A stretch of DNA of 64,000 nt from Sulfurimonas marina (GTDB lineage Bacteria > Campylobacterota > Campylobacteria > Campylobacterales > Sulfurimonadaceae), in contig NZ_CP041165.1 in assembly GCF_014905095.1 (NCBI RefSeq), positions 1,240,001 through 1,304,000 of the forward strand, given 5' to 3'. The translations under genes were made by a program, and so were the position numbers. Below are positions 1 to 64,000 of this stretch, piece after piece. The notes below the pieces were generated by a model. The model ran no database searches. It worked only from the letters and a program-made list of their open reading frames with translations, and was not told the origin of the DNA. The number at the start of each line of letters is the position of its first letter. The stretch's first letter is position 1.

Positions 1-14
1 AACCTATAAATATC

Positions 15-1253
15 TTATTCATTTAAAAACTCCTCTAAATTTTTTCCGTTGTAAAAGTAATATAAAGCATAGGCAACCTCTAAGTTGTTTAACGCTTCGT
101 TATATGTAGCTTCAGCTTCCGTATGTGAACTCAGTGCATCGAGATACACCACATTGTCTACGATCTTGTGGTTATATTTTTCCGTAATTGTTTTTAGGGC
201 ACTTTTTGAAGCTTTTAATGCACTTGCGGCACTTGTAATATTTAACTTTGCCGTTTTTATGCGCTCATATGAAAGCTCAATATTTATCTCTTGCTCTTTT
301 GTTTTGTACGCTATCTCACTCTCTAAAGCTTTTGCCTGTAAAACCAGTGCCTCTTTTTGCTCACCTAACATTCCAAAATCAAACAAACGGATATTTGCAC
401 TTAACATCAGCGTGTTTTGATTATCTAAAAGAGGTATAGGCTGTCCATTAAATAATGGTTTATCCTGATACCCGAAAACACTATACGTATCTTCCAACTT
501 TACTTGTGGATAGTAGTAACTGTCTATAGTTTCAGAACCGTTTATAATAGAGCTTTTTTGGTATTTCAGTGCTTCGATACTATCTAGCTGTTCGCTCTCT
601 TGAGTCAACTTTTTAAAACTTGATGCTTCAAAACCGTTTATATCTTTCCCCACTTGCAGTTGCAACTGTTTTTTAAGTGAAAGGATCTCAAACTTTAAAG
701 ACTCTATAGCATAGATGTTTTTATCGTATGCCGATTGCAGTCTGTCTACATCATCGCTTGTTGAGAGTCCCGCTTCAAAAAATCTTTGTATTCTTTGAAG
801 TTGAGCATTAACCGCTTTTGCAGCTTCTTCACGTGCAATCAGTGTAGCTTCCAAACTCTTAAGCGTATAAAAATTCTGTACAATCTGCAGGGCTAAACTC
901 TTTTTACTCGCCTCATAGATAGAACTGCTTGAGCTTAACTCATCCTCTTTTTGTTTTTGAGTATAGTATTTCGCCCCGCCGCTATAAAGGTCAAGTGACA
1001 GCTTTGCATAACCTGAGTATGTAGTCCCAGGTGAAAACGGTTGCGGGTCATCATTTCTCTGATAGTTCGCTCCTAAATCAAGTGTTGGAAAGTAAGCGCT
1101 TTTACTACTCTCTAACTCTTGAGATTTTGCATCTTTTTGTAAAGATTTTGATTGCAGCAAGTCGTTGTTTTGTTTTGCATATACGATCAAATCTTTTAAA
1201 GATTCGCTATACAAAAACAAAGGAACACTTAGCAATAACAATGTCTTTTTCAT
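15..1253 (-). CDS. TolC-family outer membrane efflux protein
   Basis: This 412-residue protein has an N-terminal signal peptide (MKKTLLLLSVPLFLYSES) and two long, coiled-coil-rich, Ala/Lys/Glu/Ser-rich halves, as expected for the duplicated OEP domain of TolC-like outer-membrane channels. Length fits the family. It should sit as a trimer in the outer membrane and provide the exit duct of an RND, MFS or ABC efflux pump. Its ATG abuts the stop of the upstream TetR gene and is preceded by a strong GGAGG ribosome binding site inside the TetR coding end, so the two are co-transcribed and probably translationally coupled. The pump and adaptor genes would lie off the left edge of the window; that part is inference. 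Substrate unknown. Confidence 0.88.
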   Translation of the reverse strand: MKKTLLLLSVPLFLYSESLKDLIVYAKQNNDLLQSKSLQKDAKSQELESSKSAYFPTLDLGANYQRNDDPQPFSPGTTYSGYAKLSLDLYSGGAKYYTQKQKEDELSSSSSIYEASKKSLALQIVQNFYTLKSLEATLIAREEAAKAVNAQLQRIQRFFEAGLSTSDDVDRLQSAYDKNIYAIESLKFEILSLKKQLQLQVGKDINGFEASSFKKLTQESEQLDSIEALKYQKSSIINGSETIDSYYYPQVKLEDTYSVFGYQDKPLFNGQPIPLLDNQNTLMLSANIRLFDFGMLGEQKEALVLQAKALESEIAYKTKEQEINIELSYERIKTAKLNITSAASALKASKSALKTITEKYNHKIVDNVVYLDALSSHTEAEATYNEALNNLEVAYALYYFYNGKNLEEFLNE

Positions 1254-1847
1254 CTACTTCACCTCCAATAAACTAAATACAGAGTCAATAAAGAGGTTAA
1301 ACTCCTCTTCTAAATCATATATAGTTGTACTTACCACATCAGTAACATACATCCCTTTTCCAACTACAAATAAACCTCGAGACAAGTTGATGGCGTCTGG
1401 AATCAGTTCACCTTTGTCTATACCCTCTTGTACAATAGATTCAAACCATTCATAATAGGTAGAGATACTATTGCTTTGAAACTCAATCATCTCATCAGTC
1501 GGAGTCATCAAAGAGATCGCTGTAAACTCTTTATACATCTCTCTAAGTTCATAATCCTCTTCACTGTAAAAGAACTCTGAAAACTTTTTAACTTTATCTC
1601 TTGTACTCTCTACACTTTCAAGCTTTTTAGTAAGAGCTATACGGTGTTCTTCCATCATAATAGTAATGATCTCAAAAACTATCTCTTCTTTGTTTTGAAA
1701 GTACTCATATATAGTCCCCTTGCCCACTTTCGCAGCTTTTGCAAGGCTTGATACCGTTAATGTATTGATATTGTTTTTTACAACCATATCTTTACATGCA
1801 AGGGCAATATCACGCTTTTTTTGCTCTTTATCTACAATTCTAGCCAT
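1254..1847 (-). CDS. TetR/AcrR-family transcriptional repressor
   Basis: A 197-residue protein with an N-terminal TetR-type helix-turn-helix (about residues 10-55, with the family signature KVGKGTIYEYFQNKEEI) followed by an all-helical ligand-binding and dimerisation region. It is the first gene of an operon with the TolC-like gene and follows a perfect palindrome that overlaps its own promoter. The simplest reading is a drug- or metabolite-responsive repressor that controls itself and the efflux genes downstream. The ATG at 1847 has an AGGA ribosome binding site six bases upstream. The ligand cannot be inferred. Confidence 0.9.
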   Translation of the reverse strand: MARIVDKEQKKRDIALACKDMVVKNNINTLTVSSLAKAAKVGKGTIYEYFQNKEEIVFEIITIMMEEHRIALTKKLESVESTRDKVKKFSEFFYSEEDYELREMYKEFTAISLMTPTDEMIEFQSNSISTYYEWFESIVQEGIDKGELIPDAINLSRGLFVVGKGMYVTDVVSTTIYDLEEEFNLFIDSVFSLLEVK

Positions 1848-1858
1848 ATATTTTTTCC

Positions 1859-1887
1859 TATTTAAAAAATGACTGACCGTCAGTCAA
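1859..1887 (-). promoter_or_regulatory. tetR promoter with palindromic TetR operator
   Basis: On the minus strand a -35 box TTGACT (1882-1887) is separated by exactly 17 bases from a -10-like TAAATA (1859-1864). A perfect 8-bp inverted repeat with one central base, TGACTGAC-C-GTCAGTCA, lies at 1870-1886 and covers the -35 box and most of the spacer. That is the placement expected for an autorepressing TetR-family operator. Operator function is inferred from position and symmetry. Confidence 0.75.
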
Positions 1888-1937
1888 TTAAAAGAAGTAT
1901 AGTTTTTTCTCACTTAAATAGCTCTGAGGAAAAGGAT

Positions 1938-2675
1938 CTAGATCAAACCTTTATAAGAATAGAGAAATTCGACACCGCTCATCTCTTCACACTTTTTTAT
2001 TAGTTGATCTTGTGCAGCTATATTATCGGCTTTAGAGTCATATGCTGCCTCTTTCATATGGTAAAAATATTTTTTATTTAAGTCTGCATCTTGGCTTGAA
2101 GCAAGCCAAACTTGTGTAGCACTCCCCTCTTCCAAACTATCTGGAGCACTATAGTTTGCCATTTTTGTAGGTACCCAGCCGGGATCAACACTATTTAGAT
2201 AAAGCTCAGGCACTCTTCTTCCAATTGCCAACGCTAACATAAGCAGCTGCAGTTTGGAAGTTGAGTAGTCCACCCCGCTTTCAAGAGAAAGATTCTCAAA
2301 CGAAATACTTCCGTGAGGATGCATATTTGAGTTGATAAATATCATCTGTTTTGGCTTATTGAGCAAAGAGCTGAGTATAAAAGGTGCCAATACGTTGACT
2401 TTGAAGATAAGATCTTTTGGAGCTTGATATACCCCGGCATTATGAATGATGGTATCAAAAGAACCAAGAGTATTAAGCTCTTTTGCCAAGTGTTTCACCT
2501 CTTGCATATTAGAGAGATCAGCTACTAACACTTTAGCTGATTTTGGCAGAGCATTAGCAACCTCTTCTAAGCGCTTTTTGCTACGGGCATGTAAAACCAC
2601 TTCATGCCCTAATCGTATTAGCTCTTTAGCTGCCAATAGACCTAAACCGTCTGTTGAGCCTGTTATAAATATCAT
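1938..2675 (-). CDS. Short-chain dehydrogenase/reductase (SDR), retinol dehydrogenase-like
   Basis: A 245-residue Rossmann-fold oxidoreductase. The N-terminal dinucleotide motif TGSTDGLG (residues 6-13), the NAG motif (IIHNAGVYQ) and the catalytic YSTSK (Tyr-x3-Lys) are all present, so it should be an active NAD(P)-dependent enzyme. The layout resembles retinol dehydrogenase/protochlorophyllide reductase-like SDRs, but the substrate cannot be read from sequence. It lies two bases downstream of the alcohol dehydrogenase gene on the same strand and is almost certainly in the same transcript, so the two may act on related carbonyl/alcohol substrates. Confidence 0.85.
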   Translation of the reverse strand: MIFITGSTDGLGLLAAKELIRLGHEVVLHARSKKRLEEVANALPKSAKVLVADLSNMQEVKHLAKELNTLGSFDTIIHNAGVYQAPKDLIFKVNVLAPFILSSLLNKPKQMIFINSNMHPHGSISFENLSLESGVDYSTSKLQLLMLALAIGRRVPELYLNSVDPGWVPTKMANYSAPDSLEEGSATQVWLASSQDADLNKKYFYHMKEAAYDSKADNIAAQDQLIKKCEEMSGVEFLYSYKGLI

Positions 2676-2677
2676 AC

Positions 2678-3838
2678 TTAAATTGTAGCAGAATCAATTA
2701 CGTATCTATATCTTGCTTCTTTGTTTTCCACTTTTTTCCAAGCTTCGGTAATCTCTTCCGCTTTAATGATCTCGATCTTCGGATATATCTTGTTTTCGGC
2801 ACAATAATCTACCACTTCCTGAGTCTCTTTCATACCGCCGATAAGTGAAGCGTTGAAGTTAACTCTGCTAGCAGATAATCCTAAAGCATTTAAAGTGATC
2901 TCAAATCCAACAGGCATCCCCACTTGTGTATAAAACCCATACGGTTTCACAACTGAAGCATATGCCGCTACGTCATACTGGTAAGGGATCGTACATATCA
3001 TATAGTCCATCTGCCCTGCATAGGTATAAAGCTTTTTAGTATCATCTACTACGATCACCTCTTTTGCACCAAAACCTTTAATATCCTCCGCCTTATCGGC
3101 AGTTGTTGTAAAAGCATAAACTTCGGCACCTCTACTTACTGCAAATTTTACAGCCATATGCCCTAATCCGCCAATACCTGCAACAGCCACCTTGTCACCT
3201 TTTTTAAAGTCTGCTCTCATAATAGGTGAATATGTTGTAATACCTGCACATAAAAGAGGTGCCGCTTCTTTTAGCTCAAGACTATCCGGGATATGTACAA
3301 CATAGTGGTCTCTTACAACGATTTGTTTTGAGTACCCGCCCTGAGAGATTCCCGTCGGTTCTCTTTTATCTGGATAACCGTATGTAAACAACGTATCGCT
3401 TTGGTACTGCTCTTCATTCTCACATGTAGTACATCCGTCAACCATACAACCGACACCTGCACGATCACCCACTTTAAACTTGGTTACATTCTTACCGACT
3501 GCACTTACGATACCTGCGATCTCATGACCCGGAACCTGAGGATATTGTTGTGGTCCCCAGTGCCCTTTCATCTGGTGTATATCTGAATGACAGATACTTG
3601 CAAACTTGATATCTATTAAAACATCATTATCACCTACTGGACGTCTCTCAAACTTCCATGGCTTGAAAACTCCTGAAGTATCAAATACCGCATACCCCTC
3701 TGTTTTTACATAATTATTCATCTTCATTCCTTTCTCTGTTGCTAAAGCTGGACTCCAAAGTACTATTCCCGCACCAATTGCCGCCGAATACTTAATAAAA
3801 TCTCTCCGAGATTGATTATTAACCACTGTTTCCATCAT
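2678..3838 (-). CDS. Zinc-type NAD(P)-dependent alcohol dehydrogenase with Tat signal
   Basis: A medium-chain dehydrogenase of the cinnamyl-alcohol/YahK group. Visible are the catalytic zinc ligands (SICHSD, then PGHE, then LLCAG) and the nucleotide-binding GIGGLG. Unusual features are an N-terminal twin-arginine motif (SRRDFIK) followed by a hydrophobic stretch, suggesting export of a normally cytoplasmic enzyme, and an altered structural-zinc lobe: CTTC is kept, but the third Cys is missing and the fourth is Gln (EQYQ). An upstream ATG at 3862 is in frame, but the ATG pair at 3838/3835 has a clear AAGGA ribosome binding site, so 3838 is preferred; the Tat motif is kept either way. Numbering in the findings counts from the 3862 codon. 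The SDR follows directly. Confidence 0.85.
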   Translation of the reverse strand: MMETVVNNQSRRDFIKYSAAIGAGIVLWSPALATEKGMKMNNYVKTEGYAVFDTSGVFKPWKFERRPVGDNDVLIDIKFASICHSDIHQMKGHWGPQQYPQVPGHEIAGIVSAVGKNVTKFKVGDRAGVGCMVDGCTTCENEEQYQSDTLFTYGYPDKREPTGISQGGYSKQIVVRDHYVVHIPDSLELKEAAPLLCAGITTYSPIMRADFKKGDKVAVAGIGGLGHMAVKFAVSRGAEVYAFTTTADKAEDIKGFGAKEVIVVDDTKKLYTYAGQMDYMICTIPYQYDVAAYASVVKPYGFYTQVGMPVGFEITLNALGLSASRVNFNASLIGGMKETQEVVDYCAENKIYPKIEIIKAEEITEAWKKVENKEARYRYVIDSATI

Positions 3839-3862
3839 GCGATCCTTTTCTTTGGTTTTCAT

Positions 3863-3963
3863 ATTTCACTATTATAAAACGAATTAAAAAAATCGAATAT
3901 ACAAATAATCCATATAAGATGCCTAATTCTCCAAATTTAGTTTTGTTATAGTGAAATACACTA
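3863..3963. promoter_or_regulatory. Inverted repeats upstream of the alcohol dehydrogenase gene
   Basis: Two 18-base arms, 3863-3880 and 3940-3957, are reverse complements at 16 of 18 positions and bracket the probable promoter of the dehydrogenase gene. The distal arm overlaps a compact palindrome, TAGTG-AAATA-CACTA (3949-3963), just past the stop of the neighbouring hydrolase gene. This looks like a pair of operator sites for a dimeric regulator. No cognate regulator gene is adjacent, and the function is inferred. Confidence 0.45.
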
Positions 3964-3965
3964 CA

Positions 3966-5036
3966 CTAAATTAATGCAGCTAATTTGCTTGATAGTGCTA
4001 AGACTTCTTCTTTCTCATTCAAACCATCAATAAATTTTTTTGGAATACCGTTTATACCCACTTGAGCACCAACTAATGCACCCGTCAAAATTGATCTTGC
4101 CTGGTTTTGACCACCCCCATTTAGAGCATGTAAAATAGCAGATTCAAAGTCATTATGAAATCTAGATGCAAGATAATAACTTGCAGGTACAATATGATAA
4201 ATAGCGCAAGGCATCCCATACACAAGCGATGCTTTCCATGCAGGCTCAATAGTAATATCGGGATCATTTGCGGCTTGTGCTATAAAAGAGGGAGTAAGCA
4301 AAGCATCCGGAGATGCAAATAGTCCAATATTGGAAGGGTCTTTACTTCCTGTTTTAGGAGGCTGTAGATTATTTGATGTTACAGTATGAAAAGGAAGGTC
4401 ACCACTTTTTACCAACCTCATTAGTTTAGTAGAGATATCTTTATCAAGCTTTTCCCCTTGTATTAGCTGTGCTAAAACTGCTCCGTAAGCTACTGTAATA
4501 GATCCCACTATATCATCGACCTGTGTCAAAAAAGTGTTGTTCGAAATTGATCTTGCAAGCTCTTTTGGATCAAAAGCATATCGTACAGCTAAGGCTAATG
4601 TTCGCTCAATTGCCTCAGTTGTATCTGCTCTACTTCCAACCTCATCCCAAGACAATTTTTGTTCAATCCTTTGTCTGTATATTGCTCTAATCGATTGAGA
4701 TGTATATCCTCCCGGACCACTAATAGGTGTGCCATCTATTTTAGGAAGAAGATCTTCATCAAGTTTTTTACAAAAGTCTTTTTGAACATATCCACCTTGA
4801 TCTATGATGGAGCGTATCATTAATTTTAGTATATAGCCTGATTGAGAGAAATTACCTGCTTTTTCATTTTCGTGATATCTCCCTTTTTTAGGTTCGGTAA
4901 AAGTATCTATCCATACTCCATAATCTTGATGGAGTTGCTCTATATCATAATACCAATGAGGTCCTAAAGCTAATGCATCACCAATAAATGCTCCTATTAT
5001 CGCTCCCACTGCCCTCTCTTGAACTGTAATTGACAT
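3966..5036 (-). CDS. ADP-ribosylglycohydrolase-family protein, J1-crystallin-like
   Basis: A 356-residue all-helical protein of the ADP-ribosylglycohydrolase (DraG/ARH) superfamily. The N-terminal motif IGDALALGPHWYYD corresponds to the first metal-binding motif and, with its HWxYD extension, resembles the J1-crystallin subgroup. The C-terminal motif that normally reads GGDxDT is here GGGQNQAR (about residues 307-314), so the usual di-metal aspartates are missing. Length is normal and the frame is intact. It may be a hydrolase with altered chemistry or a binding protein. The ATG has an AAGGAG site. It appears monocistronic, upstream of the dehydrogenase promoter region. Confidence 0.75.
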   Translation of the reverse strand: MSITVQERAVGAIIGAFIGDALALGPHWYYDIEQLHQDYGVWIDTFTEPKKGRYHENEKAGNFSQSGYILKLMIRSIIDQGGYVQKDFCKKLDEDLLPKIDGTPISGPGGYTSQSIRAIYRQRIEQKLSWDEVGSRADTTEAIERTLALAVRYAFDPKELARSISNNTFLTQVDDIVGSITVAYGAVLAQLIQGEKLDKDISTKLMRLVKSGDLPFHTVTSNNLQPPKTGSKDPSNIGLFASPDALLTPSFIAQAANDPDITIEPAWKASLVYGMPCAIYHIVPASYYLASRFHNDFESAILHALNGGGQNQARSILTGALVGAQVGINGIPKKFIDGLNEKEEVLALSSKLAALI

Positions 5037-5136
5037 TTTAACTCCTTGAAATTGAGTTCTAACATGACATATTGTAGCAAGTCTACATAAAAACAGTAAA
5101 GTATTTCAAATGTGGAAAATAGATGCAAAAATATAG

Positions 5137-5174
5137 TAAAATTATCTCAATAGATTAAATTTGTATAGTTTACA
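5137..5174. repeat. 38-bp direct repeat, copy 1
   Basis: This 38-base stretch matches 9881-9918 at 36 of 38 positions in the same orientation. The core includes ATTAAATTTGTATAGTTT. It ends 20 bases before the start of the 69-residue gene, and its TTTGTATAGT portion could act as the -10 region of that gene. The similarity stops sharply on both sides. Confidence 0.8.
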
Positions 5175-5194
5175 ATTTCACAATGGTATAAAAA

Positions 5195-5404
5195 ATGGCA
5201 AAGAAAAAACAAAAAAGTGTAGAACTTAAAAACCAAAATATAACTTTCAGTCTTGAAAACAGAGATTTCGAAGTGATCCGTTTTTACCCTTCAAAAATGA
5301 CATTGGATGTGATGATTTTTGAAGACAATATTAAACAAGGTATACAAGAGTTTCCTTTTGCACACCTTCCTCGCAATATAAAAAAGCTAGTTAATCCAAA
5401 CTAA
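5195..5404 (+). CDS. Small basic conserved-type protein, unknown function
   Basis: A 69-residue protein, Lys-rich at the N terminus (MAKKKQKSVELKN), followed by a compact region that could form a small beta-rich domain (ITFSLENRDFEVIRFYPSK, then MTLDVMIFED) and a basic tail. No signal peptide, membrane segment or cysteine is present. It resembles the small uncharacterised proteins found singly in Campylobacterota, and nucleic-acid binding is possible from its charge. It follows the direct-repeat copy 1 that may carry its promoter; no strong ribosome binding site precedes the ATG. It converges on ywbE with 12 bases between the stops. Confidence 0.65.
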   Translation: MAKKKQKSVELKNQNITFSLENRDFEVIRFYPSKMTLDVMIFEDNIKQGIQEFPFAHLPRNIKKLVNPN

Positions 5405-5416
5405 GAATAAAAAACT

Positions 5417-5611
5417 TCATGAATGAATTATTTTAACTCTTCCAATATGCCCACTGGTTAATCTTACTTTGATGCCATGTGGGTGTGTCGCAGAATTTGT
5501 AAGGATATCTTTTACAACTCCTTCTGTCAATTTACCACTTCTTTGGTCCTGCTTTAAAACAATACTGACATTACAACCTGATTTTATATCTGCTCTTCTT
5601 TTCCCATCCAT
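5417..5611 (-). CDS. YwbE family protein
   Basis: A 64-residue protein matching the small YwbE/DUF2196 family: an N-terminal GKRRADIKSGCNVSIVLKQD segment, a central LTEGVVKDILTNSATHPHG and a terminal IKVRLTSGHIGRVK. The family is widespread and uncharacterised, and is often encoded beside RNA-related genes. Here its ATG lies two bases after the stop of a gene for a protein with a DEAD-box-helicase-like domain and a basic tail, so the two share a transcript. An RNA-linked role is inference from this pairing. Confidence 0.85.
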   Translation of the reverse strand: MDGKRRADIKSGCNVSIVLKQDQRSGKLTEGVVKDILTNSATHPHGIKVRLTSGHIGRVKIIHS

Positions 5612-5613
5612 TC

Positions 5614-6468
5614 TTATTTTTCACCATCTTTTTTCGAGGCTTTTATCATGAACGTACGTGGCTTTCTCTTTGGTTGTGCAAGTTTATTATCAGAATTTCG
5701 TTCATTCTTCTTGCTCTCAAAGTCACGTTTTTTATCAAACGGCTTTCTTTTTTTATACTCACTCTCAGAACGTTCTTTTTTATCATACTTTTTCTTATCG
5801 CCAAAAGGTTTTCTGTCCCCTTTCTCATCCGAGGCTTTTTTGTCCTGGTAAGACTTATACTTCCTTCCAGATTCGGCACGGCGAGACTGATACTCCGCAC
5901 GCTCTTCTTCGGTGCGGACCGTTCCGTCTTTATGATGATTACGCTGACGGCGCTTGTTATGATCTGACGGTTTACCAAATTTTTTCTTTTCATAGCGTGG
6001 TTTTTGATCACGTTCTGAGCGGTTTTTGAAAGTACGTTCAGTTCGCTTTGGAGATTCTTCTTCAACTGTTTTAACAGGCTCAAACCCCTCTAAATATTTT
6101 TGCGGAATAGTCCGACCTAACATTGTTTCGATCTGGTAAAGCAGCTGTGATTCCTCTGCAAGCAGCAATCCGATAGAAAGTTCTTTAGCACATGACAAAC
6201 GCTTAATGTAATGCGAAGCTTTTGTAGGAAGATCCGCATGGATGATGAGATCAAACTGTTGTGCATCTACGTCCATGATTTCATCATCGGTCATGACAGT
6301 AATATTTTCAACCTCTTCAAGCGAGAGGTTCGCCTTATCTGAAACGGCAATGAGAATAGACTTGTCGGCATAATGTGAAATGAGCTGTGTCAACATTTCT
6401 TGCTTGCGTGCAGGTTCACAATGATACAACCAGTGATTGTTGCGCTTGATGGTAATAGAAGATAACAT
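5614..6468 (-). CDS. DEAD-box helicase C-terminal-like protein with long basic tail
   Basis: Starting at the ATG at 6468, which has an AAGGA site five bases upstream, this is a 284-residue protein; an in-frame ATG at 6582 lacks such a site. The first 130 residues resemble the second RecA-like domain of DEAD-box helicases (HWLYHCEPARKQEMLTQLI at the start, then DLIIHADLPTKASHYIKRLS and LLLAEESQLLYQIETMLG). No first RecA domain, Walker A or DEAD motif exists. The last 150 residues are almost entirely Lys/Arg/Glu/Ser repeats (KKRKPFDKKRDFESKK), typical of disordered RNA-binding tails. It therefore looks like a stand-alone helicase-derived RNA-binding protein. ywbE follows in the same operon. Confidence 0.65.
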   Translation of the reverse strand: MLSSITIKRNNHWLYHCEPARKQEMLTQLISHYADKSILIAVSDKANLSLEEVENITVMTDDEIMDVDAQQFDLIIHADLPTKASHYIKRLSCAKELSIGLLLAEESQLLYQIETMLGRTIPQKYLEGFEPVKTVEEESPKRTERTFKNRSERDQKPRYEKKKFGKPSDHNKRRQRNHHKDGTVRTEEERAEYQSRRAESGRKYKSYQDKKASDEKGDRKPFGDKKKYDKKERSESEYKKRKPFDKKRDFESKKNERNSDNKLAQPKRKPRTFMIKASKKDGEK

Positions 6469-6667
6469 GGGTGTCCTTAAAAAAATATCTCGGGCAGATA
6501 CAAACGAGTGTAGCATTATAGCGGGATTATTACGAAATGACTGCAGAACAACTTGTACCACAACCTGTATCTTTTGGAACATGTTCTAAAATTCAAGTCT
6601 ATATTGAACAAGGTTTCTAACATACTTTTTTGCTTCAAATATAAGAGTTTGTTGTATCAATAGGCAT

Positions 6668-7180
6668 CTACTTTATAGAGGATATTCCAAGAACAATAAA
6701 TAAAATCAATAATACAACAACTGTACCCATCCAAAATATAACATTCTTACTCTTACTGGCAATTTCCTTTTCCTTCTGACCGAAAATGCCATTTATATTG
6801 CCACCTTGTTCACTACTATCCTCTAAAACTTTTGTTTTCTCAGTATAACATTCTAATGAACTAAACGTATAACTGTAGATATAGACCAATATATAAAAAA
6901 GAATCATAAAAGGGATATTGATCTCAAACATATCAATATCTTCCCAAAGTCCAAAAACTTCTCGTACAGAATATGCAAAAATAATACTTCCAATAAAGGT
7001 AATGAGTACTTTTAAATAATGAAATGTTACGGTTTCTTCTTTCTGTATTTTGTGATTGCATTCAAGACAGTGTAAACTCTTATAATTTGAGTCTTCTTCT
7101 GGAAGCATTTGTGTATGAAGATGATAGTTCCAAATATTATATTGATAATCGCAACATGGGCATTCTTTTTCAAACATCAT
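6668..7180 (-). CDS. Membrane protein with N-terminal Cys motifs, unknown
   Basis: A 170-residue protein with an N-terminal cysteine-rich region (ECPCCDYQYN, then LHCLECNHKI about 30 residues later) that could form a small zinc ribbon. Three predicted membrane helices follow, at about residues 60-80, 88-108 and 147-168. The family is not recognised. It is the last of three leftward genes; its ATG comes two bases after the stop of the 52-residue gene, whose end supplies the AAGGA ribosome binding site. The base composition is clearly more AT-rich than in the neighbouring core genes. It belongs to an islet of small accessory-looking membrane proteins. Confidence 0.6.
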   Translation of the reverse strand: MMFEKECPCCDYQYNIWNYHLHTQMLPEEDSNYKSLHCLECNHKIQKEETVTFHYLKVLITFIGSIIFAYSVREVFGLWEDIDMFEINIPFMILFYILVYIYSYTFSSLECYTEKTKVLEDSSEQGGNINGIFGQKEKEIASKSKNVIFWMGTVVVLLILFIVLGISSIK

Positions 7181-7182
7181 AT

Positions 7183-7341
7183 CTATTCCTTATGCAGACA
7201 ATTTTCATATAAAATAGGATTTTGCTCAAAACAATGCTGATAATCACTTTCCTTTGTATTACCACTTTTTATCAAGTTTTCAAGAGATAATATTGTGTTA
7301 AAAAGAGCAATTTTACGTTTATGGATTTGTCTTGTATTCAT
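7183..7341 (-). CDS. Small 52-residue protein, unknown
   Basis: A short frame that starts at the ATG at 7341, three bases after the stop of the upstream gene. It has a good AAAGGA ribosome binding site six bases ahead and ends two bases before the next gene. The product begins MNTRQIHKRKIALF and contains LIKSGNTKESDYQHCFEQNP, a helical segment similar in style to the region that precedes the nuclease domain in some DUF4263/Shedu-type proteins. It could be a truncated remnant or a genuine small protein. Its fit between two coupled genes supports translation. Confidence 0.5.
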   Translation of the reverse strand: MNTRQIHKRKIALFNTILSLENLIKSGNTKESDYQHCFEQNPILYENCLHKE

Positions 7342-7344
7342 AAA

Positions 7345-7740
7345 TTATCCTTTATTTTCTTCTTCTACTTCATTTAATTTCTTATACATTTTTATGCGCA
7401 ATATTGACTCATATAAAGCTGATATTGCCAATAAAAGAAAAATAATAATAGCTGTTCCCATAAAATTATTAGTAACATCTAAAGAAGCGGAGAAATTATT
7501 AGCTATACAGTTTAGTTCTTCTATATTAGATTCTTTATAGATATCTTTTAGCAGTTTAACTTGAACATAGCTTTTATCGATTTTTTCTTCAATTTGAGGA
7601 CGATAAGAATAATTGAAAAATATTATTGCAATGAATAAAACAATACTGAATATAATACTTCCTATACTAAAGTAATATGAAGATTTTTTCTTTAATTGCG
7701 TATCAGTTAAGCCCATTAGTTTCATCAATAATTCAAACAT
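7345..7740 (-). CDS. Two-helix membrane protein, unknown
   Basis: A 131-residue protein with two clear membrane helices (about residues 25-45, IGSIIFSIVLFIAIIFF, and 92-112, MGTAIIIFLLLAISALY). They enclose a roughly 45-residue extracytoplasmic or cytoplasmic loop containing a single Cys. The family is not recognised. It is the first gene of a leftward three-gene unit (7740 to 6668), transcribed from the 110-bp divergent region shared with the rightward four-gene unit. Its composition is strongly AT-rich, and it is part of the accessory-looking islet. Confidence 0.6.
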   Translation of the reverse strand: MFELLMKLMGLTDTQLKKKSSYYFSIGSIIFSIVLFIAIIFFNYSYRPQIEEKIDKSYVQVKLLKDIYKESNIEELNCIANNFSASLDVTNNFMGTAIIIFLLLAISALYESILRIKMYKKLNEVEEENKG

Positions 7741-7850
7741 TTATTCCCTTTTTCTTTAATACAAAAAGAGTATAGCAGAAAAGAATTATAAAAAAATATT
7801 ATTTCATATTTTTTGCTACAATAAGAAAACCCATGATAAGGTAAAAGTAA

Positions 7851-8087
7851 ATGCAGAAGACTTTTGTTCAGAACATAGATATGTTTTTATTATGGATATT
7901 TCTATTTTTCGAAACTAAAGCATTATATAAATCATTACAAGCTTTAGAAGTAATAAGTTTTTTTGACATAATATTTAACTATGCATTTTTAATTCTGATT
8001 TTAATAGTAATTAGATTAATAAAAAAAGAAAATTTATTTGTAATTCTTCTGGATTTACTAGAAATTAGACCAAAAAAAGACAAATAA
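7851..8087 (+). CDS. Small membrane protein, unknown
   Basis: A 78-residue hydrophobic protein with likely membrane segments at about residues 11-21 and 37-58 (FDIIFNYAFLILILIVIRL) and a basic C-terminal end (RPKKDK). The family is not recognised. It opens a rightward unit of four closely spaced genes (7851-9073). An AAGG sequence nine bases ahead of the ATG may serve as ribosome binding site. Codon use is very AT-rich compared with the flanking core genes. Confidence 0.5.
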   Translation: MQKTFVQNIDMFLLWIFLFFETKALYKSLQALEVISFFDIIFNYAFLILILIVIRLIKKENLFVILLDLLEIRPKKDK

Positions 8088-8105
8088 TATTCACAAGGAG
8101 AAATT

Positions 8106-8447
8106 TTGAATGGTATTCTAATAATTTTAGTTATCTATCTATTCTTGTTTAACATTATTACTACATTCAGACTTTTTAAAACAGATATGTATGATTCTTT
8201 TCAAAAGTCTGTTCAAATTTTAATTCTATGGATTATACCGCTTATGGGAGCAGCTTTTATCGCCCATTTTCTAAATGATGAACCTTTAGTCTTATCAGAA
8301 AAGTTTCAAAAGTATGTTTTACTTATCAAGTTCTTACTATTACCATTCATGATTAAAGTAAGCTCAAATCTTGATAAAGAAATAGGTAATAGTAATGATG
8401 GTTATCAAGCAGAGTTCCCTGTATCAAATATTGGTGGCGGAGATTAA
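8106..8447 (+). CDS. Three-helix membrane protein, immunity-protein-like
   Basis: A 113-residue protein starting at a TTG codon that has a strong AAGGAG site; no nearby in-frame ATG exists before residue 26. It has helices at about residues 2-19, 35-56 and 74-90, with the second reading ILILWIIPLMGAAFIAHFL. It ends in a soluble tail with GGGD. A WxIPxxGAxxx helix with a Gly/Asp-rich tail is a style I associate with small membrane proteins found near polymorphic-toxin immunity genes, but this is a weak resemblance and no toxin gene is adjacent. It lies between two other small membrane proteins in one unit. Confidence 0.5.
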   Translation: MNGILIILVIYLFLFNIITTFRLFKTDMYDSFQKSVQILILWIIPLMGAAFIAHFLNDEPLVLSEKFQKYVLLIKFLLLPFMIKVSSNLDKEIGNSNDGYQAEFPVSNIGGGD

Positions 8448-8450
8448 AGA

Positions 8451-8684
8451 ATGAAATGGTTAAGTGAAAGATTAGTTGTATTATTCGTAGGTGTTTCAAT
8501 GGTTTATATTGGGTACCTTATTGTATACGTTCAAAAATTTTATATGCATGGCTACTATGTTGATTTTTCAGATCCATATTTGCATTGGCCAATAGGTTTC
8601 ATTACTGTCGTATTTGGAGTATATACAATATTAACTGCTATTACTTATAAATACAAAGCATGTATAGATGATATAAAAGACTAA
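8451..8684 (+). CDS. Two-helix small membrane protein, unknown
   Basis: A 77-residue protein with two membrane helices (about residues 8-27 and 47-66, WPIGFITVVFGVYTILTAI) and a short aromatic-rich loop (YMHGYYVDFSDPY) between them. The family is not recognised. Its ATG follows the previous stop by three bases and the next gene follows after two bases, so it is translated within the four-gene unit. Confidence 0.5.
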   Translation: MKWLSERLVVLFVGVSMVYIGYLIVYVQKFYMHGYYVDFSDPYLHWPIGFITVVFGVYTILTAITYKYKACIDDIKD

Positions 8685-8686
8685 AC

Positions 8687-9073
8687 ATGAAAAATGAAAT
8701 ATATATAAGCCTTTCAATCTACGATGCTAATAATGAAGAAATAACAAACCTTTTAAAAATAACTCCAACGAAAAGTGCTAATAAAGGAGAGTTGATTACC
8801 CAAAAAGGAACTATCTTCTATAAACGCAATATCTGGAAATATGAAAGTGTTTTTGAAAATATAATTCATCTTGAATCTGTATGTGAAAACATACTAGAAT
8901 TTTTTGAACCAAGGAAAAAAGAACTAATTATGATAGGAGAAAAGTATGATATTGAATTAAGTATTGCTGCCTATTTAAAAGAAGGAATACCTTCAATACA
9001 TCTTACAAAAGAACTCATTAGTTTTATCTATACTATTAATGCTGAAATAGATATTGATATCTACAATTTATAA
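8687..9073 (+). CDS. DUF4279-like protein
   Basis: A 128-residue soluble protein that matches the layout I know for DUF4279: an N-terminal beta strand (EIYISLSIYD), the segment ITNLLKITPTKSANKGELI, a helical middle and a C-terminal strand-helix part (IELSIAAYLKEGIPSIHLT, then ELISFIYTINAEIDIDIY). DUF4279 proteins are often found as solitary genes or near immunity genes in toxin-immunity arrays; the function is unknown. It is the last gene of the four-gene rightward unit and the only one in it that is not membrane-embedded. Confidence 0.65.
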   Translation: MKNEIYISLSIYDANNEEITNLLKITPTKSANKGELITQKGTIFYKRNIWKYESVFENIIHLESVCENILEFFEPRKKELIMIGEKYDIELSIAAYLKEGIPSIHLTKELISFIYTINAEIDIDIYNL

Positions 9074-9244
9074 TAATATTTTTAAAAAAAATGAATAGAA
9101 AAACTATAATGTCCCCAATAAAATAGATTGTTACTAAAACAGTAGATTTTGGCTAAGTTGATTTTCTAATAATTATTATATAATCCATTTAGGATAAAAC
9201 TAGTAATAATCGATTCATACAATTAAAAAGGGTTCTAAAATCAC

Positions 9245-9871
9245 ATGAATATTATCCGTCTTCTCTTTTTTCCATTAGTGCTTCTAACAATACTGATGAT
9301 CTTTGTAAAAAGCGGAGATGATACAGATAAACAACCTTTATCAAAAGAATCGATTATCCTTGCTTTTGGTGACAGCTTGACCGCTGGATACGGAGCATCT
9401 AAAGGTAAAGACTACCCTTCACAACTTCAACGTCTTAGTGGCATAAAGGTTATTAATGCCGGTATATCGGGAGAAGTTTCTGCTGATGGTTTAAAGCGGC
9501 TTCCAGAGTTGCTTGAACAGTATAAACCTCAAGTGGTCATACTTTGTCACGGGGGTAATGATATTTTGCGAAAAAAATCGATGCACCAACTACAAGAGAA
9601 TCTTCGCCAAATGATAATTTTAATTCAAAACAATGGTGCTGAAGTACTGCTTGTCGCTGTTCCCAATCTTAGTTTATTTGGTTTCTCTCCACTACCACAA
9701 TATGAAGTTCTTGCAGATGAGTATGATCTTATGTTTGCCGAAAATGTACTAAGTGATGTTTTGGGAACGAACAAACTAAAAAGTGACAGGATTCACCCTA
9801 ACGATCAAGGTTATAAGGTGATGGCTGAACGTTTCCATGAGATTTTATCGGATGAAGGCTTACTGAATTAA
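9245..9871 (+). CDS. Arylesterase / lysophospholipase, GDSL family (TesA-type)
   Basis: A 208-residue SGNH hydrolase. Block I carries the nucleophile Ser (LAFGDSLTAGYG), block III reads HGGNDILR and block V carries the Asp/His pair (SDRIHPNDQGY), so the full catalytic set is present. An N-terminal hydrophobic segment (IIRLLFFPLVLLTILMIF) acts as a signal peptide or membrane anchor, placing the enzyme in the periplasm or inner membrane. Likely substrates are short acyl esters, thioesters or lysophospholipids. A 171-bp AT-rich region precedes it. Direct-repeat copy 2 begins nine bases after its stop. Confidence 0.88.
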   Translation: MNIIRLLFFPLVLLTILMIFVKSGDDTDKQPLSKESIILAFGDSLTAGYGASKGKDYPSQLQRLSGIKVINAGISGEVSADGLKRLPELLEQYKPQVVILCHGGNDILRKKSMHQLQENLRQMIILIQNNGAEVLLVAVPNLSLFGFSPLPQYEVLADEYDLMFAENVLSDVLGTNKLKSDRIHPNDQGYKVMAERFHEILSDEGLLN

Positions 9872-9880
9872 TTGTTTGAT

Positions 9881-9918
9881 TAAAACTATCTCAATATATT
9901 AAATTTGTATAGTTTACA
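9881..9918. repeat. 38-bp direct repeat, copy 2
   Basis: This is the second copy of the repeat at 5137-5174 (36 of 38 bases identical, same orientation, about 4.7 kb apart). It lies directly behind the esterase gene, and its right end supplies the TAA stop codon (9914-9916) of the leftward TPR-methyltransferase gene. If it acted as a promoter here, it would read antisense into that gene. Confidence 0.8.
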
Positions 9919-10924
9919 GTAATGTAAAAATTACCCCTTTTTGTCCAGTTTTATTTTCCTGTCTTAGTATAATCTCTTCTTTACCTATTACATCAAACCC
10001 GTTCTCCTTACATAAAGATTCCACATACTCCATAGTGTGAGAAAACCTTCCACTTTTTGCTAATTGATGATTTGATGTATTGGTTTCTGATGAAAGTTCA
10101 ATTGTAAATATAAAATAACCATTATTGCTAAGAGATTTTTTCACACTAGAAAAAACACCTTGCAGGTCTCCAATATATATGAAAACATCTGCTGCTATAA
10201 TTAGGTCAAATTTTTTTACATTTTTAAAAAGAAAATCATGAATATCATTTATGTAAAGTGTAGTATAGATCTCTTTTTTTCTTGTCTCCTCTATCATATT
10301 AGTAGATATATCTACCCCAACTAAATTAGGAAACAAATCTACAATGTTTTTTCCTAATAGTCCGGTACCACATCCTAAATCCAAAACTTTTGAATCTCTA
10401 GGAGGATTTAAAAACTGTAATTTTTTTCTTATAATAGTTGGTACCTGATAGTTTAGTGAATTCATTAAATGGTTTTCAAAATGATCAGCATAACGATCAA
10501 ATAGATCTTCAACATATTCTGAAGAGTATTTACTGCTTGTTTCTCTATTTAGCGATGCTAATAGATGATTTGCTCCTGGATGCTCTTGTCGTTTTTCTAG
10601 TGTTTTATGAAGATACTCGAGCATTTTTTGTTCATTTTTCATTTTTCTATAGCATTGTGCCATTGAAAAAAGAGCATCATAAAAATCAGGGAAGATTTTT
10701 ATTGCCTTTTGTAAATAAAAAAGAGACTGTTCGTACTTATTAAGTTTATCATAGACGTCAGCTATTTGGTGATAGCATTTATAACAATTATTATCTACTT
10801 TAATTGCTTTTTTTAAATATACAAGTGCATTTTTGTAATCTTTATTATTTTTATAAGAGTTGGCTAGATTAAGATAATCATCACTCTCACTAGAGTCGAG
10901 TTTAATAGTGGGTTGTTTTTTCAT
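9914..10924 (-). CDS. TPR-repeat class I SAM methyltransferase
   Basis: A 336-residue protein. The first 120 residues carry three to four TPR repeats (for example ALVYLKKAIKVDNNCYKCYH and SLFYLQKAIKIFPDFYDALF). The rest is a class I methyltransferase with the SAM-binding motif I VLDLGCGTGLLG, an acidic strand end (LVGVDIS) and a DLIIAADVFIYI motif IV. The TPR part probably binds a protein or other partner that is methylated or positioned. The substrate cannot be assigned. The translation start lies beside a perfect hairpin that overlaps the ribosome binding site. Confidence 0.82.
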   Translation of the reverse strand: MKKQPTIKLDSSESDDYLNLANSYKNNKDYKNALVYLKKAIKVDNNCYKCYHQIADVYDKLNKYEQSLFYLQKAIKIFPDFYDALFSMAQCYRKMKNEQKMLEYLHKTLEKRQEHPGANHLLASLNRETSSKYSSEYVEDLFDRYADHFENHLMNSLNYQVPTIIRKKLQFLNPPRDSKVLDLGCGTGLLGKNIVDLFPNLVGVDISTNMIEETRKKEIYTTLYINDIHDFLFKNVKKFDLIIAADVFIYIGDLQGVFSSVKKSLSNNGYFIFTIELSSETNTSNHQLAKSGRFSHTMEYVESLCKENGFDVIGKEEIILRQENKTGQKGVIFTLL

Positions 10925-10926
10925 AT

Positions 10927-10951
10927 TGCAGCTCCAAAGGACTGAGCTGCA
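10927..10951 (-). promoter_or_regulatory. Hairpin overlapping the TPR-methyltransferase ribosome binding site
   Basis: Immediately upstream of the ATG at 10924, the transcript holds an exact 8-bp stem, TGCAGCTC ... GAGCTGCA, with a 9-base loop. The proximal arm contains most of the GGAG ribosome binding sequence and ends two bases before the start codon. Folding would hide the initiation site, so a translational control element is plausible. Confidence 0.5.
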
Positions 10952-11046
10952 GAAAATATTAATTAAGTGTTAAATCAAAAAAGATAAAAATAGGCTCTGG
11001 AGAAGTATAGCATTTAAATCTTTAACAGTAAAGGGTTAAATTAATA

Positions 11047-11790
11047 TTATGAAAGGTATGCTCCCCCGCTTACCGAAAGATAAGCACCCGTTACCTGAGC
11101 ACTCTCATCTCTTACAAGAAAACTGATAGCATTAGCCACATCTTCAGGTTTTGAGATCGTCTGTGTTGGTGTCATTGAACGGATAAACTCTTTAAACTCC
11201 TCTGGAGCTTCACTTGTTGCATCTGTTAAAACTAAGCCCGGTGCTACAATGTTTGATGTAATGCCGTGTGCTCCCAACTCTTGAGCAAGGTACTTACTAA
11301 ATGTATCAAGTGCCCCTTTTGCAGATCCGTGAGCGATGAAACTAGGAGCTGGAGTTTCCGATAATGTACTAGAGATAAATACCAAACGACCAAACTTTTT
11401 CTCGATCATTGAAACTGTTGCATGTTTTGCACATACGTACGATGCATGCATCTCATCGTTTAACTTTTGAGAGAACTCTTCCCAGCTTTGATCCACAAAA
11501 GGTTTTTGTGTAAAGTTCATATTTGCATTTGATACTAAAATGTCTACACCGCCATGATCTTTTGCAATAGTTTCAAACATAGATGCCACTTGAGCATCAT
11601 CTCTTACATCAGCTTGGATGGCATAAGCTTCACCACCTTCAAAGTTGATCTCTTTTGCCAGTTCATTTGCAACTTCAACACTATTTACGTAGTTAATAAA
11701 AACTCTGTAACCGTTTTTTCCTAACTCTTTTGCAGTTGCTGCACCAATACCTCTTGCTCCACCTGTGATAAGTACATTTCTTTTTGTCAT
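11047..11790 (-). CDS. SDR-family oxidoreductase, FabG-like with His in place of catalytic Tyr
   Basis: A 247-residue Rossmann-fold protein. The cofactor motif TGGARGIG (residues 9-16), an SNAN motif in place of NNAG, and a catalytic Ser (ISSTLSE) are present. The YxxxK motif reads HGSAK, so Tyr is replaced by His154 while Lys158 is kept. Similar AHGSAK variants occur in a subset of FabG-like SDRs, from memory, and their activity is uncertain. It is divergent from the marR-type gene and the shared 100-bp region holds two near-identical palindromes, so repression by that regulator is likely. The ATG has an AAGGA site. Confidence 0.85.
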   Translation of the reverse strand: MTKRNVLITGGARGIGAATAKELGKNGYRVFINYVNSVEVANELAKEINFEGGEAYAIQADVRDDAQVASMFETIAKDHGGVDILVSNANMNFTQKPFVDQSWEEFSQKLNDEMHASYVCAKHATVSMIEKKFGRLVFISSTLSETPAPSFIAHGSAKGALDTFSKYLAQELGAHGITSNIVAPGLVLTDATSEAPEEFKEFIRSMTPTQTISKPEDVANAISFLVRDESAQVTGAYLSVSGGAYLS

Positions 11791-11808
11791 TTTTTATCCT
11801 TTTAAATT

Positions 11809-11863
11809 TACTTGTTAAATGCAAGTATATTACTGAAATTCTTAAAACTTGTTAAAGACAAGT
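11809..11863. promoter_or_regulatory. Two near-identical palindromic operators between SDR and marR genes
   Basis: Two 17-base sites, ACTTG-TTAAATG-CAAGT (11810-11826, extended by one pair on each side) and ACTTG-TTAAAGA-CAAGT (11847-11863), are centred 37 bp apart in the divergent intergenic region. The second covers the place where the -35 box of the marR-type promoter should be. They are the probable binding sites of the MarR-family protein encoded beside them, controlling both genes. Function is inferred from symmetry, repetition and location. Confidence 0.7.
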
Positions 11864-11879
11864 ATTTAGTTTTTTATGT

Positions 11880-11885
11880 TATAAT
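11880..11885 (+). promoter_or_regulatory. -10 box (TATAAT) of the marR-type gene
   Basis: A perfect TATAAT preceded by TTTTATGT lies only five bases ahead of the ATG at 11891. Transcription would start at or within a base or two of the start codon. No ribosome binding sequence is present, so a leaderless message is suggested. Confidence 0.55.
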
Positions 11886-11890
11886 TTTGT

Positions 11891-12337
11891 ATGGAAAATA
11901 AAGAGTTTAATTTACCCGAGTCATACGGATACCACTTTAACATCATCTTTGTAAATATAAAACGGATGATGGAAATAAAGCTTAAACCCTACAATCTTAC
12001 ACATTTACAATTTAGCATCTTGATCAACATCTATAAAAACAACGTAACAACACAAAAAGAGATGTTAAAGTATATAAATGGGGATGAAGCGAGTATTACA
12101 AGACTTATCGACAGGCTTGAATCAAAAGGCTACCTCAACCGTGTGCAATCAACAGAAGACAAAAGAAAAAAGAGTTTAGTGCTTACAAAAAGCGGCATAA
12201 CTTTATCAAAAGAGATCATAGGGTGTGCGCGAGAGGTTAACAAGGAGCTTACAAAAGATCTTAATGAAGATGAAGCAAAAGTGTTGTTAAAATTATTACA
12301 GAAAGTACATATTTCAATAAGTGAGAACGAAGCATAA
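11891..12337 (+). CDS. MarR-family transcriptional regulator
   Basis: A 148-residue winged-helix protein with the family layout: N-terminal dimerisation helix, HTH around residues 38-75 (LTHLQFSILINIYKNN, EASITRLIDRLESKGYL) and the basic wing motif RVQSTEDKRKKSLVLTKSG. It is divergent from the FabG-like SDR gene and next to twin palindromes that are likely its operators. A one-carbon, aldehyde or phenolic ligand would be usual for the family, but none can be chosen. An AraC-family gene follows after 11 bases, so both regulators share a transcript. Confidence 0.9.
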   Translation: MENKEFNLPESYGYHFNIIFVNIKRMMEIKLKPYNLTHLQFSILINIYKNNVTTQKEMLKYINGDEASITRLIDRLESKGYLNRVQSTEDKRKKSLVLTKSGITLSKEIIGCAREVNKELTKDLNEDEAKVLLKLLQKVHISISENEA

Positions 12338-12348
12338 AAGGGTAACGT

Positions 12349-13254
12349 ATGGATCAAAGGTTTGAAAACTACAGGTCGGAGATGATCAACCTTATTACAA
12401 GTCGGTACGAACTAAACGGTGCCGTACAAAGTGAGATCCCAAACTTGGATTTTTACTTTTCCAAAGAGCTTACAGAACAGATCAATATTATGTACGAGCC
12501 CTCTTTATGTGTAATCCTCCAAGGGGATAAAGCTGTAGGTTTTGGAGAGAACAATTACGGATACGATCATAAAATGTACCTCCTCTCTTCAACCCACCTT
12601 CCCGCAAAAATGAAAATACTTAAAGCTTCCAACGAAACACCATACATCTCACTACGAATAAAATTTACACTTGAAAATATCTACGAAGTATTAAAAGCAC
12701 TTGATTCTCAACAAACAAATTTAGATGAAAATGCCGAAAAAGGTTTGTTTTTCGATGATATGAATATACAGCTCTACGAATCACTCTATAGATTTATGAA
12801 ACTTTTAGAACGTTCAAAAAAGGATATAGAATTTTTATATCCCCTCCTTACAAAAGAGATCCTCTACAACCTTGTCAAAAGCCAAGGGGGAGCTTTTTTA
12901 AGCAAGTTTTGTATGGAGGGAAGTGTTTCAAACAAAATAGTTCAGGTGATAACATATATCAAAGATCACTTTAACGAAAAGCTGAACATAAACACTTTGG
13001 CAAAGAGTATAGATATGAGCGAGTCTTCCCTCTACCAACACTTTAAAACGATTACAACCCTCTCCCCTATACAGTTTCAAAAAAAACTGAGACTTGAAGA
13101 AGCAAAGCGGCTGTTGCAGTTACAAAACAAAGAGATCAGCGAAGTGGCATTTGCGGTAGGATATGAATCCCCTTCGCAGTTTAGCAGGGAATTTTCAAGA
13201 ATGTTCGGTTTATCTCCAAAGGCTTTTGCAAATTTAAGAATTGAGGGCGTATAA
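12349..13254 (+). CDS. AraC-family transcriptional regulator
   Basis: A 301-residue regulator with an N-terminal cupin-like AraC_N domain (about residues 15-180, including PSLCVILQGDKAVGFGEN) and a C-terminal pair of HTH motifs (about residues 200-295, with NINTLAKSIDMSESSLYQHF and the signature EVAFAVGYESPSQFSREFSR). It is encoded 11 bp behind the MarR-type regulator and has an AAAGGG site ahead of its ATG. Proteins of this subgroup commonly regulate oxidoreductase genes, so control of the divergent SDR is possible but not shown. Confidence 0.9.
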   Translation: MDQRFENYRSEMINLITSRYELNGAVQSEIPNLDFYFSKELTEQINIMYEPSLCVILQGDKAVGFGENNYGYDHKMYLLSSTHLPAKMKILKASNETPYISLRIKFTLENIYEVLKALDSQQTNLDENAEKGLFFDDMNIQLYESLYRFMKLLERSKKDIEFLYPLLTKEILYNLVKSQGGAFLSKFCMEGSVSNKIVQVITYIKDHFNEKLNINTLAKSIDMSESSLYQHFKTITTLSPIQFQKKLRLEEAKRLLQLQNKEISEVAFAVGYESPSQFSREFSRMFGLSPKAFANLRIEGV

Positions 13255-13287
13255 TCTATATAGTAAATCATATATAAAGGATCTGCA

Positions 13288-14688
13288 ATGGCAGTAGTAA
13301 GATCTTACGGTGCTACAAAAGAGGTGACTGGTTCATGCCATGTTCTTGAGATTGATGATGTAAAAATCATGATTGACTGCGGTATGTTTCAAGGGGAAGA
13401 GGAAGAGAAAAACAAAGATCCATTTTATTTTGAACCTTCCACTATAGACTACATTTTAATTACCCATGCACACCTTGACCACATCGGGCGTATCCCTAAA
13501 CTTGTAAAAGAGGGCTTTACAGGAAAGATCTATGCCACTGCTGCAACTATGGAGTTAGCGGAGATCATCCTTATAGACAGTGCCAAAATCATGAGTGAAG
13601 ATTTTCAAACACGATACAGAAAAGCGCAACGTAAAGGTCAAAGTAAAAAGATTGAAAAGCCTTTATATGATCCTATTAATGTTCAAGAAACATTTGAGAT
13701 GGTCGAATGGGTAAATCCTGAATATGACCAATACTACGATCTGTGTGAAGGGATCAGTTTTGTCTACCGTAATGCCGGGCATATTTTAGGTTCTGCTTTT
13801 ATAGAGATCTCATATATGGAAAATAACGATTCCCGCTCTATAGTTTTCTCTGGAGATATAGGGAACAACAATGACTTAGTACTCCCCCACTTGGCAAAAT
13901 GTAAAAAAACAGATGCACTTTATGTTGAGACAACATACGGAGAAAGAGATCATCAGCCCATAGAGGCAACTATACAAGAGTTTAAAGAAACCCTTTTGGC
14001 AACTTTAGACAAAGGTGGAAATGTTTTAATCCCCTCTTTTGCCTTAGAACGTACACAAGAACTCTTATGTATATTAAGAGATATGTATGAAAAAGGTGAA
14101 CTGCCAAAGTGTAAAGTATTTTTAGACTCCCCGATGGCTACACGCGCAACTCAGGTCTATAAACAGTTTGCAAGAGAATTAATACCCAAGTGTCAGGAAA
14201 ATATCAAAGAAAACGGGAGTGTCTTTAATTTTGAGCTCCTTTCATATACAGAAACGCCTGAAGCATCAAAAAGCATCAATGATGTCAAAAGTCGTGCCAT
14301 TATAATCGCAGGTGCGGGTATGTGTAACGGTGGTAGGATCGTACACCACTTTAAACACAGAATCTGGGACAAAAACAATGCGGTTATTTTTGTAGGCTTC
14401 CAGGCAGAAAGAACTCTTGGACGTGAGATAGTTGACGGAGCACAATGGATCAATGTGTTAGGGGAGGACATAATAGTCCAAGCATCCATCCATACCATCA
14501 ACGGATTCTCAGCCCATGCTGATCAAGACGGGATCTTAGAGTGGATCTCAGATATTAAAAATCTAAAAAAAGTCTTTTTAGTACATGGTGAACTGGAGAG
14601 CCAGACTGCTTTTAAAGAGACACTCAAAGAGAAACTAAACCTTGATGCACACATCGTCTCATTTAAAGAAACAATAGTGCTTGATTAA
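13288..14688 (+). CDS. Metallo-beta-lactamase/beta-CASP-family RNA-processing-type hydrolase
   Basis: A 466-residue protein of the YSH1/CPSF73-like beta-CASP family. The zinc motif HAHLDHIG, the later His in NAGHILGSAF, the Asp in VFSGDIG, and the beta-CASP motifs (FSAHADQ and LVHGEL near the C terminus) are all present, so an active metallo-hydrolase is expected. Bacterial members are thought to act on RNA, possibly as exo- or endonucleases, but most are uncharacterised. An AAAGGA site precedes the ATG. It follows the AraC gene after 33 bases and may be partly co-transcribed. Confidence 0.85.
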   Translation: MAVVRSYGATKEVTGSCHVLEIDDVKIMIDCGMFQGEEEEKNKDPFYFEPSTIDYILITHAHLDHIGRIPKLVKEGFTGKIYATAATMELAEIILIDSAKIMSEDFQTRYRKAQRKGQSKKIEKPLYDPINVQETFEMVEWVNPEYDQYYDLCEGISFVYRNAGHILGSAFIEISYMENNDSRSIVFSGDIGNNNDLVLPHLAKCKKTDALYVETTYGERDHQPIEATIQEFKETLLATLDKGGNVLIPSFALERTQELLCILRDMYEKGELPKCKVFLDSPMATRATQVYKQFARELIPKCQENIKENGSVFNFELLSYTETPEASKSINDVKSRAIIIAGAGMCNGGRIVHHFKHRIWDKNNAVIFVGFQAERTLGREIVDGAQWINVLGEDIIVQASIHTINGFSAHADQDGILEWISDIKNLKKVFLVHGELESQTAFKETLKEKLNLDAHIVSFKETIVLD

Positions 14689-14733
14689 TCAAATAGATAT
14701 ATAATCATTCGATTTTATTACAAAAGGGAAGAG

Positions 14734-15207
14734 ATGATAAAAAACTCTCAAAAACCAAACATAGGTGTATTTTCATATAAATTTTTCGCAAGAGCCAGAT
14801 TTGGCTTTTTAATTACAATACCGACTATTGTCATCATGGTGATACCTGCATTTTTCTTAGACATGATGGCTACACTCTATCAACTAATAAATTTTAAAGC
14901 TTATGAGATCCCTTTAGTAGAGAGAAAAAAGTACATAGTTATAGACAGACATGCTCTGAGTTATCTCAACTTTATGGAGAAGTTCTTTTGTGTCTACTGC
15001 GGATACTTTAACGGTGTGATGCAATACGTTTCAGAGATTGCCGCTAGAACCGAAGAGTTCTGGTGTCCGATCAAACATGCAAAAAAATTAGAATTTGAAC
15101 ATGAGAGATATGACAACTACCTTGAATTTGGAGACTCAGAAGGGTACCACGCCAAAAGAAAAAACATTCGCCTTACTATGAGAGCTGAATTAAAAGAGAA
15201 AAAGTAG
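14734..15207 (+). CDS. Conserved membrane-anchored protein with Cys motifs, unknown
   Basis: A 157-residue protein with one or two N-terminal membrane segments (about residues 24-48, FLITIPTIVIMVIPAFFLDM) followed by a soluble region with the motifs FCVYCGYFNGV and EFWCPIKHA. I recall similar motifs in small uncharacterised proteins of marine proteobacteria, and the three Cys plus His could bind metal. The family is not named. Its stop codon lies in the loop of a probable terminator, closing the rightward gene set that begins at the MarR gene. Confidence 0.65.
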   Translation: MIKNSQKPNIGVFSYKFFARARFGFLITIPTIVIMVIPAFFLDMMATLYQLINFKAYEIPLVERKKYIVIDRHALSYLNFMEKFFCVYCGYFNGVMQYVSEIAARTEEFWCPIKHAKKLEFEHERYDNYLEFGDSEGYHAKRKNIRLTMRAELKEKK

Positions 15208-15220
15208 TTTTTTCTCTTTT
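15192..15220 (+). terminator. Intrinsic terminator at the end of the 157-residue gene
   Basis: A 12-bp perfect stem, AAAAGAGAAAAA / TTTTTCTCTTTT, with a five-base loop that contains the TAG stop codon. The T-rich distal arm can serve as the U-tract. The stem is AT-rich, so efficiency is uncertain. Confidence 0.6.
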
Positions 15221-15323
15221 ACAATTCAATTATAATTAACATTTTTGTATTTCTTTAGTGAACATCAAGCTAATCTATATATAATATTCCTTGAATAAAT
15301 AGTTATATGTCAATGGATAGAAG

Positions 15324-15899
15324 ATGGAGATATTTTTATATTTAACAGAGCCAGCTTGGACAGAAGCATGGATTGAAGGTGGGGAAATACCAATAAGCCT
15401 CGCAAGCTCATACTTGTCAGATTCCAGAGAAGGAATCATGACTCCAGATGAAAATTTAGTACATGAGTCGGCTGTGCCAATTCCCAGTCTTAAACAGCAT
15501 GGATACCATTTTGAAAATGTTAAAGGTTTAACTTTCACTGACAACTATTCAAATGGAATTCGCCTTCCAGATCTTTATAATGCCAATTACTATACCGAGG
15601 ATGGCCTTATCCTCTCATTCTGCAATCACTTTGATAAGATCACAGCTGGAAGACTTGGGAAAAGGGCATGTGTCAAGATTTTAAATCTAAAAAAAACACG
15701 AAGAAAAATAGACAAGCAACTAGGTTGTAAAGGAATAATGAAACCTTGTGAATACACCAATGATCATCAAAGAAATCACTTTTTAAAATCTAAAGAAGAT
15801 GAGTGGCAAGATGAGTTTCGTATCTTCTGGAAAACTCAAATGCCAAAGTGGGTCAAGATACCTCAAAATACGGCAAAATTAGTGTGGATGGCCGAGTAA
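15324..15899 (+). CDS. Unrecognised protein, 191 residues
   Basis: A soluble protein with no signal peptide or membrane segment. The N-terminal half includes YLTEPAWTEAWIEGGEIPIS, a short SDSREGIMTPDEN motif and LSFCNHFDK; the C-terminal half is basic (KILNLKKTRRKIDKQLG) and ends in an aromatic region (IFWKTQMPKWVKI). I do not recognise the family. It is a single gene between two terminator-like hairpins and has a GGA ribosome binding site six bases ahead of the ATG. The isolated position and compact size would suit an accessory or defence-related gene, but this is speculation. Confidence 0.6.
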   Translation: MEIFLYLTEPAWTEAWIEGGEIPISLASSYLSDSREGIMTPDENLVHESAVPIPSLKQHGYHFENVKGLTFTDNYSNGIRLPDLYNANYYTEDGLILSFCNHFDKITAGRLGKRACVKILNLKKTRRKIDKQLGCKGIMKPCEYTNDHQRNHFLKSKEDEWQDEFRIFWKTQMPKWVKIPQNTAKLVWMAE

Positions 15900-15921
15900 A
15901 CTATAACAAATAAGAGGAGAG

Positions 15922-15955
15922 GCAATCAAAAACCTACAAGCGGCTTTTTGATTGC
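15922..15955. terminator. Hairpin between the 191-residue gene and ygiQ
   Basis: An 11-bp perfect stem, GCAATCAAAAA / TTTTTGATTGC, with a 12-base loop, sits in the convergent region between a rightward gene and the leftward ygiQ. The symmetric A/T runs make it usable as a bidirectional terminator; no long T-run follows outside the stem. Confidence 0.6.
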
Positions 15956-16019
15956 TCATTTTAAACATTGTCTAAGACGCTATGCATCTGTTCCTTATGG
16001 GCACTTAAATATCTAAAAC

Positions 16020-17804
16020 TTAAGAAGCAAACCCCGATCTAAAGTTATCTTTTTTAACAACGATCTCTTTTTGCTTCTCTTTTCTTTTTGTATCTTTTTC
16101 CACAAAGATCTTTTTACGAGTTACTGGATCCATTTCCGTGTAGTACATTACAGCTGAGTATGTTCCAGGCGTCGGTGTAAATACCTGTGCTTGTTCTGGG
16201 TTCATCTGCAACTCATCTGTCGTAAAACGTTTTAACTCATGCATATCTTTTTCTGTACAACCAGGGTGTGCTGCGATGAGGTAGTACGTTAAGAACTGCT
16301 TCTTCCCCTCTTCCGCATTCAGCTTGTCATACATCTTTTTAAAGTCGATCAGCTCTTGCTTACCAGGTTTTCCCATAAGTTCAAGTACACGTTGTTGTGT
16401 ATGCTCAGGGGCAACTTTCATCTGACCTGAGATATGGTGTTTTACCATCTCTTTTAGGTAAGAATATCCGTGTTTTTTGTCTGCATTGATAAGATCATAT
16501 CTAACACCAGAAGCTACGAACGCTTTTCTTACACCCTCAACCTCTCTTACCTGACGTAAAAGATTGATGTTTCTGCTGTGATCCACTTTCATAGAGCTAC
16601 ACAGGTGGTTTGCATCTACACATCTTTGGTGTGCACACGTTCCAAGTTTGAGTTTTTTATTACACTCATACCCATACATATTTGCCGTCGGACCACCTAC
16701 GTCTGAGATAATTCCCTTGTAGTCTTTGTACTTGTTAAAATCTTTTGCTTCACCGAGGATGCTCTCTTCTGAACGGGTTCTAATCGTACGCCCCTGATGC
16801 ACACCGATCGCACAGAAGTTACACTCACCCCAACAACCGTGATGGGTCATGATCGAGAACTTGATAGTCTCCAAACATTTTACTTTTCCATCTTTTCTAT
16901 GGTACGGGTGGAGTTCTCTTGTAAACGGAAGCTTCGAGTTTGCATCCATCTCCTCTTCGTTTAAGTAGTCACACGGAGGGGTTTGGATCAGGTATCTGCC
17001 GTCAACCTCTTCACAGAGACCGTTTGCAGAGATCGGATCGTTATTGTCGTAAAAGATATCGAACATATCTATGTACTTCTCTTTGTTATCGAGACAATCT
17101 TGGTGTGAAGGGAGTTGAATATACTCATGCACAGGCTCTTTAGAGATGTAACAAATTCCCCGTATATCTCTATAGTCACGTCCCTCATCGATCGCACGAG
17201 TAAGCTGCTCTAGAGCTATCTCACCCATACCGTAGATCATCACATCCGCTTTTGAATCAAATAAAATAGGCTTTTTTAGTTTATTTTGCCAGTAATCGTA
17301 GTGGGTAATACGGCGAAGTGAAGCTTCGATCCCGCCAAGTACGATAGGTACTGTATTTTTAAAATAGCGTCTGATTAAGTTAGTATATACAAGTGTCGCA
17401 CGATCGGGACGCTTGTTATTTACACCGCCGGGTGTATAGTCGTCTGAGTTACGGAATTTTTTAGTTGCGGTATAGTTTGAAACCATAGAGTCAACGCTTC
17501 CGCCGCTTACTCCCCAGTACAGACGTGGCTCTCCCAAACGTTTAATATCTACATCGCTTTTAACATCTGGCTGACCTATCATACCTACGCGGTAACCCAT
17601 ACGCTCTAGCATACGCCCAACCATTGCCACACCAATAAACGGCGAGTCTATATAGGCATCACCGCTTACCAAGATTACATCACACTGATCCCAACCGCGA
17701 GCCTCCATTTCAGCTCTTGTTGTCGGTAAAAAGTCTTTCTCTTTGAATGTTACTGTGTCTCTGTTTTGATTGTGTTGGTTGCGGTTTTTATTACGTCTGC
17801 TCAA
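16020..17804 (-). CDS. ygiQ: YgiQ family radical SAM protein
   Basis: A 594-residue protein with the YgiQ N-terminal domain (FLPTTRAEMEARGWDQCDVI, then VSGDAYIDSPFIGVAMVGR) and a radical SAM core whose cluster-binding motif reads CWGECNFCAIG (Cys-x3-Cys-x2-Cys). Other YgiQ hallmarks are VLGGIEASLRRITHYDYW and FTPTPGTYSAVMYYTEMDP. The reaction is unknown in the family. The start appears to be a TTG at 17804: the conserved N terminus requires sequence upstream of the first internal ATG and no in-frame ATG lies further up. No obvious ribosome binding site is seen. It appears to be a single-gene unit. Confidence 0.92.
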   Translation of the reverse strand: MSRRNKNRNQHNQNRDTVTFKEKDFLPTTRAEMEARGWDQCDVILVSGDAYIDSPFIGVAMVGRMLERMGYRVGMIGQPDVKSDVDIKRLGEPRLYWGVSGGSVDSMVSNYTATKKFRNSDDYTPGGVNNKRPDRATLVYTNLIRRYFKNTVPIVLGGIEASLRRITHYDYWQNKLKKPILFDSKADVMIYGMGEIALEQLTRAIDEGRDYRDIRGICYISKEPVHEYIQLPSHQDCLDNKEKYIDMFDIFYDNNDPISANGLCEEVDGRYLIQTPPCDYLNEEEMDANSKLPFTRELHPYHRKDGKVKCLETIKFSIMTHHGCWGECNFCAIGVHQGRTIRTRSEESILGEAKDFNKYKDYKGIISDVGGPTANMYGYECNKKLKLGTCAHQRCVDANHLCSSMKVDHSRNINLLRQVREVEGVRKAFVASGVRYDLINADKKHGYSYLKEMVKHHISGQMKVAPEHTQQRVLELMGKPGKQELIDFKKMYDKLNAEEGKKQFLTYYLIAAHPGCTEKDMHELKRFTTDELQMNPEQAQVFTPTPGTYSAVMYYTEMDPVTRKKIFVEKDTKRKEKQKEIVVKKDNFRSGFAS

Positions 17805-17895
17805 TTTTATACCCGGATATATAATTTTTTTGTATCATACATTGTCAATGCTTTAATTATTGCATTATTCTTTGGTTAATTTGAACAAGTCAGCT

Positions 17896-19674
17896 TTACA
17901 CTACTATCTCAATAGTCTGCTTGTTTTGGATACTTTTGTATATAGCATCTTTGAGCTTATCAAAAAGTGTTTCAATGCTATCTGTTTCACTAAGTTCCGT
18001 AACACCAAAGTTGTATTTAATATCTCCATCAAGCACTTCTACAAACTCTTCTGCGATTTTTTGGGCTAAACGATGTGCACCGCCCAGCGAAGTATTACTT
18101 GCTAAAACTATAAAATGCCCCTCTTCCACTTTTCCAAAGTAGTCATTCTGACGAATACCTTTTTGAATAATTTCACCTGCTCTTTGGAGAAAAGCTCTCT
18201 GCTGTTGTTCAGAAATGGCAGAAAAATCAAATTTCAACCCTATAACAGATAATTCAACTTTATAGCGCTGTACACGTGCTATTTCACGTGAAAGTACATC
18301 TTCAATAAAGATACGGTTGTAGGCTTGAGAGATAGGATCTTTTTCAAGCACTTCAACTAGATCTTTAGAGAGTTCAGAGATCTTAGTATCTTTTGTCCCA
18401 TTCGTTGAGGAGTCGCTTTCATAAAGTTTTGCATATCTTTTGATATGAAACATCAAACTAAAAGTATAAAGAAAAGTACTAATAAGTACATTCCCGATAA
18501 CCACAGCGGTAAAAAGGTCATAATATACAAAATCTTTTGGCAAAGAGTGCACCATAATGATCGCCAGTGCACCTTTCATCCCTGAGAGTGTAAGTGCATA
18601 TGTCCAATAAAAAGGGAGCTTGGAACTAATTACCAGAACACTCAGACTTCCAAAACGGATCACAGTTGTGATGAGAAACACAACAACAATTTCATAGATA
18701 TAATGACTTAATAATGACAAATCTATAATATTTGCGATTACAACAAACACAACTGCATTGGCAAAGATTCCCAGAAACATCGCCTCTTTTTTATATTCAC
18801 GGAACTCATGTTTAGTAATAGCAGGAATGTTTTTCAACAGATCGATAAAGGCATCGTAAGTTTTTACCGTATTTGAAAATTCAAAAGTTTTAGGATGGAG
18901 CCTGTTTTCACGCTCCACCAACATTTTAAATACTATTACCGAAACTACAATAGATAAGATTCCTGCAATGTGGAAATGTTCAGCTAATAAAAAAGAACTT
19001 ATCACGATCAGATAGATAACAAGGAACTGATCAAAAGGGTTACGCAACATCTTCAGGGCTAAAAAACCAAACAATGCACTGACACCACCTATCAAACTTG
19101 AAAGCACTAAAACTTTTAAGACTGTAAAATTGATAGAGAGAACATCAACCGAACTCCCCTGTAAAAGAGGCAAGGCTACGAAGTAGTAAAGGATCAAGGC
19201 TGTCACGTCATTAAAAAGAGATTCTGATTCCGCATAGATCTTCAGACGCTGCGGCAGAGTAAACCTAGACATAATTGCACTTACCGTAATTGCATCTGTA
19301 GCCATTAGCATTGCATAAAGTGCCACAAGCATCCCGATGGTAAATCCATACTCAGGCAAGAGATATGGCGTCACAAAAACCGCAATAGCTATGGAGACAA
19401 CAACAGACACTACTGCAAGATAAAATATCTCTTTTGCGTAGTTTTTCAGCTCTTTTACCGATATGTTTAAAATATCAGGAAGCAAGATAACGGGGAGCAT
19501 CAGATAAAGGACCTCATTAAACTCCTGCTTGCTGATAGAAAAAAGTTGAGGAAAATAGAGAGAAAGGAGAAAGGCATAAAAAATAGTTGCTAAAGTAGCG
19601 GGGATTTTTGTCATCTCTTCAGTCAAACGGGAAAGTAATATTATCAACAATAAAATTGTAATCAGTAAAAGCAT
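17896..19674 (-). CDS. Na+/H+ antiporter (CPA1-type) fused to a degenerate GGDEF domain
   Basis: About 592 residues. The first 420 form a 12-13-helix cation:proton antiporter of the CPA1/NhaP type, with an Asp-containing helix (LMATDAITVSAIMSR) and ESLFNDVTALILYY, which matches the family ion-binding ESxxND segment. Residues about 445-594 form a GGDEF-fold domain (LEKDPISQAYNRIFIEDVLS onward). Its active site reads EEGHF instead of GG[DE]EF, so cyclase activity is lost, but the RxxD inhibitory-site motif (RQND) is kept. The product may be an antiporter controlled by c-di-GMP. An in-frame GTG lies at 19680; the ATG at 19674 with GGGGTG upstream is preferred. Numbers above count from the GTG. 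Confidence 0.85.
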   Translation of the reverse strand: MLLLITILLLIILLSRLTEEMTKIPATLATIFYAFLLSLYFPQLFSISKQEFNEVLYLMLPVILLPDILNISVKELKNYAKEIFYLAVVSVVVSIAIAVFVTPYLLPEYGFTIGMLVALYAMLMATDAITVSAIMSRFTLPQRLKIYAESESLFNDVTALILYYFVALPLLQGSSVDVLSINFTVLKVLVLSSLIGGVSALFGFLALKMLRNPFDQFLVIYLIVISSFLLAEHFHIAGILSIVVSVIVFKMLVERENRLHPKTFEFSNTVKTYDAFIDLLKNIPAITKHEFREYKKEAMFLGIFANAVVFVVIANIIDLSLLSHYIYEIVVVFLITTVIRFGSLSVLVISSKLPFYWTYALTLSGMKGALAIIMVHSLPKDFVYYDLFTAVVIGNVLISTFLYTFSLMFHIKRYAKLYESDSSTNGTKDTKISELSKDLVEVLEKDPISQAYNRIFIEDVLSREIARVQRYKVELSVIGLKFDFSAISEQQQRAFLQRAGEIIQKGIRQNDYFGKVEEGHFIVLASNTSLGGAHRLAQKIAEEFVEVLDGDIKYNFGVTELSETDSIETLFDKLKDAIYKSIQNKQTIEIVV

Positions 19675-19773
19675 TCTCACCCCACTTGCTTAGTTTTGCT
19701 ACTTAATAATACTACAAACCGTCTAAAAGCTCTTTAAAATCTCATTTATGGTTCCATGAATATAATTTTTTTG

Positions 19774-19779
19774 TATAAT
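19774..19779 (+). promoter_or_regulatory. -10 box of the acyl-CoA ligase gene
   Basis: TATAAT preceded by TTTTTTG forms the extended -10 type common in this phylum. It lies 27 bases ahead of the ATG at 19807, within a 126-bp divergent region shared with the antiporter gene. Confidence 0.6.
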
Positions 19780-19806
19780 ACTTGAAAATATGTACAAAGA
19801 ATAAAA

Positions 19807-21477
19807 ATGAATTATCCTTATGAAAACTTAGAAAATTTTACACTTAAAGCACTGCTTGATCGCTCAACTACACTTTTCGGGCAAAAAGATGTACTCTCAT
19901 TTGTAGGAAAACAGCCGTTAAAATATCGTGAACTTGATGAAAAAGTCAAAGCGATGGTAGAGCTGTTAAGTGAAAGAGGGATCACAAAAGGTGATAAAGT
20001 AGCACTCCTTAGTGAAAATATGCCAAACTGGGCTGTTGCCTATCTTGCTATTACATATTTCGGAGCTATTGTAGTTCCTATTTTACCCGACTTTAACCCT
20101 TCAGATGTCCATCATATCATCAGACACTCTGAGGCCAAAGCTGTTTTTGTATCCGAAAAACATCTTCAGACGATCGAAGATCTTGGAAACTCTGAAATAA
20201 AGTTTGTTATAGAGCTCGATACTCTAAAACTTGTAGATCATCTCACAAACCATTCTTACATGGAGTTGATAAAACAAAAGTTTTCTCCAAAAAAAGAGTT
20301 GCCTAAACCGGATGAAGACTCTCTTGCTGCCATTCTTTACACTTCAGGGACGACAGGACATTCAAAAGGGGTAATGCTTACACATAAAAACTTAGTTACA
20401 AATGCACTTACTTCATATAAAAATATTGAGATCACACCTGATGATATCTTTTTATCTATCTTACCTTTGGCACACACATTTGAGTGTACGGTTGGAATGC
20501 TAATCCCTATGGTTCACGGGTCAAGCGTAGTTTATATTGATAAAACACCTACTCCGACAGTGCTCTTAAAAGCTTTTGAAGTAGTCCGCCCGACAATGAT
20601 ACTCTCTGTACCGCTGATCATTGAGAAGATATTTAAAAATAAAATTCTTGCAAAATTCCACCACTCTTTTGTTCTGAAACATATCTATAAAGTTCCATTT
20701 ATGCGTAAAAAACTGCATAAACTAGCAGGGAAAAAACTGCTGGAGACTTTTGGTGGAAGACTAAGAATGTTTGCAGTAGGAGGGGCACCTCTTGCAGGTT
20801 ATGTAGAACAGTTTCTAATAGACTCCGACTTTCCTTACCTTGTGGGATACGGTCTTACAGAAACAGCACCACTTCTTGCCGGAACTAGAATGGGGATGGA
20901 GCATAAAATAGGTTCTACAGGTCTTGCAATGCCGGGTATCGAGATTAAAATTAAAAACCCTCACCCGTTTGACGGCGAAGGGGAAATTGTCGCGAAATCG
21001 CCTAGCGTTATGTTGGGATACTATAAAGATGAAGAGAAAACAAAAGAGGTTTTTGATGAGGATGGCTATTTTCTCACAGGTGATCTTGGCTATATAGATG
21101 AAGATGGTTACATTTTTATAAGCGGTAGAAGTAAAAATATGATTCTGGGCCCTAGCGGAGAGAACATTTACCCTGAACAGATCGAATCGATTATTAATCA
21201 GAATGAAGCGGTTTTAGATGCACTTGTTATGCAGCAGGACGGAAAACTAGTGGCACGTATTCATCTTGATTATGAGTTAATCGATAAAATGTTTGAAGCA
21301 AACCATACACCAGATGATGTTGTCAAACAAAAGATTACAGAGTATTTGGAAAATATGAGAGTTGAAGTAAATACGCAAATGGCATCATTTTCTAAGATTA
21401 CAAAATTTATTGAGCAGATTGAGCCGTTTGTAAAAACTCCTACGAAGAAGATAAAACGCTACCTCTATACAGCGTAA
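19807..21477 (+). CDS. Long-chain fatty acid-CoA ligase / AMP-dependent acyl ligase
   Basis: A 556-residue adenylate-forming enzyme. The P-loop-like motif LYTSGTTGHSKGVMLTH, the motif GYGLTETAPLL and the late YFLTGDLGYIDEDGYIFISG with downstream SGENIYPEQIE are intact, so it should activate a carboxylic acid to an acyl-AMP and then to acyl-CoA or acyl-ACP. The general pattern fits FadD-like fatty acid ligases. A basic C-terminal end (TPTKKIKRYLY) carries the catalytic Lys region. It is transcribed alone or with the diguanylate cyclase 65 bp downstream, which has its own TATAAT. Confidence 0.85.
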   Translation: MNYPYENLENFTLKALLDRSTTLFGQKDVLSFVGKQPLKYRELDEKVKAMVELLSERGITKGDKVALLSENMPNWAVAYLAITYFGAIVVPILPDFNPSDVHHIIRHSEAKAVFVSEKHLQTIEDLGNSEIKFVIELDTLKLVDHLTNHSYMELIKQKFSPKKELPKPDEDSLAAILYTSGTTGHSKGVMLTHKNLVTNALTSYKNIEITPDDIFLSILPLAHTFECTVGMLIPMVHGSSVVYIDKTPTPTVLLKAFEVVRPTMILSVPLIIEKIFKNKILAKFHHSFVLKHIYKVPFMRKKLHKLAGKKLLETFGGRLRMFAVGGAPLAGYVEQFLIDSDFPYLVGYGLTETAPLLAGTRMGMEHKIGSTGLAMPGIEIKIKNPHPFDGEGEIVAKSPSVMLGYYKDEEKTKEVFDEDGYFLTGDLGYIDEDGYIFISGRSKNMILGPSGENIYPEQIESIINQNEAVLDALVMQQDGKLVARIHLDYELIDKMFEANHTPDDVVKQKITEYLENMRVEVNTQMASFSKITKFIEQIEPFVKTPTKKIKRYLYTA

Positions 21478-21499
21478 TCTACTCGTATTTGGAAAATGC

Positions 21500-21505
21500 T
21501 ATAAT
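21500..21505 (+). promoter_or_regulatory. -10 box of the diguanylate cyclase gene
   Basis: TATAAT at 21500-21505 within the 65-bp gap ahead of the cyclase gene, 37 bases from its ATG. No convincing -35 box is visible, as usual for this phylum. Confidence 0.5.
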
Positions 21506-21542
21506 GAAGCAGAATTAATAACAGAGGATTGGTACAATTCCA

Positions 21543-22529
21543 ATGACTGAACATCATTTTGATAACGAAGCAATCGTAGAGGGTGAATTACAACTCTTTA
21601 GAACGCTTTGGCATACTTCAAACGACAATCTTTTCATTGTACGACGAGATACAAATGGGGAGTATATCAGTGAAAAGAGCAACCGATCTTTAGAGCAAAC
21701 ATTTCACCTTCTTCCTAATCAAATGGATGGAATAGCGCTTAAAGAGATTCTAGACGAAACGACCTACAAAAAGATTATAGATCGTTATGACGAGTGTATT
21801 AAAAAAAACAAGCCTGTAACTTATGAAGAGAAACATCTCATAGATGAAAGTGGCGAGAGGTTTTGGATAACTACTATATTACCGGTTACCGATCAGGAAA
21901 GTGGAATTATTAGAATTCTTGGAGTATCAAGAGAGATCACACCTATTCGAAAGGCTGAACAAACACTCCAAGAGCTTAATGAAAAACTAGAACAAAAAGT
22001 GATAGAACGAACAAAAGAGCTGACTATAGCATTACAGCAGATGGAAAAACTCTCTATTACAGATAAGTTAACCAATCTGTACAACCGTTATAAAATTGAA
22101 GAGGTTCTCAATAGTGAAATTCATCGAGCTCAGCGATACGATACACATTTCGGTCTTCTCATGCTCGACATAGATAAGTTCAAAAACATCAATGACAACT
22201 ACGGACATATCCAGGGTGATAAGATTTTACAAGAGTTCTCAAATATTCTTAAAAACTATATCAGAGAGAGTGATAGTGTCGGCAGATGGGGTGGTGAAGA
22301 GTTCTTAGTCATAACTCCGATCTCTTCTCAAGAGGCAATTATAACGTTTGCTGATAGACTTCGTAAGGTGATTGAGGAACATAATTTTGATACAGTAGGC
22401 AATATTACCGTTAGTATCGGGGCAACGATTTATCAAAAAGGGAGTACTATAGAGAGTTTAATTGCAAAAGCTGATAATGGACTCTATGCTTCCAAAAACA
22501 ATGGAAGAAACAGTGTCCATTACCAATAA
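21543..22529 (+). CDS. PAS-domain diguanylate cyclase (GGDEF)
   Basis: A 328-residue protein with an N-terminal PAS domain (about residues 15-130, ending in a PAC-like WITTILPVTDQESGIIRILG), a short coiled linker (LEQKVIERTKELTIALQQME) and a C-terminal GGDEF domain (about 165-328). The active site RWGGEEF is intact and the RxxD inhibitory site (RESD) is present, so it should make c-di-GMP from two GTP under feedback control. No membrane segment is seen, so it senses a cytoplasmic cue through PAS. It is a possible source of c-di-GMP for the antiporter fusion nearby; that link is inference. Confidence 0.9.
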   Translation: MTEHHFDNEAIVEGELQLFRTLWHTSNDNLFIVRRDTNGEYISEKSNRSLEQTFHLLPNQMDGIALKEILDETTYKKIIDRYDECIKKNKPVTYEEKHLIDESGERFWITTILPVTDQESGIIRILGVSREITPIRKAEQTLQELNEKLEQKVIERTKELTIALQQMEKLSITDKLTNLYNRYKIEEVLNSEIHRAQRYDTHFGLLMLDIDKFKNINDNYGHIQGDKILQEFSNILKNYIRESDSVGRWGGEEFLVITPISSQEAIITFADRLRKVIEEHNFDTVGNITVSIGATIYQKGSTIESLIAKADNGLYASKNNGRNSVHYQ

Positions 22530-22538
22530 TATTTTAAA

Positions 22539-23468
22539 TTATTTAAATTGAGGTTGTACGAAAGGTACTACTTGTTTTTTACGGCTAAGAACACCCTCTA
22601 ACCAAGCTTTGTTGTTTTCAAGTTTTACATCAAATGCAGCTTCGATTTTAGAAGCATCATCAGATACTACGAAAAGTTTTGAACCCTCTTTGATAATATC
22701 AGTTAAAAGAATTAAAACAGTGTGTAGGCCACCCTCTTCTTTCATCTTTTGCATATCTTCCATGATTTCATCTTCACGTGGTTCAAGTACAGAGATATCT
22801 ACCATCTCTAATTGACCGATACCAACTTTAGTACCATTCATATCGAACTCTTTGTAGTCACGTGTATTTAAGTTACGAGCAGATGCACCGTCAACTGCAG
22901 ATTTTGCAATGAACATATCCATAGCCATTTTTTTGTAGTCTTCAACACCACAAATTTCACTTAACTCTTTTACAGCTTTTGTGTCAACTTTTGTACAAGT
23001 CGGTGAACGGAAAATTACAGTATCGCTTAAAATAGCAAGCATCATCATCCCTGCGATATCTTTTGGTGGTACTACACCGTAAGATTTATACATCTCATAA
23101 ATTACCGTATTTGAACAACCGATTGGTCTGATCCAAGCTTCTAGTGGAGCATCAGTAATAAGATCACCTAGTTTATGGTGGTCTGCAATACCCACGATTG
23201 TAGCTTCATCAATATCGTCTTGAAAATGAGGCTTATCTGTTGAGTCAATAATAAATACTTTCTCACCAGCTACAGAAGTTTTTAACATAGGAACTTTGTC
23301 TGCATAACCGAATGTGTCTAAAATAAACTGTGTTTCAGCAGAAATATCACCTTGACGTGCCGGGATATATTCTTCATCTTCTACTTGATTTTTTAAGTAT
23401 GATAGTGAAATTGCACCTACAATAGAGTCACTATCTGGATTTTTGTGTCCAAATGCATATACTGACAT
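22539..23468 (-). CDS. ppaC: Manganese-dependent inorganic pyrophosphatase (family II)
   Basis: A 309-residue DHH-type phosphoesterase. The N-terminal metal motif FGHKNPDSDSI, the DHH motif (GIADHHKLGD) and the C-terminal SRKKQVVP substrate-binding motif are present. Length matches family II pyrophosphatases, which cleave PPi to two phosphates in the cytoplasm. It lies 27 bp downstream of the degenerate histidine kinase gene and probably shares the transcript that begins at or near uvrA. It converges on the cyclase gene with nine bases between the stops. Confidence 0.93.
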   Translation of the reverse strand: MSVYAFGHKNPDSDSIVGAISLSYLKNQVEDEEYIPARQGDISAETQFILDTFGYADKVPMLKTSVAGEKVFIIDSTDKPHFQDDIDEATIVGIADHHKLGDLITDAPLEAWIRPIGCSNTVIYEMYKSYGVVPPKDIAGMMMLAILSDTVIFRSPTCTKVDTKAVKELSEICGVEDYKKMAMDMFIAKSAVDGASARNLNTRDYKEFDMNGTKVGIGQLEMVDISVLEPREDEIMEDMQKMKEEGGLHTVLILLTDIIKEGSKLFVVSDDASKIEAAFDVKLENNKAWLEGVLSRKKQVVPFVQPQFK

Positions 23469-23495
23469 AATTCTAGCCTTTAAATTTTTTTCGAA

Positions 23496-24920
23496 TTATA
23501 CACTATTCTTTAACAAATCCGGAAAATTTAATACTTTTAAAGAGATTTTGAAAAGTTCACGTTTTGAAAGCGGTTTTTTCAAGTGTCCTACAACTCTTGC
23601 TCCATTTTCACTGATGTGTGCATCTTTAACACTTGAATGGGTCAATGTTACAACAGGTGCATCACTGATTTTTGCGAGTACTTTTGAGATTGCATTTTCA
23701 TCACTTGTAAGCACTTCTATATCTATAAGTATCATATCAAACTTGGAGCGCTTGAGCTCTTCAATAGCATCTCTTGGAGTTTCAAAGTGCAGCACTCGCA
23801 CATGACTCTCTAAAAATGACTCCATAATAACCTGTGCACTATCATGATCACTATCAATAACTAAAATGTTTGCACCATCTGGTGATATTTGCGCAAAATT
23901 TATCTCTAGATCGTGATTCTCATGTTCTGCACTTGGAAGTACAACTTCTATATCATTAAGAGACAAGATAAATGTAGCACCTTTACCATACTCACTGTAA
24001 AATGTAAGATCCCCGTTCATCAATTGAGCAATTTTTTTATTGAGTGATAATCCCAAACCGTCAGCTTCAAACATCTCAAATATTTTTGGCTGATCCTCTT
24101 TTTTTATCCCTGTACCGCTGTCTTCTACAATCACTTGAAGATTGATAGTATTATGAGCAATATTAGCTCCGTTAGGTTTTACATAAACATTAACGTTGCC
24201 ATCTTTTGTAGCACGGATACTGTTACTTACAAGATTATCAACGATCAACTTTATTTTACTTGCATCAAAGATTAATGATTCGGGAAGAGTTTTATCTATA
24301 TCGAGCGTTAACTTTATCTTTTTCTTAGCAGCACTGTTTTTATAACTATCTACAATAGTATTGAATAAGAAAGAGAGTTCAACCGCATTTTCATTGATAT
24401 CGTAACTTCCTGCATCGATCTTTGAAAGAGCCATCATACTTTCTATCAATTCCAATAGCTGATTGCCCGATGTTAAAATATCTTTTGCGTGGGAGTTAAG
24501 CTTTTCGTTTTGCAGGTCTTTAGCTAGGATCGTAGCGTATGCGATAATAGTTTTTACAGGAGATTTCAGATCATCTTTTACTTTTGAAAGGAAATCGTAT
24601 TTTACTTTTACCGCCTCTTGAGCAATCTCCTTGGCATTTTCAACTTTATCTCGTTGTCTCTCCAGTTCATTTTCCAAGTGTTCAATCTTTTTCAGCTGTT
24701 CAGAGATAAGGCTTGTTTCCATCCCCTGATACGATTTTTTTGACTGATACTCTTTTTTTAGGTGATTATCTTCATAGTGTAAACTAACTATCTCACCTTT
24801 TAAACGCTCTATCTCTTTATCTTTCTTAGAGGTACTATGTAAAAAAACAAGAACAATAATCCCGCTAAATATGATAAAAACGGCTAATATTATTACAATA
24901 GGAAGATCAATATCTATCAA
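23496..24920 (-). CDS. Degenerate hybrid histidine kinase lacking the phospho-acceptor His
   Basis: A 474-residue protein: N-terminal membrane helix (residues 7-27), coiled coil (about 33-105), HisKA-like dimerisation domain (105-170), HATPase domain (215-325) and C-terminal receiver (350-465). In the H-box the usual FLxxxSHExRTP reads FLSKVKDDLKSP, placing Asp116 at the histidine position. The HATPase keeps the N-box Asn and DSGTGI, but the ATP lid before DGLGLSL is shortened. The receiver keeps Asp356, Asp400, Thr427 and Lys449, though the second acidic residue is Ser357. The start is a TTG with GGAG seven bases ahead, overlapping the end of the HD-GYP gene region. Probably a non-kinase scaffold or sensor, inferred from the missing residue. 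Confidence 0.85.
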   Translation of the reverse strand: MIDIDLPIVIILAVFIIFSGIIVLVFLHSTSKKDKEIERLKGEIVSLHYEDNHLKKEYQSKKSYQGMETSLISEQLKKIEHLENELERQRDKVENAKEIAQEAVKVKYDFLSKVKDDLKSPVKTIIAYATILAKDLQNEKLNSHAKDILTSGNQLLELIESMMALSKIDAGSYDINENAVELSFLFNTIVDSYKNSAAKKKIKLTLDIDKTLPESLIFDASKIKLIVDNLVSNSIRATKDGNVNVYVKPNGANIAHNTINLQVIVEDSGTGIKKEDQPKIFEMFEADGLGLSLNKKIAQLMNGDLTFYSEYGKGATFILSLNDIEVVLPSAEHENHDLEINFAQISPDGANILVIDSDHDSAQVIMESFLESHVRVLHFETPRDAIEELKRSKFDMILIDIEVLTSDENAISKVLAKISDAPVVTLTHSSVKDAHISENGARVVGHLKKPLSKRELFKISLKVLNFPDLLKNSV

Positions 24921-24922
24921 GT

Positions 24923-25945
24923 TTATTCTCCGTCAATTAACTCTTTAAATACCTCAATATGTTCTGCAAACAGGTTAACGAGTCTAGGATCGAATTTTTT
25001 CCCTTTCTCATCTAAAATATACTTCGCAGCATCTTCAAAAGACCAAGCCTCTTTATAGATCTTTTTCTCTAAAAGAGCATCTAAAACACTTACAATTGCA
25101 ACTATTCGTGCATAGATGTGGATCTCATCACCTTTTAACCCTCTAGGATAACCTGAGCCGTCAAAGTTTTCATGATGTTCATAAGCAATAATTGCAGCAG
25201 CATTAATCAGTTTTTTACTTGAGTTTTTCAAGACATTTAAGGCAAGCTTTGGATGTTTTTGCATCACTTCAAACTCATACGTGGTAAGTTGGTCAGGTTT
25301 ATTAACGATGGCATCTTCGATAAAAATCTTACCGATATCGTAAAGCGGTGCAGCCAAATAAACCATTTTTATCTGTTCTTCTGTCAGCGTTCCGTCTAAA
25401 ATAGCAAGCTGTTTTGCAAAATCAGCAACTCTTCTAATATGACCGACCGCCTCTATACTGTTTTCTTCTACCATCGCCGAGAGTATATACACCATCTCTT
25501 TTTGAGCATCTTCAGTTTCCGATAAAAGACGGTTTTGTGTACTAGAGAGTTTTAATGATTTTCTATAACGGTAAAATTCTGTATGATGTCTTACTTTGAC
25601 TTTGAGTTCAGCTCTATGGATTGGGGCTCGTATATAGTCGATACAACCAAGTTCAAATCCCTCATCAAGCTCGTCGTAATCATCCTCTTCTACCATAAGA
25701 ACAATAGGTATTTCCTGCAGTTCAGGATGACTTCTAATAATTTGACATAACTCCAAACCATCAACTTCTGACATCCTTAGAGCTATTAAAATGAGATCAA
25801 AATGCTTCGTCTTTAAAAGTTCTACAGCATCTTGAGAGTTTAACGCATAGGAGAATCCATATCCGTTATCTCTTAGAAGTTCGATTATATCCTTCGTGTG
25901 TTCAATTACGTCATCAACAATTAAAATTTCATCTTTGATACTCAT
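24923..25945 (-). CDS. Degenerate receiver-HD-GYP protein
   Basis: A 340-residue protein: receiver domain (5-120) and HD-GYP domain (155-335). The receiver keeps Asp11/Asp12, but the phospho-acceptor is Ala55, the conserved Thr is Val85 and the conserved Lys is Ala107. The HD-GYP part keeps GYP (HHENFDGSGYP) and several His ligands, but the HD dyad reads YD (Tyr202-Asp203) and the later Asp of the aDvfDAL motif is Ser286. Phosphorylation and c-di-GMP hydrolysis are therefore unlikely. The overall sequence is otherwise well preserved, with no frameshift. It is followed after two bases by the degenerate hybrid kinase gene, and 45 bp downstream of uvrA. Confidence 0.88.
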   Translation of the reverse strand: MSIKDEILIVDDVIEHTKDIIELLRDNGYGFSYALNSQDAVELLKTKHFDLILIALRMSEVDGLELCQIIRSHPELQEIPIVLMVEEDDYDELDEGFELGCIDYIRAPIHRAELKVKVRHHTEFYRYRKSLKLSSTQNRLLSETEDAQKEMVYILSAMVEENSIEAVGHIRRVADFAKQLAILDGTLTEEQIKMVYLAAPLYDIGKIFIEDAIVNKPDQLTTYEFEVMQKHPKLALNVLKNSSKKLINAAAIIAYEHHENFDGSGYPRGLKGDEIHIYARIVAIVSVLDALLEKKIYKEAWSFEDAAKYILDEKGKKFDPRLVNLFAEHIEVFKELIDGE

Positions 25946-25990
25946 AGTTTCTACCCGTTTATTTTGGTCTTGTAGAAACTATTATACCAT

Positions 25991-28816
25991 CTACTTGTGT
26001 AAAAGCAACTCTTTTTCTAAATATTTACCTGTATACGATCCTGACTTCTCATAATTAGCAGCTAACTCTTCCGGTGTTCCGACATCTATAATCTCTCCAC
26101 CGCCTGAACCACCTTCAGGTCCCATATCTACAATATAGTCGGCATTTTTAATCATATCAAGGTTATGTTCAATGATTAACACGCTATTACCGAGTTCAAC
26201 AAATTTATGAAGAACACCCGTCAGTCTGTCAACATCGGCAAAATGCAGTCCAGTTGTCGGTTCATCTAAGATATAAAGTGTTTTTCCCGTATCTTTTCTA
26301 CTTAACTCTTTAGAGAGTTTGATACGCTGTGCTTCACCGCCTGAAAGCGTTACCGCATTTTGTCCGAGTGTAATATATCCAAGACCTACATCTACAAGTG
26401 TTTTTAGTTTCTGATGAATTTTAGGAATCGGTTTGAAAAACTCATACGCTTCATCTACCGCCATATTAAGAACATCAGAGATAGTTTTCCCTTTATAGAA
26501 TACTTCCAGAGTTTGTTGGTTGTATCTATGTCCCTGACAGCTGTCACACTTCACCATAATATCCGGCAAGAAGTGCATCTCAATTTTGATCTCACCCTCA
26601 CCCTGACATTTCTCACAACGCCCACCTTTAACATTAAAAGAGAATCTTGATGCCGTATAACCGCGGATCTGAGACTCTTTTGTTTGTGCAAAAAGATTTC
26701 TGATCTCATCCATCACACCCGTATAAGTTGCAGGATTTGATCTCGGAGTTCGCCCGATCGGGCTTTGATCGAGGTAGATCACCTTATCTACATTTTCAAG
26801 TCCCGTGATCTCTACACCCGCTACTTTATTTACTTTTCTTGCATGGTTTAAAAGCTCTCTTGCTGTCGGTAAAAGTGTTTGTAAAATAAGGGAACTTTTT
26901 CCACTTCCACTTACACCGGTAATACATACAAAGTTATTAAGAGGGATTTTTACACTCAGGTCTTGAATATTGTTCAGAGTTACATTTTTTATCTCTATAA
27001 ACTTCTCTTGTTCCCTGCGATAAAAATACTCGATCTTTTTTCTTCCAAAAAGATAATCAGCAGTCGTTGTTTTTGCTTTTTTTAGCTTATCGAGTGTCCC
27101 TGAGAATACGACACTTCCACCGAATTTTCCTGCACCTTCACCGATATCTACAATAAAGTCGGCATGCTCAATCGTCTCTTTATCGTGTTCAACCACGATC
27201 ACGCTGTTCCCTTTTTCCTGAAGGTTTCGAAGGGTCTTGATCAGTTTTAACGTGTCACGCTCATGCAGACCGATACTCGGCTCATCAAGTACATACATAA
27301 CACCTGTCAGACCTGAGCCGATCTGTGAAGCGATACGAATACGCTGTGCCTCACCACCGGAGATCGTACGTGCATCACGTCCAAGAGTGATATATCCAAG
27401 TCCAACATCATGTAAAAAGAAAAGACGTTCACGAATCTCATTTAAGATCGGTGCGGCAACCATCTCATTTTGCTTGTCCATGTAAGAGAAGTTATCCTCT
27501 GCGGCAAACCATTCATACGTTTTGGTGATTGGCATATCTAAAAGTTCAGGGATCTTTTTCTCACCCACTTTTACCGCTAGTGATTCAGGTTTAAGTCTGT
27601 GTCCGCCACAAACATCACACACCTTCTCACTCATATAATCATTGAGTTCTTTCTCATCTTTGAACATATCGTAAGCGATGCGGACAATTCCCGGCCAGAT
27701 ACGTTTTACTTTATGTTTTTTCCATAAAAATTCCACTTCACCGATAGTTCCGTGTAAAATAGCTTTTTGCTGATGCGTTTCAAGTTCAGAGTATGGGATA
27801 GTGATATCGATCTCATTCGCTTCACAGAACCCTTTTAAGAATGTAAAGTAGTACCCTTTGTTAAAACCGTATACGATCTTAATAGCACCCTTCTCAATAC
27901 TCAAATCCTGATCTATAATTTTCTCAATATCTAAAGTGTAACGAAGCCCTAAACCGTCACATTCGCTACATGCACCCTTTGGAGAGTTAAACGAAAAACT
28001 AAGTGGTTCTAATGGGTCAAAACTGATCTTACAGTCAAAACATGCATTGTGTTCAGAGTAGTGAATATGCTCTTTACAATCTACCTCTTTATGGTTTAGT
28101 ACATCGATCTCTAACTCACCGTAACTCTCTTTAAGTGCTTTTTCTACAGACGATGCAATACGATCTTTGTTGTCCTCTTTAACAACTACACGATCCACTA
28201 CAACCTTGATCGTATGTTTTTTCGTTTTTGAAAGCTCGATCTCATCATCAAGTCTTACCATTACACCGTCGATCATTGCACGCACATACCCTTTATGTAC
28301 CAATGATTCGATAAGATCAGCGTATGAGCCTTTATTTTCACGAACAAGAGGTGCAAGCATTACAAGCTTTGCACCTTCTGGGAGTTTTGCCACCTCGGCT
28401 ATGATATCTGAAGCAGACATCTGAGAGATCACCTTGCCACATTTATGACAGTGTTGTACCCCTACACGTGCATATAAAAGTCTGAAATAGTCGTATATCT
28501 CCGTAATTGTTCCAACTGTTGAGCGCGGGTTTTTAGAAGTTGTTTTTTGATCAATTGCGATCGCAGGAGTTAAACCCTCGATCTTATCTACATCGGGCTT
28601 GCCCACTCTGTCTAAGAACTGTCTTGCATATGATGACAACGACTCCATATAGCGGCGCTGCCCCTCTGCATACAAAGTATCAAAAGCGAGTGTTGATTTA
28701 CCACTTCCACTAAGCCCTGTCATAACTATCAGTTCATTTTTCGGAATTGTTAAATCTATATTTTTAAGATTATTCTCTTTTGCACCTGTTATTTTGATAA
28801 CATCTTTTTTACCCAT
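25991..28816 (-). CDS. uvrA: Excinuclease ABC subunit A
   Basis: A 941-residue protein with the two ABC ATPase modules of UvrA: Walker A motifs GLSGSGKSTLAF and GVSGSGKSSLIL, signature motifs TISGGEAQRIRIA and TLSGGEAQRIKLS, and the zinc-binding CxxC motifs, including CEKCQGEGEIKIEMHFLPDI. It binds damaged DNA with UvrB at the start of nucleotide excision repair in the cytoplasm. Length is normal. Its ATG overlaps the stop of the upstream TauE-type gene by eight bases, so the two are co-transcribed. Confidence 0.98.
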   Translation of the reverse strand: MGKKDVIKITGAKENNLKNIDLTIPKNELIVMTGLSGSGKSTLAFDTLYAEGQRRYMESLSSYARQFLDRVGKPDVDKIEGLTPAIAIDQKTTSKNPRSTVGTITEIYDYFRLLYARVGVQHCHKCGKVISQMSASDIIAEVAKLPEGAKLVMLAPLVRENKGSYADLIESLVHKGYVRAMIDGVMVRLDDEIELSKTKKHTIKVVVDRVVVKEDNKDRIASSVEKALKESYGELEIDVLNHKEVDCKEHIHYSEHNACFDCKISFDPLEPLSFSFNSPKGACSECDGLGLRYTLDIEKIIDQDLSIEKGAIKIVYGFNKGYYFTFLKGFCEANEIDITIPYSELETHQQKAILHGTIGEVEFLWKKHKVKRIWPGIVRIAYDMFKDEKELNDYMSEKVCDVCGGHRLKPESLAVKVGEKKIPELLDMPITKTYEWFAAEDNFSYMDKQNEMVAAPILNEIRERLFFLHDVGLGYITLGRDARTISGGEAQRIRIASQIGSGLTGVMYVLDEPSIGLHERDTLKLIKTLRNLQEKGNSVIVVEHDKETIEHADFIVDIGEGAGKFGGSVVFSGTLDKLKKAKTTTADYLFGRKKIEYFYRREQEKFIEIKNVTLNNIQDLSVKIPLNNFVCITGVSGSGKSSLILQTLLPTARELLNHARKVNKVAGVEITGLENVDKVIYLDQSPIGRTPRSNPATYTGVMDEIRNLFAQTKESQIRGYTASRFSFNVKGGRCEKCQGEGEIKIEMHFLPDIMVKCDSCQGHRYNQQTLEVFYKGKTISDVLNMAVDEAYEFFKPIPKIHQKLKTLVDVGLGYITLGQNAVTLSGGEAQRIKLSKELSRKDTGKTLYILDEPTTGLHFADVDRLTGVLHKFVELGNSVLIIEHNLDMIKNADYIVDMGPEGGSGGGEIIDVGTPEELAANYEKSGSYTGKYLEKELLLHK

Positions 28817-29546
28817 TTATAAACACTCTCTTCATTAAATAAGCCACTACAAATACGTAAAATATAACTATCAGTTTTTTTTGTAGTGTTACTTCTATTT
28901 TATCTTTAAAATGTATCCCTATATACACACCTAACAGGGATATAATACCTATAATAATACCTCTTTGAAAATCAACATGTCCTTCAAGCGTATGGGAAAT
29001 AAGCCCCGCTATTGAAGAGAACACAACAAAGAATAAACCTGCAGAAATTGCACGTTTTAGTTCTACATGCAAGAATCCTACCAATATAGGTACAAGCATA
29101 ATACTACCGCCTACACCGATGGTAATACTCATCATACCTATAAATATCCCGATAATAAAAAGGATACTTTTTTTTACCTCTTTAGGTTCTGCGGCCTCTT
29201 TTACAGGCATAAACAGTCTAACGAGTGCAAATGTAGCAAAAAGTAGGAAAAAAACTTCTAAAGTTTTATTACTAAATGCTGCCGTTATAAAACCGCTAAG
29301 TGAAGCACCAACAAAGCCACCAAGGCCTATGAAAGTAATCATGGCAACATCAAGGGTACCTTTTTTATGGTTTATGTAACTTCCAAAGATCGATCCAAAA
29401 ACCATCTGTACAACAGAGATACCGATCGCTGTTTTTGTATCAATCCCCAGCATTAAAAGCAAAGGGACCAAAATAGTCCCTCCACCTATACCAAAAAACC
29501 CGGATAAAAACCCTGTAAGCAGCCCAACTGTCAATAATTCAATCAT
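28809..29546 (-). CDS. TauE/SafE-family sulfite exporter-like membrane protein
   Basis: A 245-residue integral membrane protein with about eight helices in two repeats and the family's Gly-rich start (LSGFFGIGGGTILVPLLLML and, in the second repeat, TIGVGGSIMLVPILV). The TauE/SafE family transports sulfur-containing or organic anions, such as sulfite or sulfoacetate; the substrate here is not known, although sulfur compounds would suit a sulfur-oxidising Campylobacterota. The start codon at 29546 faces the cheX-type gene across a 93-bp divergent region. uvrA overlaps its end. Confidence 0.88.
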   Translation of the reverse strand: MIELLTVGLLTGFLSGFFGIGGGTILVPLLLMLGIDTKTAIGISVVQMVFGSIFGSYINHKKGTLDVAMITFIGLGGFVGASLSGFITAAFSNKTLEVFFLLFATFALVRLFMPVKEAAEPKEVKKSILFIIGIFIGMMSITIGVGGSIMLVPILVGFLHVELKRAISAGLFFVVFSSIAGLISHTLEGHVDFQRGIIIGIISLLGVYIGIHFKDKIEVTLQKKLIVIFYVFVVAYLMKRVFING

Positions 29547-29603
29547 AAGTGCAATTATAGCGAATTCTAATACAATTTAATTTTCATTTGTGTTTGCATA
29601 AAG

Positions 29604-29609
29604 TATAAT
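29604..29609 (+). promoter_or_regulatory. -10 box of the cheX-fliN-fliO unit
   Basis: TATAAT at 29604-29609 lies 31 bases ahead of the ATG at 29640 in the divergent region opposite the TauE-type gene. A second, weaker TATAAT-like sequence (TATAATAAA) follows at 29616. No flagellar sigma-54 or sigma-28 motif was recognised. Confidence 0.5.
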
Positions 29610-29639
29610 CATCCCTATAATAAATTATGGCGGTTAAAA

Positions 29640-30068
29640 ATGTTAAATAGTATTGAAGAAGCAGCGGTAAACTTTTGTATCCATCAAATTCGTGAAGATC
29701 ATGGGGTAAAAGAGGGTATTACAAAAAAGAGAACACTTATTGCTTACATAGATTTAGATGCTCAAGACGGAAAAAAATATCGAGCATATATCGCATCAGA
29801 TTCAGGCTTTATGCAAAGAGTTTCAAAACTTTTTCTTGAAGAGGATGAGAGTGATGAAGAGACACTTACAGATATGACATTAGAAACAGCCAACTTAATC
29901 ATTGGAAGTGCTAAAGTTATAGCTGAAGAAAAAAGTCAAAACCCATATACGATAAATACACCGTATTTTGAAAAAATCGGGGAATTTGATCTTGAATATG
30001 ACGATGCTAAAACTATTCAAGTCGGCGATGATGAAATAACTATAGCACTTAAGGAAGTCAATGCCTAA
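29640..30068 (+). CDS. CheX-like chemotaxis phosphatase
   Basis: A 142-residue protein of the CheC/CheX/FliY phosphatase-like family. The helix LETANLIIGSAKV carries the ExxN motif (Glu82, Asn85) that directs water attack on phospho-CheY in CheX, so dephosphorylation of CheY-P is possible. It has no signal peptide. It overlaps fliN by eight bases and sits first in the cheX-fliN-fliO unit, which suggests action at or near the flagellar switch. A non-catalytic structural role cannot be excluded from sequence. Confidence 0.82.
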   Translation: MLNSIEEAAVNFCIHQIREDHGVKEGITKKRTLIAYIDLDAQDGKKYRAYIASDSGFMQRVSKLFLEEDESDEETLTDMTLETANLIIGSAKVIAEEKSQNPYTINTPYFEKIGEFDLEYDDAKTIQVGDDEITIALKEVNA

Positions 30069-30372
30069 AAAACCTTTTAACAATAAAGAAGACTTATCAT
30101 GGATGGACTACTCCGGAATTCTCGATATGGAGGTGGAGTTTATAGCTGATCTCGGTGAAACAGACCTCTCACTTAGAGAAATTCTCAAACTTGAAAAAGG
30201 TTCTATTATTGATCTTAAAAAACCTGCAGGTGAAAGTGTAGAAGCTTATGTAAACGGTCGTATTTTAGGAAAAGGCGAAGTTATGGTATATGAGAAAAAC
30301 CTTGCTATCCGTATTAATGAAGTTTTAGATTCATCAGCTGTTTTATACTACTTATCTAAAGAGAGATTATGA
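30061..30372 (+). CDS. fliN: Flagellar motor switch protein FliN
   Basis: A 103-residue protein whose C-terminal 75 residues form a SPOA domain (ILDMEVEFIADLGETDLSL, LEKGSIIDLKK and a final GRILGKGEVMVYEKNLAIRI). Length matches FliN of this phylum. It should be part of the C-ring and bind the switch and CheY-P signalling proteins. It overlaps the CheX gene upstream by eight bases and the FliO-like gene downstream by four (ATGA), so translation is coupled. Confidence 0.94.
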   Translation: MPKKPFNNKEDLSWMDYSGILDMEVEFIADLGETDLSLREILKLEKGSIIDLKKPAGESVEAYVNGRILGKGEVMVYEKNLAIRINEVLDSSAVLYYLSKERL

Positions 30373-31295
30373 TCAAATATTTACTTCTATTTCTACTTCC
30401 TTTTTCACTCTATGCCTCTAAAATACTTAGTTACAATATCTACGAAAGAACAGACCGCGCAGATGTAATGATCACATTTGATACACCCTACTCCGGAGTG
30501 ATTAAACAAAGTAAAGGGAAATCAAAAACCGTTTTAAAACTTTCAGATGCTTCTATAGAGTCTTCAAAAATCAAAAAAGTAAACTCTAAGTACCTTAAAT
30601 CGTTAACTATTACACCTCTTGCAGACTATACTCAGATCGTAGCTGTAACTCCAAGTTATGTAAAACTGGCAGCTTCAAAAACATCTGACGGATATGGGCT
30701 TAGATTACGTTTTACAGAGCACTCTGCTGCAAAAACAACGCAACAAACTACGACATCTTCATCACCTGACCTTTCAGCTTTACCGACAAAACAGGGTGAT
30801 GACTTATCTATGAGTTACTATGTAGTTATTGCTATCTTAATTATCGGTATCATCATCCTTTTCTATCTGAAAACTAAAATACAAACGAAACAGACACCAA
30901 AAACACAGCAAAAGCAAAACTCTTGGTTATTTAAGCAAGAAGAGGCGAAGCAGATGCAAGAAGCAGCAGCTCCTGAAAACAATGAAAACAATAATAAAAA
31001 CAACGAAATTTCTATCCGTTTTCAAAAAAGCCTAGATGAGCATAATAATGTTGTTATGCTGGACTTTCTTAACCAAAGTTATCTTGTATTACTCGGTAAC
31101 GGAAACATCTTGCTTGATAAATTTACGGATAATAAACCATCAACTCAACAAGAGTTTGAGACTATTCTTCGAGACAGACATGCAGAACTTGAGAAGTTTT
31201 TAGAAAATCCCACACCTCAATCTCATCATTTAGATCTTAATGAGCCTCTACAATCTTATAAAGAGAGAGCAGCAAGTTTAGCTTACGGAGAATAA
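30369..31295 (+). CDS. fliO: FliO-like flagellar biosynthesis protein
   Basis: A 308-residue protein with an N-terminal signal peptide (MIKYLLLFLLPFSLYA), an about 100-residue beta-rich periplasmic part similar in style to AMIN domains, one membrane helix (about residues 151-168, VVIAILIIGIIILFYL) and a long basic/polar cytoplasmic tail. Genes downstream of fliN with this layout are FliO in Campylobacterota; FliO assists assembly of the FliP export gate. The FliO identity is supported by position and topology more than by sequence. The stop lies in a hairpin shared with the convergent phosphorylase gene. Confidence 0.72.
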   Translation: MIKYLLLFLLPFSLYASKILSYNIYERTDRADVMITFDTPYSGVIKQSKGKSKTVLKLSDASIESSKIKKVNSKYLKSLTITPLADYTQIVAVTPSYVKLAASKTSDGYGLRLRFTEHSAAKTTQQTTTSSSPDLSALPTKQGDDLSMSYYVVIAILIIGIIILFYLKTKIQTKQTPKTQQKQNSWLFKQEEAKQMQEAAAPENNENNNKNNEISIRFQKSLDEHNNVVMLDFLNQSYLVLLGNGNILLDKFTDNKPSTQQEFETILRDRHAELEKFLENPTPQSHHLDLNEPLQSYKERAASLAYGE

Positions 31296-31302
31296 GCTAA
31301 AC
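31276..31302 (+). terminator. Terminator hairpin between fliO and the GH13 phosphorylase gene
   Basis: A 10-bp perfect stem, GTTTAGCTTA / TAAGCTAAAC, with a seven-base loop, is followed by CTGTTTTAA on the plus strand. It spans the last codons of fliO and the stop codon of the convergent gene, whose stops are one base apart, so coding and termination sequence overlap. Confidence 0.65.
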
Positions 31303-33024
31303 CTGTTTTAACCACAACATCCCGTATGCTTCAATAGTAAGCATCTTTTCAGTACACGGTTTATGTGTAATAATCTCTAAAAGATTTGTATCACAATGAT
31401 CTGATATATCTATCTCGATCGTACGATCTGAGAAGTTATACAGCGTAATAATAGCTTCACTTTTATCTCTGGAAAAATGTTTTATAGCAAAGATATCATT
31501 CCCTAACTCCAACGTCTCAAACGTAGCATACGGATCAAAAGCTTTTTCATTGATACGGATAGAGATCAGCTGTTTGTATCTTTTAAATATGCTGTTGCGT
31601 AAACCGTTTTCATCTTCCAGTTCCTCTTTAACATTATCAAAGTTCAACTTCTCTCTGTTTATGGCTCTATTTCTTCTCGTCTTTTTAGCACCTTCAAAAT
31701 AGCTCTCAGAACCAACCAATGAATGAAAATATATTCCCGGAACTCCAGGCATTGTAAGTGTTACAGCTTGAGAGAGCATCATCCTTTTAACACGCAGACT
31801 TTGTTCAGCATCAGGATGAGTCAATATATCTATATAGCTGCTGTTTAATTCATACGGTGCTTTTTCATCACCTCCGTTCATCGCTCTGTATGAGACTAAA
31901 CCGTTATGTGCTAAACAGGACTCAACTAAAAACTCTATCTCATCATGAGTCAGTATATCACTTACTGCACGTAATCCGACTCCGTCATGGCTTGCCGTAA
32001 AGTTAAAGAAGCAAACTTTGTCACTAGGCAGTTTTAAACCTTTTGCCCATTGTGTCAGCTTGGTCGTATCCCCTTTTAATATTGAAAAGGCAAGAAGCGG
32101 CGGTAATGCAAAGTTATATACCATTTGCGCCTCATCATCCCCTTCACCGAAATAGGAGATATTCTCATCATGCGGTACATTTGTTTCAGTGATGATCAAT
32201 ACCTCTGGAGCAACTTCATGAATCACCTGTCTCATTAACTGGATTAATGCATGAGTTTGGGGCAGATGGACACATTTTGTTCCCACCTCTTTCCAGATAA
32301 AGGCTATGGCATCGAGACGTAAGAGGGATGCACCGTGTTGTACATAAAACAGCAGTACATCCAAAATTTTAATGAGTACTTTATAGTTCGCATAATTAAG
32401 GTCAACCTGATCGCGACTAAAAGTTGTCCAGATACTTCTCTTTTTCCCTTCATCATCTGTATATTCACTAAGCAGTGGAATTGTTCGAGGTCTTACTACG
32501 GCAGAGAGATCGGTAGAGGGGTCTAATTCTATAAAAAAGTCCAAATAATTTGGATGGTTTGCAAGATATTTATTAAACCATTCACTCAGTTGACTAATAT
32601 GGTTGATCACTCCATCAAACATTAACCTGTGATCTTTACTCAAAGCTTTAATATCTCTCCATGAACCCATAAGCGGAGAGACACCTTTATAGTTTACTAT
32701 TGAAAAACCGTCATCGCTTGAATATGGATAAAACGGCAAGATATGTACAGTATTTATATAATCTTCAACATATTCATCTAAAAACCTCTTTAATGTAGCA
32801 AGAGCAGTTTCCTCTTCATGAAATATTTGGTTACCGTAGGTGATAAGTATTATATCTTTTTGAGTCAAAGTATAAGGCTCTGCTTCAATAAGTTTTTTAT
32901 ATTTATTGATAAGGTCCATAATCTTTTCATATGCTTTTACCGCATCGCTTCCACTGTAGATTAAAACCAATGCATCTTTAATGAGTTGCAGTCTGTCTTT
33001 CGTCTCATTCAATGCTTCTGACAT
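31297..33024 (-). CDS. GH13 sugar phosphorylase, probably glucosylglycerate phosphorylase
   Basis: A 575-residue GH13 enzyme of the sucrose-phosphorylase subfamily (GH13_18). The nucleophile Asp lies in LLRLDAIAFIWKEVGT, the acid/base Glu in VLIITETNVPHDE and the transition-state Asp in FTASHDGVGLRAV. Subfamily members that act on glucosylglycerate are found beside glycerate kinase genes, and here a GpgS-like synthase, a glycerate kinase and an MpgP-type phosphatase lie directly upstream in one operon. The likely reaction is glucosylglycerate plus phosphate to glucose-1-phosphate plus glycerate. Sucrose phosphorylase is the main alternative. Confidence 0.85.
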   Translation of the reverse strand: MSEALNETKDRLQLIKDALVLIYSGSDAVKAYEKIMDLINKYKKLIEAEPYTLTQKDIILITYGNQIFHEEETALATLKRFLDEYVEDYINTVHILPFYPYSSDDGFSIVNYKGVSPLMGSWRDIKALSKDHRLMFDGVINHISQLSEWFNKYLANHPNYLDFFIELDPSTDLSAVVRPRTIPLLSEYTDDEGKKRSIWTTFSRDQVDLNYANYKVLIKILDVLLFYVQHGASLLRLDAIAFIWKEVGTKCVHLPQTHALIQLMRQVIHEVAPEVLIITETNVPHDENISYFGEGDDEAQMVYNFALPPLLAFSILKGDTTKLTQWAKGLKLPSDKVCFFNFTASHDGVGLRAVSDILTHDEIEFLVESCLAHNGLVSYRAMNGGDEKAPYELNSSYIDILTHPDAEQSLRVKRMMLSQAVTLTMPGVPGIYFHSLVGSESYFEGAKKTRRNRAINREKLNFDNVKEELEDENGLRNSIFKRYKQLISIRINEKAFDPYATFETLELGNDIFAIKHFSRDKSEAIITLYNFSDRTIEIDISDHCDTNLLEIITHKPCTEKMLTIEAYGMLWLKQV

Positions 33025-33039
33025 CTTATTCTCCTATGA

Positions 33040-34254
33040 TTAAGATTTGACACTATTAATGAAAGATTCCGATATTTCAGGAAATACTGAACGTACACTT
33101 GTCCATGCAGAGAGTGCCGGAACTCCAAGAGGATCTACCGAGAACTCCTCACAAGCTCTCTCTAATGCTTTTTCAAAGTTTTCAACAACATCTATCTCTT
33201 TTTTACGATCGTATGTTACACCGTTTAATTTTGCCAAGGCGTCAAACTTACCTATCGCTTTTCTACTCTCATGGAAAAATGTTGCACGTAATGTTTTTAA
33301 AGATTCATTAGAAAAAATGATCCCTTGTTGCGACATAATTCTAAAAATAGTTTGTGCGATATCGATAGCCATTTTTGCTATACCGCCGTCAAGCTCATTC
33401 TCTTTATCTTCACTTTTAAGTTCTTGATGCTTATGCTCGTAACTGTGCATAATCTCCGTCTGACAAATTCTTCTGACCGATGTATTGTCAAACACTTCAC
33501 TGAGTGTTGAGACCTCGAGTCCCCATGTAGGTGAGATTCTGATACTGCGGGCTAAAGTTCTGATAAATGAAAACTCTCCAGAGAGTGCATAACGGAAACT
33601 TCCCATATACTCTAAGTATCTGCAATCTCCGTAAGTTAAACGCAATGCCGTTATCAGCGGTGAATAGAAAAGTCTTGTAGCTCTACCGTGAAGCTTATTT
33701 GTAACTCTTGAATAGTAGCCTTTGTTAAACTCGAAATTTAGTGCGGGGTGTACAATAGGATAAAATAGTTTCGCAGGGATTTCACGGGAATAGTTAACAA
33801 TATCGCAGTCATGTAAAGCAAAAGCATGGGCATTTGGGTCTGAGAGAGCGTGACCTATCATTGTCCAAACATTTCTCCCCTTCCCTTTTATATCTAAACT
33901 TCCAAAACCAACCTCTGCTATCTCTTTATAGAGAGCTTGTATCTCAGGACCGTCATTCCATAAAATATCTACAGGAATATCAAGAACAGACATAATCTCT
34001 TTTACTTTTTCATACTGCTCTTTTGTTGCCGCGTCAAGTCCTAAAATAATTTTATAGATATACTTTACACCTTTTAGTTCATTAAGTATAGTCTGCATTG
34101 CCGGTGTTTCAAATTCAGAGTAAAGTGCCGGTAACAACAACACCATATTGCGTCGTTTAGCAAACTTTTCCAACTCTTGTTCGATATCCTCTAAACTTCT
34201 CTCTGAAACATTTTGCAATGTCGTAATAATCCCGTTTTGAAAAAAATCTGCCAT
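33040..34254 (-). CDS. Glycosyltransferase, glucosyl-3-phosphoglycerate synthase-like
   Basis: A 404-residue GT-A-type protein resembling GpgS (GT81) and mannosyl-3-phosphoglycerate-type synthases. The metal-binding DxD motif lies in LHDCDIVNYSREI, and GRNVWTMIGHAL and YCRYLEY-type segments around it fit the fold. The likely reaction is transfer of glucose from an NDP-glucose to 3-phosphoglycerate. The gene lies two bases behind the glycerate kinase gene and 15 bases ahead of the phosphorylase gene, with a GGGAG site. The nucleotide donor is not determinable. Confidence 0.8.
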   Translation of the reverse strand: MADFFQNGIITTLQNVSERSLEDIEQELEKFAKRRNMVLLLPALYSEFETPAMQTILNELKGVKYIYKIILGLDAATKEQYEKVKEIMSVLDIPVDILWNDGPEIQALYKEIAEVGFGSLDIKGKGRNVWTMIGHALSDPNAHAFALHDCDIVNYSREIPAKLFYPIVHPALNFEFNKGYYSRVTNKLHGRATRLFYSPLITALRLTYGDCRYLEYMGSFRYALSGEFSFIRTLARSIRISPTWGLEVSTLSEVFDNTSVRRICQTEIMHSYEHKHQELKSEDKENELDGGIAKMAIDIAQTIFRIMSQQGIIFSNESLKTLRATFFHESRKAIGKFDALAKLNGVTYDRKKEIDVVENFEKALERACEEFSVDPLGVPALSAWTSVRSVFPEISESFINSVKS

Positions 34255-34256
34255 AT

Positions 34257-35423
34257 TTACTCCCTTTTTGTTTGTTTTAAAATAATTACAAAATCCATAA
34301 CATTTGTCCCTGTCAAACCTGTAATAAATCCAGACCCGAGTTTTTGAAAAAATGTAGCACTATCATTAGTTTTAAGATAGCGTTTTGGATCAAGCTTTTT
34401 CTTCTTGCTTTTGTTCAAAAGCTCATATTCAACAAATGCTCCATTTGCACTCGAATTTCCATCTACTCCATCACTTCCGGCACATAAGATTGAGATATCT
34501 TTTGTCACACACTTACTCATTAACAGCCGTAGTGCCAGTTCACTATTACGTCCGCCGACTCCGTCACCCTTGACCTCTAAAATTGTCTCTCCTCCGATTA
34601 AGAGACAAAAAGAGTCATACAATTTATCATACTTTTCTATCTCGCTACAGATATACTTCGCTCCCTTTTTAGAATTTGTATCTAAAGACGTAGTCAAGAT
34701 CTTTGTTTTTTCTACATAGTTTTTTATATAGTTCTTTGCACCCTCTAGAGCTATTGTATTGTTACCGATAATATAATGTGGGAATCTTTTATCTAACATA
34801 GGGGCTGAACCAATCGTTTTCAGATCATCACCAATTACGTCACTTAAAACCAATACATACCCTTGTGCCTTACACACCTTTGCCAACTTTCCGCCCTTAA
34901 TGGCAGAGATCGATTTTCTCACAGTGTTAAGCGCTTTAATATCTACCCCTGATACAAGTAAAGCGTCCGATATCTTTTGAAACTCCTCCAATGATAAATT
35001 ATCAATCGGTTTTTCGATCATGGCAGAAGCACCACCGCTTAAAAAGAAAATAAATAGATCATCACTTGTAAGTTTTTTGAGTTCCTTTATCATCTGTGTT
35101 GCACACTTGAAGCTTTTTGCTGATACTTTTGGATGGGAGGATTGACAGGTTTTTATATAGGAGAGTTTTTTATTTTTTAAAGAGACGGAAACTCCCCCTT
35201 TTATATAAGAACCTAGAATATGTTCAGCTTCTTTGGCCATATCATACCCGGCTTTTCCGACACTGAAAATATAAAGATTTTTAAAAGATTTAAGGGGAAT
35301 ATTTTGATCTGCTATATGTAAAAGGTTTTCATCTATTGCAATGTTTTTTTGTATAATTGTTTTAGCTTGTACATTTTTGAGCGCTTTATAAAATATCTTT
35401 TGCAAGAGTATTTTAGAAGACAT
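34257..35423 (-). CDS. Glycerate 2-kinase (MOFRL-type, GK-II)
   Basis: A 388-residue class II glycerate kinase: N-terminal FYKALKNVQ, FSVGKAGYDMA, the substrate-binding FFLSGGASAMIEKP, KALNTVRKSISAIKGGKLAK and a C-terminal MOFRL-like section (ILCAGSDGVDGNSSANGAFV). It phosphorylates glycerate to 2-phosphoglycerate. The reading frame may begin at a GTG at 35426 or the ATG at 35423; an AAGG sequence serves either. The start overlaps the stop of the phosphatase gene. In this operon it would salvage the glycerate released by the phosphorylase. Confidence 0.87.
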   Translation of the reverse strand: MSSKILLQKIFYKALKNVQAKTIIQKNIAIDENLLHIADQNIPLKSFKNLYIFSVGKAGYDMAKEAEHILGSYIKGGVSVSLKNKKLSYIKTCQSSHPKVSAKSFKCATQMIKELKKLTSDDLFIFFLSGGASAMIEKPIDNLSLEEFQKISDALLVSGVDIKALNTVRKSISAIKGGKLAKVCKAQGYVLVLSDVIGDDLKTIGSAPMLDKRFPHYIIGNNTIALEGAKNYIKNYVEKTKILTTSLDTNSKKGAKYICSEIEKYDKLYDSFCLLIGGETILEVKGDGVGGRNSELALRLLMSKCVTKDISILCAGSDGVDGNSSANGAFVEYELLNKSKKKKLDPKRYLKTNDSATFFQKLGSGFITGLTGTNVMDFVIILKQTKRE

Positions 35424-36210
35424 CACTTAACACCTTTTCGTTAAATCCTGCACTCCCTTGATAAGTCGATTTTTCAATATTTTCTATATCGGTGGTCACG
35501 TACCTACCGCAGTGGTTTTGAATAATAATGGGGTTATCGACATTTTTAAACATTGGGATATCATTGTAACTGTCTCCAAAACCAAAGGTCTCTACATCTT
35601 CATTAAAAAGTTTTTGAAAAAGACGTGTGGTTTCTTTAACCGCTACACCTTTATCTTGTTCTTTTGCTATAAGATGATAAAAACGTCCACCCTGTGTTAC
35701 TTGTAAACCGTAACTCTGAGCCAGAGATTGCAGCTCTTTTATTTTAGCGGGGTCTTCGATAACAAAAGGTTCTGTAAAGTCCCTTTGTTTAGCCAACTCG
35801 GCATGTTCATAATCCAGCTGTGTTAACTCCATTATTTCATCGATACTCATCTCACTAAACCCTTTCATACCAAACTCTTTTTTATACTTTTCATAAAAGT
35901 TCAGTATATCCCTATAACGCTTTCCAAAGAGAATTATTTTATACCCTTCGTACTCTTCTAACTCTTCTAAAGCCAGACCTTGATACCCTTTTGGTATAAA
36001 CAAAGCTGCACCGTTTTCAGTTATATATGGTTCTATTATACCAACTTTTTTTTGCAATTGGATAACTTCAGCTTTTGTTTTGCTTGTTGTAAATATAAGA
36101 GGGGTTTGTGTTTCTTTGATTTTGTTGAGGGCTTGGAGGGACGGTTCGAAAGAGTAATCATCGTGATTTAACAAAGTACCGTCTAAATCTGTAAATATCA
36201 GTTTTTTCAT
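35413..36210 (-). CDS. HAD phosphatase, mannosyl/glucosyl-3-phosphoglycerate phosphatase-like
   Basis: A 265-residue haloacid dehalogenase-type phosphatase of the MpgP/YedP group. Motif I is FTDLDGTLLNHDD, the Thr-containing motif is IFTTSKTKAEV, and motif IV is FGFGDSYNDIPMF. The family dephosphorylates mannosyl- or glucosyl-3-phosphoglycerate to the free glycoside. It is the first gene of a four-gene leftward unit with a glycerate kinase, a GpgS-like synthase and a GH13 phosphorylase, which fits a glucosylglycerate pathway. A 65-bp gap upstream holds its promoter, but no clear -10 box was found. Confidence 0.85.
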   Translation of the reverse strand: MKKLIFTDLDGTLLNHDDYSFEPSLQALNKIKETQTPLIFTTSKTKAEVIQLQKKVGIIEPYITENGAALFIPKGYQGLALEELEEYEGYKIILFGKRYRDILNFYEKYKKEFGMKGFSEMSIDEIMELTQLDYEHAELAKQRDFTEPFVIEDPAKIKELQSLAQSYGLQVTQGGRFYHLIAKEQDKGVAVKETTRLFQKLFNEDVETFGFGDSYNDIPMFKNVDNPIIIQNHCGRYVTTDIENIEKSTYQGSAGFNEKVLSDVF

Positions 36211-36275
36211 ACTTATAGTGTAATATATTATTATTACATACCGTCCTTTTCATTGTTGAAAAAATAAACAACTGG

Positions 36276-37415
36276 TTATCTTTTTCTTTGAAACCTCTCA
36301 AGAAGAAGTTTTTTTATAACATTTATGTTAGCAATACTTAGCTTATAGTTCTCATCCATCATCTTATTGATATGAAATACTTCTGTAACCGTAATGCCGT
36401 AAGGATCTTTTTTCTCTTTAACAACTTTGCCGTCATCGTTAAAACTGTACAGATAAAGATTTTTTCTTGCTGTTTGAATGTAGTATGTAAGTACGATCTC
36501 ATCAGAGTGTTTTTTCTCGATTGCAACAACAACCCTTTGATCCTCTTTATAATCTTTTGGATCAATTCCTATAATTTTTTGCGCACTTTGTGTCGAGATA
36601 TACCCTATATAAAACTTATTGTATAGATCATGATATCTTTGAATTTTCGGATTATATAAAAACCCCATATCTAAAATATGTTTTTTATGACTTCTAAGTG
36701 TTTTTGTAATCCAGCTCATAGTGTTATAGTATCTAAACGGATGAAGTTTCAGTGTATGCGCTTCAATCATTTTAGGAGATTTCACTCTCTCTTTTGGCTG
36801 TAGTTTTTGCTTATCGAGGTCCATGATGTATTCTAATACTTCTGTAGCTGAGAACTCTTTTGTAAACCAAACTTTACAATATGAAGGAAACTGTTTATAG
36901 CCTGCTGCACCGTGGTTTAAAATAATAAGCGCTTTAATCTCGTAATTTGGAAATATAATCTCCAAAAGAGCTTTTTTCTTTCGTAAACGTTTACGAAGTT
37001 TAAGCACATTTTTTACAAGCGTCATCTCTACAAAATAGAGTTCATTCTTTTTTGTAATAAACATCGCGTCAAACTCACTGATCTCACGCGATTTTGTTCT
37101 GTAAACGATTTGCTCTTTTTCACTGATTGAGAGAGTATTTGCATACGCTTTTTGCTTATTTTGGTGGAACCCTTTTAAAATAAACTTTGTAATGTAGTCA
37201 TTCTCTTCGGCATAACGAAGGAGTTTTTCATAGATAAAGTTTTCAAACGCTTCACCTTCAAAAGAGCGGTATGAACTTAAATATGAGGGATCTTCTTGGT
37301 CAACTCCCTTTTTTATTAAAGAGAGTAAGTGTTTTGTATTGTAGTCGTAGTGAAGTAAGTTATCAGCGATATCTTCTTTATCCAGGTTTTTGATCGATTC
37401 GCTAATCTCAAGCAT
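36276..37415 (-). CDS. Conserved protein with PD-(D/E)XK-like region, unknown
   Basis: A 379-residue soluble protein. Residues about 50-150 resemble a PD-(D/E)XK fold: an early FEGEAFENFIYEKLL helix with Glu, then ISEFDAMFITKKNELYFVEM, which has the D...ExT arrangement seen in Card1/DUF1887-type proteins, although the final Lys is Thr. The C-terminal part is basic and of unknown fold. No catalytic claim is safe. It shares a TAATG junction with dusB and is the last gene of the accD-dusB operon. Possible roles are DNA or RNA handling. Confidence 0.6.
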   Translation of the reverse strand: MLEISESIKNLDKEDIADNLLHYDYNTKHLLSLIKKGVDQEDPSYLSSYRSFEGEAFENFIYEKLLRYAEENDYITKFILKGFHQNKQKAYANTLSISEKEQIVYRTKSREISEFDAMFITKKNELYFVEMTLVKNVLKLRKRLRKKKALLEIIFPNYEIKALIILNHGAAGYKQFPSYCKVWFTKEFSATEVLEYIMDLDKQKLQPKERVKSPKMIEAHTLKLHPFRYYNTMSWITKTLRSHKKHILDMGFLYNPKIQRYHDLYNKFYIGYISTQSAQKIIGIDPKDYKEDQRVVVAIEKKHSDEIVLTYYIQTARKNLYLYSFNDDGKVVKEKKDPYGITVTEVFHINKMMDENYKLSIANINVIKKLLLERFQRKR

Positions 37416-38368
37416 TAAGATACCATTTCAGAGTTCTTGAAGAACTCATCAATTACATCTCGATACTCTTGAATATCAACGATTGTATTTACTTGGTTTC
37501 TAAGTGCTGAAGCACCACGATACCCTTTTGAATATGTATGGGTATGTTTTCTAAACATCGCTACACCGTGAGCACCGTAAAACTCGATCATCTTATCGTA
37601 ATGCTCCATAATTATCTCATGTTTTAGGCTAAGATCTATATGCTCATTACCCGTTTTTAACTGGTGAAAAATCCAAGGTGCTCCAACGGCACCGCGTCCG
37701 ATCATAACACCGTCAGCCCCTGTGTGCTCCAGCACCCACTGCGCTTTTTCAAAAGAGTCGATATCACCGTTTGCAATTACCGGAATATTAACAGCTTTTT
37801 TGATCTCTGCTATTGCGTCATAGTCAACCGGTGCTTTAAATTTTCCTGCACGTGTACGGCCGTGAACTGCTAAAAAATCAGCCCCGCTGTCTTCAACAAT
37901 TTTTGCAATATCAACATGGTTTTTCTCTTCAAATCCAAGTCTGATTTTTACCGAAGTCATAGACTTGTTTGAGGTATCTTTGATGGTTTTTATAATATCA
38001 CCCATTAAAGGCAGATCTAATAGAAGAGAACTTCCGCTTCCATGCCCTACTACCTTTGGAACCGGACAACCGCAGTTAAGGTCAATTATATCTATCCCCT
38101 CTTGCTCGTTGAGTACTTCAACCGCCTGGCGAACAATATTTGTATCTGCACCAGCTATCTGAACAGAATAAGGATCTTCGAGTGGAGATTTTTCAATCAT
38201 GTGAAGAGTTTTTTTAGAGCCGTGAGCCAAAGCATTAGAGCTTAACATCTCACTTACAGTAAGGTCAGCTCCAAACTTTTTTACAACACTTCTAAAAGGC
38301 AGGTCAGTAAAACCTGCTAACGGTGCTAAAACATAAATAGGTTTTTCAAAAGATATTTTTTGTGACAT
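37415..38368 (-). CDS. dusB: tRNA-dihydrouridine synthase
   Basis: A 317-residue FMN-dependent TIM-barrel enzyme. Visible are the N-terminal LAPLAGFTDLPFR, the catalytic-Cys motif LNCGCPVPKV, VKIRLGFEEK, HGRTRAGKF and the flavin/phosphate-binding IANGDIDS and GVMIGRGAVGAPW. It reduces specific uridines to dihydrouridine in tRNA. Length fits DusB. The stop overlaps the start of the 379-residue gene as TAATG, and its ATG follows the upstream membrane-protein gene by six bases. Confidence 0.93.
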   Translation of the reverse strand: MSQKISFEKPIYVLAPLAGFTDLPFRSVVKKFGADLTVSEMLSSNALAHGSKKTLHMIEKSPLEDPYSVQIAGADTNIVRQAVEVLNEQEGIDIIDLNCGCPVPKVVGHGSGSSLLLDLPLMGDIIKTIKDTSNKSMTSVKIRLGFEEKNHVDIAKIVEDSGADFLAVHGRTRAGKFKAPVDYDAIAEIKKAVNIPVIANGDIDSFEKAQWVLEHTGADGVMIGRGAVGAPWIFHQLKTGNEHIDLSLKHEIIMEHYDKMIEFYGAHGVAMFRKHTHTYSKGYRGASALRNQVNTIVDIQEYRDVIDEFFKNSEMVS

Positions 38369-38374
38369 AATTCT

Positions 38375-39397
38375 CTATATAAACATATCGATATGGAAGT
38401 TTTTCCCACACTCTTTAAGTGCACGGTATGCTCTAAAGTTTAAATATTCATCAGCAGAAGCGATATCTAAGATCTCATCAGCTGGAGCTAACATCTCTAG
38501 ATCAAATAGTGTATAAAGATAAGCATCCATTGCATCTTCATTTGATTCAATAAGAGTTTCAAACAGTTTCATTCTTTGTTCCGGAATCATACCGCTTTTT
38601 GAAAGTGTACGAGAGATATTGATTAGATTTTTCTTGTCAAGTTTCAACATATTCATAAGTGCAATAAGCTGCTCATTTGGAATCTCTATACGATTTTCAT
38701 CAGCGTTGATACGTGCAAAAATAATATTTAAAGCCTCTTCACTCATATACTCTTTATATTTTTCAATACCTTCTAGAGGAGCTGTTTGAACAAAATCAAC
38801 ATACACCTCTTTACAAAGTACATCTGCATATTTTGTTGAGTTGCTTAAAATCGCTTCTGCAGTAAGTCCGCCATTTTTATATTTGTTTCTTTTATTTGCT
38901 ATTACAAGTTCGTTCTCAGCTTTAAGACCGTAAGGTTTTAAATCAACAACTTCACCTGCTTTGATTTTATTGATAACTTCTAAAATAGTGTCGATTTTTT
39001 CATTTTTTGTTATTCCTGCAATATCTTTTAAAGGTGCTATTGCAGTATTTTCAAGTAACATTCCAAGAAGTTTGTATCTTGGTGTTCTAAATTCGTAATG
39101 TCTATTTGCTTTACCAACATAAGCATCTACGATTGCATCTATAATTTTGTCATAATCTTTTTGATACTTGCGATCTTGAAAAGTACGCACAAGTGAGTGA
39201 AACCACATGTGTGCAGTACTAGCGATGTACAATATAAAAACAGGAATAACAACCAATAATGCGATCGATAAAGCTGGCATTTGTGTGCCAAATAGGTTAA
39301 CTGCAAAAGTTTCTGGCGTTACATAAGCATAAACAAACCAACCAACTATTGCCATCCATATTAACGAGGCTATTGTGTATCTTTTTAAGTACATCAT
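38375..39397 (-). CDS. Conserved two-helix membrane protein, unknown
   Basis: A 340-residue protein with two N-terminal membrane helices (about residues 8-27 and 40-62, LSIALLVVIPVFILYIAST) and a long cytoplasmic helical region rich in Asp/Glu/Lys/Leu, without recognised domains. It lies between the dksA-like gene and dusB, where I recall a comparable membrane protein in Campylobacter. Function unknown; the spacing of 6-11 bp on each side puts it in the same transcript. Confidence 0.75.
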   Translation of the reverse strand: MMYLKRYTIASLIWMAIVGWFVYAYVTPETFAVNLFGTQMPALSIALLVVIPVFILYIASTAHMWFHSLVRTFQDRKYQKDYDKIIDAIVDAYVGKANRHYEFRTPRYKLLGMLLENTAIAPLKDIAGITKNEKIDTILEVINKIKAGEVVDLKPYGLKAENELVIANKRNKYKNGGLTAEAILSNSTKYADVLCKEVYVDFVQTAPLEGIEKYKEYMSEEALNIIFARINADENRIEIPNEQLIALMNMLKLDKKNLINISRTLSKSGMIPEQRMKLFETLIESNEDAMDAYLYTLFDLEMLAPADEILDIASADEYLNFRAYRALKECGKNFHIDMFI

Positions 39398-39408
39398 TTT
39401 AAAATCCT

Positions 39409-39762
39409 TTATTTTTTAGACTTTTCTGCTATCTCTCTACAGTCTATACAATAAACAGCATGAGGTTTTACTTTTAGTCTTTGAAAACCTATCTCATCTT
39501 CACACATCTCACAGATACCATATCCGCCTTTAGATATCTTTCCTAGAGCAACCATTATCTCATTCAATTCTTTTTGTTGTTGCTCTACTATAGCACTCTC
39601 TACCATTGAATTATTATTTACTGAAGCATGATCGCCTTCATCGTTTAGTTCTAGAGAACTTAGCCCGTTAAGTTCGTCGTTAACACCATTGATGTTTTTT
39701 TCAATCTGTTCTTTACGACTCTCTAGTATCTCTTTAAAAAACTCTAATTCACTTGCTTGCAC
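39409..39762 (-). CDS. dksA: DksA/TraR-type zinc-finger regulator
   Basis: A 117-residue protein with an N-terminal coiled coil (about 5-65, ILESRKEQIEKNINGVNDEL and similar) and a C4 zinc finger near the C terminus (CEMCEDEIGF, then YCIDCREI). This is the DksA layout and length of Campylobacterota, where the protein acts with RNA polymerase in stringent-type control. The start appears to be GTG at 39762, with AAGGG ten bases upstream. It sits between rlmH and a membrane-protein gene in the conserved operon. Confidence 0.85.
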   Translation of the reverse strand: MQASELEFFKEILESRKEQIEKNINGVNDELNGLSSLELNDEGDHASVNNNSMVESAIVEQQQKELNEIMVALGKISKGGYGICEMCEDEIGFQRLKVKPHAVYCIDCREIAEKSKK

Positions 39763-39775
39763 TTACTTGTTTCCC

Positions 39776-40234
39776 TTATTTGTGATATGGATGATTGCTT
39801 AGTATAGAAAACCCTCTATAGATCTGTTCTAGCAAAACAGCTTTTGCTATTTTGTGACTCATAGTGATTTTACCTAAACTTATAACTGCATCACTTTTTT
39901 TTAAAAACTCATCTTCAAAGCCGTAAGCTCCGCCGATGAAAAATTTCACCGACATTTTATCATTTAAAAGCTTACTAAATTCAAAACTGTCGATTAATTT
40001 TCCATCAGGATGCAAAGTTACGCTAAATCCGCTCCCTATATGAGGTTCTAAAACCTTTGTATATGCCCTCTGTGAGGCATCTGGTGATATAGTGTGTGCT
40101 TTTGTTACATCTTTGGTAAAAATTTCAGTATCACTCACTTTTGCAAAGCGAGAAATCATCTTTGTTAAGTCTTTATAGAGGGGATCGTAAATAGATTTCT
40201 CTTTTTTTGCGATGGAAATTATCTCTATATTCAT
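39776..40234 (-). CDS. rlmH: 23S rRNA pseudouridine1915 N3-methyltransferase
   Basis: A 152-residue SPOUT-family methyltransferase. The SAM-binding knot motif [18 protein letters not shown] and the C-terminal [20 protein letters not shown] followed by [14 protein letters not shown] match RlmH (formerly YbeA), which methylates pseudouridine 1915 in the 70S ribosome. Length is normal. Its ATG overlaps the end of the ThiE-like gene by four bases. Confidence 0.95.
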
Positions 40235-40794
40235 TTGATCAGTCCACTTCCTATTACATGATATGTAACATGATTAAAACTATCTTCCTCTTTTACACCG
40301 CCGATTGCAGCAACATAATGTTTGGACAGCTTTGCAATAGCATCTAAGTTATCCCCTAATACATGTGAGATATCTTTTTTTGTAGAGGTATCTCTATAGG
40401 CACCTAAACCTATATAGTTTAGATCCATATCGTTAGCTGCTAAAACCTCTTCATTATTGTGTGTGGAGATTCCAAGTATCTTATCTTTTCCAATTACGTT
40501 TCGTAAAATCTTTACCGCTTTTTTTGTATCTTTGTCGATCTCTTCAAGATCTTCTTGTCCAACGTGTACACCATCACAAAACTCTATAAGTTCATATGCA
40601 TCGTTTACAATTAAAAAGCCGTCGTAGATTTTTCTGATGTTGATAAGTTGTTGTTTAATAAGAGATATATCTGCAGATTTGTTTCTGTACTGAATTATTT
40701 CAGCATTTTTTGCTTTTGCTAGTTCTATATACTTTTCTACAGAGATGCCACGACTGTCGAGCATCTCTTGATCGCAAAGTGCATATAAACGCAT
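40231..40794 (-). CDS. ThiE/TenI-like thiamine phosphate synthase family protein
   Basis: A 187-residue TIM-barrel protein. Motifs of the ThiE/TenI family are visible: [45 protein letters not shown] and the phosphate-binding VAAIGGV. The YRNK position and the GVHVGQ motif fit thiamine phosphate synthase, but a TenI-like thiazole tautomerase cannot be excluded. It is between accD (one base) and rlmH (four-base overlap). Confidence 0.8.
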
Positions 40795-40795
40795 T

Positions 40796-41641
40796 TTAAT
40801 CTTTTTTAAGAAGTGTAAGGAGGTCTGAAAGTGTCTTTTTTAACTCATTTCTATTAACGATCATATCAATAGAACCTTTTTCAAGTAAGAACTCAGCTCT
40901 CTGGAAGCCATCTGGAAGTTCAGAACCGATAGTTTGCTCGATAACACGCTGCCCTGCAAAACCAATAAGTGCTCCCGGTTCAGCGATGATGATATCACCT
41001 AATGTTGCAAATGACGCAGATACACCACCCATTGTAGGGTCAGTCAGTACTGAGATGTACGGAAGGTTATGCTGTCCAAGTTTTGCAAGTGCTGCAGAAG
41101 TTTTAGACATCTGTAAAAGTGAGAATGTACTCTCTTGCATTCTTGCTCCACCTGAAGCTGAGAAGATGATAAGCCCGTGTTTATTCTCGATTGCACGATT
41201 TACCGCACGAACAATTTTTTCACCCTCCACTGATCCAAGTGAACCACCCATAAATGAGAAGTCAAAAATTACAACTTCTACACCTACTCCGTTCATCGTA
41301 CAACTACCGCTCACAACTGAAGACTTTCTGCCTGTTTTTGCAAAACCCTCTTCTACACGTTTTGTATATGGTTTCTTGTCAACAAATTTAAGTGGATCTA
41401 CAGGTTCTAAAGATGCATCGTATTCAACAAATGTTCCTTCATCCGCAAGTAAAGCGATACGCTCTTTCACACCTATACGGATATGAAATCCACATTTAGG
41501 ACATACATAGTTTTGATTTTCAACCTCTTTATAGTACATTAAAGAGTGACAAGATTTACATTTTATCCACTGAGCAGAAGCCTCAACTTTTTCAGGTTCT
41601 TTAGTTTGTGATGATCTCGTAAAAAGGTTTAATAAATTCAA
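40796..41641 (-). CDS. accD: Acetyl-CoA carboxylase carboxyltransferase subunit beta
   Basis: A 281-residue protein with the N-terminal zinc ribbon (CKSCHSLMYYKE, then YVCPKCGFHIRIG), the crotonase-like carboxyltransferase core and the signature IIFSASGGARMQESTFSLL. With AccA it transfers carboxyl from biotin to acetyl-CoA in the first step of fatty acid synthesis. The start is a TTG with an AAGGA site seven bases ahead. It leads the accD-thiE-rlmH-dksA-dusB operon. Confidence 0.95.
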   Translation of the reverse strand: MNLLNLFTRSSQTKEPEKVEASAQWIKCKSCHSLMYYKEVENQNYVCPKCGFHIRIGVKERIALLADEGTFVEYDASLEPVDPLKFVDKKPYTKRVEEGFAKTGRKSSVVSGSCTMNGVGVEVVIFDFSFMGGSLGSVEGEKIVRAVNRAIENKHGLIIFSASGGARMQESTFSLLQMSKTSAALAKLGQHNLPYISVLTDPTMGGVSASFATLGDIIIAEPGALIGFAGQRVIEQTIGSELPDGFQRAEFLLEKGSIDMIVNRNELKKTLSDLLTLLKKD

Positions 41642-41728
41642 AAAAATATCCTTAATTAATTATAGTGGGGAATTATAGCAAATTTATACTTATAATTGAA
41701 GTTTTTAGAGAAGGTTTATTTAAAAAGT

Positions 41729-41754
41729 TTATATCTCCAAAGATGGAGATATAA
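41729..41754 (-). terminator. Intrinsic terminator after gltD
   Basis: An 11-bp perfect stem, TTATATCTCCA / TGGAGATATAA, with an AAGA loop lies one base after the gltD stop. Read on the minus strand it is followed by ACTTTTTAAAT, a short T-run. It separates the glutamate synthase unit from the accD operon. Confidence 0.85.
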
Positions 41755-41755
41755 T

Positions 41756-43141
41756 TTAGTTTAGTAGAGAATCAACAATACTGCGCGCAGCTTCACGACC
41801 GTCATAAGCAGCAGTTACAACAAGATCAGCTCCACGGAAACAGTCTCCCCCTGCGTATACACCAGAAGTAGATGTTTCATGAGTTTCATCATTAATAATG
41901 ATTCCACCCCAACCGTTTGTCTCGATTCCGTTTTCTGCTAAGAATGACGGAACTACAGGGTCAAATCCTAAAGACATAATGATAACGTCAGCATTTACAC
42001 GATACTCGCTACCTTTTACCTCTTCCATTCTTTGACGACCAGACTCATCTTTAGCACCAAGAGTTGTTTTTACAACTTCAACTGCTACAGCATTCCCGTT
42101 TTCATTTAGAATAATATCTTTTGGAGATACTAAGAAAGTAAAGTCAACACCCTCTTCCATAGCATTTTTATACTCTTTTTTAGAACCCGGCATATTGTGC
42201 TCATCACGACGGTATAAACATGTAACAGATTTAGCACCTTCACGTTTCGCTGTACGTAAACAGTCCATAGCAGTATCACCACCACCAACAACTACAACAT
42301 TTAAGTCTTTAAAGTCAAACTTTTTGTCATATTCAGCACTAAAATTCTTTTTCTGAATATTTGTAAGGTAATCCATAGCTGCATAAACATTAGGAGCTTT
42401 CTCACCTGCAATACCTGCTGATTTTGGTTTTGTAGCACCTATACCGATAAACATAGCATCATGCTTGTCTGCAATCTCTTCAAAAGTGATATCTTTTCCT
42501 ACTTCACAGTTAAGAACTAACTCTAGTCCAGCTTCTTGAAGAAGTTTTACACGACGATCAACTATTTTCTTATCAAGTTTGAAGTTAGGGATACCGTAAG
42601 TTAAAAGACCACCTGCACGGTCAGCTCTTTCATACATAGTTACCGCAATTCCTGAACGAAGAAGATATGTCGCTGCTGAAAGTCCTGCAGGTCCACTTCC
42701 TATTACTGCGACTTTTTTATCTGTCGTAATTCCCGGGAAGTCCGGTTTTAATCCAGCTTTAAACCCCTCTTCATTGATATACGTCTCAACAGAACCGATA
42801 GTGATTGCACCGTGTCCGTCGTTTAGTGTACAGTCACCTTCACAAAGTCTGTCGTGTGGACAAACTCTTCCCATAACTTCAGGGAATGGAGAAGGTTCAT
42901 TTGAGAGTTTAAATGCAAATTCAAGATCTTTTTCACTTACAGCTTTTAGCCATTGTGGAATGTAGTTATGAAGTGGACACTTATTTAAACAATAAGGATC
43001 CCCACATTGGATACATCTGTCACTTTGTGTAGATGCATCGTTTGTAGTGAAAACTTCATAAATCTCTTTAAAATCTTTTGTTCTTTCAACTACTAATCTT
43101 TTTGTAGGATCGATTCTTTCTACTGATAAAAATTCTCTCAT
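41756..43141 (-). CDS. gltD: Glutamate synthase small subunit
   Basis: A 461-residue FAD/iron-sulfur protein. The N-terminal region carries the cluster-binding Cys motifs CIQCGDPYCLNKCPLHN and VCPHDRLCEGDC, followed by FAD-binding (VIGSGPAGLSAATYLLR) and NADPH-binding (VVVGGGDTAMDCLRTA) Rossmann motifs. It passes electrons from NAD(P)H to GltB for conversion of glutamine and 2-oxoglutarate to two glutamates. It follows gltB after two bases and ends at a terminator. Confidence 0.97.
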   Translation of the reverse strand: MREFLSVERIDPTKRLVVERTKDFKEIYEVFTTNDASTQSDRCIQCGDPYCLNKCPLHNYIPQWLKAVSEKDLEFAFKLSNEPSPFPEVMGRVCPHDRLCEGDCTLNDGHGAITIGSVETYINEEGFKAGLKPDFPGITTDKKVAVIGSGPAGLSAATYLLRSGIAVTMYERADRAGGLLTYGIPNFKLDKKIVDRRVKLLQEAGLELVLNCEVGKDITFEEIADKHDAMFIGIGATKPKSAGIAGEKAPNVYAAMDYLTNIQKKNFSAEYDKKFDFKDLNVVVVGGGDTAMDCLRTAKREGAKSVTCLYRRDEHNMPGSKKEYKNAMEEGVDFTFLVSPKDIILNENGNAVAVEVVKTTLGAKDESGRQRMEEVKGSEYRVNADVIIMSLGFDPVVPSFLAENGIETNGWGGIIINDETHETSTSGVYAGGDCFRGADLVVTAAYDGREAARSIVDSLLN

Positions 43142-43143
43142 TA

Positions 43144-46100
43144 TTAATCTCCATTCTCTAAGTTAAGAGGTAATTTCGTTAAGTTCTTAGGTTTTACTAA
43201 CCAGAAATTTCTTACCTCTACTCTAAAGTTCTCTAGTATCTCTTTTGCTTTTTCACTACCAGTTTCAACAATATAGTCTTTTAGTAAACGTTTTAGGTAA
43301 TGTCTAGCTTCGTCACCCTCATCAGTATCGATTCTTACCGCTTCAACTAACTCGTGGTTAACATTTTCAATAAAGTGGTGTTCCTCATCATAAACAAATG
43401 CAACACCGCCTGTCATACCTGCACCAAAGTTGATACCTGTTTTTCCAAGGATAGTTACAACACCGCCTGTCATATATTCACAAGCATTATCCCCTGTACC
43501 TTCAACGATAGCAAGTGCACCAGAGTTTCTTACAGCAAAACGCTCACCAACGCTTCCAGAGATGTAAAGCTTACCGCCAGTTGCACCGTAAAGACAAGTA
43601 TTACCACCTGCACTGTACTCTTCACCCTCATTTTTAGAAGTGATGATAATTTTACCACCGTGCATACCTTTACCGATATAGTCATTTGCTACACCTTGTA
43701 GGTAGATAGAGATACCGTTGTTTAGGAATGCTCCAAGAGCCTGCCCAGCAACACCTGTAAGGTTTAGTTTAATAGTATCTGGTTTTAATCCCTCATCACC
43801 ATAGTACTCAGCGATTTCACCAGAGATTAATGTACCGAAACTTCTATGTAAGTTTGTGATCTCAGCATTGATTTTCACCGGATGGTCAGGATACTTAATA
43901 GCTTCACGAGCTTGTTGTAAGATACCTTTTTCAAAACTGTTGTCATCAAATGGAGGGTTGAAAGGCTGTTGACAAGTATTTACACCGTCCTCTTGGTGAA
44001 GTACTGCTGAGAAGTCAAATTTTTGAGCGAACTCATCCTCTTTCACTTTCAGTAGATCAACACGTCCGATCATCTCTTCCATAGTTTTAAAACCAAGTTC
44101 AGCCATAATTGTACGTACATCTTCAGCTAAAAGTGTAAAGTAGTTGATAACTTGTTCAACTTTCCCTTTAAAGAACTCTTGACGAAGTTTTTCGTTTTGA
44201 GTTGCAATACCTACAGAACATTTATTTACGTGACAGATTCTAAGCATTTTACAACCGATGATCGCAAGAACACCTGTACCGAATGCATAAGACTCAGCAC
44301 CAAGTAATGCAGCTTTAACAACATCTAAACCAGTTTTTAAACCACCATCTGTTTGTACTTCAACTAAACCACGTAAGTTATTTGCTTTAAGAGCATTATG
44401 CGCTTCAGAAAGACCAAGCTCCCATGGGTTACCCGCAAATTTAATAGATGTAAGTGGAGCAGCACCAGTACCACCGTCACCACCAGAGATAATAATTTTA
44501 TCCGCATACGCTTTTGCAACACCCGCTGCAATTGTACCAACACCGATAGTTGAAACAAGTTTAACCGCAATTCTCGCTTTAGGGTTAGCTTGTTTAAGGT
44601 CGAAAATAAGCTGTGCTAAATCTTCGATCGAATAGATATCGTGGTGTGGCGGAGGTGAAATTAGTGTAACACCAGGAACCGTATGACGAAGTTTTGCAAT
44701 CAGACCCGTAACTTTATGACCTGGAAGCTGTCCACCCTCACCCGGTTTAGCACCTTGAGCAACTTTAATTTGAATCTCTTCAGCACTTCTTAGGTACTCA
44801 GGAGTAACACCAAAACGTCCAGATGCAACTTGTTTAATTTTAGAAACTCTGTTTGTTCCAAAACGAGCTTTATCTTCTCCACCCTCACCTGAGTTAGATT
44901 GACCGCCGATAGTGTTCATAGCGATCGCTAATGTCTCGTGAGCTTCAGGAGAGATAGAACCTAAACTCATCGCCGCAGAAACGAAACGTTTGAAGATAGC
45001 CTCTTTTGGCTCAACTTCAGAGATATCAATAGCTTTTCTATCAGATTTAAGATCAAAGAAATCACGAATAAATTTCAGACCACGTTTGTTTACTATAGCT
45101 TTTAATTTTTCGAAATCTTCAGTTTTTCCACTGTCAACAGCTGCATGGATAGCATGAATAACTGATGGACCGAAATCGTGGTGTTCTTGTTCAGTATAGA
45201 ACTTATAGAATCCACCGATGTTTAATGGGAAGATTTTCTTAAAGCCGTCATCTTTAAATGCCGACTTATGGAATTTCTCAACTCTTTCATCGATATCTTC
45301 ATATGTTAAACCTGGAACTGCAACATTTGATGTTTCAAAACAATCTTGTACGATCTCACGAGAAAGACCCATAACATCAAATAGTCCAGAGTTTCTGTAC
45401 GAAGCGATTGTCGCAATACCCATTTTAGACATTATTTTTAAAAGACCGCCGTTAAGTGCAGAGTGTGCAGCTTTTAGTGCTTCACTTTGCTCAATATTGC
45501 TGTTTTTACCGCGAGTTAACTGATCAGCAATTGTACTAAATAGTAAGTTTGGATATACCGCACTTGCACCATATCCAAGAAGTACTGCAGCAGAGTGAGA
45601 GTCTGTTACCTCACCTGTTACAGATACGATCGATACAAGGTGACGAATTTTTGCTTTTAAAAGTGCGAAATTAACGCGTCCAACAGCCATAGCCATAGGG
45701 ATAACTTTATTTTCTGCACTGAAATCTGCATCGTCTAAAATAACAATTCTAGCTCCCTCGTTTTTAACTGAGTCTATGATTGATTCAACTAAAGTGTCTA
45801 AAGCAGCTCTTAACTCACCTTTATATGCAGTTGAGAATGTTTTATTTTTGTAAAAACTTTGGTAACTTGGAGACTTTTCATCACCGAAAGATTTTAATAC
45901 TCTTAGTTTTTCAGCCGTAATGATCGGTGAAATAGATTTTAATCTATGTGCATGAGTTGGGATCTCGTTTAAGATGTTGTGAATCTCACCGAAACCTGTA
46001 TTTAAACTCATTACAACTTTTTCACGAATCGGATCGATTGGCGGGTTCGTAACTTGCGCAAATTTTTGTTTAAAGAAGTCTGTAAAGTTTCTTTGTTTGT

Positions 46101-47583
46101 CAGAAAAAGCGGCCATAGGTGTATCGTCACCCATAGAACCAACTGCCTCTTTACCTTCAGTGATCATAGGCTCGATTACTTGTTCTACAACCTCTTGAGT
46201 GATATTGAAGAATTTTTGTCTTCTGATAAGGTCATCACCTTCTAAAGTATCGATTGCAGCATATTGATCTTCTACATGCTCTTGAAGATAGATCATGTGC
46301 TCATTTAACCATTTCATGTATGGGTTAGATGATTTTAGATAGTTGTCGATATCATCACTTTTTAAAAGTTTTCCATATTTCAGGTCAAGTCCGATCATTT
46401 GACCAGATTGAAGACGCCCACGTTCTTTAATATCTTCTTCAGCGATGTCGATTACACCGTATTCAGATGCAATTAAAAGGTTATCATCTTTTGTAACGAT
46501 GTATTTAGATGGACGTAGACCGTTTCTATCAAGTGCACAACCGATATATCTACCGTCTGTTACAGAGAATGCTGCAGGACCGTCCCATGCTTCAAATACT
46601 GTTGAGTGATACTCATAGAATGCACGTAGTTCAGGATCCATATGCGGAGCATTTTGCCACGCTGAAGGGATAACTGCACGTACAGCTTTAAAGAAGTCCA
46701 TACCGTTTACAAGTAAAAACTCTAAGAAGTTATCTGCACTAGCAGAATCCGATGCACCTTTTTGTAAGATTGGTAGAAGTCTTTGGATCTCTTCGTTGCT
46801 AAATACTTCTGACGTAATAGATTCAGATTTGATCTCTACGTTAATACGGTTTCCTTCTACAGAGTTGATCTCACCGTTGTGTGCTACTGCTCTAAATGGC
46901 TGTGCTAAACGCCATTCCGGTAATGTATTTGTAGAGAATCTTTGGTGGAAAAGTGAAAATGAAATTTTAAACGCTTCATCTGTTAAATCTTTATAAAACT
47001 CTTTAATATGCGTCGGCATAACAAGACCTTTATACGATAAAACTCTTGAACTCATAGAAGCGATGTAGAAGTCTCTATCATCGATCAGTTGATGTTCAGC
47101 CTCTTTACGAGAAAGGTATAAAAGGGCATCGAATCTGTTTGTAGCCATAATAGAGTTTGGAACTATAAAAAGTTGTACAATATTTGGTAAAGACTCAATA
47201 GCTTGTTCCCCTAACGCTTTAGTATCAACTGGAACTTCACGACGTAGTACAACTTTTAAGTCATTGTTTGCACATGTTTCTTCAACTACGTCTAAATGTT
47301 TAATATCTTTTGTAAATACAGATGCTACTGCAAACTGTTTTGGTAACTCAACACCATTTTTTTCTGCTTCTTTTCTAATAAACTCTTCAGGCATAGAAAG
47401 TAGTAGTCCACTTCCGTCCCCAGTTTTTCCATCAGCAGCAACTGCACCGCGGTGCATCATACGTTCTAATGCTGTGATCGCATCATTTAAGACTTTACGA
47501 GATGGTTTGTTCTTGATGTTTGCAACAAGTCCAAATCCACAGTTATCTTTAAATGATCTTAATAAATCATGATGTTCTACCAT
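43144..47583 (-). CDS. gltB: Glutamate synthase large subunit
   Basis: About 1479 residues: N-terminal class II glutamine amidotransferase (NCGFGLVANI with the catalytic Cys that follows a short propeptide), central domain, FMN/3Fe-4S synthase domain (GANKPGEGGQLPGHK-like region and GGDGGTGAAPL; Cys cluster CKMLRICHVNKCSVG) and a C-terminal GXGXG beta-helix. It uses glutamine and 2-oxoglutarate to make glutamate. An in-frame GTG at 47589 lies inside the GGAGTGAAA ribosome binding site; the ATG at 47583, five bases after GGAG, is the probable start. A short leader and a TATAAAAT box lie upstream. Confidence 0.97.
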   Translation of the reverse strand: MVEHHDLLRSFKDNCGFGLVANIKNKPSRKVLNDAITALERMMHRGAVAADGKTGDGSGLLLSMPEEFIRKEAEKNGVELPKQFAVASVFTKDIKHLDVVEETCANNDLKVVLRREVPVDTKALGEQAIESLPNIVQLFIVPNSIMATNRFDALLYLSRKEAEHQLIDDRDFYIASMSSRVLSYKGLVMPTHIKEFYKDLTDEAFKISFSLFHQRFSTNTLPEWRLAQPFRAVAHNGEINSVEGNRINVEIKSESITSEVFSNEEIQRLLPILQKGASDSASADNFLEFLLVNGMDFFKAVRAVIPSAWQNAPHMDPELRAFYEYHSTVFEAWDGPAAFSVTDGRYIGCALDRNGLRPSKYIVTKDDNLLIASEYGVIDIAEEDIKERGRLQSGQMIGLDLKYGKLLKSDDIDNYLKSSNPYMKWLNEHMIYLQEHVEDQYAAIDTLEGDDLIRRQKFFNITQEVVEQVIEPMITEGKEAVGSMGDDTPMAAFSDKQRNFTDFFKQKFAQVTNPPIDPIREKVVMSLNTGFGEIHNILNEIPTHAHRLKSISPIITAEKLRVLKSFGDEKSPSYQSFYKNKTFSTAYKGELRAALDTLVESIIDSVKNEGARIVILDDADFSAENKVIPMAMAVGRVNFALLKAKIRHLVSIVSVTGEVTDSHSAAVLLGYGASAVYPNLLFSTIADQLTRGKNSNIEQSEALKAAHSALNGGLLKIMSKMGIATIASYRNSGLFDVMGLSREIVQDCFETSNVAVPGLTYEDIDERVEKFHKSAFKDDGFKKIFPLNIGGFYKFYTEQEHHDFGPSVIHAIHAAVDSGKTEDFEKLKAIVNKRGLKFIRDFFDLKSDRKAIDISEVEPKEAIFKRFVSAAMSLGSISPEAHETLAIAMNTIGGQSNSGEGGEDKARFGTNRVSKIKQVASGRFGVTPEYLRSAEEIQIKVAQGAKPGEGGQLPGHKVTGLIAKLRHTVPGVTLISPPPHHDIYSIEDLAQLIFDLKQANPKARIAVKLVSTIGVGTIAAGVAKAYADKIIISGGDGGTGAAPLTSIKFAGNPWELGLSEAHNALKANNLRGLVEVQTDGGLKTGLDVVKAALLGAESYAFGTGVLAIIGCKMLRICHVNKCSVGIATQNEKLRQEFFKGKVEQVINYFTLLAEDVRTIMAELGFKTMEEMIGRVDLLKVKEDEFAQKFDFSAVLHQEDGVNTCQQPFNPPFDDNSFEKGILQQAREAIKYPDHPVKINAEITNLHRSFGTLISGEIAEYYGDEGLKPDTIKLNLTGVAGQALGAFLNNGISIYLQGVANDYIGKGMHGGKIIITSKNEGEEYSAGGNTCLYGATGGKLYISGSVGERFAVRNSGALAIVEGTGDNACEYMTGGVVTILGKTGINFGAGMTGGVAFVYDEEHHFIENVNHELVEAVRIDTDEGDEARHYLKRLLKDYIVETGSEKAKEILENFRVEVRNFWLVKPKNLTKLPLNLENGD

Positions 47584-47602
47584 TTTCACTCCAAAATTTT
47601 AA

Positions 47603-47610
47603 ATTTTATA
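47603..47610 (-). promoter_or_regulatory. -10 box of gltB
   Basis: On the minus strand TTTTTTTGTATAAAAT ends in a TATAAAAT -10 element at 47610-47603. It lies 20 bases ahead of the ATG at 47583, giving a leader of about 13 bases that includes the GGAG site. Confidence 0.6.
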
Positions 47611-47727
47611 CAAAAAAAGTATAAATTTAATCTCTTTTTAAAGAAACTTATCTTATTTAGAGATTTTAAGCGTATATATTGTACACAAGAGTTGATTAAA
47701 ATTTTATTATAATTGGAATATTTTCTG

Positions 47728-47733
47728 TATAAT
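47728..47733 (+). promoter_or_regulatory. -10 box of recO
   Basis: TTTTCTGTATAAT is an extended -10 element with TATAAT at 47728-47733, 31 bases ahead of the recO ATG at 47765. AGGAAG lies at a suitable distance ahead of the ATG. Confidence 0.6.
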
Positions 47734-47764
47734 TTTACAAATTTGTATCGTTAGGAAGCATTTT

Positions 47765-48382
47765 ATGCAAGGTTTTATTATAAATCTCAATCGTGTGAAA
47801 GAGGAAGACTTAATTGTTACTATCATATCGAAATCAAGCTTAGACACCCTTTATAGGTTTTACGGTTCTCGCCACGGTACGATCAACATAGGTTTTAAAA
47901 TAGATTACGAGATTGAACCCTCTTCAAAATCGACGATATCAAGACTAAAAGATGTGATCCATATTGGGTATAAATGGATTAACAACCCAAATAAACTCCA
48001 ACTATGGCAACAGTTCATCTCACTTTTCCATCAACACCTAAAAGAGGCTGAAGAGTTAAGTGAGTTTTATTTTGAGCTTTTAGAAAGAGCTTCTGCACAA
48101 TGGGATAAACAGAACCCTAAAAGGATAGCTATAGAGCTTTATATGGAACTTTTAGAATATGAGGGAAGATTACACCATGACAATATCTGTTTTTTATGTT
48201 CCAACAAAATTGAGGGGGATCCTTCAATCATAAGAGCATATCTGCCTACCCATTTTCACTGTAATAAAACAATGACCATAAGTCAAAAAGCTCTTAAAGA
48301 ACTCTATACAAACAAAAGCTCTCTCTTCTTAAGCGATAAAGAGGTAGATAGGTTGTGGTACGTACTTTTAGAGGGTTTATAG
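47765..48382 (+). CDS. recO: DNA recombination/repair protein RecO
   Basis: A 205-residue protein with an OB-fold-like N terminus (MQGFIINLNRVKEEDLIVTI), a helical middle and a short Cys motif (NICFLCSNKIEG) in place of the usual zinc-binding cluster. This matches the divergent, shorter RecO of Campylobacterota. RecO with RecR loads RecA on SSB-coated single-stranded DNA. The stop overlaps the end of kpsS by six bases in convergent orientation. Confidence 0.85.
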   Translation: MQGFIINLNRVKEEDLIVTIISKSSLDTLYRFYGSRHGTINIGFKIDYEIEPSSKSTISRLKDVIHIGYKWINNPNKLQLWQQFISLFHQHLKEAEELSEFYFELLERASAQWDKQNPKRIAIELYMELLEYEGRLHHDNICFLCSNKIEGDPSIIRAYLPTHFHCNKTMTISQKALKELYTNKSSLFLSDKEVDRLWYVLLEGL

Positions 48383-49573
48383 AGACTTATAAAAACTTCC
48401 GTTGATTTGAGTCTTTTCGATCAAATAACATCTAAACTTATTAAAAAGTTCCTGATCAACCTCTTTATACTCCGTCCAAAATTTATCTAGTGCTACACCT
48501 TTTGAAGTAAGCCCATCTATATCGTAAAAGCTTCTTCCCATACAGATCGTCGGTGTTTGATGATAAAGAGAAGATATCCCGACAGTTGAATTGATCGTGA
48601 CAGTTGCTATCGCATTTTTCAGTAAAGTTGGCAAGTGCAAGTCATATACTACTTTTACACGCTGGGCACACCCTTTTTTCTCTGCATAGTTTTGTATCAG
48701 TCTTTTGTAGTTCTTTTTACCACGATCCATAGGGTGATGTTTAAAAACGATATAACTATCTTTTGGAGCATGTATACAAAAAGATTCTAGTACTTCTAAA
48801 ATAAACTCCTCGATCGAGTTATAATCAGAGTGGTGTGAGATCTGAAAATCTTCAAAAGTTTGTAGTGCTACAAAATAGTACTTTTTAGATAATGTTGTTT
48901 TATAGAGCTTATCTTTGTTCCATTCAAGCACTCTGTATAACTGTTTTCTGAAGAAGTTTCTCCATCCATAGAGATGTTCAAGTAAACTCGAAAAATTTCT
49001 GTGATGTTGATAATGCGGATAATGGAAAAAGAAAAGATTAGATACCAGATAATAAATCGAAGCCTGTCTTGCCATTTTTAAGTATGTGCTGCCAATATGC
49101 ACTACATTTTTACTATTACAGATCTTTGTTTCATCATACTCTAAAGCATCGTAAAACTGACGTTCTCTTGGAAGAGATGAATTGTCATTAACACCATTTT
49201 CTTCTAGGGTAATAAAGTCGGGACGAATGTATCCTTCTTCAAAAACAAATACTTTGATTCCTAATTTTTTTGCGATCTCTATAGCTTGTTTTTGATAGAT
49301 GCGGCAATCGCCAAATACAAAGATCATATCTATCCAATAAGATTGGAGATACTCTTTAATGTACTTTTTCCAGTCATATAATGTCCCTTTGTAAGGAGTA
49401 AAATGTCGCGCATCGGCAAAAAACTGATCTCCTGCATTCAGGCCTATGCGAAAAGTTTTTGCACCATGTTTTGCAAACTTTTGATCAAGTACATTAAAGA
49501 AATCACCCATTGGTCCTTGAAATAAAAGTATGTTTTTTCCTGCTACGTCACCGACTATATCAAATATCTGCAA
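48377..49573 (-). CDS. kpsS: Capsule Kdo-transferase KpsS
   Basis: A 398-residue KpsS/LipB-family protein (LLFQGPMGDFFNVLD, FRIGLNAGDQFF and VFEEGYIRPDFITLEENG). KpsS adds the first Kdo to lyso-phosphatidylglycerol in group 2-type capsules. The start appears to be a TTG at 49573: the conserved N terminus requires sequence ahead of the first internal ATG. It follows kpsC after two bases and is the last gene of the leftward glycan unit. Confidence 0.88.
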   Translation of the reverse strand: MQIFDIVGDVAGKNILLFQGPMGDFFNVLDQKFAKHGAKTFRIGLNAGDQFFADARHFTPYKGTLYDWKKYIKEYLQSYWIDMIFVFGDCRIYQKQAIEIAKKLGIKVFVFEEGYIRPDFITLEENGVNDNSSLPRERQFYDALEYDETKICNSKNVVHIGSTYLKMARQASIYYLVSNLFFFHYPHYQHHRNFSSLLEHLYGWRNFFRKQLYRVLEWNKDKLYKTTLSKKYYFVALQTFEDFQISHHSDYNSIEEFILEVLESFCIHAPKDSYIVFKHHPMDRGKKNYKRLIQNYAEKKGCAQRVKVVYDLHLPTLLKNAIATVTINSTVGISSLYHQTPTICMGRSFYDIDGLTSKGVALDKFWTEYKEVDQELFNKFRCYLIEKTQINGSFYKSL

Positions 49574-49575
49574 AT

Positions 49576-51576
49576 CTATGCCACCAAAGAGAGTAATTTT
49601 TGAGAAATTCTACTCAAATAACTATAAAATTTGAATTTAATTCGTAATAAAACAGAACTTTCTAACGCATCTTTTTGCTCTTTAAGCTCTTTTATCACAT
49701 CTTCGGCTTCACATAACTTTTTTGTTTTAGGAGAGATATACCTTGGATAGCGTAAATAAGTAGCTGCTATGAGTTGCTCTAACGTCAAGACTCTTGTTCT
49801 TCGTTCACAATTACGCTCATCTATAGTTAGTCCCCAACCCGCATAAAACGGCATACCGTATGTGTAAACTTTTTTGCCGTATACAAGCCCCTCAAAACCT
49901 GTTAATGATGTAAGTGTATGTACTTCATCGACTGCTTCTAAAACACTTGCCATAGAAATATCACTTACGATCTCATCGCAATAGTTTAATGCTTCTTCCT
50001 GAGGAATATTTCCTACTCTGTTACCGCTTAAAACATCAGGATGTGGTTTAAAGATTATATATCTGTCAGGATATTTTTTCTTCACCGTTTGTAAAAGTTC
50101 CAAGTTTGTCATCCCGTTTGCACCAAATCTAATCGAAGCATCATCTTCCACTTGTCCAGTTACAAGGGCGACAGTTTTATCTTTTGGAAAGTTCAACGCT
50201 TTTACGGCATCGGAGTTATACTTAGAGATCTTGTTTTTGACAATCTCCTCTTTTAGCGCAGAAGCTCTTTGTAACAGCTCTTTATCATTATCAAAATCAT
50301 AATTTTGCAGAAGATTTTCCAAATCACTCTCCTGCGTAGGATCAAAATATATTCCCCTTTTATCTATCACTTGTGAGTAAGGCTGTGTAAGATCGGAGCC
50401 TAGCCCGACTGAACGGATAAATCCATCCTCTACACGAAAAATTTTTATGCCATTTTCTTCAGCAAACTTCTCGATTTCAGGAAATGATTTTCTGCCCCAA
50501 AAATATATTTGAGAGTCCTGTCCAAGACCTTTTTTAAGTGCAAGTTTGAGATGTGTTGAGAGAATTGGATTTATAAAGCAGATATATTTTGGATCATACT
50601 CACTAAAAAACGGTCGGATAAACCCATGTTTCCATCTTGAAAAACCGAAGAAGTATGCTTTGTTATCGATTGTATTCTCTTTTTTGAGCTTTGAAATTGT
50701 TTCTATTGTATCAAATATGTCACTTGGTTTATTTGTGTAAGGATTGTAGTAACGGGTATAAAGTATGTAAGCTGCTGCAAACACTTCCTCTACACTAAGT
50801 GTTCTTATACGTCTTTCACACTTTGACTTGTCGGTTGTTATCCCCCACCCTGCATAAAATGGCATACCGAAACAAACACATTCACACCCAACAAGCAACG
50901 CTTCAAAACCCATTTGAGATGTTTTTGTATAAACCTTAGTAAAATGTTTTAAAAGTGAGATTGAATTTACATTTTCCGTAATAATTGTACAACGTTTATC
51001 TATAGTACTAGGGTCTATATCTGAAACTTTTTTACCACTTAGTACATCTGGATGGATCTTTATGTAAACTTTTGCATCTGGGTTTTCTTCTATAGCTGAA
51101 CGGATCATATCTTCTGTCGTAAAAGAATCTAACATCCCATATTCCAGAGAAGTATCCCCAGCAGTTTGGGCAATTACAAGGACTCTTTTTTCATTTTCAT
51201 TTACAAAGAAGTCTTCAGAGATATCTGGAGCATTGTTATACTTGGAGATGTGGTACTGTTTTATAAGTTCTATGGCTTTTCGAGCATCTTTCAACAATAA
51301 AAGGTCACTAGAAAAGTCATAGCTGTTTAAAATATTTTCCAGTCTGCTAGGCACTGTAGCATCGTAATAGATTCCGACATCGTCCTCTACTAAAGAAAAA
51401 GATGGTGAGCCATCTACTCCAAGACCAAGCGAGCGTATAAAGCCGTCTTCTTGTAAATTTAATGTTCCACCAAAAATTTTATGACACCATACGGCAAAAC
51501 GACCTGTTTTTTTTCTTCCCCAGCCTTTAAAATTTTTAGTAGTTAAAAGAGAACGTATGTTTGTTAGATAGTACAT
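49576..51576 (-). CDS. kpsC: Capsule beta-Kdo transferase KpsC
   Basis: A 666-residue protein made of two homologous halves. The N-terminal half carries LQEDGFIRSLGLGVDG and the C-terminal half RVEDGFIRSVGLGSD; each half also has a GMPFYAGWG motif. This is the two-domain layout of KpsC, which builds the alternating beta-Kdo linker of capsular polysaccharides. Length matches E. coli KpsC. It is nine bases behind the lipoprotein gene and two bases ahead of kpsS. Confidence 0.92.
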   Translation of the reverse strand: MYYLTNIRSLLTTKNFKGWGRKKTGRFAVWCHKIFGGTLNLQEDGFIRSLGLGVDGSPSFSLVEDDVGIYYDATVPSRLENILNSYDFSSDLLLLKDARKAIELIKQYHISKYNNAPDISEDFFVNENEKRVLVIAQTAGDTSLEYGMLDSFTTEDMIRSAIEENPDAKVYIKIHPDVLSGKKVSDIDPSTIDKRCTIITENVNSISLLKHFTKVYTKTSQMGFEALLVGCECVCFGMPFYAGWGITTDKSKCERRIRTLSVEEVFAAAYILYTRYYNPYTNKPSDIFDTIETISKLKKENTIDNKAYFFGFSRWKHGFIRPFFSEYDPKYICFINPILSTHLKLALKKGLGQDSQIYFWGRKSFPEIEKFAEENGIKIFRVEDGFIRSVGLGSDLTQPYSQVIDKRGIYFDPTQESDLENLLQNYDFDNDKELLQRASALKEEIVKNKISKYNSDAVKALNFPKDKTVALVTGQVEDDASIRFGANGMTNLELLQTVKKKYPDRYIIFKPHPDVLSGNRVGNIPQEEALNYCDEIVSDISMASVLEAVDEVHTLTSLTGFEGLVYGKKVYTYGMPFYAGWGLTIDERNCERRTRVLTLEQLIAATYLRYPRYISPKTKKLCEAEDVIKELKEQKDALESSVLLRIKFKFYSYLSRISQKLLSLVA

Positions 51577-51585
51577 AGAAAAATT

Positions 51586-53490
51586 TCAATACTCAAAGTA
51601 TGTAATAATGTTGTTGAAATTATAACTTTTAAATTTAGAACCTTGCACTATAAGATCTTGGTCTAATGTAATCTCTTCAACGATTAAATCTTCATTTAAT
51701 AATGCTTTTCTGTTAACATATTGAATATAACTGTTAGTGATGTTATCAAAATTTGGAATATTATTAGGTGTTAGATTGACAAATTTAGATTTCAATTTTT
51801 CGTTATTCAGTAAAGTCCATCCTATTTTCATACTATTAAAATTTTTATATGAAAAATAATTTGCTGAATCTAAGACATTTATATACTTAGCAAACCCATT
51901 AATATTTATGGTATCATTTAATGTATTGTTTATCTTATCTATATCACTTTCATCAAAAATTTCATTTGTAAACTTTTGATGAAATTTTACAATAAACTTC
52001 ACATTTAAACCAGCATGAGCTGTATCTTCGAATCTTGTATCTACGCTAATATTTTTTGAAGGTAAATGAACACTTTGGTTTTCATCTTCATTCCATCCAT
52101 CATAATATTTTAATGGCATATAATGCCATAAAATTTTGTTATCAATATATACCCATTCGCTTTTAAACTTACTTGCTAATTCCAATAATCTATTTTTATA
52201 AACTTCATTACCTGAAGCAATGTATAGTTCTATTAGCATTAAGGCAAAAGAATTTTGCATATTATATGGAACCAATACACCATCATATTTATAGGGCATT
52301 CCATACTGAAACTTATAATGTTTTTCTTCATTATCGTAATATTTCTCATAAAACTTATATATACTTTCTACATTATTGATAATTTCAGCTTTAACATTGG
52401 GTTTAACATCTTCAAATTCATTTGCATACCTTAACAAAGCATAATATATTTTAGAATCATGAACTAAAAAACTTATTTTAGTTTTATTATCTAATGAGTA
52501 TTTTTTTGTAGTATAAGAATAATTGTTATTATATACATCAACATATCCTAGTTTTAAATTAGTAATATTTAACAAGTTTTCTACAATTAAATCAATTTGT
52601 TTTCTTATACGTTCATCTTTTATAGTTTGATACATATCAATTAATTCTTCAAGTTTTTCAGATTGATTCCATCCAACTCTTCCTAAAAAATTATTAGACA
52701 AAGAAAATGGATTAGCTAACTTGTCATTATAATAAATATATAATGCATTAAAAAATAGTTTTATATTTTTTTGATTTGAAGATATTTTATGAATCATTAT
52801 TTTATTTGAATTTTTTACTAATAATTCATCATCAGTAGATTCATATAAGATGTTAAAACTATTTTTATCTAAATTATAAACACCGATATCCATCGATTCA
52901 GTGTTTTCTGAATAGTATTGTATGAGTAACTTATTTGTAATTTTAAGGAATTTTTCTATATGATGATCAAACTTTATTATTTTAATTAAATTTAAATCAA
53001 TATCATAAAAATAAATATTGTTTTCATCATCATTAAAAATAAAATCCGTTTCTGAGAGTAATAAATTTTTATATAATTTTTCATCCAAGTTAAGCTCTAT
53101 ATTGTTAAAAAAAACTTTTGACTTACTGACAAATAATTCTGATAATAAATATGCAAAATCACCATTTTTATTAACAACTGGAGAAAATTCTATAAAATCA
53201 TTATTTGTTATTTGTTTTTCTATTTTAGTTCTTTTATCATAAATATAAAGTTCAGGTTCATCACCAATATTTATTGCCGAATAGACTAAATAGTTATCAT
53301 TATTATCTACTTCATAAGGATTTAGAATTATTTTAGAGTCAAAAACAAAACTATTAGATTCAATATCAAAAGAATAATCTTCAAAATGAATCATATATGT
53401 ATTTTTATCTAATGAATTCTCCCCACAAGAACTTAAAAATAAAATAATAAAACAAAACTTGATAAACATAACTTTTTTATTTATTATCAT
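51586..53490 (-). CDS. Lipoprotein with beta-propeller-like and helical toroid-like regions
   Basis: A 634-residue lipoprotein (signal peptide with lipobox LSSC near residue 22). Residues about 60-200 resemble TolB/PD40-type propeller blades (LYIYDKRTKIEKQITNNDF, EFSPVVNKNGDFAYL). Residues about 270-600 are mainly helical, with motifs such as WHYMPLKYYDGWNEDEN and DTRFEDTAHAGLNVKF reminiscent of (alpha/alpha)-toroid polysaccharide lyases or epimerases. No catalytic assignment is safe. It is very AT-rich. It starts with an ATGA overlap on the glycosyltransferase gene and precedes kpsC. A role in editing or clearing the glycan in the periplasm is possible. Confidence 0.6.
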   Translation of the reverse strand: MIINKKVMFIKFCFIILFLSSCGENSLDKNTYMIHFEDYSFDIESNSFVFDSKIILNPYEVDNNDNYLVYSAINIGDEPELYIYDKRTKIEKQITNNDFIEFSPVVNKNGDFAYLLSELFVSKSKVFFNNIELNLDEKLYKNLLLSETDFIFNDDENNIYFYDIDLNLIKIIKFDHHIEKFLKITNKLLIQYYSENTESMDIGVYNLDKNSFNILYESTDDELLVKNSNKIMIHKISSNQKNIKLFFNALYIYYNDKLANPFSLSNNFLGRVGWNQSEKLEELIDMYQTIKDERIRKQIDLIVENLLNITNLKLGYVDVYNNNYSYTTKKYSLDNKTKISFLVHDSKIYYALLRYANEFEDVKPNVKAEIINNVESIYKFYEKYYDNEEKHYKFQYGMPYKYDGVLVPYNMQNSFALMLIELYIASGNEVYKNRLLELASKFKSEWVYIDNKILWHYMPLKYYDGWNEDENQSVHLPSKNISVDTRFEDTAHAGLNVKFIVKFHQKFTNEIFDESDIDKINNTLNDTININGFAKYINVLDSANYFSYKNFNSMKIGWTLLNNEKLKSKFVNLTPNNIPNFDNITNSYIQYVNRKALLNEDLIVEEITLDQDLIVQGSKFKSYNFNNIITYFEY

Positions 53491-54608
53491 AATATTACTT
53501 CTTCATTGAGAACTTTCTTTTGAAAAATATAAATAGAATCTAAGAGTTTTTTATATTCATATTCATTTTTTATTCTATTAATAATAATATCAAAATTTCT
53601 TCCATCATAAATAAATCCTAAATTATATTTAGTAACGATCAAAGATAAATAAGTATTTTCACTTACAATTACAGGAATTCCTAATGCAATTGCTTGAAAA
53701 AATTTATTTGATAATCCAAATTGATAACTTAAACAAATGTTTTCAGCACAACACCACATTACTGTTTTATTATATTTACATAAATTAAGAAGACTACCCA
53801 AATATTCTTTCTCACCAATAATCCAATTGTCATCATTAATGAAAGAAGGTATTTTATTTAAGAAGAATGCATTTACATATATCTTTCTTTTTTTTATTTC
53901 TTTATCTAAATTTTCAAGCATTCTATTGTTTGTTGCAGCACCTACATATATAATTTTAACTTCATCATTATCTTTGAAATAATTTTCTAATGCAAATCCT
54001 AAATACATTTTAAAATGATTATTTGTAACGATTTTAATTTTATATTCTTTAATATTATATAAATGCATATATAGTTTTTTTATTGCTAAATTAACAACAA
54101 TTACTTTTTTAGCTTTCTTTAGAACTTGTTTTTCTAAAAAAATATCTAAACTAACCCTAAAAAAACTATTTTTTCTATTCCGATGAAATTCAACTTCATG
54201 AGCATCATAAATTAAATCAGATTCTAATTCTTTTGCTAAACATTTTCCAACTAATCCACAGAATAAGTCATTTGCGTGTATTGTTATTATTTCTGATTTA
54301 TTATATTCTCTTAAAATTTTTTTAGCTACTAATTTCGATTTTTGATAATCATATAATGATTTTTTCAATCCTTTAAACAAGCCAAATGGTTTAATATTAT
54401 AATTATAATAAAGTATTATCCAAAAATAAAAAGATGCAAAGAAAACAAAAAATAATTCTAGTAATAAAGGAAAATTCAAACTAATATTACTATTAATCTT
54501 TATTTCTTTACAATTTATTATCTCTGGATTTTTAGAGTTTTTAATTACTTCCAATACTCTATGATCAAATTCATAGGGTTCATCAATAAGTATTAAAGTT
54601 TTTTGCAT
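53487..54608 (-). CDS. GT-B glycosyltransferase, divergent
   Basis: About 373 residues from the ATG at 54608, which begins MQKTLILIDEPYEFDHRVLE and matches the opening strand and DxRV motif of GT4-type enzymes. An in-frame ATG at 54668 would add 20 residues inside the upstream gene and looks spurious. The N-terminal half carries DLIYDAHEVEFHRN, a typical GT4 feature, and the C-terminal half GLSNKFFQAIALGIPVIVSE. The donor and acceptor are unknown. The strong AT bias and placement between another GT4 gene and the lipoprotein suggest a strain-specific glycan. Confidence 0.75.
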   Translation of the reverse strand: MQKTLILIDEPYEFDHRVLEVIKNSKNPEIINCKEIKINSNISLNFPLLLELFFVFFASFYFWIILYYNYNIKPFGLFKGLKKSLYDYQKSKLVAKKILREYNKSEIITIHANDLFCGLVGKCLAKELESDLIYDAHEVEFHRNRKNSFFRVSLDIFLEKQVLKKAKKVIVVNLAIKKLYMHLYNIKEYKIKIVTNNHFKMYLGFALENYFKDNDEVKIIYVGAATNNRMLENLDKEIKKRKIYVNAFFLNKIPSFINDDNWIIGEKEYLGSLLNLCKYNKTVMWCCAENICLSYQFGLSNKFFQAIALGIPVIVSENTYLSLIVTKYNLGFIYDGRNFDIIINRIKNEYEYKKLLDSIYIFQKKVLNEEVIL

Positions 54609-54613
54609 AATTT

Positions 54614-55816
54614 TTATTTTAATAACGAAGCATATATTTTTGCAAGTTTTTGTTTTTGAGTATTCCAAGAATACTTATCTTCAATTAACTGGTATTTATC
54701 ATGATCAAGTAAGTAATCTTCATTATTTTTTAAAAATTTCGAAATATTATAAACATTTGTATATAATTTTGTAAAATCTGTAGTAGTACCATTACCATAA
54801 TCATTTAAAAACTCTTTAATTTCAACAAATTCACTTGCTATAATCGGTATATTTGCAAATGTCAATTCAAAAAGTTTATTTGGCATTGCTAACTTATAAG
54901 ACAGAGCTGTTAAATCTGAAGCAATTACTCCAATATTAGCACCTTTTATGTAATTCACTACTTCTTCATAATGTACAGGAGGTAATATTTCGAATCTATT
55001 CGAAATCCCTAGTTTTGATGCCATCATATTTAATTTACTTCTTACTCTCTCGTCACATGGTCCAATAGTTGCAAATTTAACACCAACCAGATTAGGTAAC
55101 ATGTTTAAAATATCTTCGACGCCTCGCCCTGGTGTAACTTTTCCCACATATATAATTAAAGGAACTTGCTTTGATATTTTCAAATCTTCACGAATATTTC
55201 GTTGTGATTCCTTAATAATAGGGCTATTATATAAAACATGTATATCATTTCTTTTCAATTCTTGATTCAAAACCTGTGATATATGTTCGCCGACTGTTAT
55301 AACTGCATCAGCTTTTGAAGCATATTTTTTCTCGATATAAGAAACAAATTTTTTTTGTATAAATGGTAATGGAGGATGTCTATGTACTTCTAATTCATGT
55401 GCATCAAATACTAACTTTGCATTACAACTTTTAGCCACTTTAGATCCAAGAGGTAAACATATCAAATCATGTGCATGGACCAAGTCAGGGTTCAATTCTA
55501 TAATAGCATCTGAAAATACTTTTGTAAACAGATCATATTTAATAAATGGAGCTAGTTTTTTAATAATACTACTAAAAAGTTTTTTATTTATATATCTTAA
55601 TACTTTAAAATATATTTTATCCCCTACCAATAAAGGAATTTTCCATTCAAGTCTATGATAATACACTCCATTTTTTACTTCTACTGCAGGAGTGTTCTTT
55701 CCTTGAGTTGCAAATATATGTACTTCGTAGTTATTTTCAACTGCTGCTTCTGCCATCTTTATTACTCTTGCATCACCTGTACAAGGATTTGATACTATAA
55801 TTGCTATTTTAAGCAT
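54614..55816 (-). CDS. GT4-family glycosyltransferase
   Basis: A 400-residue GT-B enzyme. The N-terminal domain has ARVIKMAEAAVENNYEVHIFAT and KLVFDAHELEVHRHP, and the C-terminal domain has IYVGKVTPGRGVEDILNMLP followed by AMPNKLFELTFANIPIIAS, the donor-binding ExxE-like segment. Sugar donor and acceptor are unknown. It overlaps the pentapeptide-repeat gene by eight bases. With the neighbouring divergent GT it could add two sugars of the surface glycan repeat. Confidence 0.85.
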   Translation of the reverse strand: MLKIAIIVSNPCTGDARVIKMAEAAVENNYEVHIFATQGKNTPAVEVKNGVYYHRLEWKIPLLVGDKIYFKVLRYINKKLFSSIIKKLAPFIKYDLFTKVFSDAIIELNPDLVHAHDLICLPLGSKVAKSCNAKLVFDAHELEVHRHPPLPFIQKKFVSYIEKKYASKADAVITVGEHISQVLNQELKRNDIHVLYNSPIIKESQRNIREDLKISKQVPLIIYVGKVTPGRGVEDILNMLPNLVGVKFATIGPCDERVRSKLNMMASKLGISNRFEILPPVHYEEVVNYIKGANIGVIASDLTALSYKLAMPNKLFELTFANIPIIASEFVEIKEFLNDYGNGTTTDFTKLYTNVYNISKFLKNNEDYLLDHDKYQLIEDKYSWNTQKQKLAKIYASLLK

Positions 55817-56669
55817 TTAGCAACTCCTCTTGTTTAATTTTATCTTCTCGTAGAATTCCAAAAACAAATACCTGAATTAAGGTTGAGACTATATAAGTTC
55901 CAATTCCTAAAGATATACATATAAAATAATTAATATCATCATTAATAAAGATTTTAACACTATAAAAAATTTCGTAAATATCAACTCCTATAGAAATCAA
56001 TATGAGAACAAAAGTACCTAAACTTATCAAGAAAAATACCTTAGCAAGTTTTTTCAAAGCTTTAACTTGATTATTTCTATTAATAAAGTGTATTTCATGT
56101 TCTTCTTCCTGATTAATCTTATTTAATCTTGGGACACCAATAACATTTTCTAAACTTGTTTCTATTAAACTCACTTCATCAAACGATATATTTGTAATAT
56201 TTGTACGATATAGCGCTGTTTGTTCCAATGTAGCATTCTGAAAAAGACAACTGATTAAATATGAATTATTAAAATTAACTTTTTTCATAAAAACATTTTT
56301 AAAGGACAGTTTCCTTGCTCTAACATTATAAAAGTTTGTTTGATGAAATTTAGCACTATTAAAATCAGAGTGAACAATACTACTACCATCAAAGTTTGTA
56401 TGTTTTAAATTCGTATTTGAAAAATCTGAATTGCTAATTTTAGAATAGCTCAAATTAGTATTTTCTAAATCTGCTCCAATAAAGTTTGAATCTGATATAT
56501 TTGTACGAATTAAATTTGCATTTTTAAATATTGCATATCTAAAATCAACATTATGAAAATCCATACCTTCTAAATTTTGATTTTCAAAATTAGCTTGCTC
56601 ACCAGCTTCACCTTCACTTTCAAGCCAAAGTTTATGTTCTTCTATTATTTGTAATAATTCTTTTTGCAT
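55809..56669 (-). CDS. Membrane-anchored pentapeptide-repeat protein
   Basis: A 286-residue protein with an N-terminal segment HKLWLESEGEAGEQANF typical of pentapeptide-repeat proteins, about 25 A(D/N)LxX-type repeats (residues 27-175; for example NFIGADLENTNLSYSKIS) that should form a quadrilateral beta helix, and two membrane helices (about 210-230 and 247-272). The function is unknown. It lies within the glycan cluster and shares short overlaps or gaps with its neighbours, so it is part of the operon. It may help to organise glycan enzymes at the membrane. Confidence 0.8.
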   Translation of the reverse strand: MQKELLQIIEEHKLWLESEGEAGEQANFENQNLEGMDFHNVDFRYAIFKNANLIRTNISDSNFIGADLENTNLSYSKISNSDFSNTNLKHTNFDGSSIVHSDFNSAKFHQTNFYNVRARKLSFKNVFMKKVNFNNSYLISCLFQNATLEQTALYRTNITNISFDEVSLIETSLENVIGVPRLNKINQEEEHEIHFINRNNQVKALKKLAKVFFLISLGTFVLILISIGVDIYEIFYSVKIFINDDINYFICISLGIGTYIVSTLIQVFVFGILREDKIKQEELLNA

Positions 56670-56688
56670 TGTTTTTAGATCATCCTTC

Positions 56689-57777
56689 CTATAACTTACT
56701 ACTAATATATTCTATTTCTTCATCAGTAACATAAGGATTCATGGGTAAACTCATAATTTCATTTGAAACTGTTTCTGATATTGGGAAATCACCTTGTTTA
56801 TATCCTAAATACTGAAAACATTCTTGTAAGTGTAAAGGCATAGGATAGTGTACTGCTGTAGGTATTCCTACTTCTTTTAGTCTTGCCTGTAATTCATCCC
56901 TATTTTTTACTCTAACTGAGTATTGTGCCCAACCTGATGTTGCTTTTTCTTCTACAAATGGAAGAGTTATGTCTAATTTATTTTCGAAAGCTTTGGTATA
57001 TTTAGAAGCCACTTCTTGTCTAAGAACCAAGTCCTTTTCATAATATTTTAGTTTAACATTTAAAACAGCAGCTTGTATAGTATCAAGTCTTCCACCCATA
57101 CCTATGTACTTGTGATGATACCTTTTAGATTGGCCATGCACTCTAAGTGATTTCATTTTATTTGCCAACTCTTCATCATTAGTAAATACTGCCCCACCAT
57201 CACCATAACATCCTAATGGTTTAGCCGGGAAAAAAGAAGTTGTTGATATATTTCCTAAAGAAGAATCTGTTTTTCCATTATAAGTACTTCCAAAAGATTG
57301 TGCACCATCTATAATCACTTGTAAATTATGTTTATTTGCTATAGCTTGAATTGTATCTATATCAGAAGGTTGTCCATATAAGCTTACTGGAATAATAGCT
57401 TTTGTGTTTTCTGTAATTTTTTCTTCTATTCTAGTTGGATCAATATTGTATGTTTTCTCATCTATATCAACAAATACAGGCTTAGCACCTAAAAACGCAA
57501 TAGTTTCAGCTGTAGCTATAAATGTGAATGGTGTAGTAATCACTTCATCACCAGGTTTTATATCTAAAGCCATCATAGCGAGTAAAAGTGCATCTGTGCC
57601 TGAACTACATGTAACTGCATATCTCGCACCTGTAAATTTTTCAAGATTTTTTTCCAGTTCTTGAACTTCATCTCCCATGATAAAATTGCAATTCCTCGCT
57701 ACTTTTATGATAGCTTCTTCTATCTCATCTTTGTAAATTTCATGTTGATATTTTAAGTTTGCAAAATCTATCTTCAT
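56689..57777 (-). CDS. wbpE: DegT/DnrJ/EryC1 aminotransferase, WbpE-like
   Basis: About 362 residues of a PLP-dependent sugar aminotransferase. CSSGTDALLLAMMALDIKPG and DEVITTPFTFIATAETIAFL are at the N terminus, the PLP-Lys lies in TTSFFPAKPLGCYGDGGA, and RVHGQSKRYHHKYIGMGGRL matches the WbpE motif closely. WbpE aminates the C3-keto sugar made by WbpB with glutamate as donor. The ATG at 57777 with a GGGGGA site is preferred over an in-frame ATG at 57789. It overlaps the end of the acyltransferase gene region. Confidence 0.92.
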   Translation of the reverse strand: MKIDFANLKYQHEIYKDEIEEAIIKVARNCNFIMGDEVQELEKNLEKFTGARYAVTCSSGTDALLLAMMALDIKPGDEVITTPFTFIATAETIAFLGAKPVFVDIDEKTYNIDPTRIEEKITENTKAIIPVSLYGQPSDIDTIQAIANKHNLQVIIDGAQSFGSTYNGKTDSSLGNISTTSFFPAKPLGCYGDGGAVFTNDEELANKMKSLRVHGQSKRYHHKYIGMGGRLDTIQAAVLNVKLKYYEKDLVLRQEVASKYTKAFENKLDITLPFVEEKATSGWAQYSVRVKNRDELQARLKEVGIPTAVHYPMPLHLQECFQYLGYKQGDFPISETVSNEIMSLPMNPYVTDEEIEYISSKL

Positions 57778-57778
57778 T

Positions 57779-58678
57779 TCATCCCCCATAGTTAATACGT
57801 TTTTTTAGTCTAATTAAAGGTTTCAATTCTAAACTTTCTAATCCCATAATTTTTTTGTTATTAGCTATATTATCTGTAATAACTGTTCCAATACCTATCG
57901 TTACATTATCACCAATTACTACCTTTTGAATAATTGAACAGTTCGGCCCAATCCAACAATTCATTCCTATTCTAACAGAACCACTTATTTCAGCACATGC
58001 TGTAATAATAGTTCCTTTTCCTATCTCACAATTATGAGCTATATGAACTTGATCGTCAATTTTTACATTATCGAATATAATAGTATCATTTATTGTACCT
58101 TTAGCTATTGTATTCTTTGAACCTATCTCTACATTATCATGAATCACAACTTTTCCAATATGAGGAATCCTTATAGGAATATCACCATCAAAATCAAATC
58201 CAAACCCATCTTCTCCAATAATACTACCAGACTTAATATAACAGTTTTCACCAATCTCTGTATTGTCAGCTATAATAATATTGTTATTTAAAACACTATT
58301 GGCTTTTATTCTAACATTATTACCAATTACACAATTTGCTCCTATGGAAACTGTAGGGGCAATTTCTGTATTATTTCCAATTATAACAGTTTCGTGGATA
58401 TTTATCTTTCTTTTTTCTTGAAAAAAATTTGTCACTATTTTTGCAAATGACAAACGAGGATTATCAACCTTAATATAACTCAGAGAACTGTCATTTGGAA
58501 TAACAAAATTTTTTGGTACTATAATCAAAGCTGTAATTGTTGAATTTGTAAAACCCTTCTTTGAAAATGCAATAGCATTATTTTTTAATTTATCGACAGA
58601 TGCCACTTCATTGATCTCTATATCATTTCCTGCTAGATTTTCTGCTAAAAATTCAGCTATTATTGATGCTTTAATCAT
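57779..58678 (-). CDS. LpxD-like hexapeptide acyltransferase
   Basis: About 299 residues. The N-terminal 90 residues resemble the LpxD uridine-binding domain (VASVDKLKNNAIAFSKKG), and the rest is a left-handed beta helix of isoleucine-patch repeats (for example IGANCVIGNNVRIKANSVL, QVHIAHNCEIGKGTII). The His in QVHIAHNCEIG is the expected catalytic base. It probably acylates an amino sugar nucleotide. Inclusion beside a de-N-acetylase in a WbpBDE cluster suggests a role in the glycan rather than lipid A. The start at 58678 (TAATG) is preferred over an in-frame ATG at 58690. Confidence 0.8.
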   Translation of the reverse strand: MIKASIIAEFLAENLAGNDIEINEVASVDKLKNNAIAFSKKGFTNSTITALIIVPKNFVIPNDSSLSYIKVDNPRLSFAKIVTNFFQEKRKINIHETVIIGNNTEIAPTVSIGANCVIGNNVRIKANSVLNNNIIIADNTEIGENCYIKSGSIIGEDGFGFDFDGDIPIRIPHIGKVVIHDNVEIGSKNTIAKGTINDTIIFDNVKIDDQVHIAHNCEIGKGTIITACAEISGSVRIGMNCWIGPNCSIIQKVVIGDNVTIGIGTVITDNIANNKKIMGLESLELKPLIRLKKRINYGG

Positions 58679-59313
58679 TAGATAATCCATCGAATCACTT
58701 CAAAAGTCTCTGCATATTCTGCACCTATTTGTACACCACGTATTTTAGCAAGTGAATATATAAATTCTTTACTCATGTAATCCCTTACACCTTGAGATTT
58801 ATATTCTTGTAAAGCTAAAGATTTTTTTTCAATATGCTTTTCTTCTAGTTTAACAAACATAGTAAAATCAAAAGACAAAGTATTCCAAATTAATTCATAG
58901 CCTAAAATTGTTTTTGTTTTAAAGGCTCTAACAGACTCTTGAGCAACAGTTAAATGATCCTGATGAATATCATGGAGAGATGGTGTTAAAATTAAATCAA
59001 AGTTATACTTTTTTCTAAGTTTTATCATATCTTCTAAAATATCTTGTCTAGAATAGTTCAATTTTCGAACTGGATAACTATAAATAAATAAATTTTCTTC
59101 TTTAATTCCTAATTGTTCAGTCGCTTTTTTTACTTCAGTTTTTAAGATATCTTTTGGAAAACCTTCTGGTACAGATTCTTCAGCAGTTGAAAATGCTGCA
59201 TAATATACATTTACACCATTTTCTATTAAGGATGTAATTGTTCCTCCTGCTCCCAACTCTCCATCATCTGTATGTGGTGCAAGAACTAAAACATTTTTAA
59301 AACTTGAAATCAT
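58678..59313 (-). CDS. PIG-L/LmbE-family de-N-acetylase
   Basis: A 211-residue metal-dependent deacetylase. The metal-binding motif is APHTDDGELGAGG near the N terminus, and the later HxxH motif is DIHQDHLTV. Members remove N-acetyl from sugar nucleotides or glycoconjugates. It lies directly between the WbpD-like gene and an LpxD-like acyltransferase gene, sharing a TAATG junction with the latter, which suggests sequential deacetylation and re-acylation of the same sugar. The precise substrate is unknown. Confidence 0.85.
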   Translation of the reverse strand: MISSFKNVLVLAPHTDDGELGAGGTITSLIENGVNVYYAAFSTAEESVPEGFPKDILKTEVKKATEQLGIKEENLFIYSYPVRKLNYSRQDILEDMIKLRKKYNFDLILTPSLHDIHQDHLTVAQESVRAFKTKTILGYELIWNTLSFDFTMFVKLEEKHIEKKSLALQEYKSQGVRDYMSKEFIYSLAKIRGVQIGAEYAETFEVIRWII

Positions 59314-59322
59314 TTTTAGCCT

Positions 59323-59901
59323 TTATGTAATTTTACGTTTTATTATTTTAATATCTTCATTTAATAGTTCATAATACGCATATTCATCTTCTGCATGATT
59401 ATCTTTAAACTCTAATGTATTTCCAGAGATTCCAACCCATCCTATTTGTTTTGCAGGAACACCTACCATCAAAGCATATGGTTTAACATCTTTATTCACA
59501 ACTGCACCTGAACCAATTAAAGCATATTCACCAATTGTTATACCACAAACAATAGTAGCATTTGCACCAATTGAACAACCTTGTTTTAAAAGTGTTTTTT
59601 TAAACTCTTCACGTCTAACTATAAATGCTCTAGGGTTTATAACATTTGTAAAAACCATAGATGGTCCTAGAAATACATCATCTTCAATCTCTACACCTTC
59701 ATAAATTGAGATGTTATTTTGTACTTTTACACCGTTTCCAATTTTTACTTTAGGTCCTACTACGCAGTTTTGACCGAAAGAACAATTAGAACCAATTGTC
59801 GTATTTGACAATACATGTGAAAAATGCCAGATTTTTGTATTTTCCCCTATAGTTACATTTTCATCTACAAATGAAGACTCATGAGCAAAATATGAAGCCA
59901 T
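59323..59901 (-). CDS. wbpD: UDP-amino-sugar N-acetyltransferase WbpD
   Basis: A 192-residue hexapeptide-repeat acetyltransferase ([59 protein letters not shown] and [13 protein letters not shown]), matching WbpD nearly motif for motif. WbpD acetylates the 3-amino group made by WbpE to complete UDP-2,3-diacetamido-2,3-dideoxy-glucuronate. The start overlaps the end of wbpB at TAATG. Confidence 0.92.
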
Positions 59902-60866
59902 TAGTTTAGTACCTTTTTACAAAAAGGATGATATTCCCCATGAAGACCTATAGCAGGTAAATGGCGAATAGTTGAAACTGTTCTGATAGAACCATATGCT
60001 TCATCAAGTCCAAATCCACCACCGTTTAAAATGTGCTCATAACTTTTAGTATGTAGGTCTGTAAATCCACCACTAAATTCTATCTCATCACCATCTACAG
60101 TGATGGAACGATATGTACGCATACCAGTAGCTTTTATCTCATCTGGTATATAATCATAATTTACCGATAAAAACCACCTTACAGTTGCATTTTTCAATTT
60201 GAAATATCCTGCATTTGTATCTGCCGTTTTAACATGTACGATATTTTCTTCCACATCTCCAAAAATCCAGCAAAGCATGTCGTAAAAGTGCACACCAATA
60301 TTTGATGCTATGCCACCAGATTTTTCCTCTTTACCCTTCCATGATTCAAAGTACCACTTCCCACGACTTGTTAAGTATGTAAGGTCAATATCGTACATTT
60401 TATCTGGATTCTCTTCCAATTCCTTAGTTACTTTTTCTTTTAAAGCGATAATTGAGTCATGTAAACGAAGCTGTAAAATGTTATAAACTTTTTTTCCTGT
60501 TTCTTGTTCAATGACTTTTAATTGATCAATATTATGAGGATTCAATACTAAAGGTTTTTCACATATAGCATGAGCTCCACTTTTTAAAGCAAATCTAATG
60601 TGACTATCATGTAAATAGTTTGGCGTAGTAATTCCAATGTATTCTATTTTTTTATTACCATCTCTATGCCACTTATCAACAAATCGATCAAATCTTTCAA
60701 ATTCAGTAAAAAAAGATGCCTGAGGAAAATGACTATCCATAATTCCTATTCCATCATATGGGTCTAAAGCAGCAACTAACTCATTCCCAGTTTCTTTAAT
60801 AGCTTTCATATGTCTTGGCGCTATATATCCACTTGCTCCAATAAGTGCAAAATTTTTACTATTCAT
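59901..60866 (-). CDS. wbpB: Gfo/Idh/MocA oxidoreductase WbpB
   Basis: A 321-residue NAD-dependent oxidoreductase whose N terminus [20 protein letters not shown] and C-terminal motifs [38 protein letters not shown] and [20 protein letters not shown] match WbpB/WlbA. It oxidises the C3 hydroxyl of UDP-GlcNAcA to a ketone. It is positioned between the nucleotide-sugar dehydrogenase and wbpD genes. Length is normal. Confidence 0.93.
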
Positions 60867-60890
60867 AATTCATCTTCCTTCTATATAAAA

Positions 60891-62162
60891 TTATAATTTC
60901 CAACTTGGATTTTCTACAATACCTTTAACATCTATAACTATAGCATCACCTTTTGACATTGATCTATATTGTTCAGTTGTTATCTCTTTAAAGTTATCAT
61001 GCCCTACAGCTACAATGATAGAGTCATATTTATGAGTGTCCAATGGTAATTCTTCGATCATATTTAACTCTTGAATTTCATGGTCATCACGATCAACCCA
61101 GTAATCATACACATCTACATTACATTCAAATTCTTTTAACTCTTGGATGATATCTAAAACTTTAGAATTACGAGTATCCGGACAATTTTCTTTAAAAGTT
61201 ACACCCATCACAAGTACATTTGAACCATTTAACTTTTTATCATTTTTAACCATTAGTTTAAGAGCTTTATCTGCTATGAGTTTACTCATTCCATTGTTGA
61301 TTTGTCTAGCACCAAGTATAAGGTTTGGCATATAGCCTAGTTCTTGTGCTTTATGAGATAAATAATATGGATCAACACCTATACAGTGACCACCTACAAG
61401 TCCAGGCATTAATTTTATAAAGTTCCATTTAGTACCTGCAGCTTCTATAACATCATGTGTATTAATTCCCATAAGGTCAAATATCATAGCCAATTCATTA
61501 ATTAAAGCTATATTTACATCTCGTTGAGTATTTTCGATCACTTTTGCTGCTTCTGCAACTTTAATAGTAGGAGCTAAATGTGTGCCTGCTGTAATAATAG
61601 ACTTATAAAGTTCATTAACAACGTTTGCGATCTCAGGTGTACTCCCTGAAGTAATTTTTAGTATCTTAGTTACAGTATGCTCTTTATCCCCTGGATTAAT
61701 TCTCTCGGGGCTATAACCACAATAAAAGTCTTCATTAAATTTCAATCCACTTCCATTTTCCAGTATTGGCACACATACTTCTTCTGTTACACCTGGATAA
61801 ACTGTACTTTCATAAATAATAATGTCATCTTTTTTAATAATTTTCGAAATAGATTCTGTTGACTTTATTATAGGAGTTAAATCAGGTTCATTATCTTTAT
61901 TAATGGGTGTTGGAACTGTAACTATATATACATTACAATTTTTAACATCATCATAACTTGTTGTAAATTTCATACCGTTATTTATAGCTTCTTGCATCTG
62001 CTCATTCGATAGTTCTAATGTTCTATCATAACCATTTGAAAGTTCTTCAATCCTTTCTTGATAAATATCTAAGCCTATAACTTCATATTTACTTGAAAAA
62101 GCATGCGCCAAAGGTAAACCAACATAACCTAAACCAACTAAACATATTTTTTTATTTAACAT
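60891..62162 (-). CDS. UDP-N-acetylhexosamine 6-dehydrogenase (WbpO/TviB type)
   Basis: A 423-residue nucleotide-sugar dehydrogenase. The N-terminal cofactor motif is CLVGLGYVGLPLAHAF, the catalytic Cys lies in GLVGGHCIGVDPYY, and the family segments VTVPTPINKDNEPDL, YCGYSPERINPGDKEHT and MGVTFKENCPDTRNSK are intact. The pattern (ESTVYPGVTEEVCVPILE) fits the WbpO/TviB/CapL branch rather than WbpA. It oxidises UDP-GlcNAc or UDP-GalNAc at C6; together with WbpBDE, UDP-GlcNAc is the likely substrate. It is 24 bp ahead of wbpB. Confidence 0.9.
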   Translation of the reverse strand: MLNKKICLVGLGYVGLPLAHAFSSKYEVIGLDIYQERIEELSNGYDRTLELSNEQMQEAINNGMKFTTSYDDVKNCNVYIVTVPTPINKDNEPDLTPIIKSTESISKIIKKDDIIIYESTVYPGVTEEVCVPILENGSGLKFNEDFYCGYSPERINPGDKEHTVTKILKITSGSTPEIANVVNELYKSIITAGTHLAPTIKVAEAAKVIENTQRDVNIALINELAMIFDLMGINTHDVIEAAGTKWNFIKLMPGLVGGHCIGVDPYYLSHKAQELGYMPNLILGARQINNGMSKLIADKALKLMVKNDKKLNGSNVLVMGVTFKENCPDTRNSKVLDIIQELKEFECNVDVYDYWVDRDDHEIQELNMIEELPLDTHKYDSIIVAVGHDNFKEITTEQYRSMSKGDAIVIDVKGIVENPSWKL

Positions 62163-62188
62163 CTTTATCTAAAACCTCTTTTTTTAAT

Positions 62189-64000
62189 TTATTCAACCGT
62201 GACAGACTTTGCCAAGTTTCTTGGCATATCTACATCATTTTCCAGTTTTATTGCTATCTCCATAGCAAGTAACTGTGTAGCTGTCATCATTTCATAGAAC
62301 TCTAACATGTAATGATTACACTTTGGTAGCACTATAAAATCATCTGCTTTATCGTACATGTATGAGCTAACGCAACATATCGTAGAGTCTCTTGCACCCA
62401 ACTCTTCCATATTACTCTTTGTTTTCTCAAAGAGTAAATTCTCACTTAAGAGCGCTATGGTAAAAAGTTCCGGGTCTGCTAAAGCTATGGGACCATGTTT
62501 CATCTCCCCAGCAGGGTAGCCTTCAGCATGTAGGTAACTAATCTCTTTAAGTTTAAGTGCACCTTCTAGTGCTAACGGGTAGAACACATCTCTTCCTATA
62601 AAGAAAAATCCATGCCCATGCAAGTAACGCTTTGCTAGACGTTTTGTTTTTTCATGAATTGCATCTTTAATAACAGTTACATTCGGTACTTCTCTAAGAG
62701 TATGAAGCTCATTTTGTAACTCTTTTGTATCTAGACTCTTTTTAAATTGTGCAACATATAAACTTAACATCCATAGTACTGCTACTTGAGTTGCAAATGC
62801 CTTTGTACTTGCCACACCTTTTTCTATTCCGGCACGAGTTAATATACTTGCATCACTTAAGCGTACTATGCTGGAATTATCTACATTACAAATACTAAGT
62901 GTTTTAAGTCCTGCTTGTTTGGCCATTTTAAGAGCTTCTAATGTATCGGCAGTTTCACCACTTTGCGAGATCGCTAAAAAAAGTGTATCTTTTGTAAGTA
63001 ACGGCTCTTTATAACGAAATTCACTTGCAATCTCAACACTTGACTTTATCTTAGCAAGTCTCTCAAACAAGTAACTAGATGTTAGTGCTGCATGATAACT
63101 TGTTCCACATGCACACAACTTAATTTCACTTATACCGTCAAATAGATTTTCATCTAGTTCATCAAACTCTATTCCTGTATCAAGTACACGCCCACGAAGA
63201 GTATCTGCAAGAACATCTGCTTGTTCATAGATCTCTTTTTCCATAAAAAATCTATATCCCTCTTTTTGAGCAGAGAGCTTATCAGATGGAAGTTTTGCAT
63301 TTTGAAACTTGATCTGTTTTTCTGTGACTGATTCTATATGTACTTCATTTCTCGTTACATAACCAAATTCACCATCTTCAAAAAAGTGAACATCACTACA
63401 TTGTCCTAAAAGTGCAGCATCGGAAGACGCAAAATACTTTTCATCTCCTTTTAGCCCAAGAATTAATGGTGAACCTTTTTTTGCGAAGTAAATCGTCTCA
63501 GGATCAGAGTCAGTGATAAGTAAGATCGCATAAGCACCTTCTATTTCTGATAAAGCACTTTTAAATGCGTCATAATTGTTAGTATGATTTTTTTGATATT
63601 TTTCAAAAAGATGAACAAACACTTCAGTATCTGTTTGACTTACGAATGTAAAGCCATCTTTTTGAAGTACAGTTTTAAGTTCCTGATAATTTTCTATGAT
63701 TCCATTATGAACTATGTACGTATCTGAACCATAATGAGGATGAGCATTTTCTTCTGTAGGTTTTCCATGTGTAGCCCAACGTGTATGCCCTATTCCTACA
63801 CTAAATTCATTTAATGAAAGTTGTGTAGTCTTCTCTTTTAAGTTCTCAAGTTTTCCAACTGCTTTAAATATATGTCGATCTTTATTATTTAGTACTGCTA
63901 TACCGGCAGAATCATATCCACGATATTCTAATTCTGCTAATCCGTTTAACAAGATACCTTTTGTATTTTGACATCCTAAATGTCCAACTATTCCACACAA
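62189..64000 (-). CDS. glmS: Glutamine-fructose-6-phosphate aminotransferase (isomerising)
   Basis: A 603-residue complete enzyme. The N-terminal Cys nucleophile (MCGIVGHLG), the amidotransferase motifs GIGHTRWATHGKP and DAHPHY-like NAHPHYGSD, and two SIS domains (LCACGTSYHAALTSSYL, FLAISQSGETADTLEAL, FIGRDVFYPLALEGALKLKE) are present. It makes glucosamine-6-phosphate for UDP-GlcNAc. The codon ahead of Cys is TTG at the very edge of the window; since Cys must follow the start, TTG is the start codon. It is 26 bp ahead of the dehydrogenase gene and may supply precursor to the glycan pathway. Confidence 0.96.
   Translation of the reverse strand: MCGIVGHLGCQNTKGILLNGLAELEYRGYDSAGIAVLNNKDRHIFKAVGKLENLKEKTTQLSLNEFSVGIGHTRWATHGKPTEENAHPHYGSDTYIVHNGIIENYQELKTVLQKDGFTFVSQTDTEVFVHLFEKYQKNHTNNYDAFKSALSEIEGAYAILLITDSDPETIYFAKKGSPLILGLKGDEKYFASSDAALLGQCSDVHFFEDGEFGYVTRNEVHIESVTEKQIKFQNAKLPSDKLSAQKEGYRFFMEKEIYEQADVLADTLRGRVLDTGIEFDELDENLFDGISEIKLCACGTSYHAALTSSYLFERLAKIKSSVEIASEFRYKEPLLTKDTLFLAISQSGETADTLEALKMAKQAGLKTLSICNVDNSSIVRLSDASILTRAGIEKGVASTKAFATQVAVLWMLSLYVAQFKKSLDTKELQNELHTLREVPNVTVIKDAIHEKTKRLAKRYLHGHGFFFIGRDVFYPLALEGALKLKEISYLHAEGYPAGEMKHGPIALADPELFTIALLSENLLFEKTKSNMEELGARDSTICCVSSYMYDKADDFIVLPKCNHYMLEFYEMMTATQLLAMEIAIKLENDVDMPRNLAKSVTVE

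Follow-up and report, generated by a model that had tools for sequence, protein, structure and literature searches.

A histidine kinase and HD-GYP protein pair of Sulfurimonas marina with catalytic residues replaced in both proteins and purifying selection on both genes

The gene pair and its neighbours

The locus described here is part of a 64,000-nucleotide stretch of the Sulfurimonas marina genome (contig NZ_CP041165.1, positions 1,240,001 to 1,304,000 of the forward strand), referred to as a whole as the window, and comprises a gene for a receiver-HD-GYP protein and a gene for a hybrid histidine kinase, both on the minus strand and 2 bases apart in the list of open reading frames (Table 1). 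The TTG start of the kinase is preceded by GGAG in the window and in both sister species used for comparison (G070 and G148). The pair is flanked on the HD-GYP side by a gene that we take to be uvrA-like, a neighbour only, and on the other side, starting 27 bases beyond the kinase gene, by what is presumably ppaC, a neighbour for which no part in the mechanism is claimed.

Table 1. Genes and residues of the locus in window coordinates
Feature	Position	Strand	Remarks
ppaC-like inorganic pyrophosphatase gene (name presumed)	22539..23468	(-)	Constant neighbour of the kinase
Hybrid kinase gene, putative pseudo-histidine kinase	23496..24920	(-)	474 aa, TTG start
Kinase Asp400, C-terminal receiver, kept	23721..23723	(-)	Alignment
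Kinase E285/A286 junction, site of ATP-lid deletion	24063..24068	(-)	11 residues absent in alignment
Kinase Asp116 replacing H-box His	24573..24575	(-)	Alignment; Glu in G070 and G148
REC-HD-GYP gene	24923..25945	(-)	340 aa; putative pseudo-receiver and pseudo-phosphodiesterase
Ser286 replacing metal-ligand Asp	25088..25090	(-)	PmGH D305 by alignment
GSGYP, GYP motif kept (263-267)	25145..25159	(-)	Sequence
Tyr202 replacing His of HD dyad	25340..25342	(-)	PmGH H221 by alignment
Ala107 replacing conserved Lys	25625..25627	(-)	Thr in G070, Tyr in G148
Val85 replacing conserved Thr	25691..25693	(-)	Alignment
Ala55 replacing phospho-acceptor Asp	25781..25783	(-)	Alignment
uvrA-like gene (name presumed)	25991..28816	(-)	Adjoins the HD-GYP side; neighbour only

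A TATAAT common to the three species lies upstream of the HD-GYP gene (about 25946-25990), and a second one, between the kinase gene and ppaC (about 23480-23495), is also kept in all three, so that ppaC may have a promoter of its own. Pattern scans, in turn, found 11 promoter-like sites against 15.4 expected, which is no excess, and no terminator. The window also carries a diguanylate-cyclase-like PAS-GGDEF gene between an AMP-ligase-like gene and ppaC (21543-22529), which is either a recent insertion or was lost in the two sister species. This gene was considered as a partner of the pair and rejected, because the corresponding interval of G070 and G148 is without it. As for ppaC itself, it is 98-99% identical among the window, G070 and G148. 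With 0.29-0.43, its dS is far lower than the 1.1-2.2 of the adjoining genes in comparison with G148, a pattern such as codon bias or gene exchange would leave; elsewhere, ppaC matches with one in-frame TAA (G004:C8:60113-61027) and two in-frame TAG codons (G145:C1:2576343-2577002) are broken genes or assembly errors.

Residue replacements in the two proteins

The kinase belongs to the HisKA and HATPase_c sequence families (Pfam HisKA, 1.4e-9, score 38.3, cut-off 26.9; HATPase_c, 1.9e-19, score 70.6, cut-off 26.4), and a receiver is called by Pfam in this protein and in the HD-GYP protein alike. An N-terminal hydrophobic segment and a predicted helix are followed by DHp, CA and receiver domains, and solved relatives include DivL (4q20, E 3.2e-15). 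Its H-box reads KDDLKSPV, and the phospho-acceptor His of an active HisKA domain is missing in the window, G070 and G148. The original prediction, which named the substitutions in both proteins and the two-base gap, reads the sequence correctly: every residue is present as described, Asp116 is accompanied by a shortened ATP lid, with 11 residues missing in the alignment between the F-box and the G2 box, and Asp400 is kept in the C-terminal receiver. Residues of all four ATP-binding boxes (N, G1, F, G2) are retained (N229, N233, D267, G269, G271, F281, F284, G288, G290), and in the three species position 117 is acidic and position 120 is Ser/Thr. Where a second acidic residue would be expected, the kinase receiver has Ser in the window and in G070, and Lys in G148, at a position that is variable in intact relatives too. 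In published data, the His is missing in 0.9% of HisKA domains and the Asp in 2.0% of receivers (PMC12632262). The protein is His-less and its gene is under purifying selection (see below), and it is a candidate pseudo-histidine kinase of the DivL type with a putative regulatory role. Single-sequence AlphaFold2 modelling performed poorly for both proteins (mean pLDDT 41.2 and 39.4), and the models were set aside.

Its partner is a member of the HD-GYP sequence family, as it has both the HD profile (Pfam HD_5, 1.5e-31, 109.9 bits, cut-off 27.2) and the GYP motif, and the Asp, Thr and Lys of a phosphorylatable receiver are all replaced in it, by Ala55, Val85 and Ala107. The closest solved HD-GYP protein by sequence is PmGH (PDB 4mcw, E 3.8e-43). 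In the numbering of the PmGH paper, the alignment pairs E165, H169, Y202 and D203 of the window with E185, H189, H221 and D222, and H231, H257, H258 and S286 with H250, H276, H277 and D305. These eight PmGH residues are given as its iron ligands in that paper (PMC4159591), and six of the eight are kept in the window, short of the set of an active phosphodiesterase: PmGH is an active tri-iron enzyme, whereas the window protein has Tyr and Ser at the equivalents of H221 and D305. According to the same paper, H221 belongs to the H-site and D305 is described as influencing the M-H pair; activity was essentially abolished in H221A and markedly reduced, with some left, in D305A, was not greatly lowered by GYP and R314 substitutions, and the c-di-GMP complex had the G-site iron only (PMC4159591).

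Of 42 near-invariant positions of the HD-GYP domain, 38 are retained in the window. The four that changed (H202, A285, D286, R295) are two HD-side metal-site ligands, one neighbour and one phosphate-contact Arg, the last being Lys in the window and equivalent to R314 of PmGH. With regard to c-di-GMP binding of the DvhD kind, G265, Y266, P267, I275 and K298 are kept. Together with the PmGH mutants and the G-site complex, the kept and lost positions make it a fair prediction that the protein would not hydrolyse c-di-GMP and might still hold this ligand. The N-terminal half of the protein has lost 14 of its 38 near-invariant positions, with 16, 17 and 20 of the first receiver helix among the losses, and the way it docks on the kinase may have changed as a consequence.

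It is very improbable that the two proteins are, alternatively, altered enzymes, with the HD-GYP protein acting on another substrate or the kinase serving as a phosphatase for another regulator. The six retained metal ligands would agree with such an activity, as would the acid at 117 and the Ser/Thr at 120, and the His is reported not to be essential for the phosphatase activity of HisKA proteins (PMC12632262). However, the PmGH H221A protein is essentially inactive (PMC4159591), and the neighbouring receiver lacks an Asp from which phosphate could be removed.

Relatives in the genus and selection on the pair

Among 135 genomes of the genus, 43 have matches to the kinase (E 1e-45 or better) and 43 to the HD-GYP protein (1e-75 or better). 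These fall into two kinds of unit, in which an HD-GYP gene is found with either a short kinase of about 465-596 aa, the window's kind, or a long kinase of, in most cases, about 1030-1165 aa (shortest 810, longest 1406), an example of which carries N-terminal solute-binding domains. The window's genome has one unit of each kind, and the catalytic residues are present in the long one (L061). A scan of the genome contigs returned only L127, weak and unrelated, which was not used. The original prediction called for a check of whether the substitutions are conserved across Campylobacterota, and this was not seen: in 23 genomes of the order that belong to other families, the top match to the kinase is 30% identical (E 1.5e-45).

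The short kinase adjoins ppaC in 25 of its 31 loci; four of the others are cut by contig ends, and G094 and G152 have ppaC elsewhere. In G082 a 131-aa ORF lies between the two genes. It is also possible to find the long-kinase unit directly beside ppaC (L221 and L222, in G116 and G066), which suggests that the short unit derived from, or replaced, a long one there.

The H-box could be read in 30 of the 31 loci, and the His is present in 20 and missing in 10, compared with the published 0.9% of HisKA domains; it is replaced by Asp or Glu in the window, G070, G148, G009 and G028, by Thr or Ile in G033, G060, G114 and G118, and by Tyr in G100. Orthologues that keep the catalytic residues had been named in advance as evidence against the prediction, if the substitutions were limited to one strain; such orthologues are indeed the majority (20/30), but the substitutions extend beyond one strain. 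A canonical HD-GYP gene adjoins all 20 His-bearing kinases and none of the 10 His-less ones (Fisher p 3e-8, a value that overstates the association because the loci are related). Beside four of the ten (window, G070, G148 and G009) lies a degenerate HD-GYP gene, and the other six have none there. The coupling is not absolute, given that in G152 a stop-broken kinase adjoins an intact HD-GYP gene. All 13 key residues are found in 51 of the 56 HD-GYP proteins of the family, and the five exceptions (window, G070, G148, G009 and G095) all have Tyr202. The G095 gene (L181 1211-2275 (-)) adjoins ppaC with no kinase beside it, and its product, with Tyr202, Ser203 and Tyr231, is another degenerate form.

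Asp400 is retained in all ten His-less kinases and Lys449 in nine, which would fit an entry of phosphate at this point, as the original prediction suggested, with another kinase phosphorylating the receiver and the dead DHp and CA domains serving as a scaffold. We consider such a relay quite improbable, however, as the receiver's second acidic residue is not kept as such and varies in intact relatives, and Asn stands at position 400 in G094 and G152, both of them His-bearing loci. In 40 kinases, short and long (e.g. L132, L061), the receiver is followed by a tail of roughly 100-115 aa, which is missing in nine of the ten His-less ones, G009 being the one that retains it. Pfam found no HPt domain in the two tails scanned and the tail alignment has no column with a majority of His; the tail may be an HPt-like domain without its His, or something else.

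Whether the degeneration has a single origin was addressed with trees. On the species tree (uvrA plus ppaC, 59 selected genomes, many of which fill less than half of the columns), three changes between His-bearing and His-less kinases are needed, and a count that allows no regain gives five His losses (window group, G060 group, G009, G100 and G028), several branches behind this figure being weak (61-90). The gene trees require at least three changes for the kinase and two for the HD-GYP protein, with G009 and G095, both long branches, pairing together in the latter. A single origin was not rejected by the AU test (p 0.247 for 10 kinases, 0.065 for four HD-GYPs and 0.094 for five). Degeneration probably arose more than once, even though this is not proven. 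Kinase fragments of G013, G152 (two pieces) and G153 were left out of the kinase tree, the same fragments together with G082 and G135par out of the kinase conservation count, and the distant HD-GYP relatives in L069-L072 out of all trees.

The kinases of the two sister species are 90% and 74% identical to that of the window and the HD-GYP proteins 94% and 72%, with the same lengths (340 and 474 aa) in all three. A55, V85, Y202, S286, an acid at kinase 116 and the lid deletion are common to them. A set of mutations specific to a single strain was hence rejected, and because the substitutions recur in two other species they are not an effect of chance or of sequencing. The dN/dS values (Nei-Gojobori) for the three pairs were 0.073, 0.088 and 0.076 for the kinase and 0.038, 0.105 and 0.126 for the HD-GYP gene, the ratios to G148 being rough because dS is near saturation. 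In the same species, uvrA gave 0.023-0.029, ppaC 0.024-0.034, the intact paralogous HD-GYP gene 0.027-0.033 and the paralogous long kinase 0.084-0.107. Intact orthologues gave 0.071-0.239 (eight kinase pairs) and 0.021-0.098 (eight HD-GYP pairs), and kinases without an HD-GYP neighbour 0.110-0.171 (four pairs). By this comparison the kinase is under as much constraint as the active kinases related to it, and the HD-GYP gene is constrained as well, somewhat less than its paralogue; all three of its values exceed those of the paralogue, and two exceed the range of intact orthologues. Purifying selection on both genes, for which the original prediction proposed a test, is what these values of 0.04-0.13 indicate, and they speak against free decay.

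Slow decay, in which the pair would be an inactive relic heading for deletion, was nonetheless weighed. The unit is often absent, with uvrA directly beside ppaC in 17 of 80 ppaC places and likewise in G085, the nearest outgroup; an HD-GYP neighbour is missing from six His-less kinases, the G152 kinase is broken by a stop and that of G082 is truncated, and the HD-GYP ratio is, as said, above that of its paralogue. However, neither gene has a stop or a frameshift in any of the three species, at dS 0.8 and more, while genes simulated under neutrality, with no indels, acquired 7.8-14.8 stops on average and kept an intact frame in at most 0.2% of runs. With lengths constant and dN/dS low, ordinary decay of the pair is unlikely.

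Between the window and G070, the most constrained large domains are the HD-GYP domain (0.015) and the DHp domain of the kinase (0.022). The latter would agree with a pseudo-kinase that pairs with an intact kinase, for instance the long paralogue with solute-binding domains, and tunes it; the same genome does hold such an intact unit (L061), and there is a proposed precedent in ChrS/HrrS (PMC9491836). The ChrS variant is likewise a kinase-dead histidine kinase whose phenotype depends on a paralogue, but it is a frameshift product of laboratory evolution, in contrast to the natural and conserved gene described here. We find such a heterodimer improbable, as the core of the paralogous kinase is only 33% identical and the matching loss in the HD-GYP protein would be left unexplained.

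A possible role in binding

A pair that is catalytically dead twice over but still selected is well supported by these data; how it works is what we infer. Our best reading is that a pair of pseudo-enzymes is kept as a binding module, possibly one that senses c-di-GMP, and we are inclined to believe that these are ex-enzymes that lost their chemistry in the window's lineage and were retained for binding functions. The ancestor would have been a working hybrid kinase with a REC-HD-GYP phosphodiesterase. The present kinase would be unable to autophosphorylate, the pseudo-receiver of its partner would not be phosphorylatable, and the HD-GYP domain would be unable to hydrolyse c-di-GMP because the HD-side metal site is broken. 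More tentatively, this domain might still bind c-di-GMP or its product and signal by protein contact, with the pseudo-kinase docking on it. The idea that the original prediction put forward, of a module for protein interaction or ligand binding, is favoured by losses shared among three species under the expected purifying selection, even if conservation throughout Campylobacterota is not part of the picture. A bolder version, which we regard as doubtful, would have the HD-GYP output sense c-di-GMP and the kinase input act as its docking effector, in a backward and phosphate-free flow that arose repeatedly within one gene family of the genus, with the active ancestral form retained in other sister species. 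The active orthologues of those species are ready controls, which makes the function of such a pair after the loss of phosphotransfer directly testable.

Each of the three kinds, pseudo-kinase, pseudo-receiver and inactive HD-GYP domain, is known on its own, and here kinase and regulator are dead together and under selection. A search of open-access papers found none on this pair and none that joins a pseudo-histidine kinase with an HD-GYP protein; DivL, PA2572 and DvhD are precedents for single halves, and the doubly dead pair is, within that search, a new variation on them. DivL of Caulobacter (PMC4211667) is a His-less kinase kept to bind a regulator, with the flow of information reversed. 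It shares with the window kinase a histidine-kinase fold with the His replaced, but has Tyr at that position, PAS domains and a phosphorylatable partner, DivK, whereas the window kinase has Asp/Glu in the group, a cut lid and a dead adjoining receiver. How pseudo-receivers are switched has been called a mystery (PMC12632262). The YN-GYP protein PA2572 of Pseudomonas aeruginosa, also a receiver with an HD-GYP variant and Tyr for the dyad His (YN there, YD in the window), does not hydrolyse c-di-GMP and acts by a REC-dependent protein contact; this contact is with the chemotaxis protein PA2573 and there is no interaction with the flanking kinase PA2571 (PMC3411652, PMC3774798). Lastly, DvhD of Desulfovibrio vulgaris has a degenerate HD-GYP domain that acts as a c-di-GMP receptor, with binding seen by crystal structure. 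Metal-dependent hydrolysis is missing in DvhD, as is predicted for the window protein, but DvhD is a PAS/HD-GYP protein of the membrane in which SQ replaces HD and the double His, kept in the window protein, is absent (PMC13090378). The pair bears on whether the loss of one metal site can turn an HD-GYP enzyme into a receptor for c-di-GMP.
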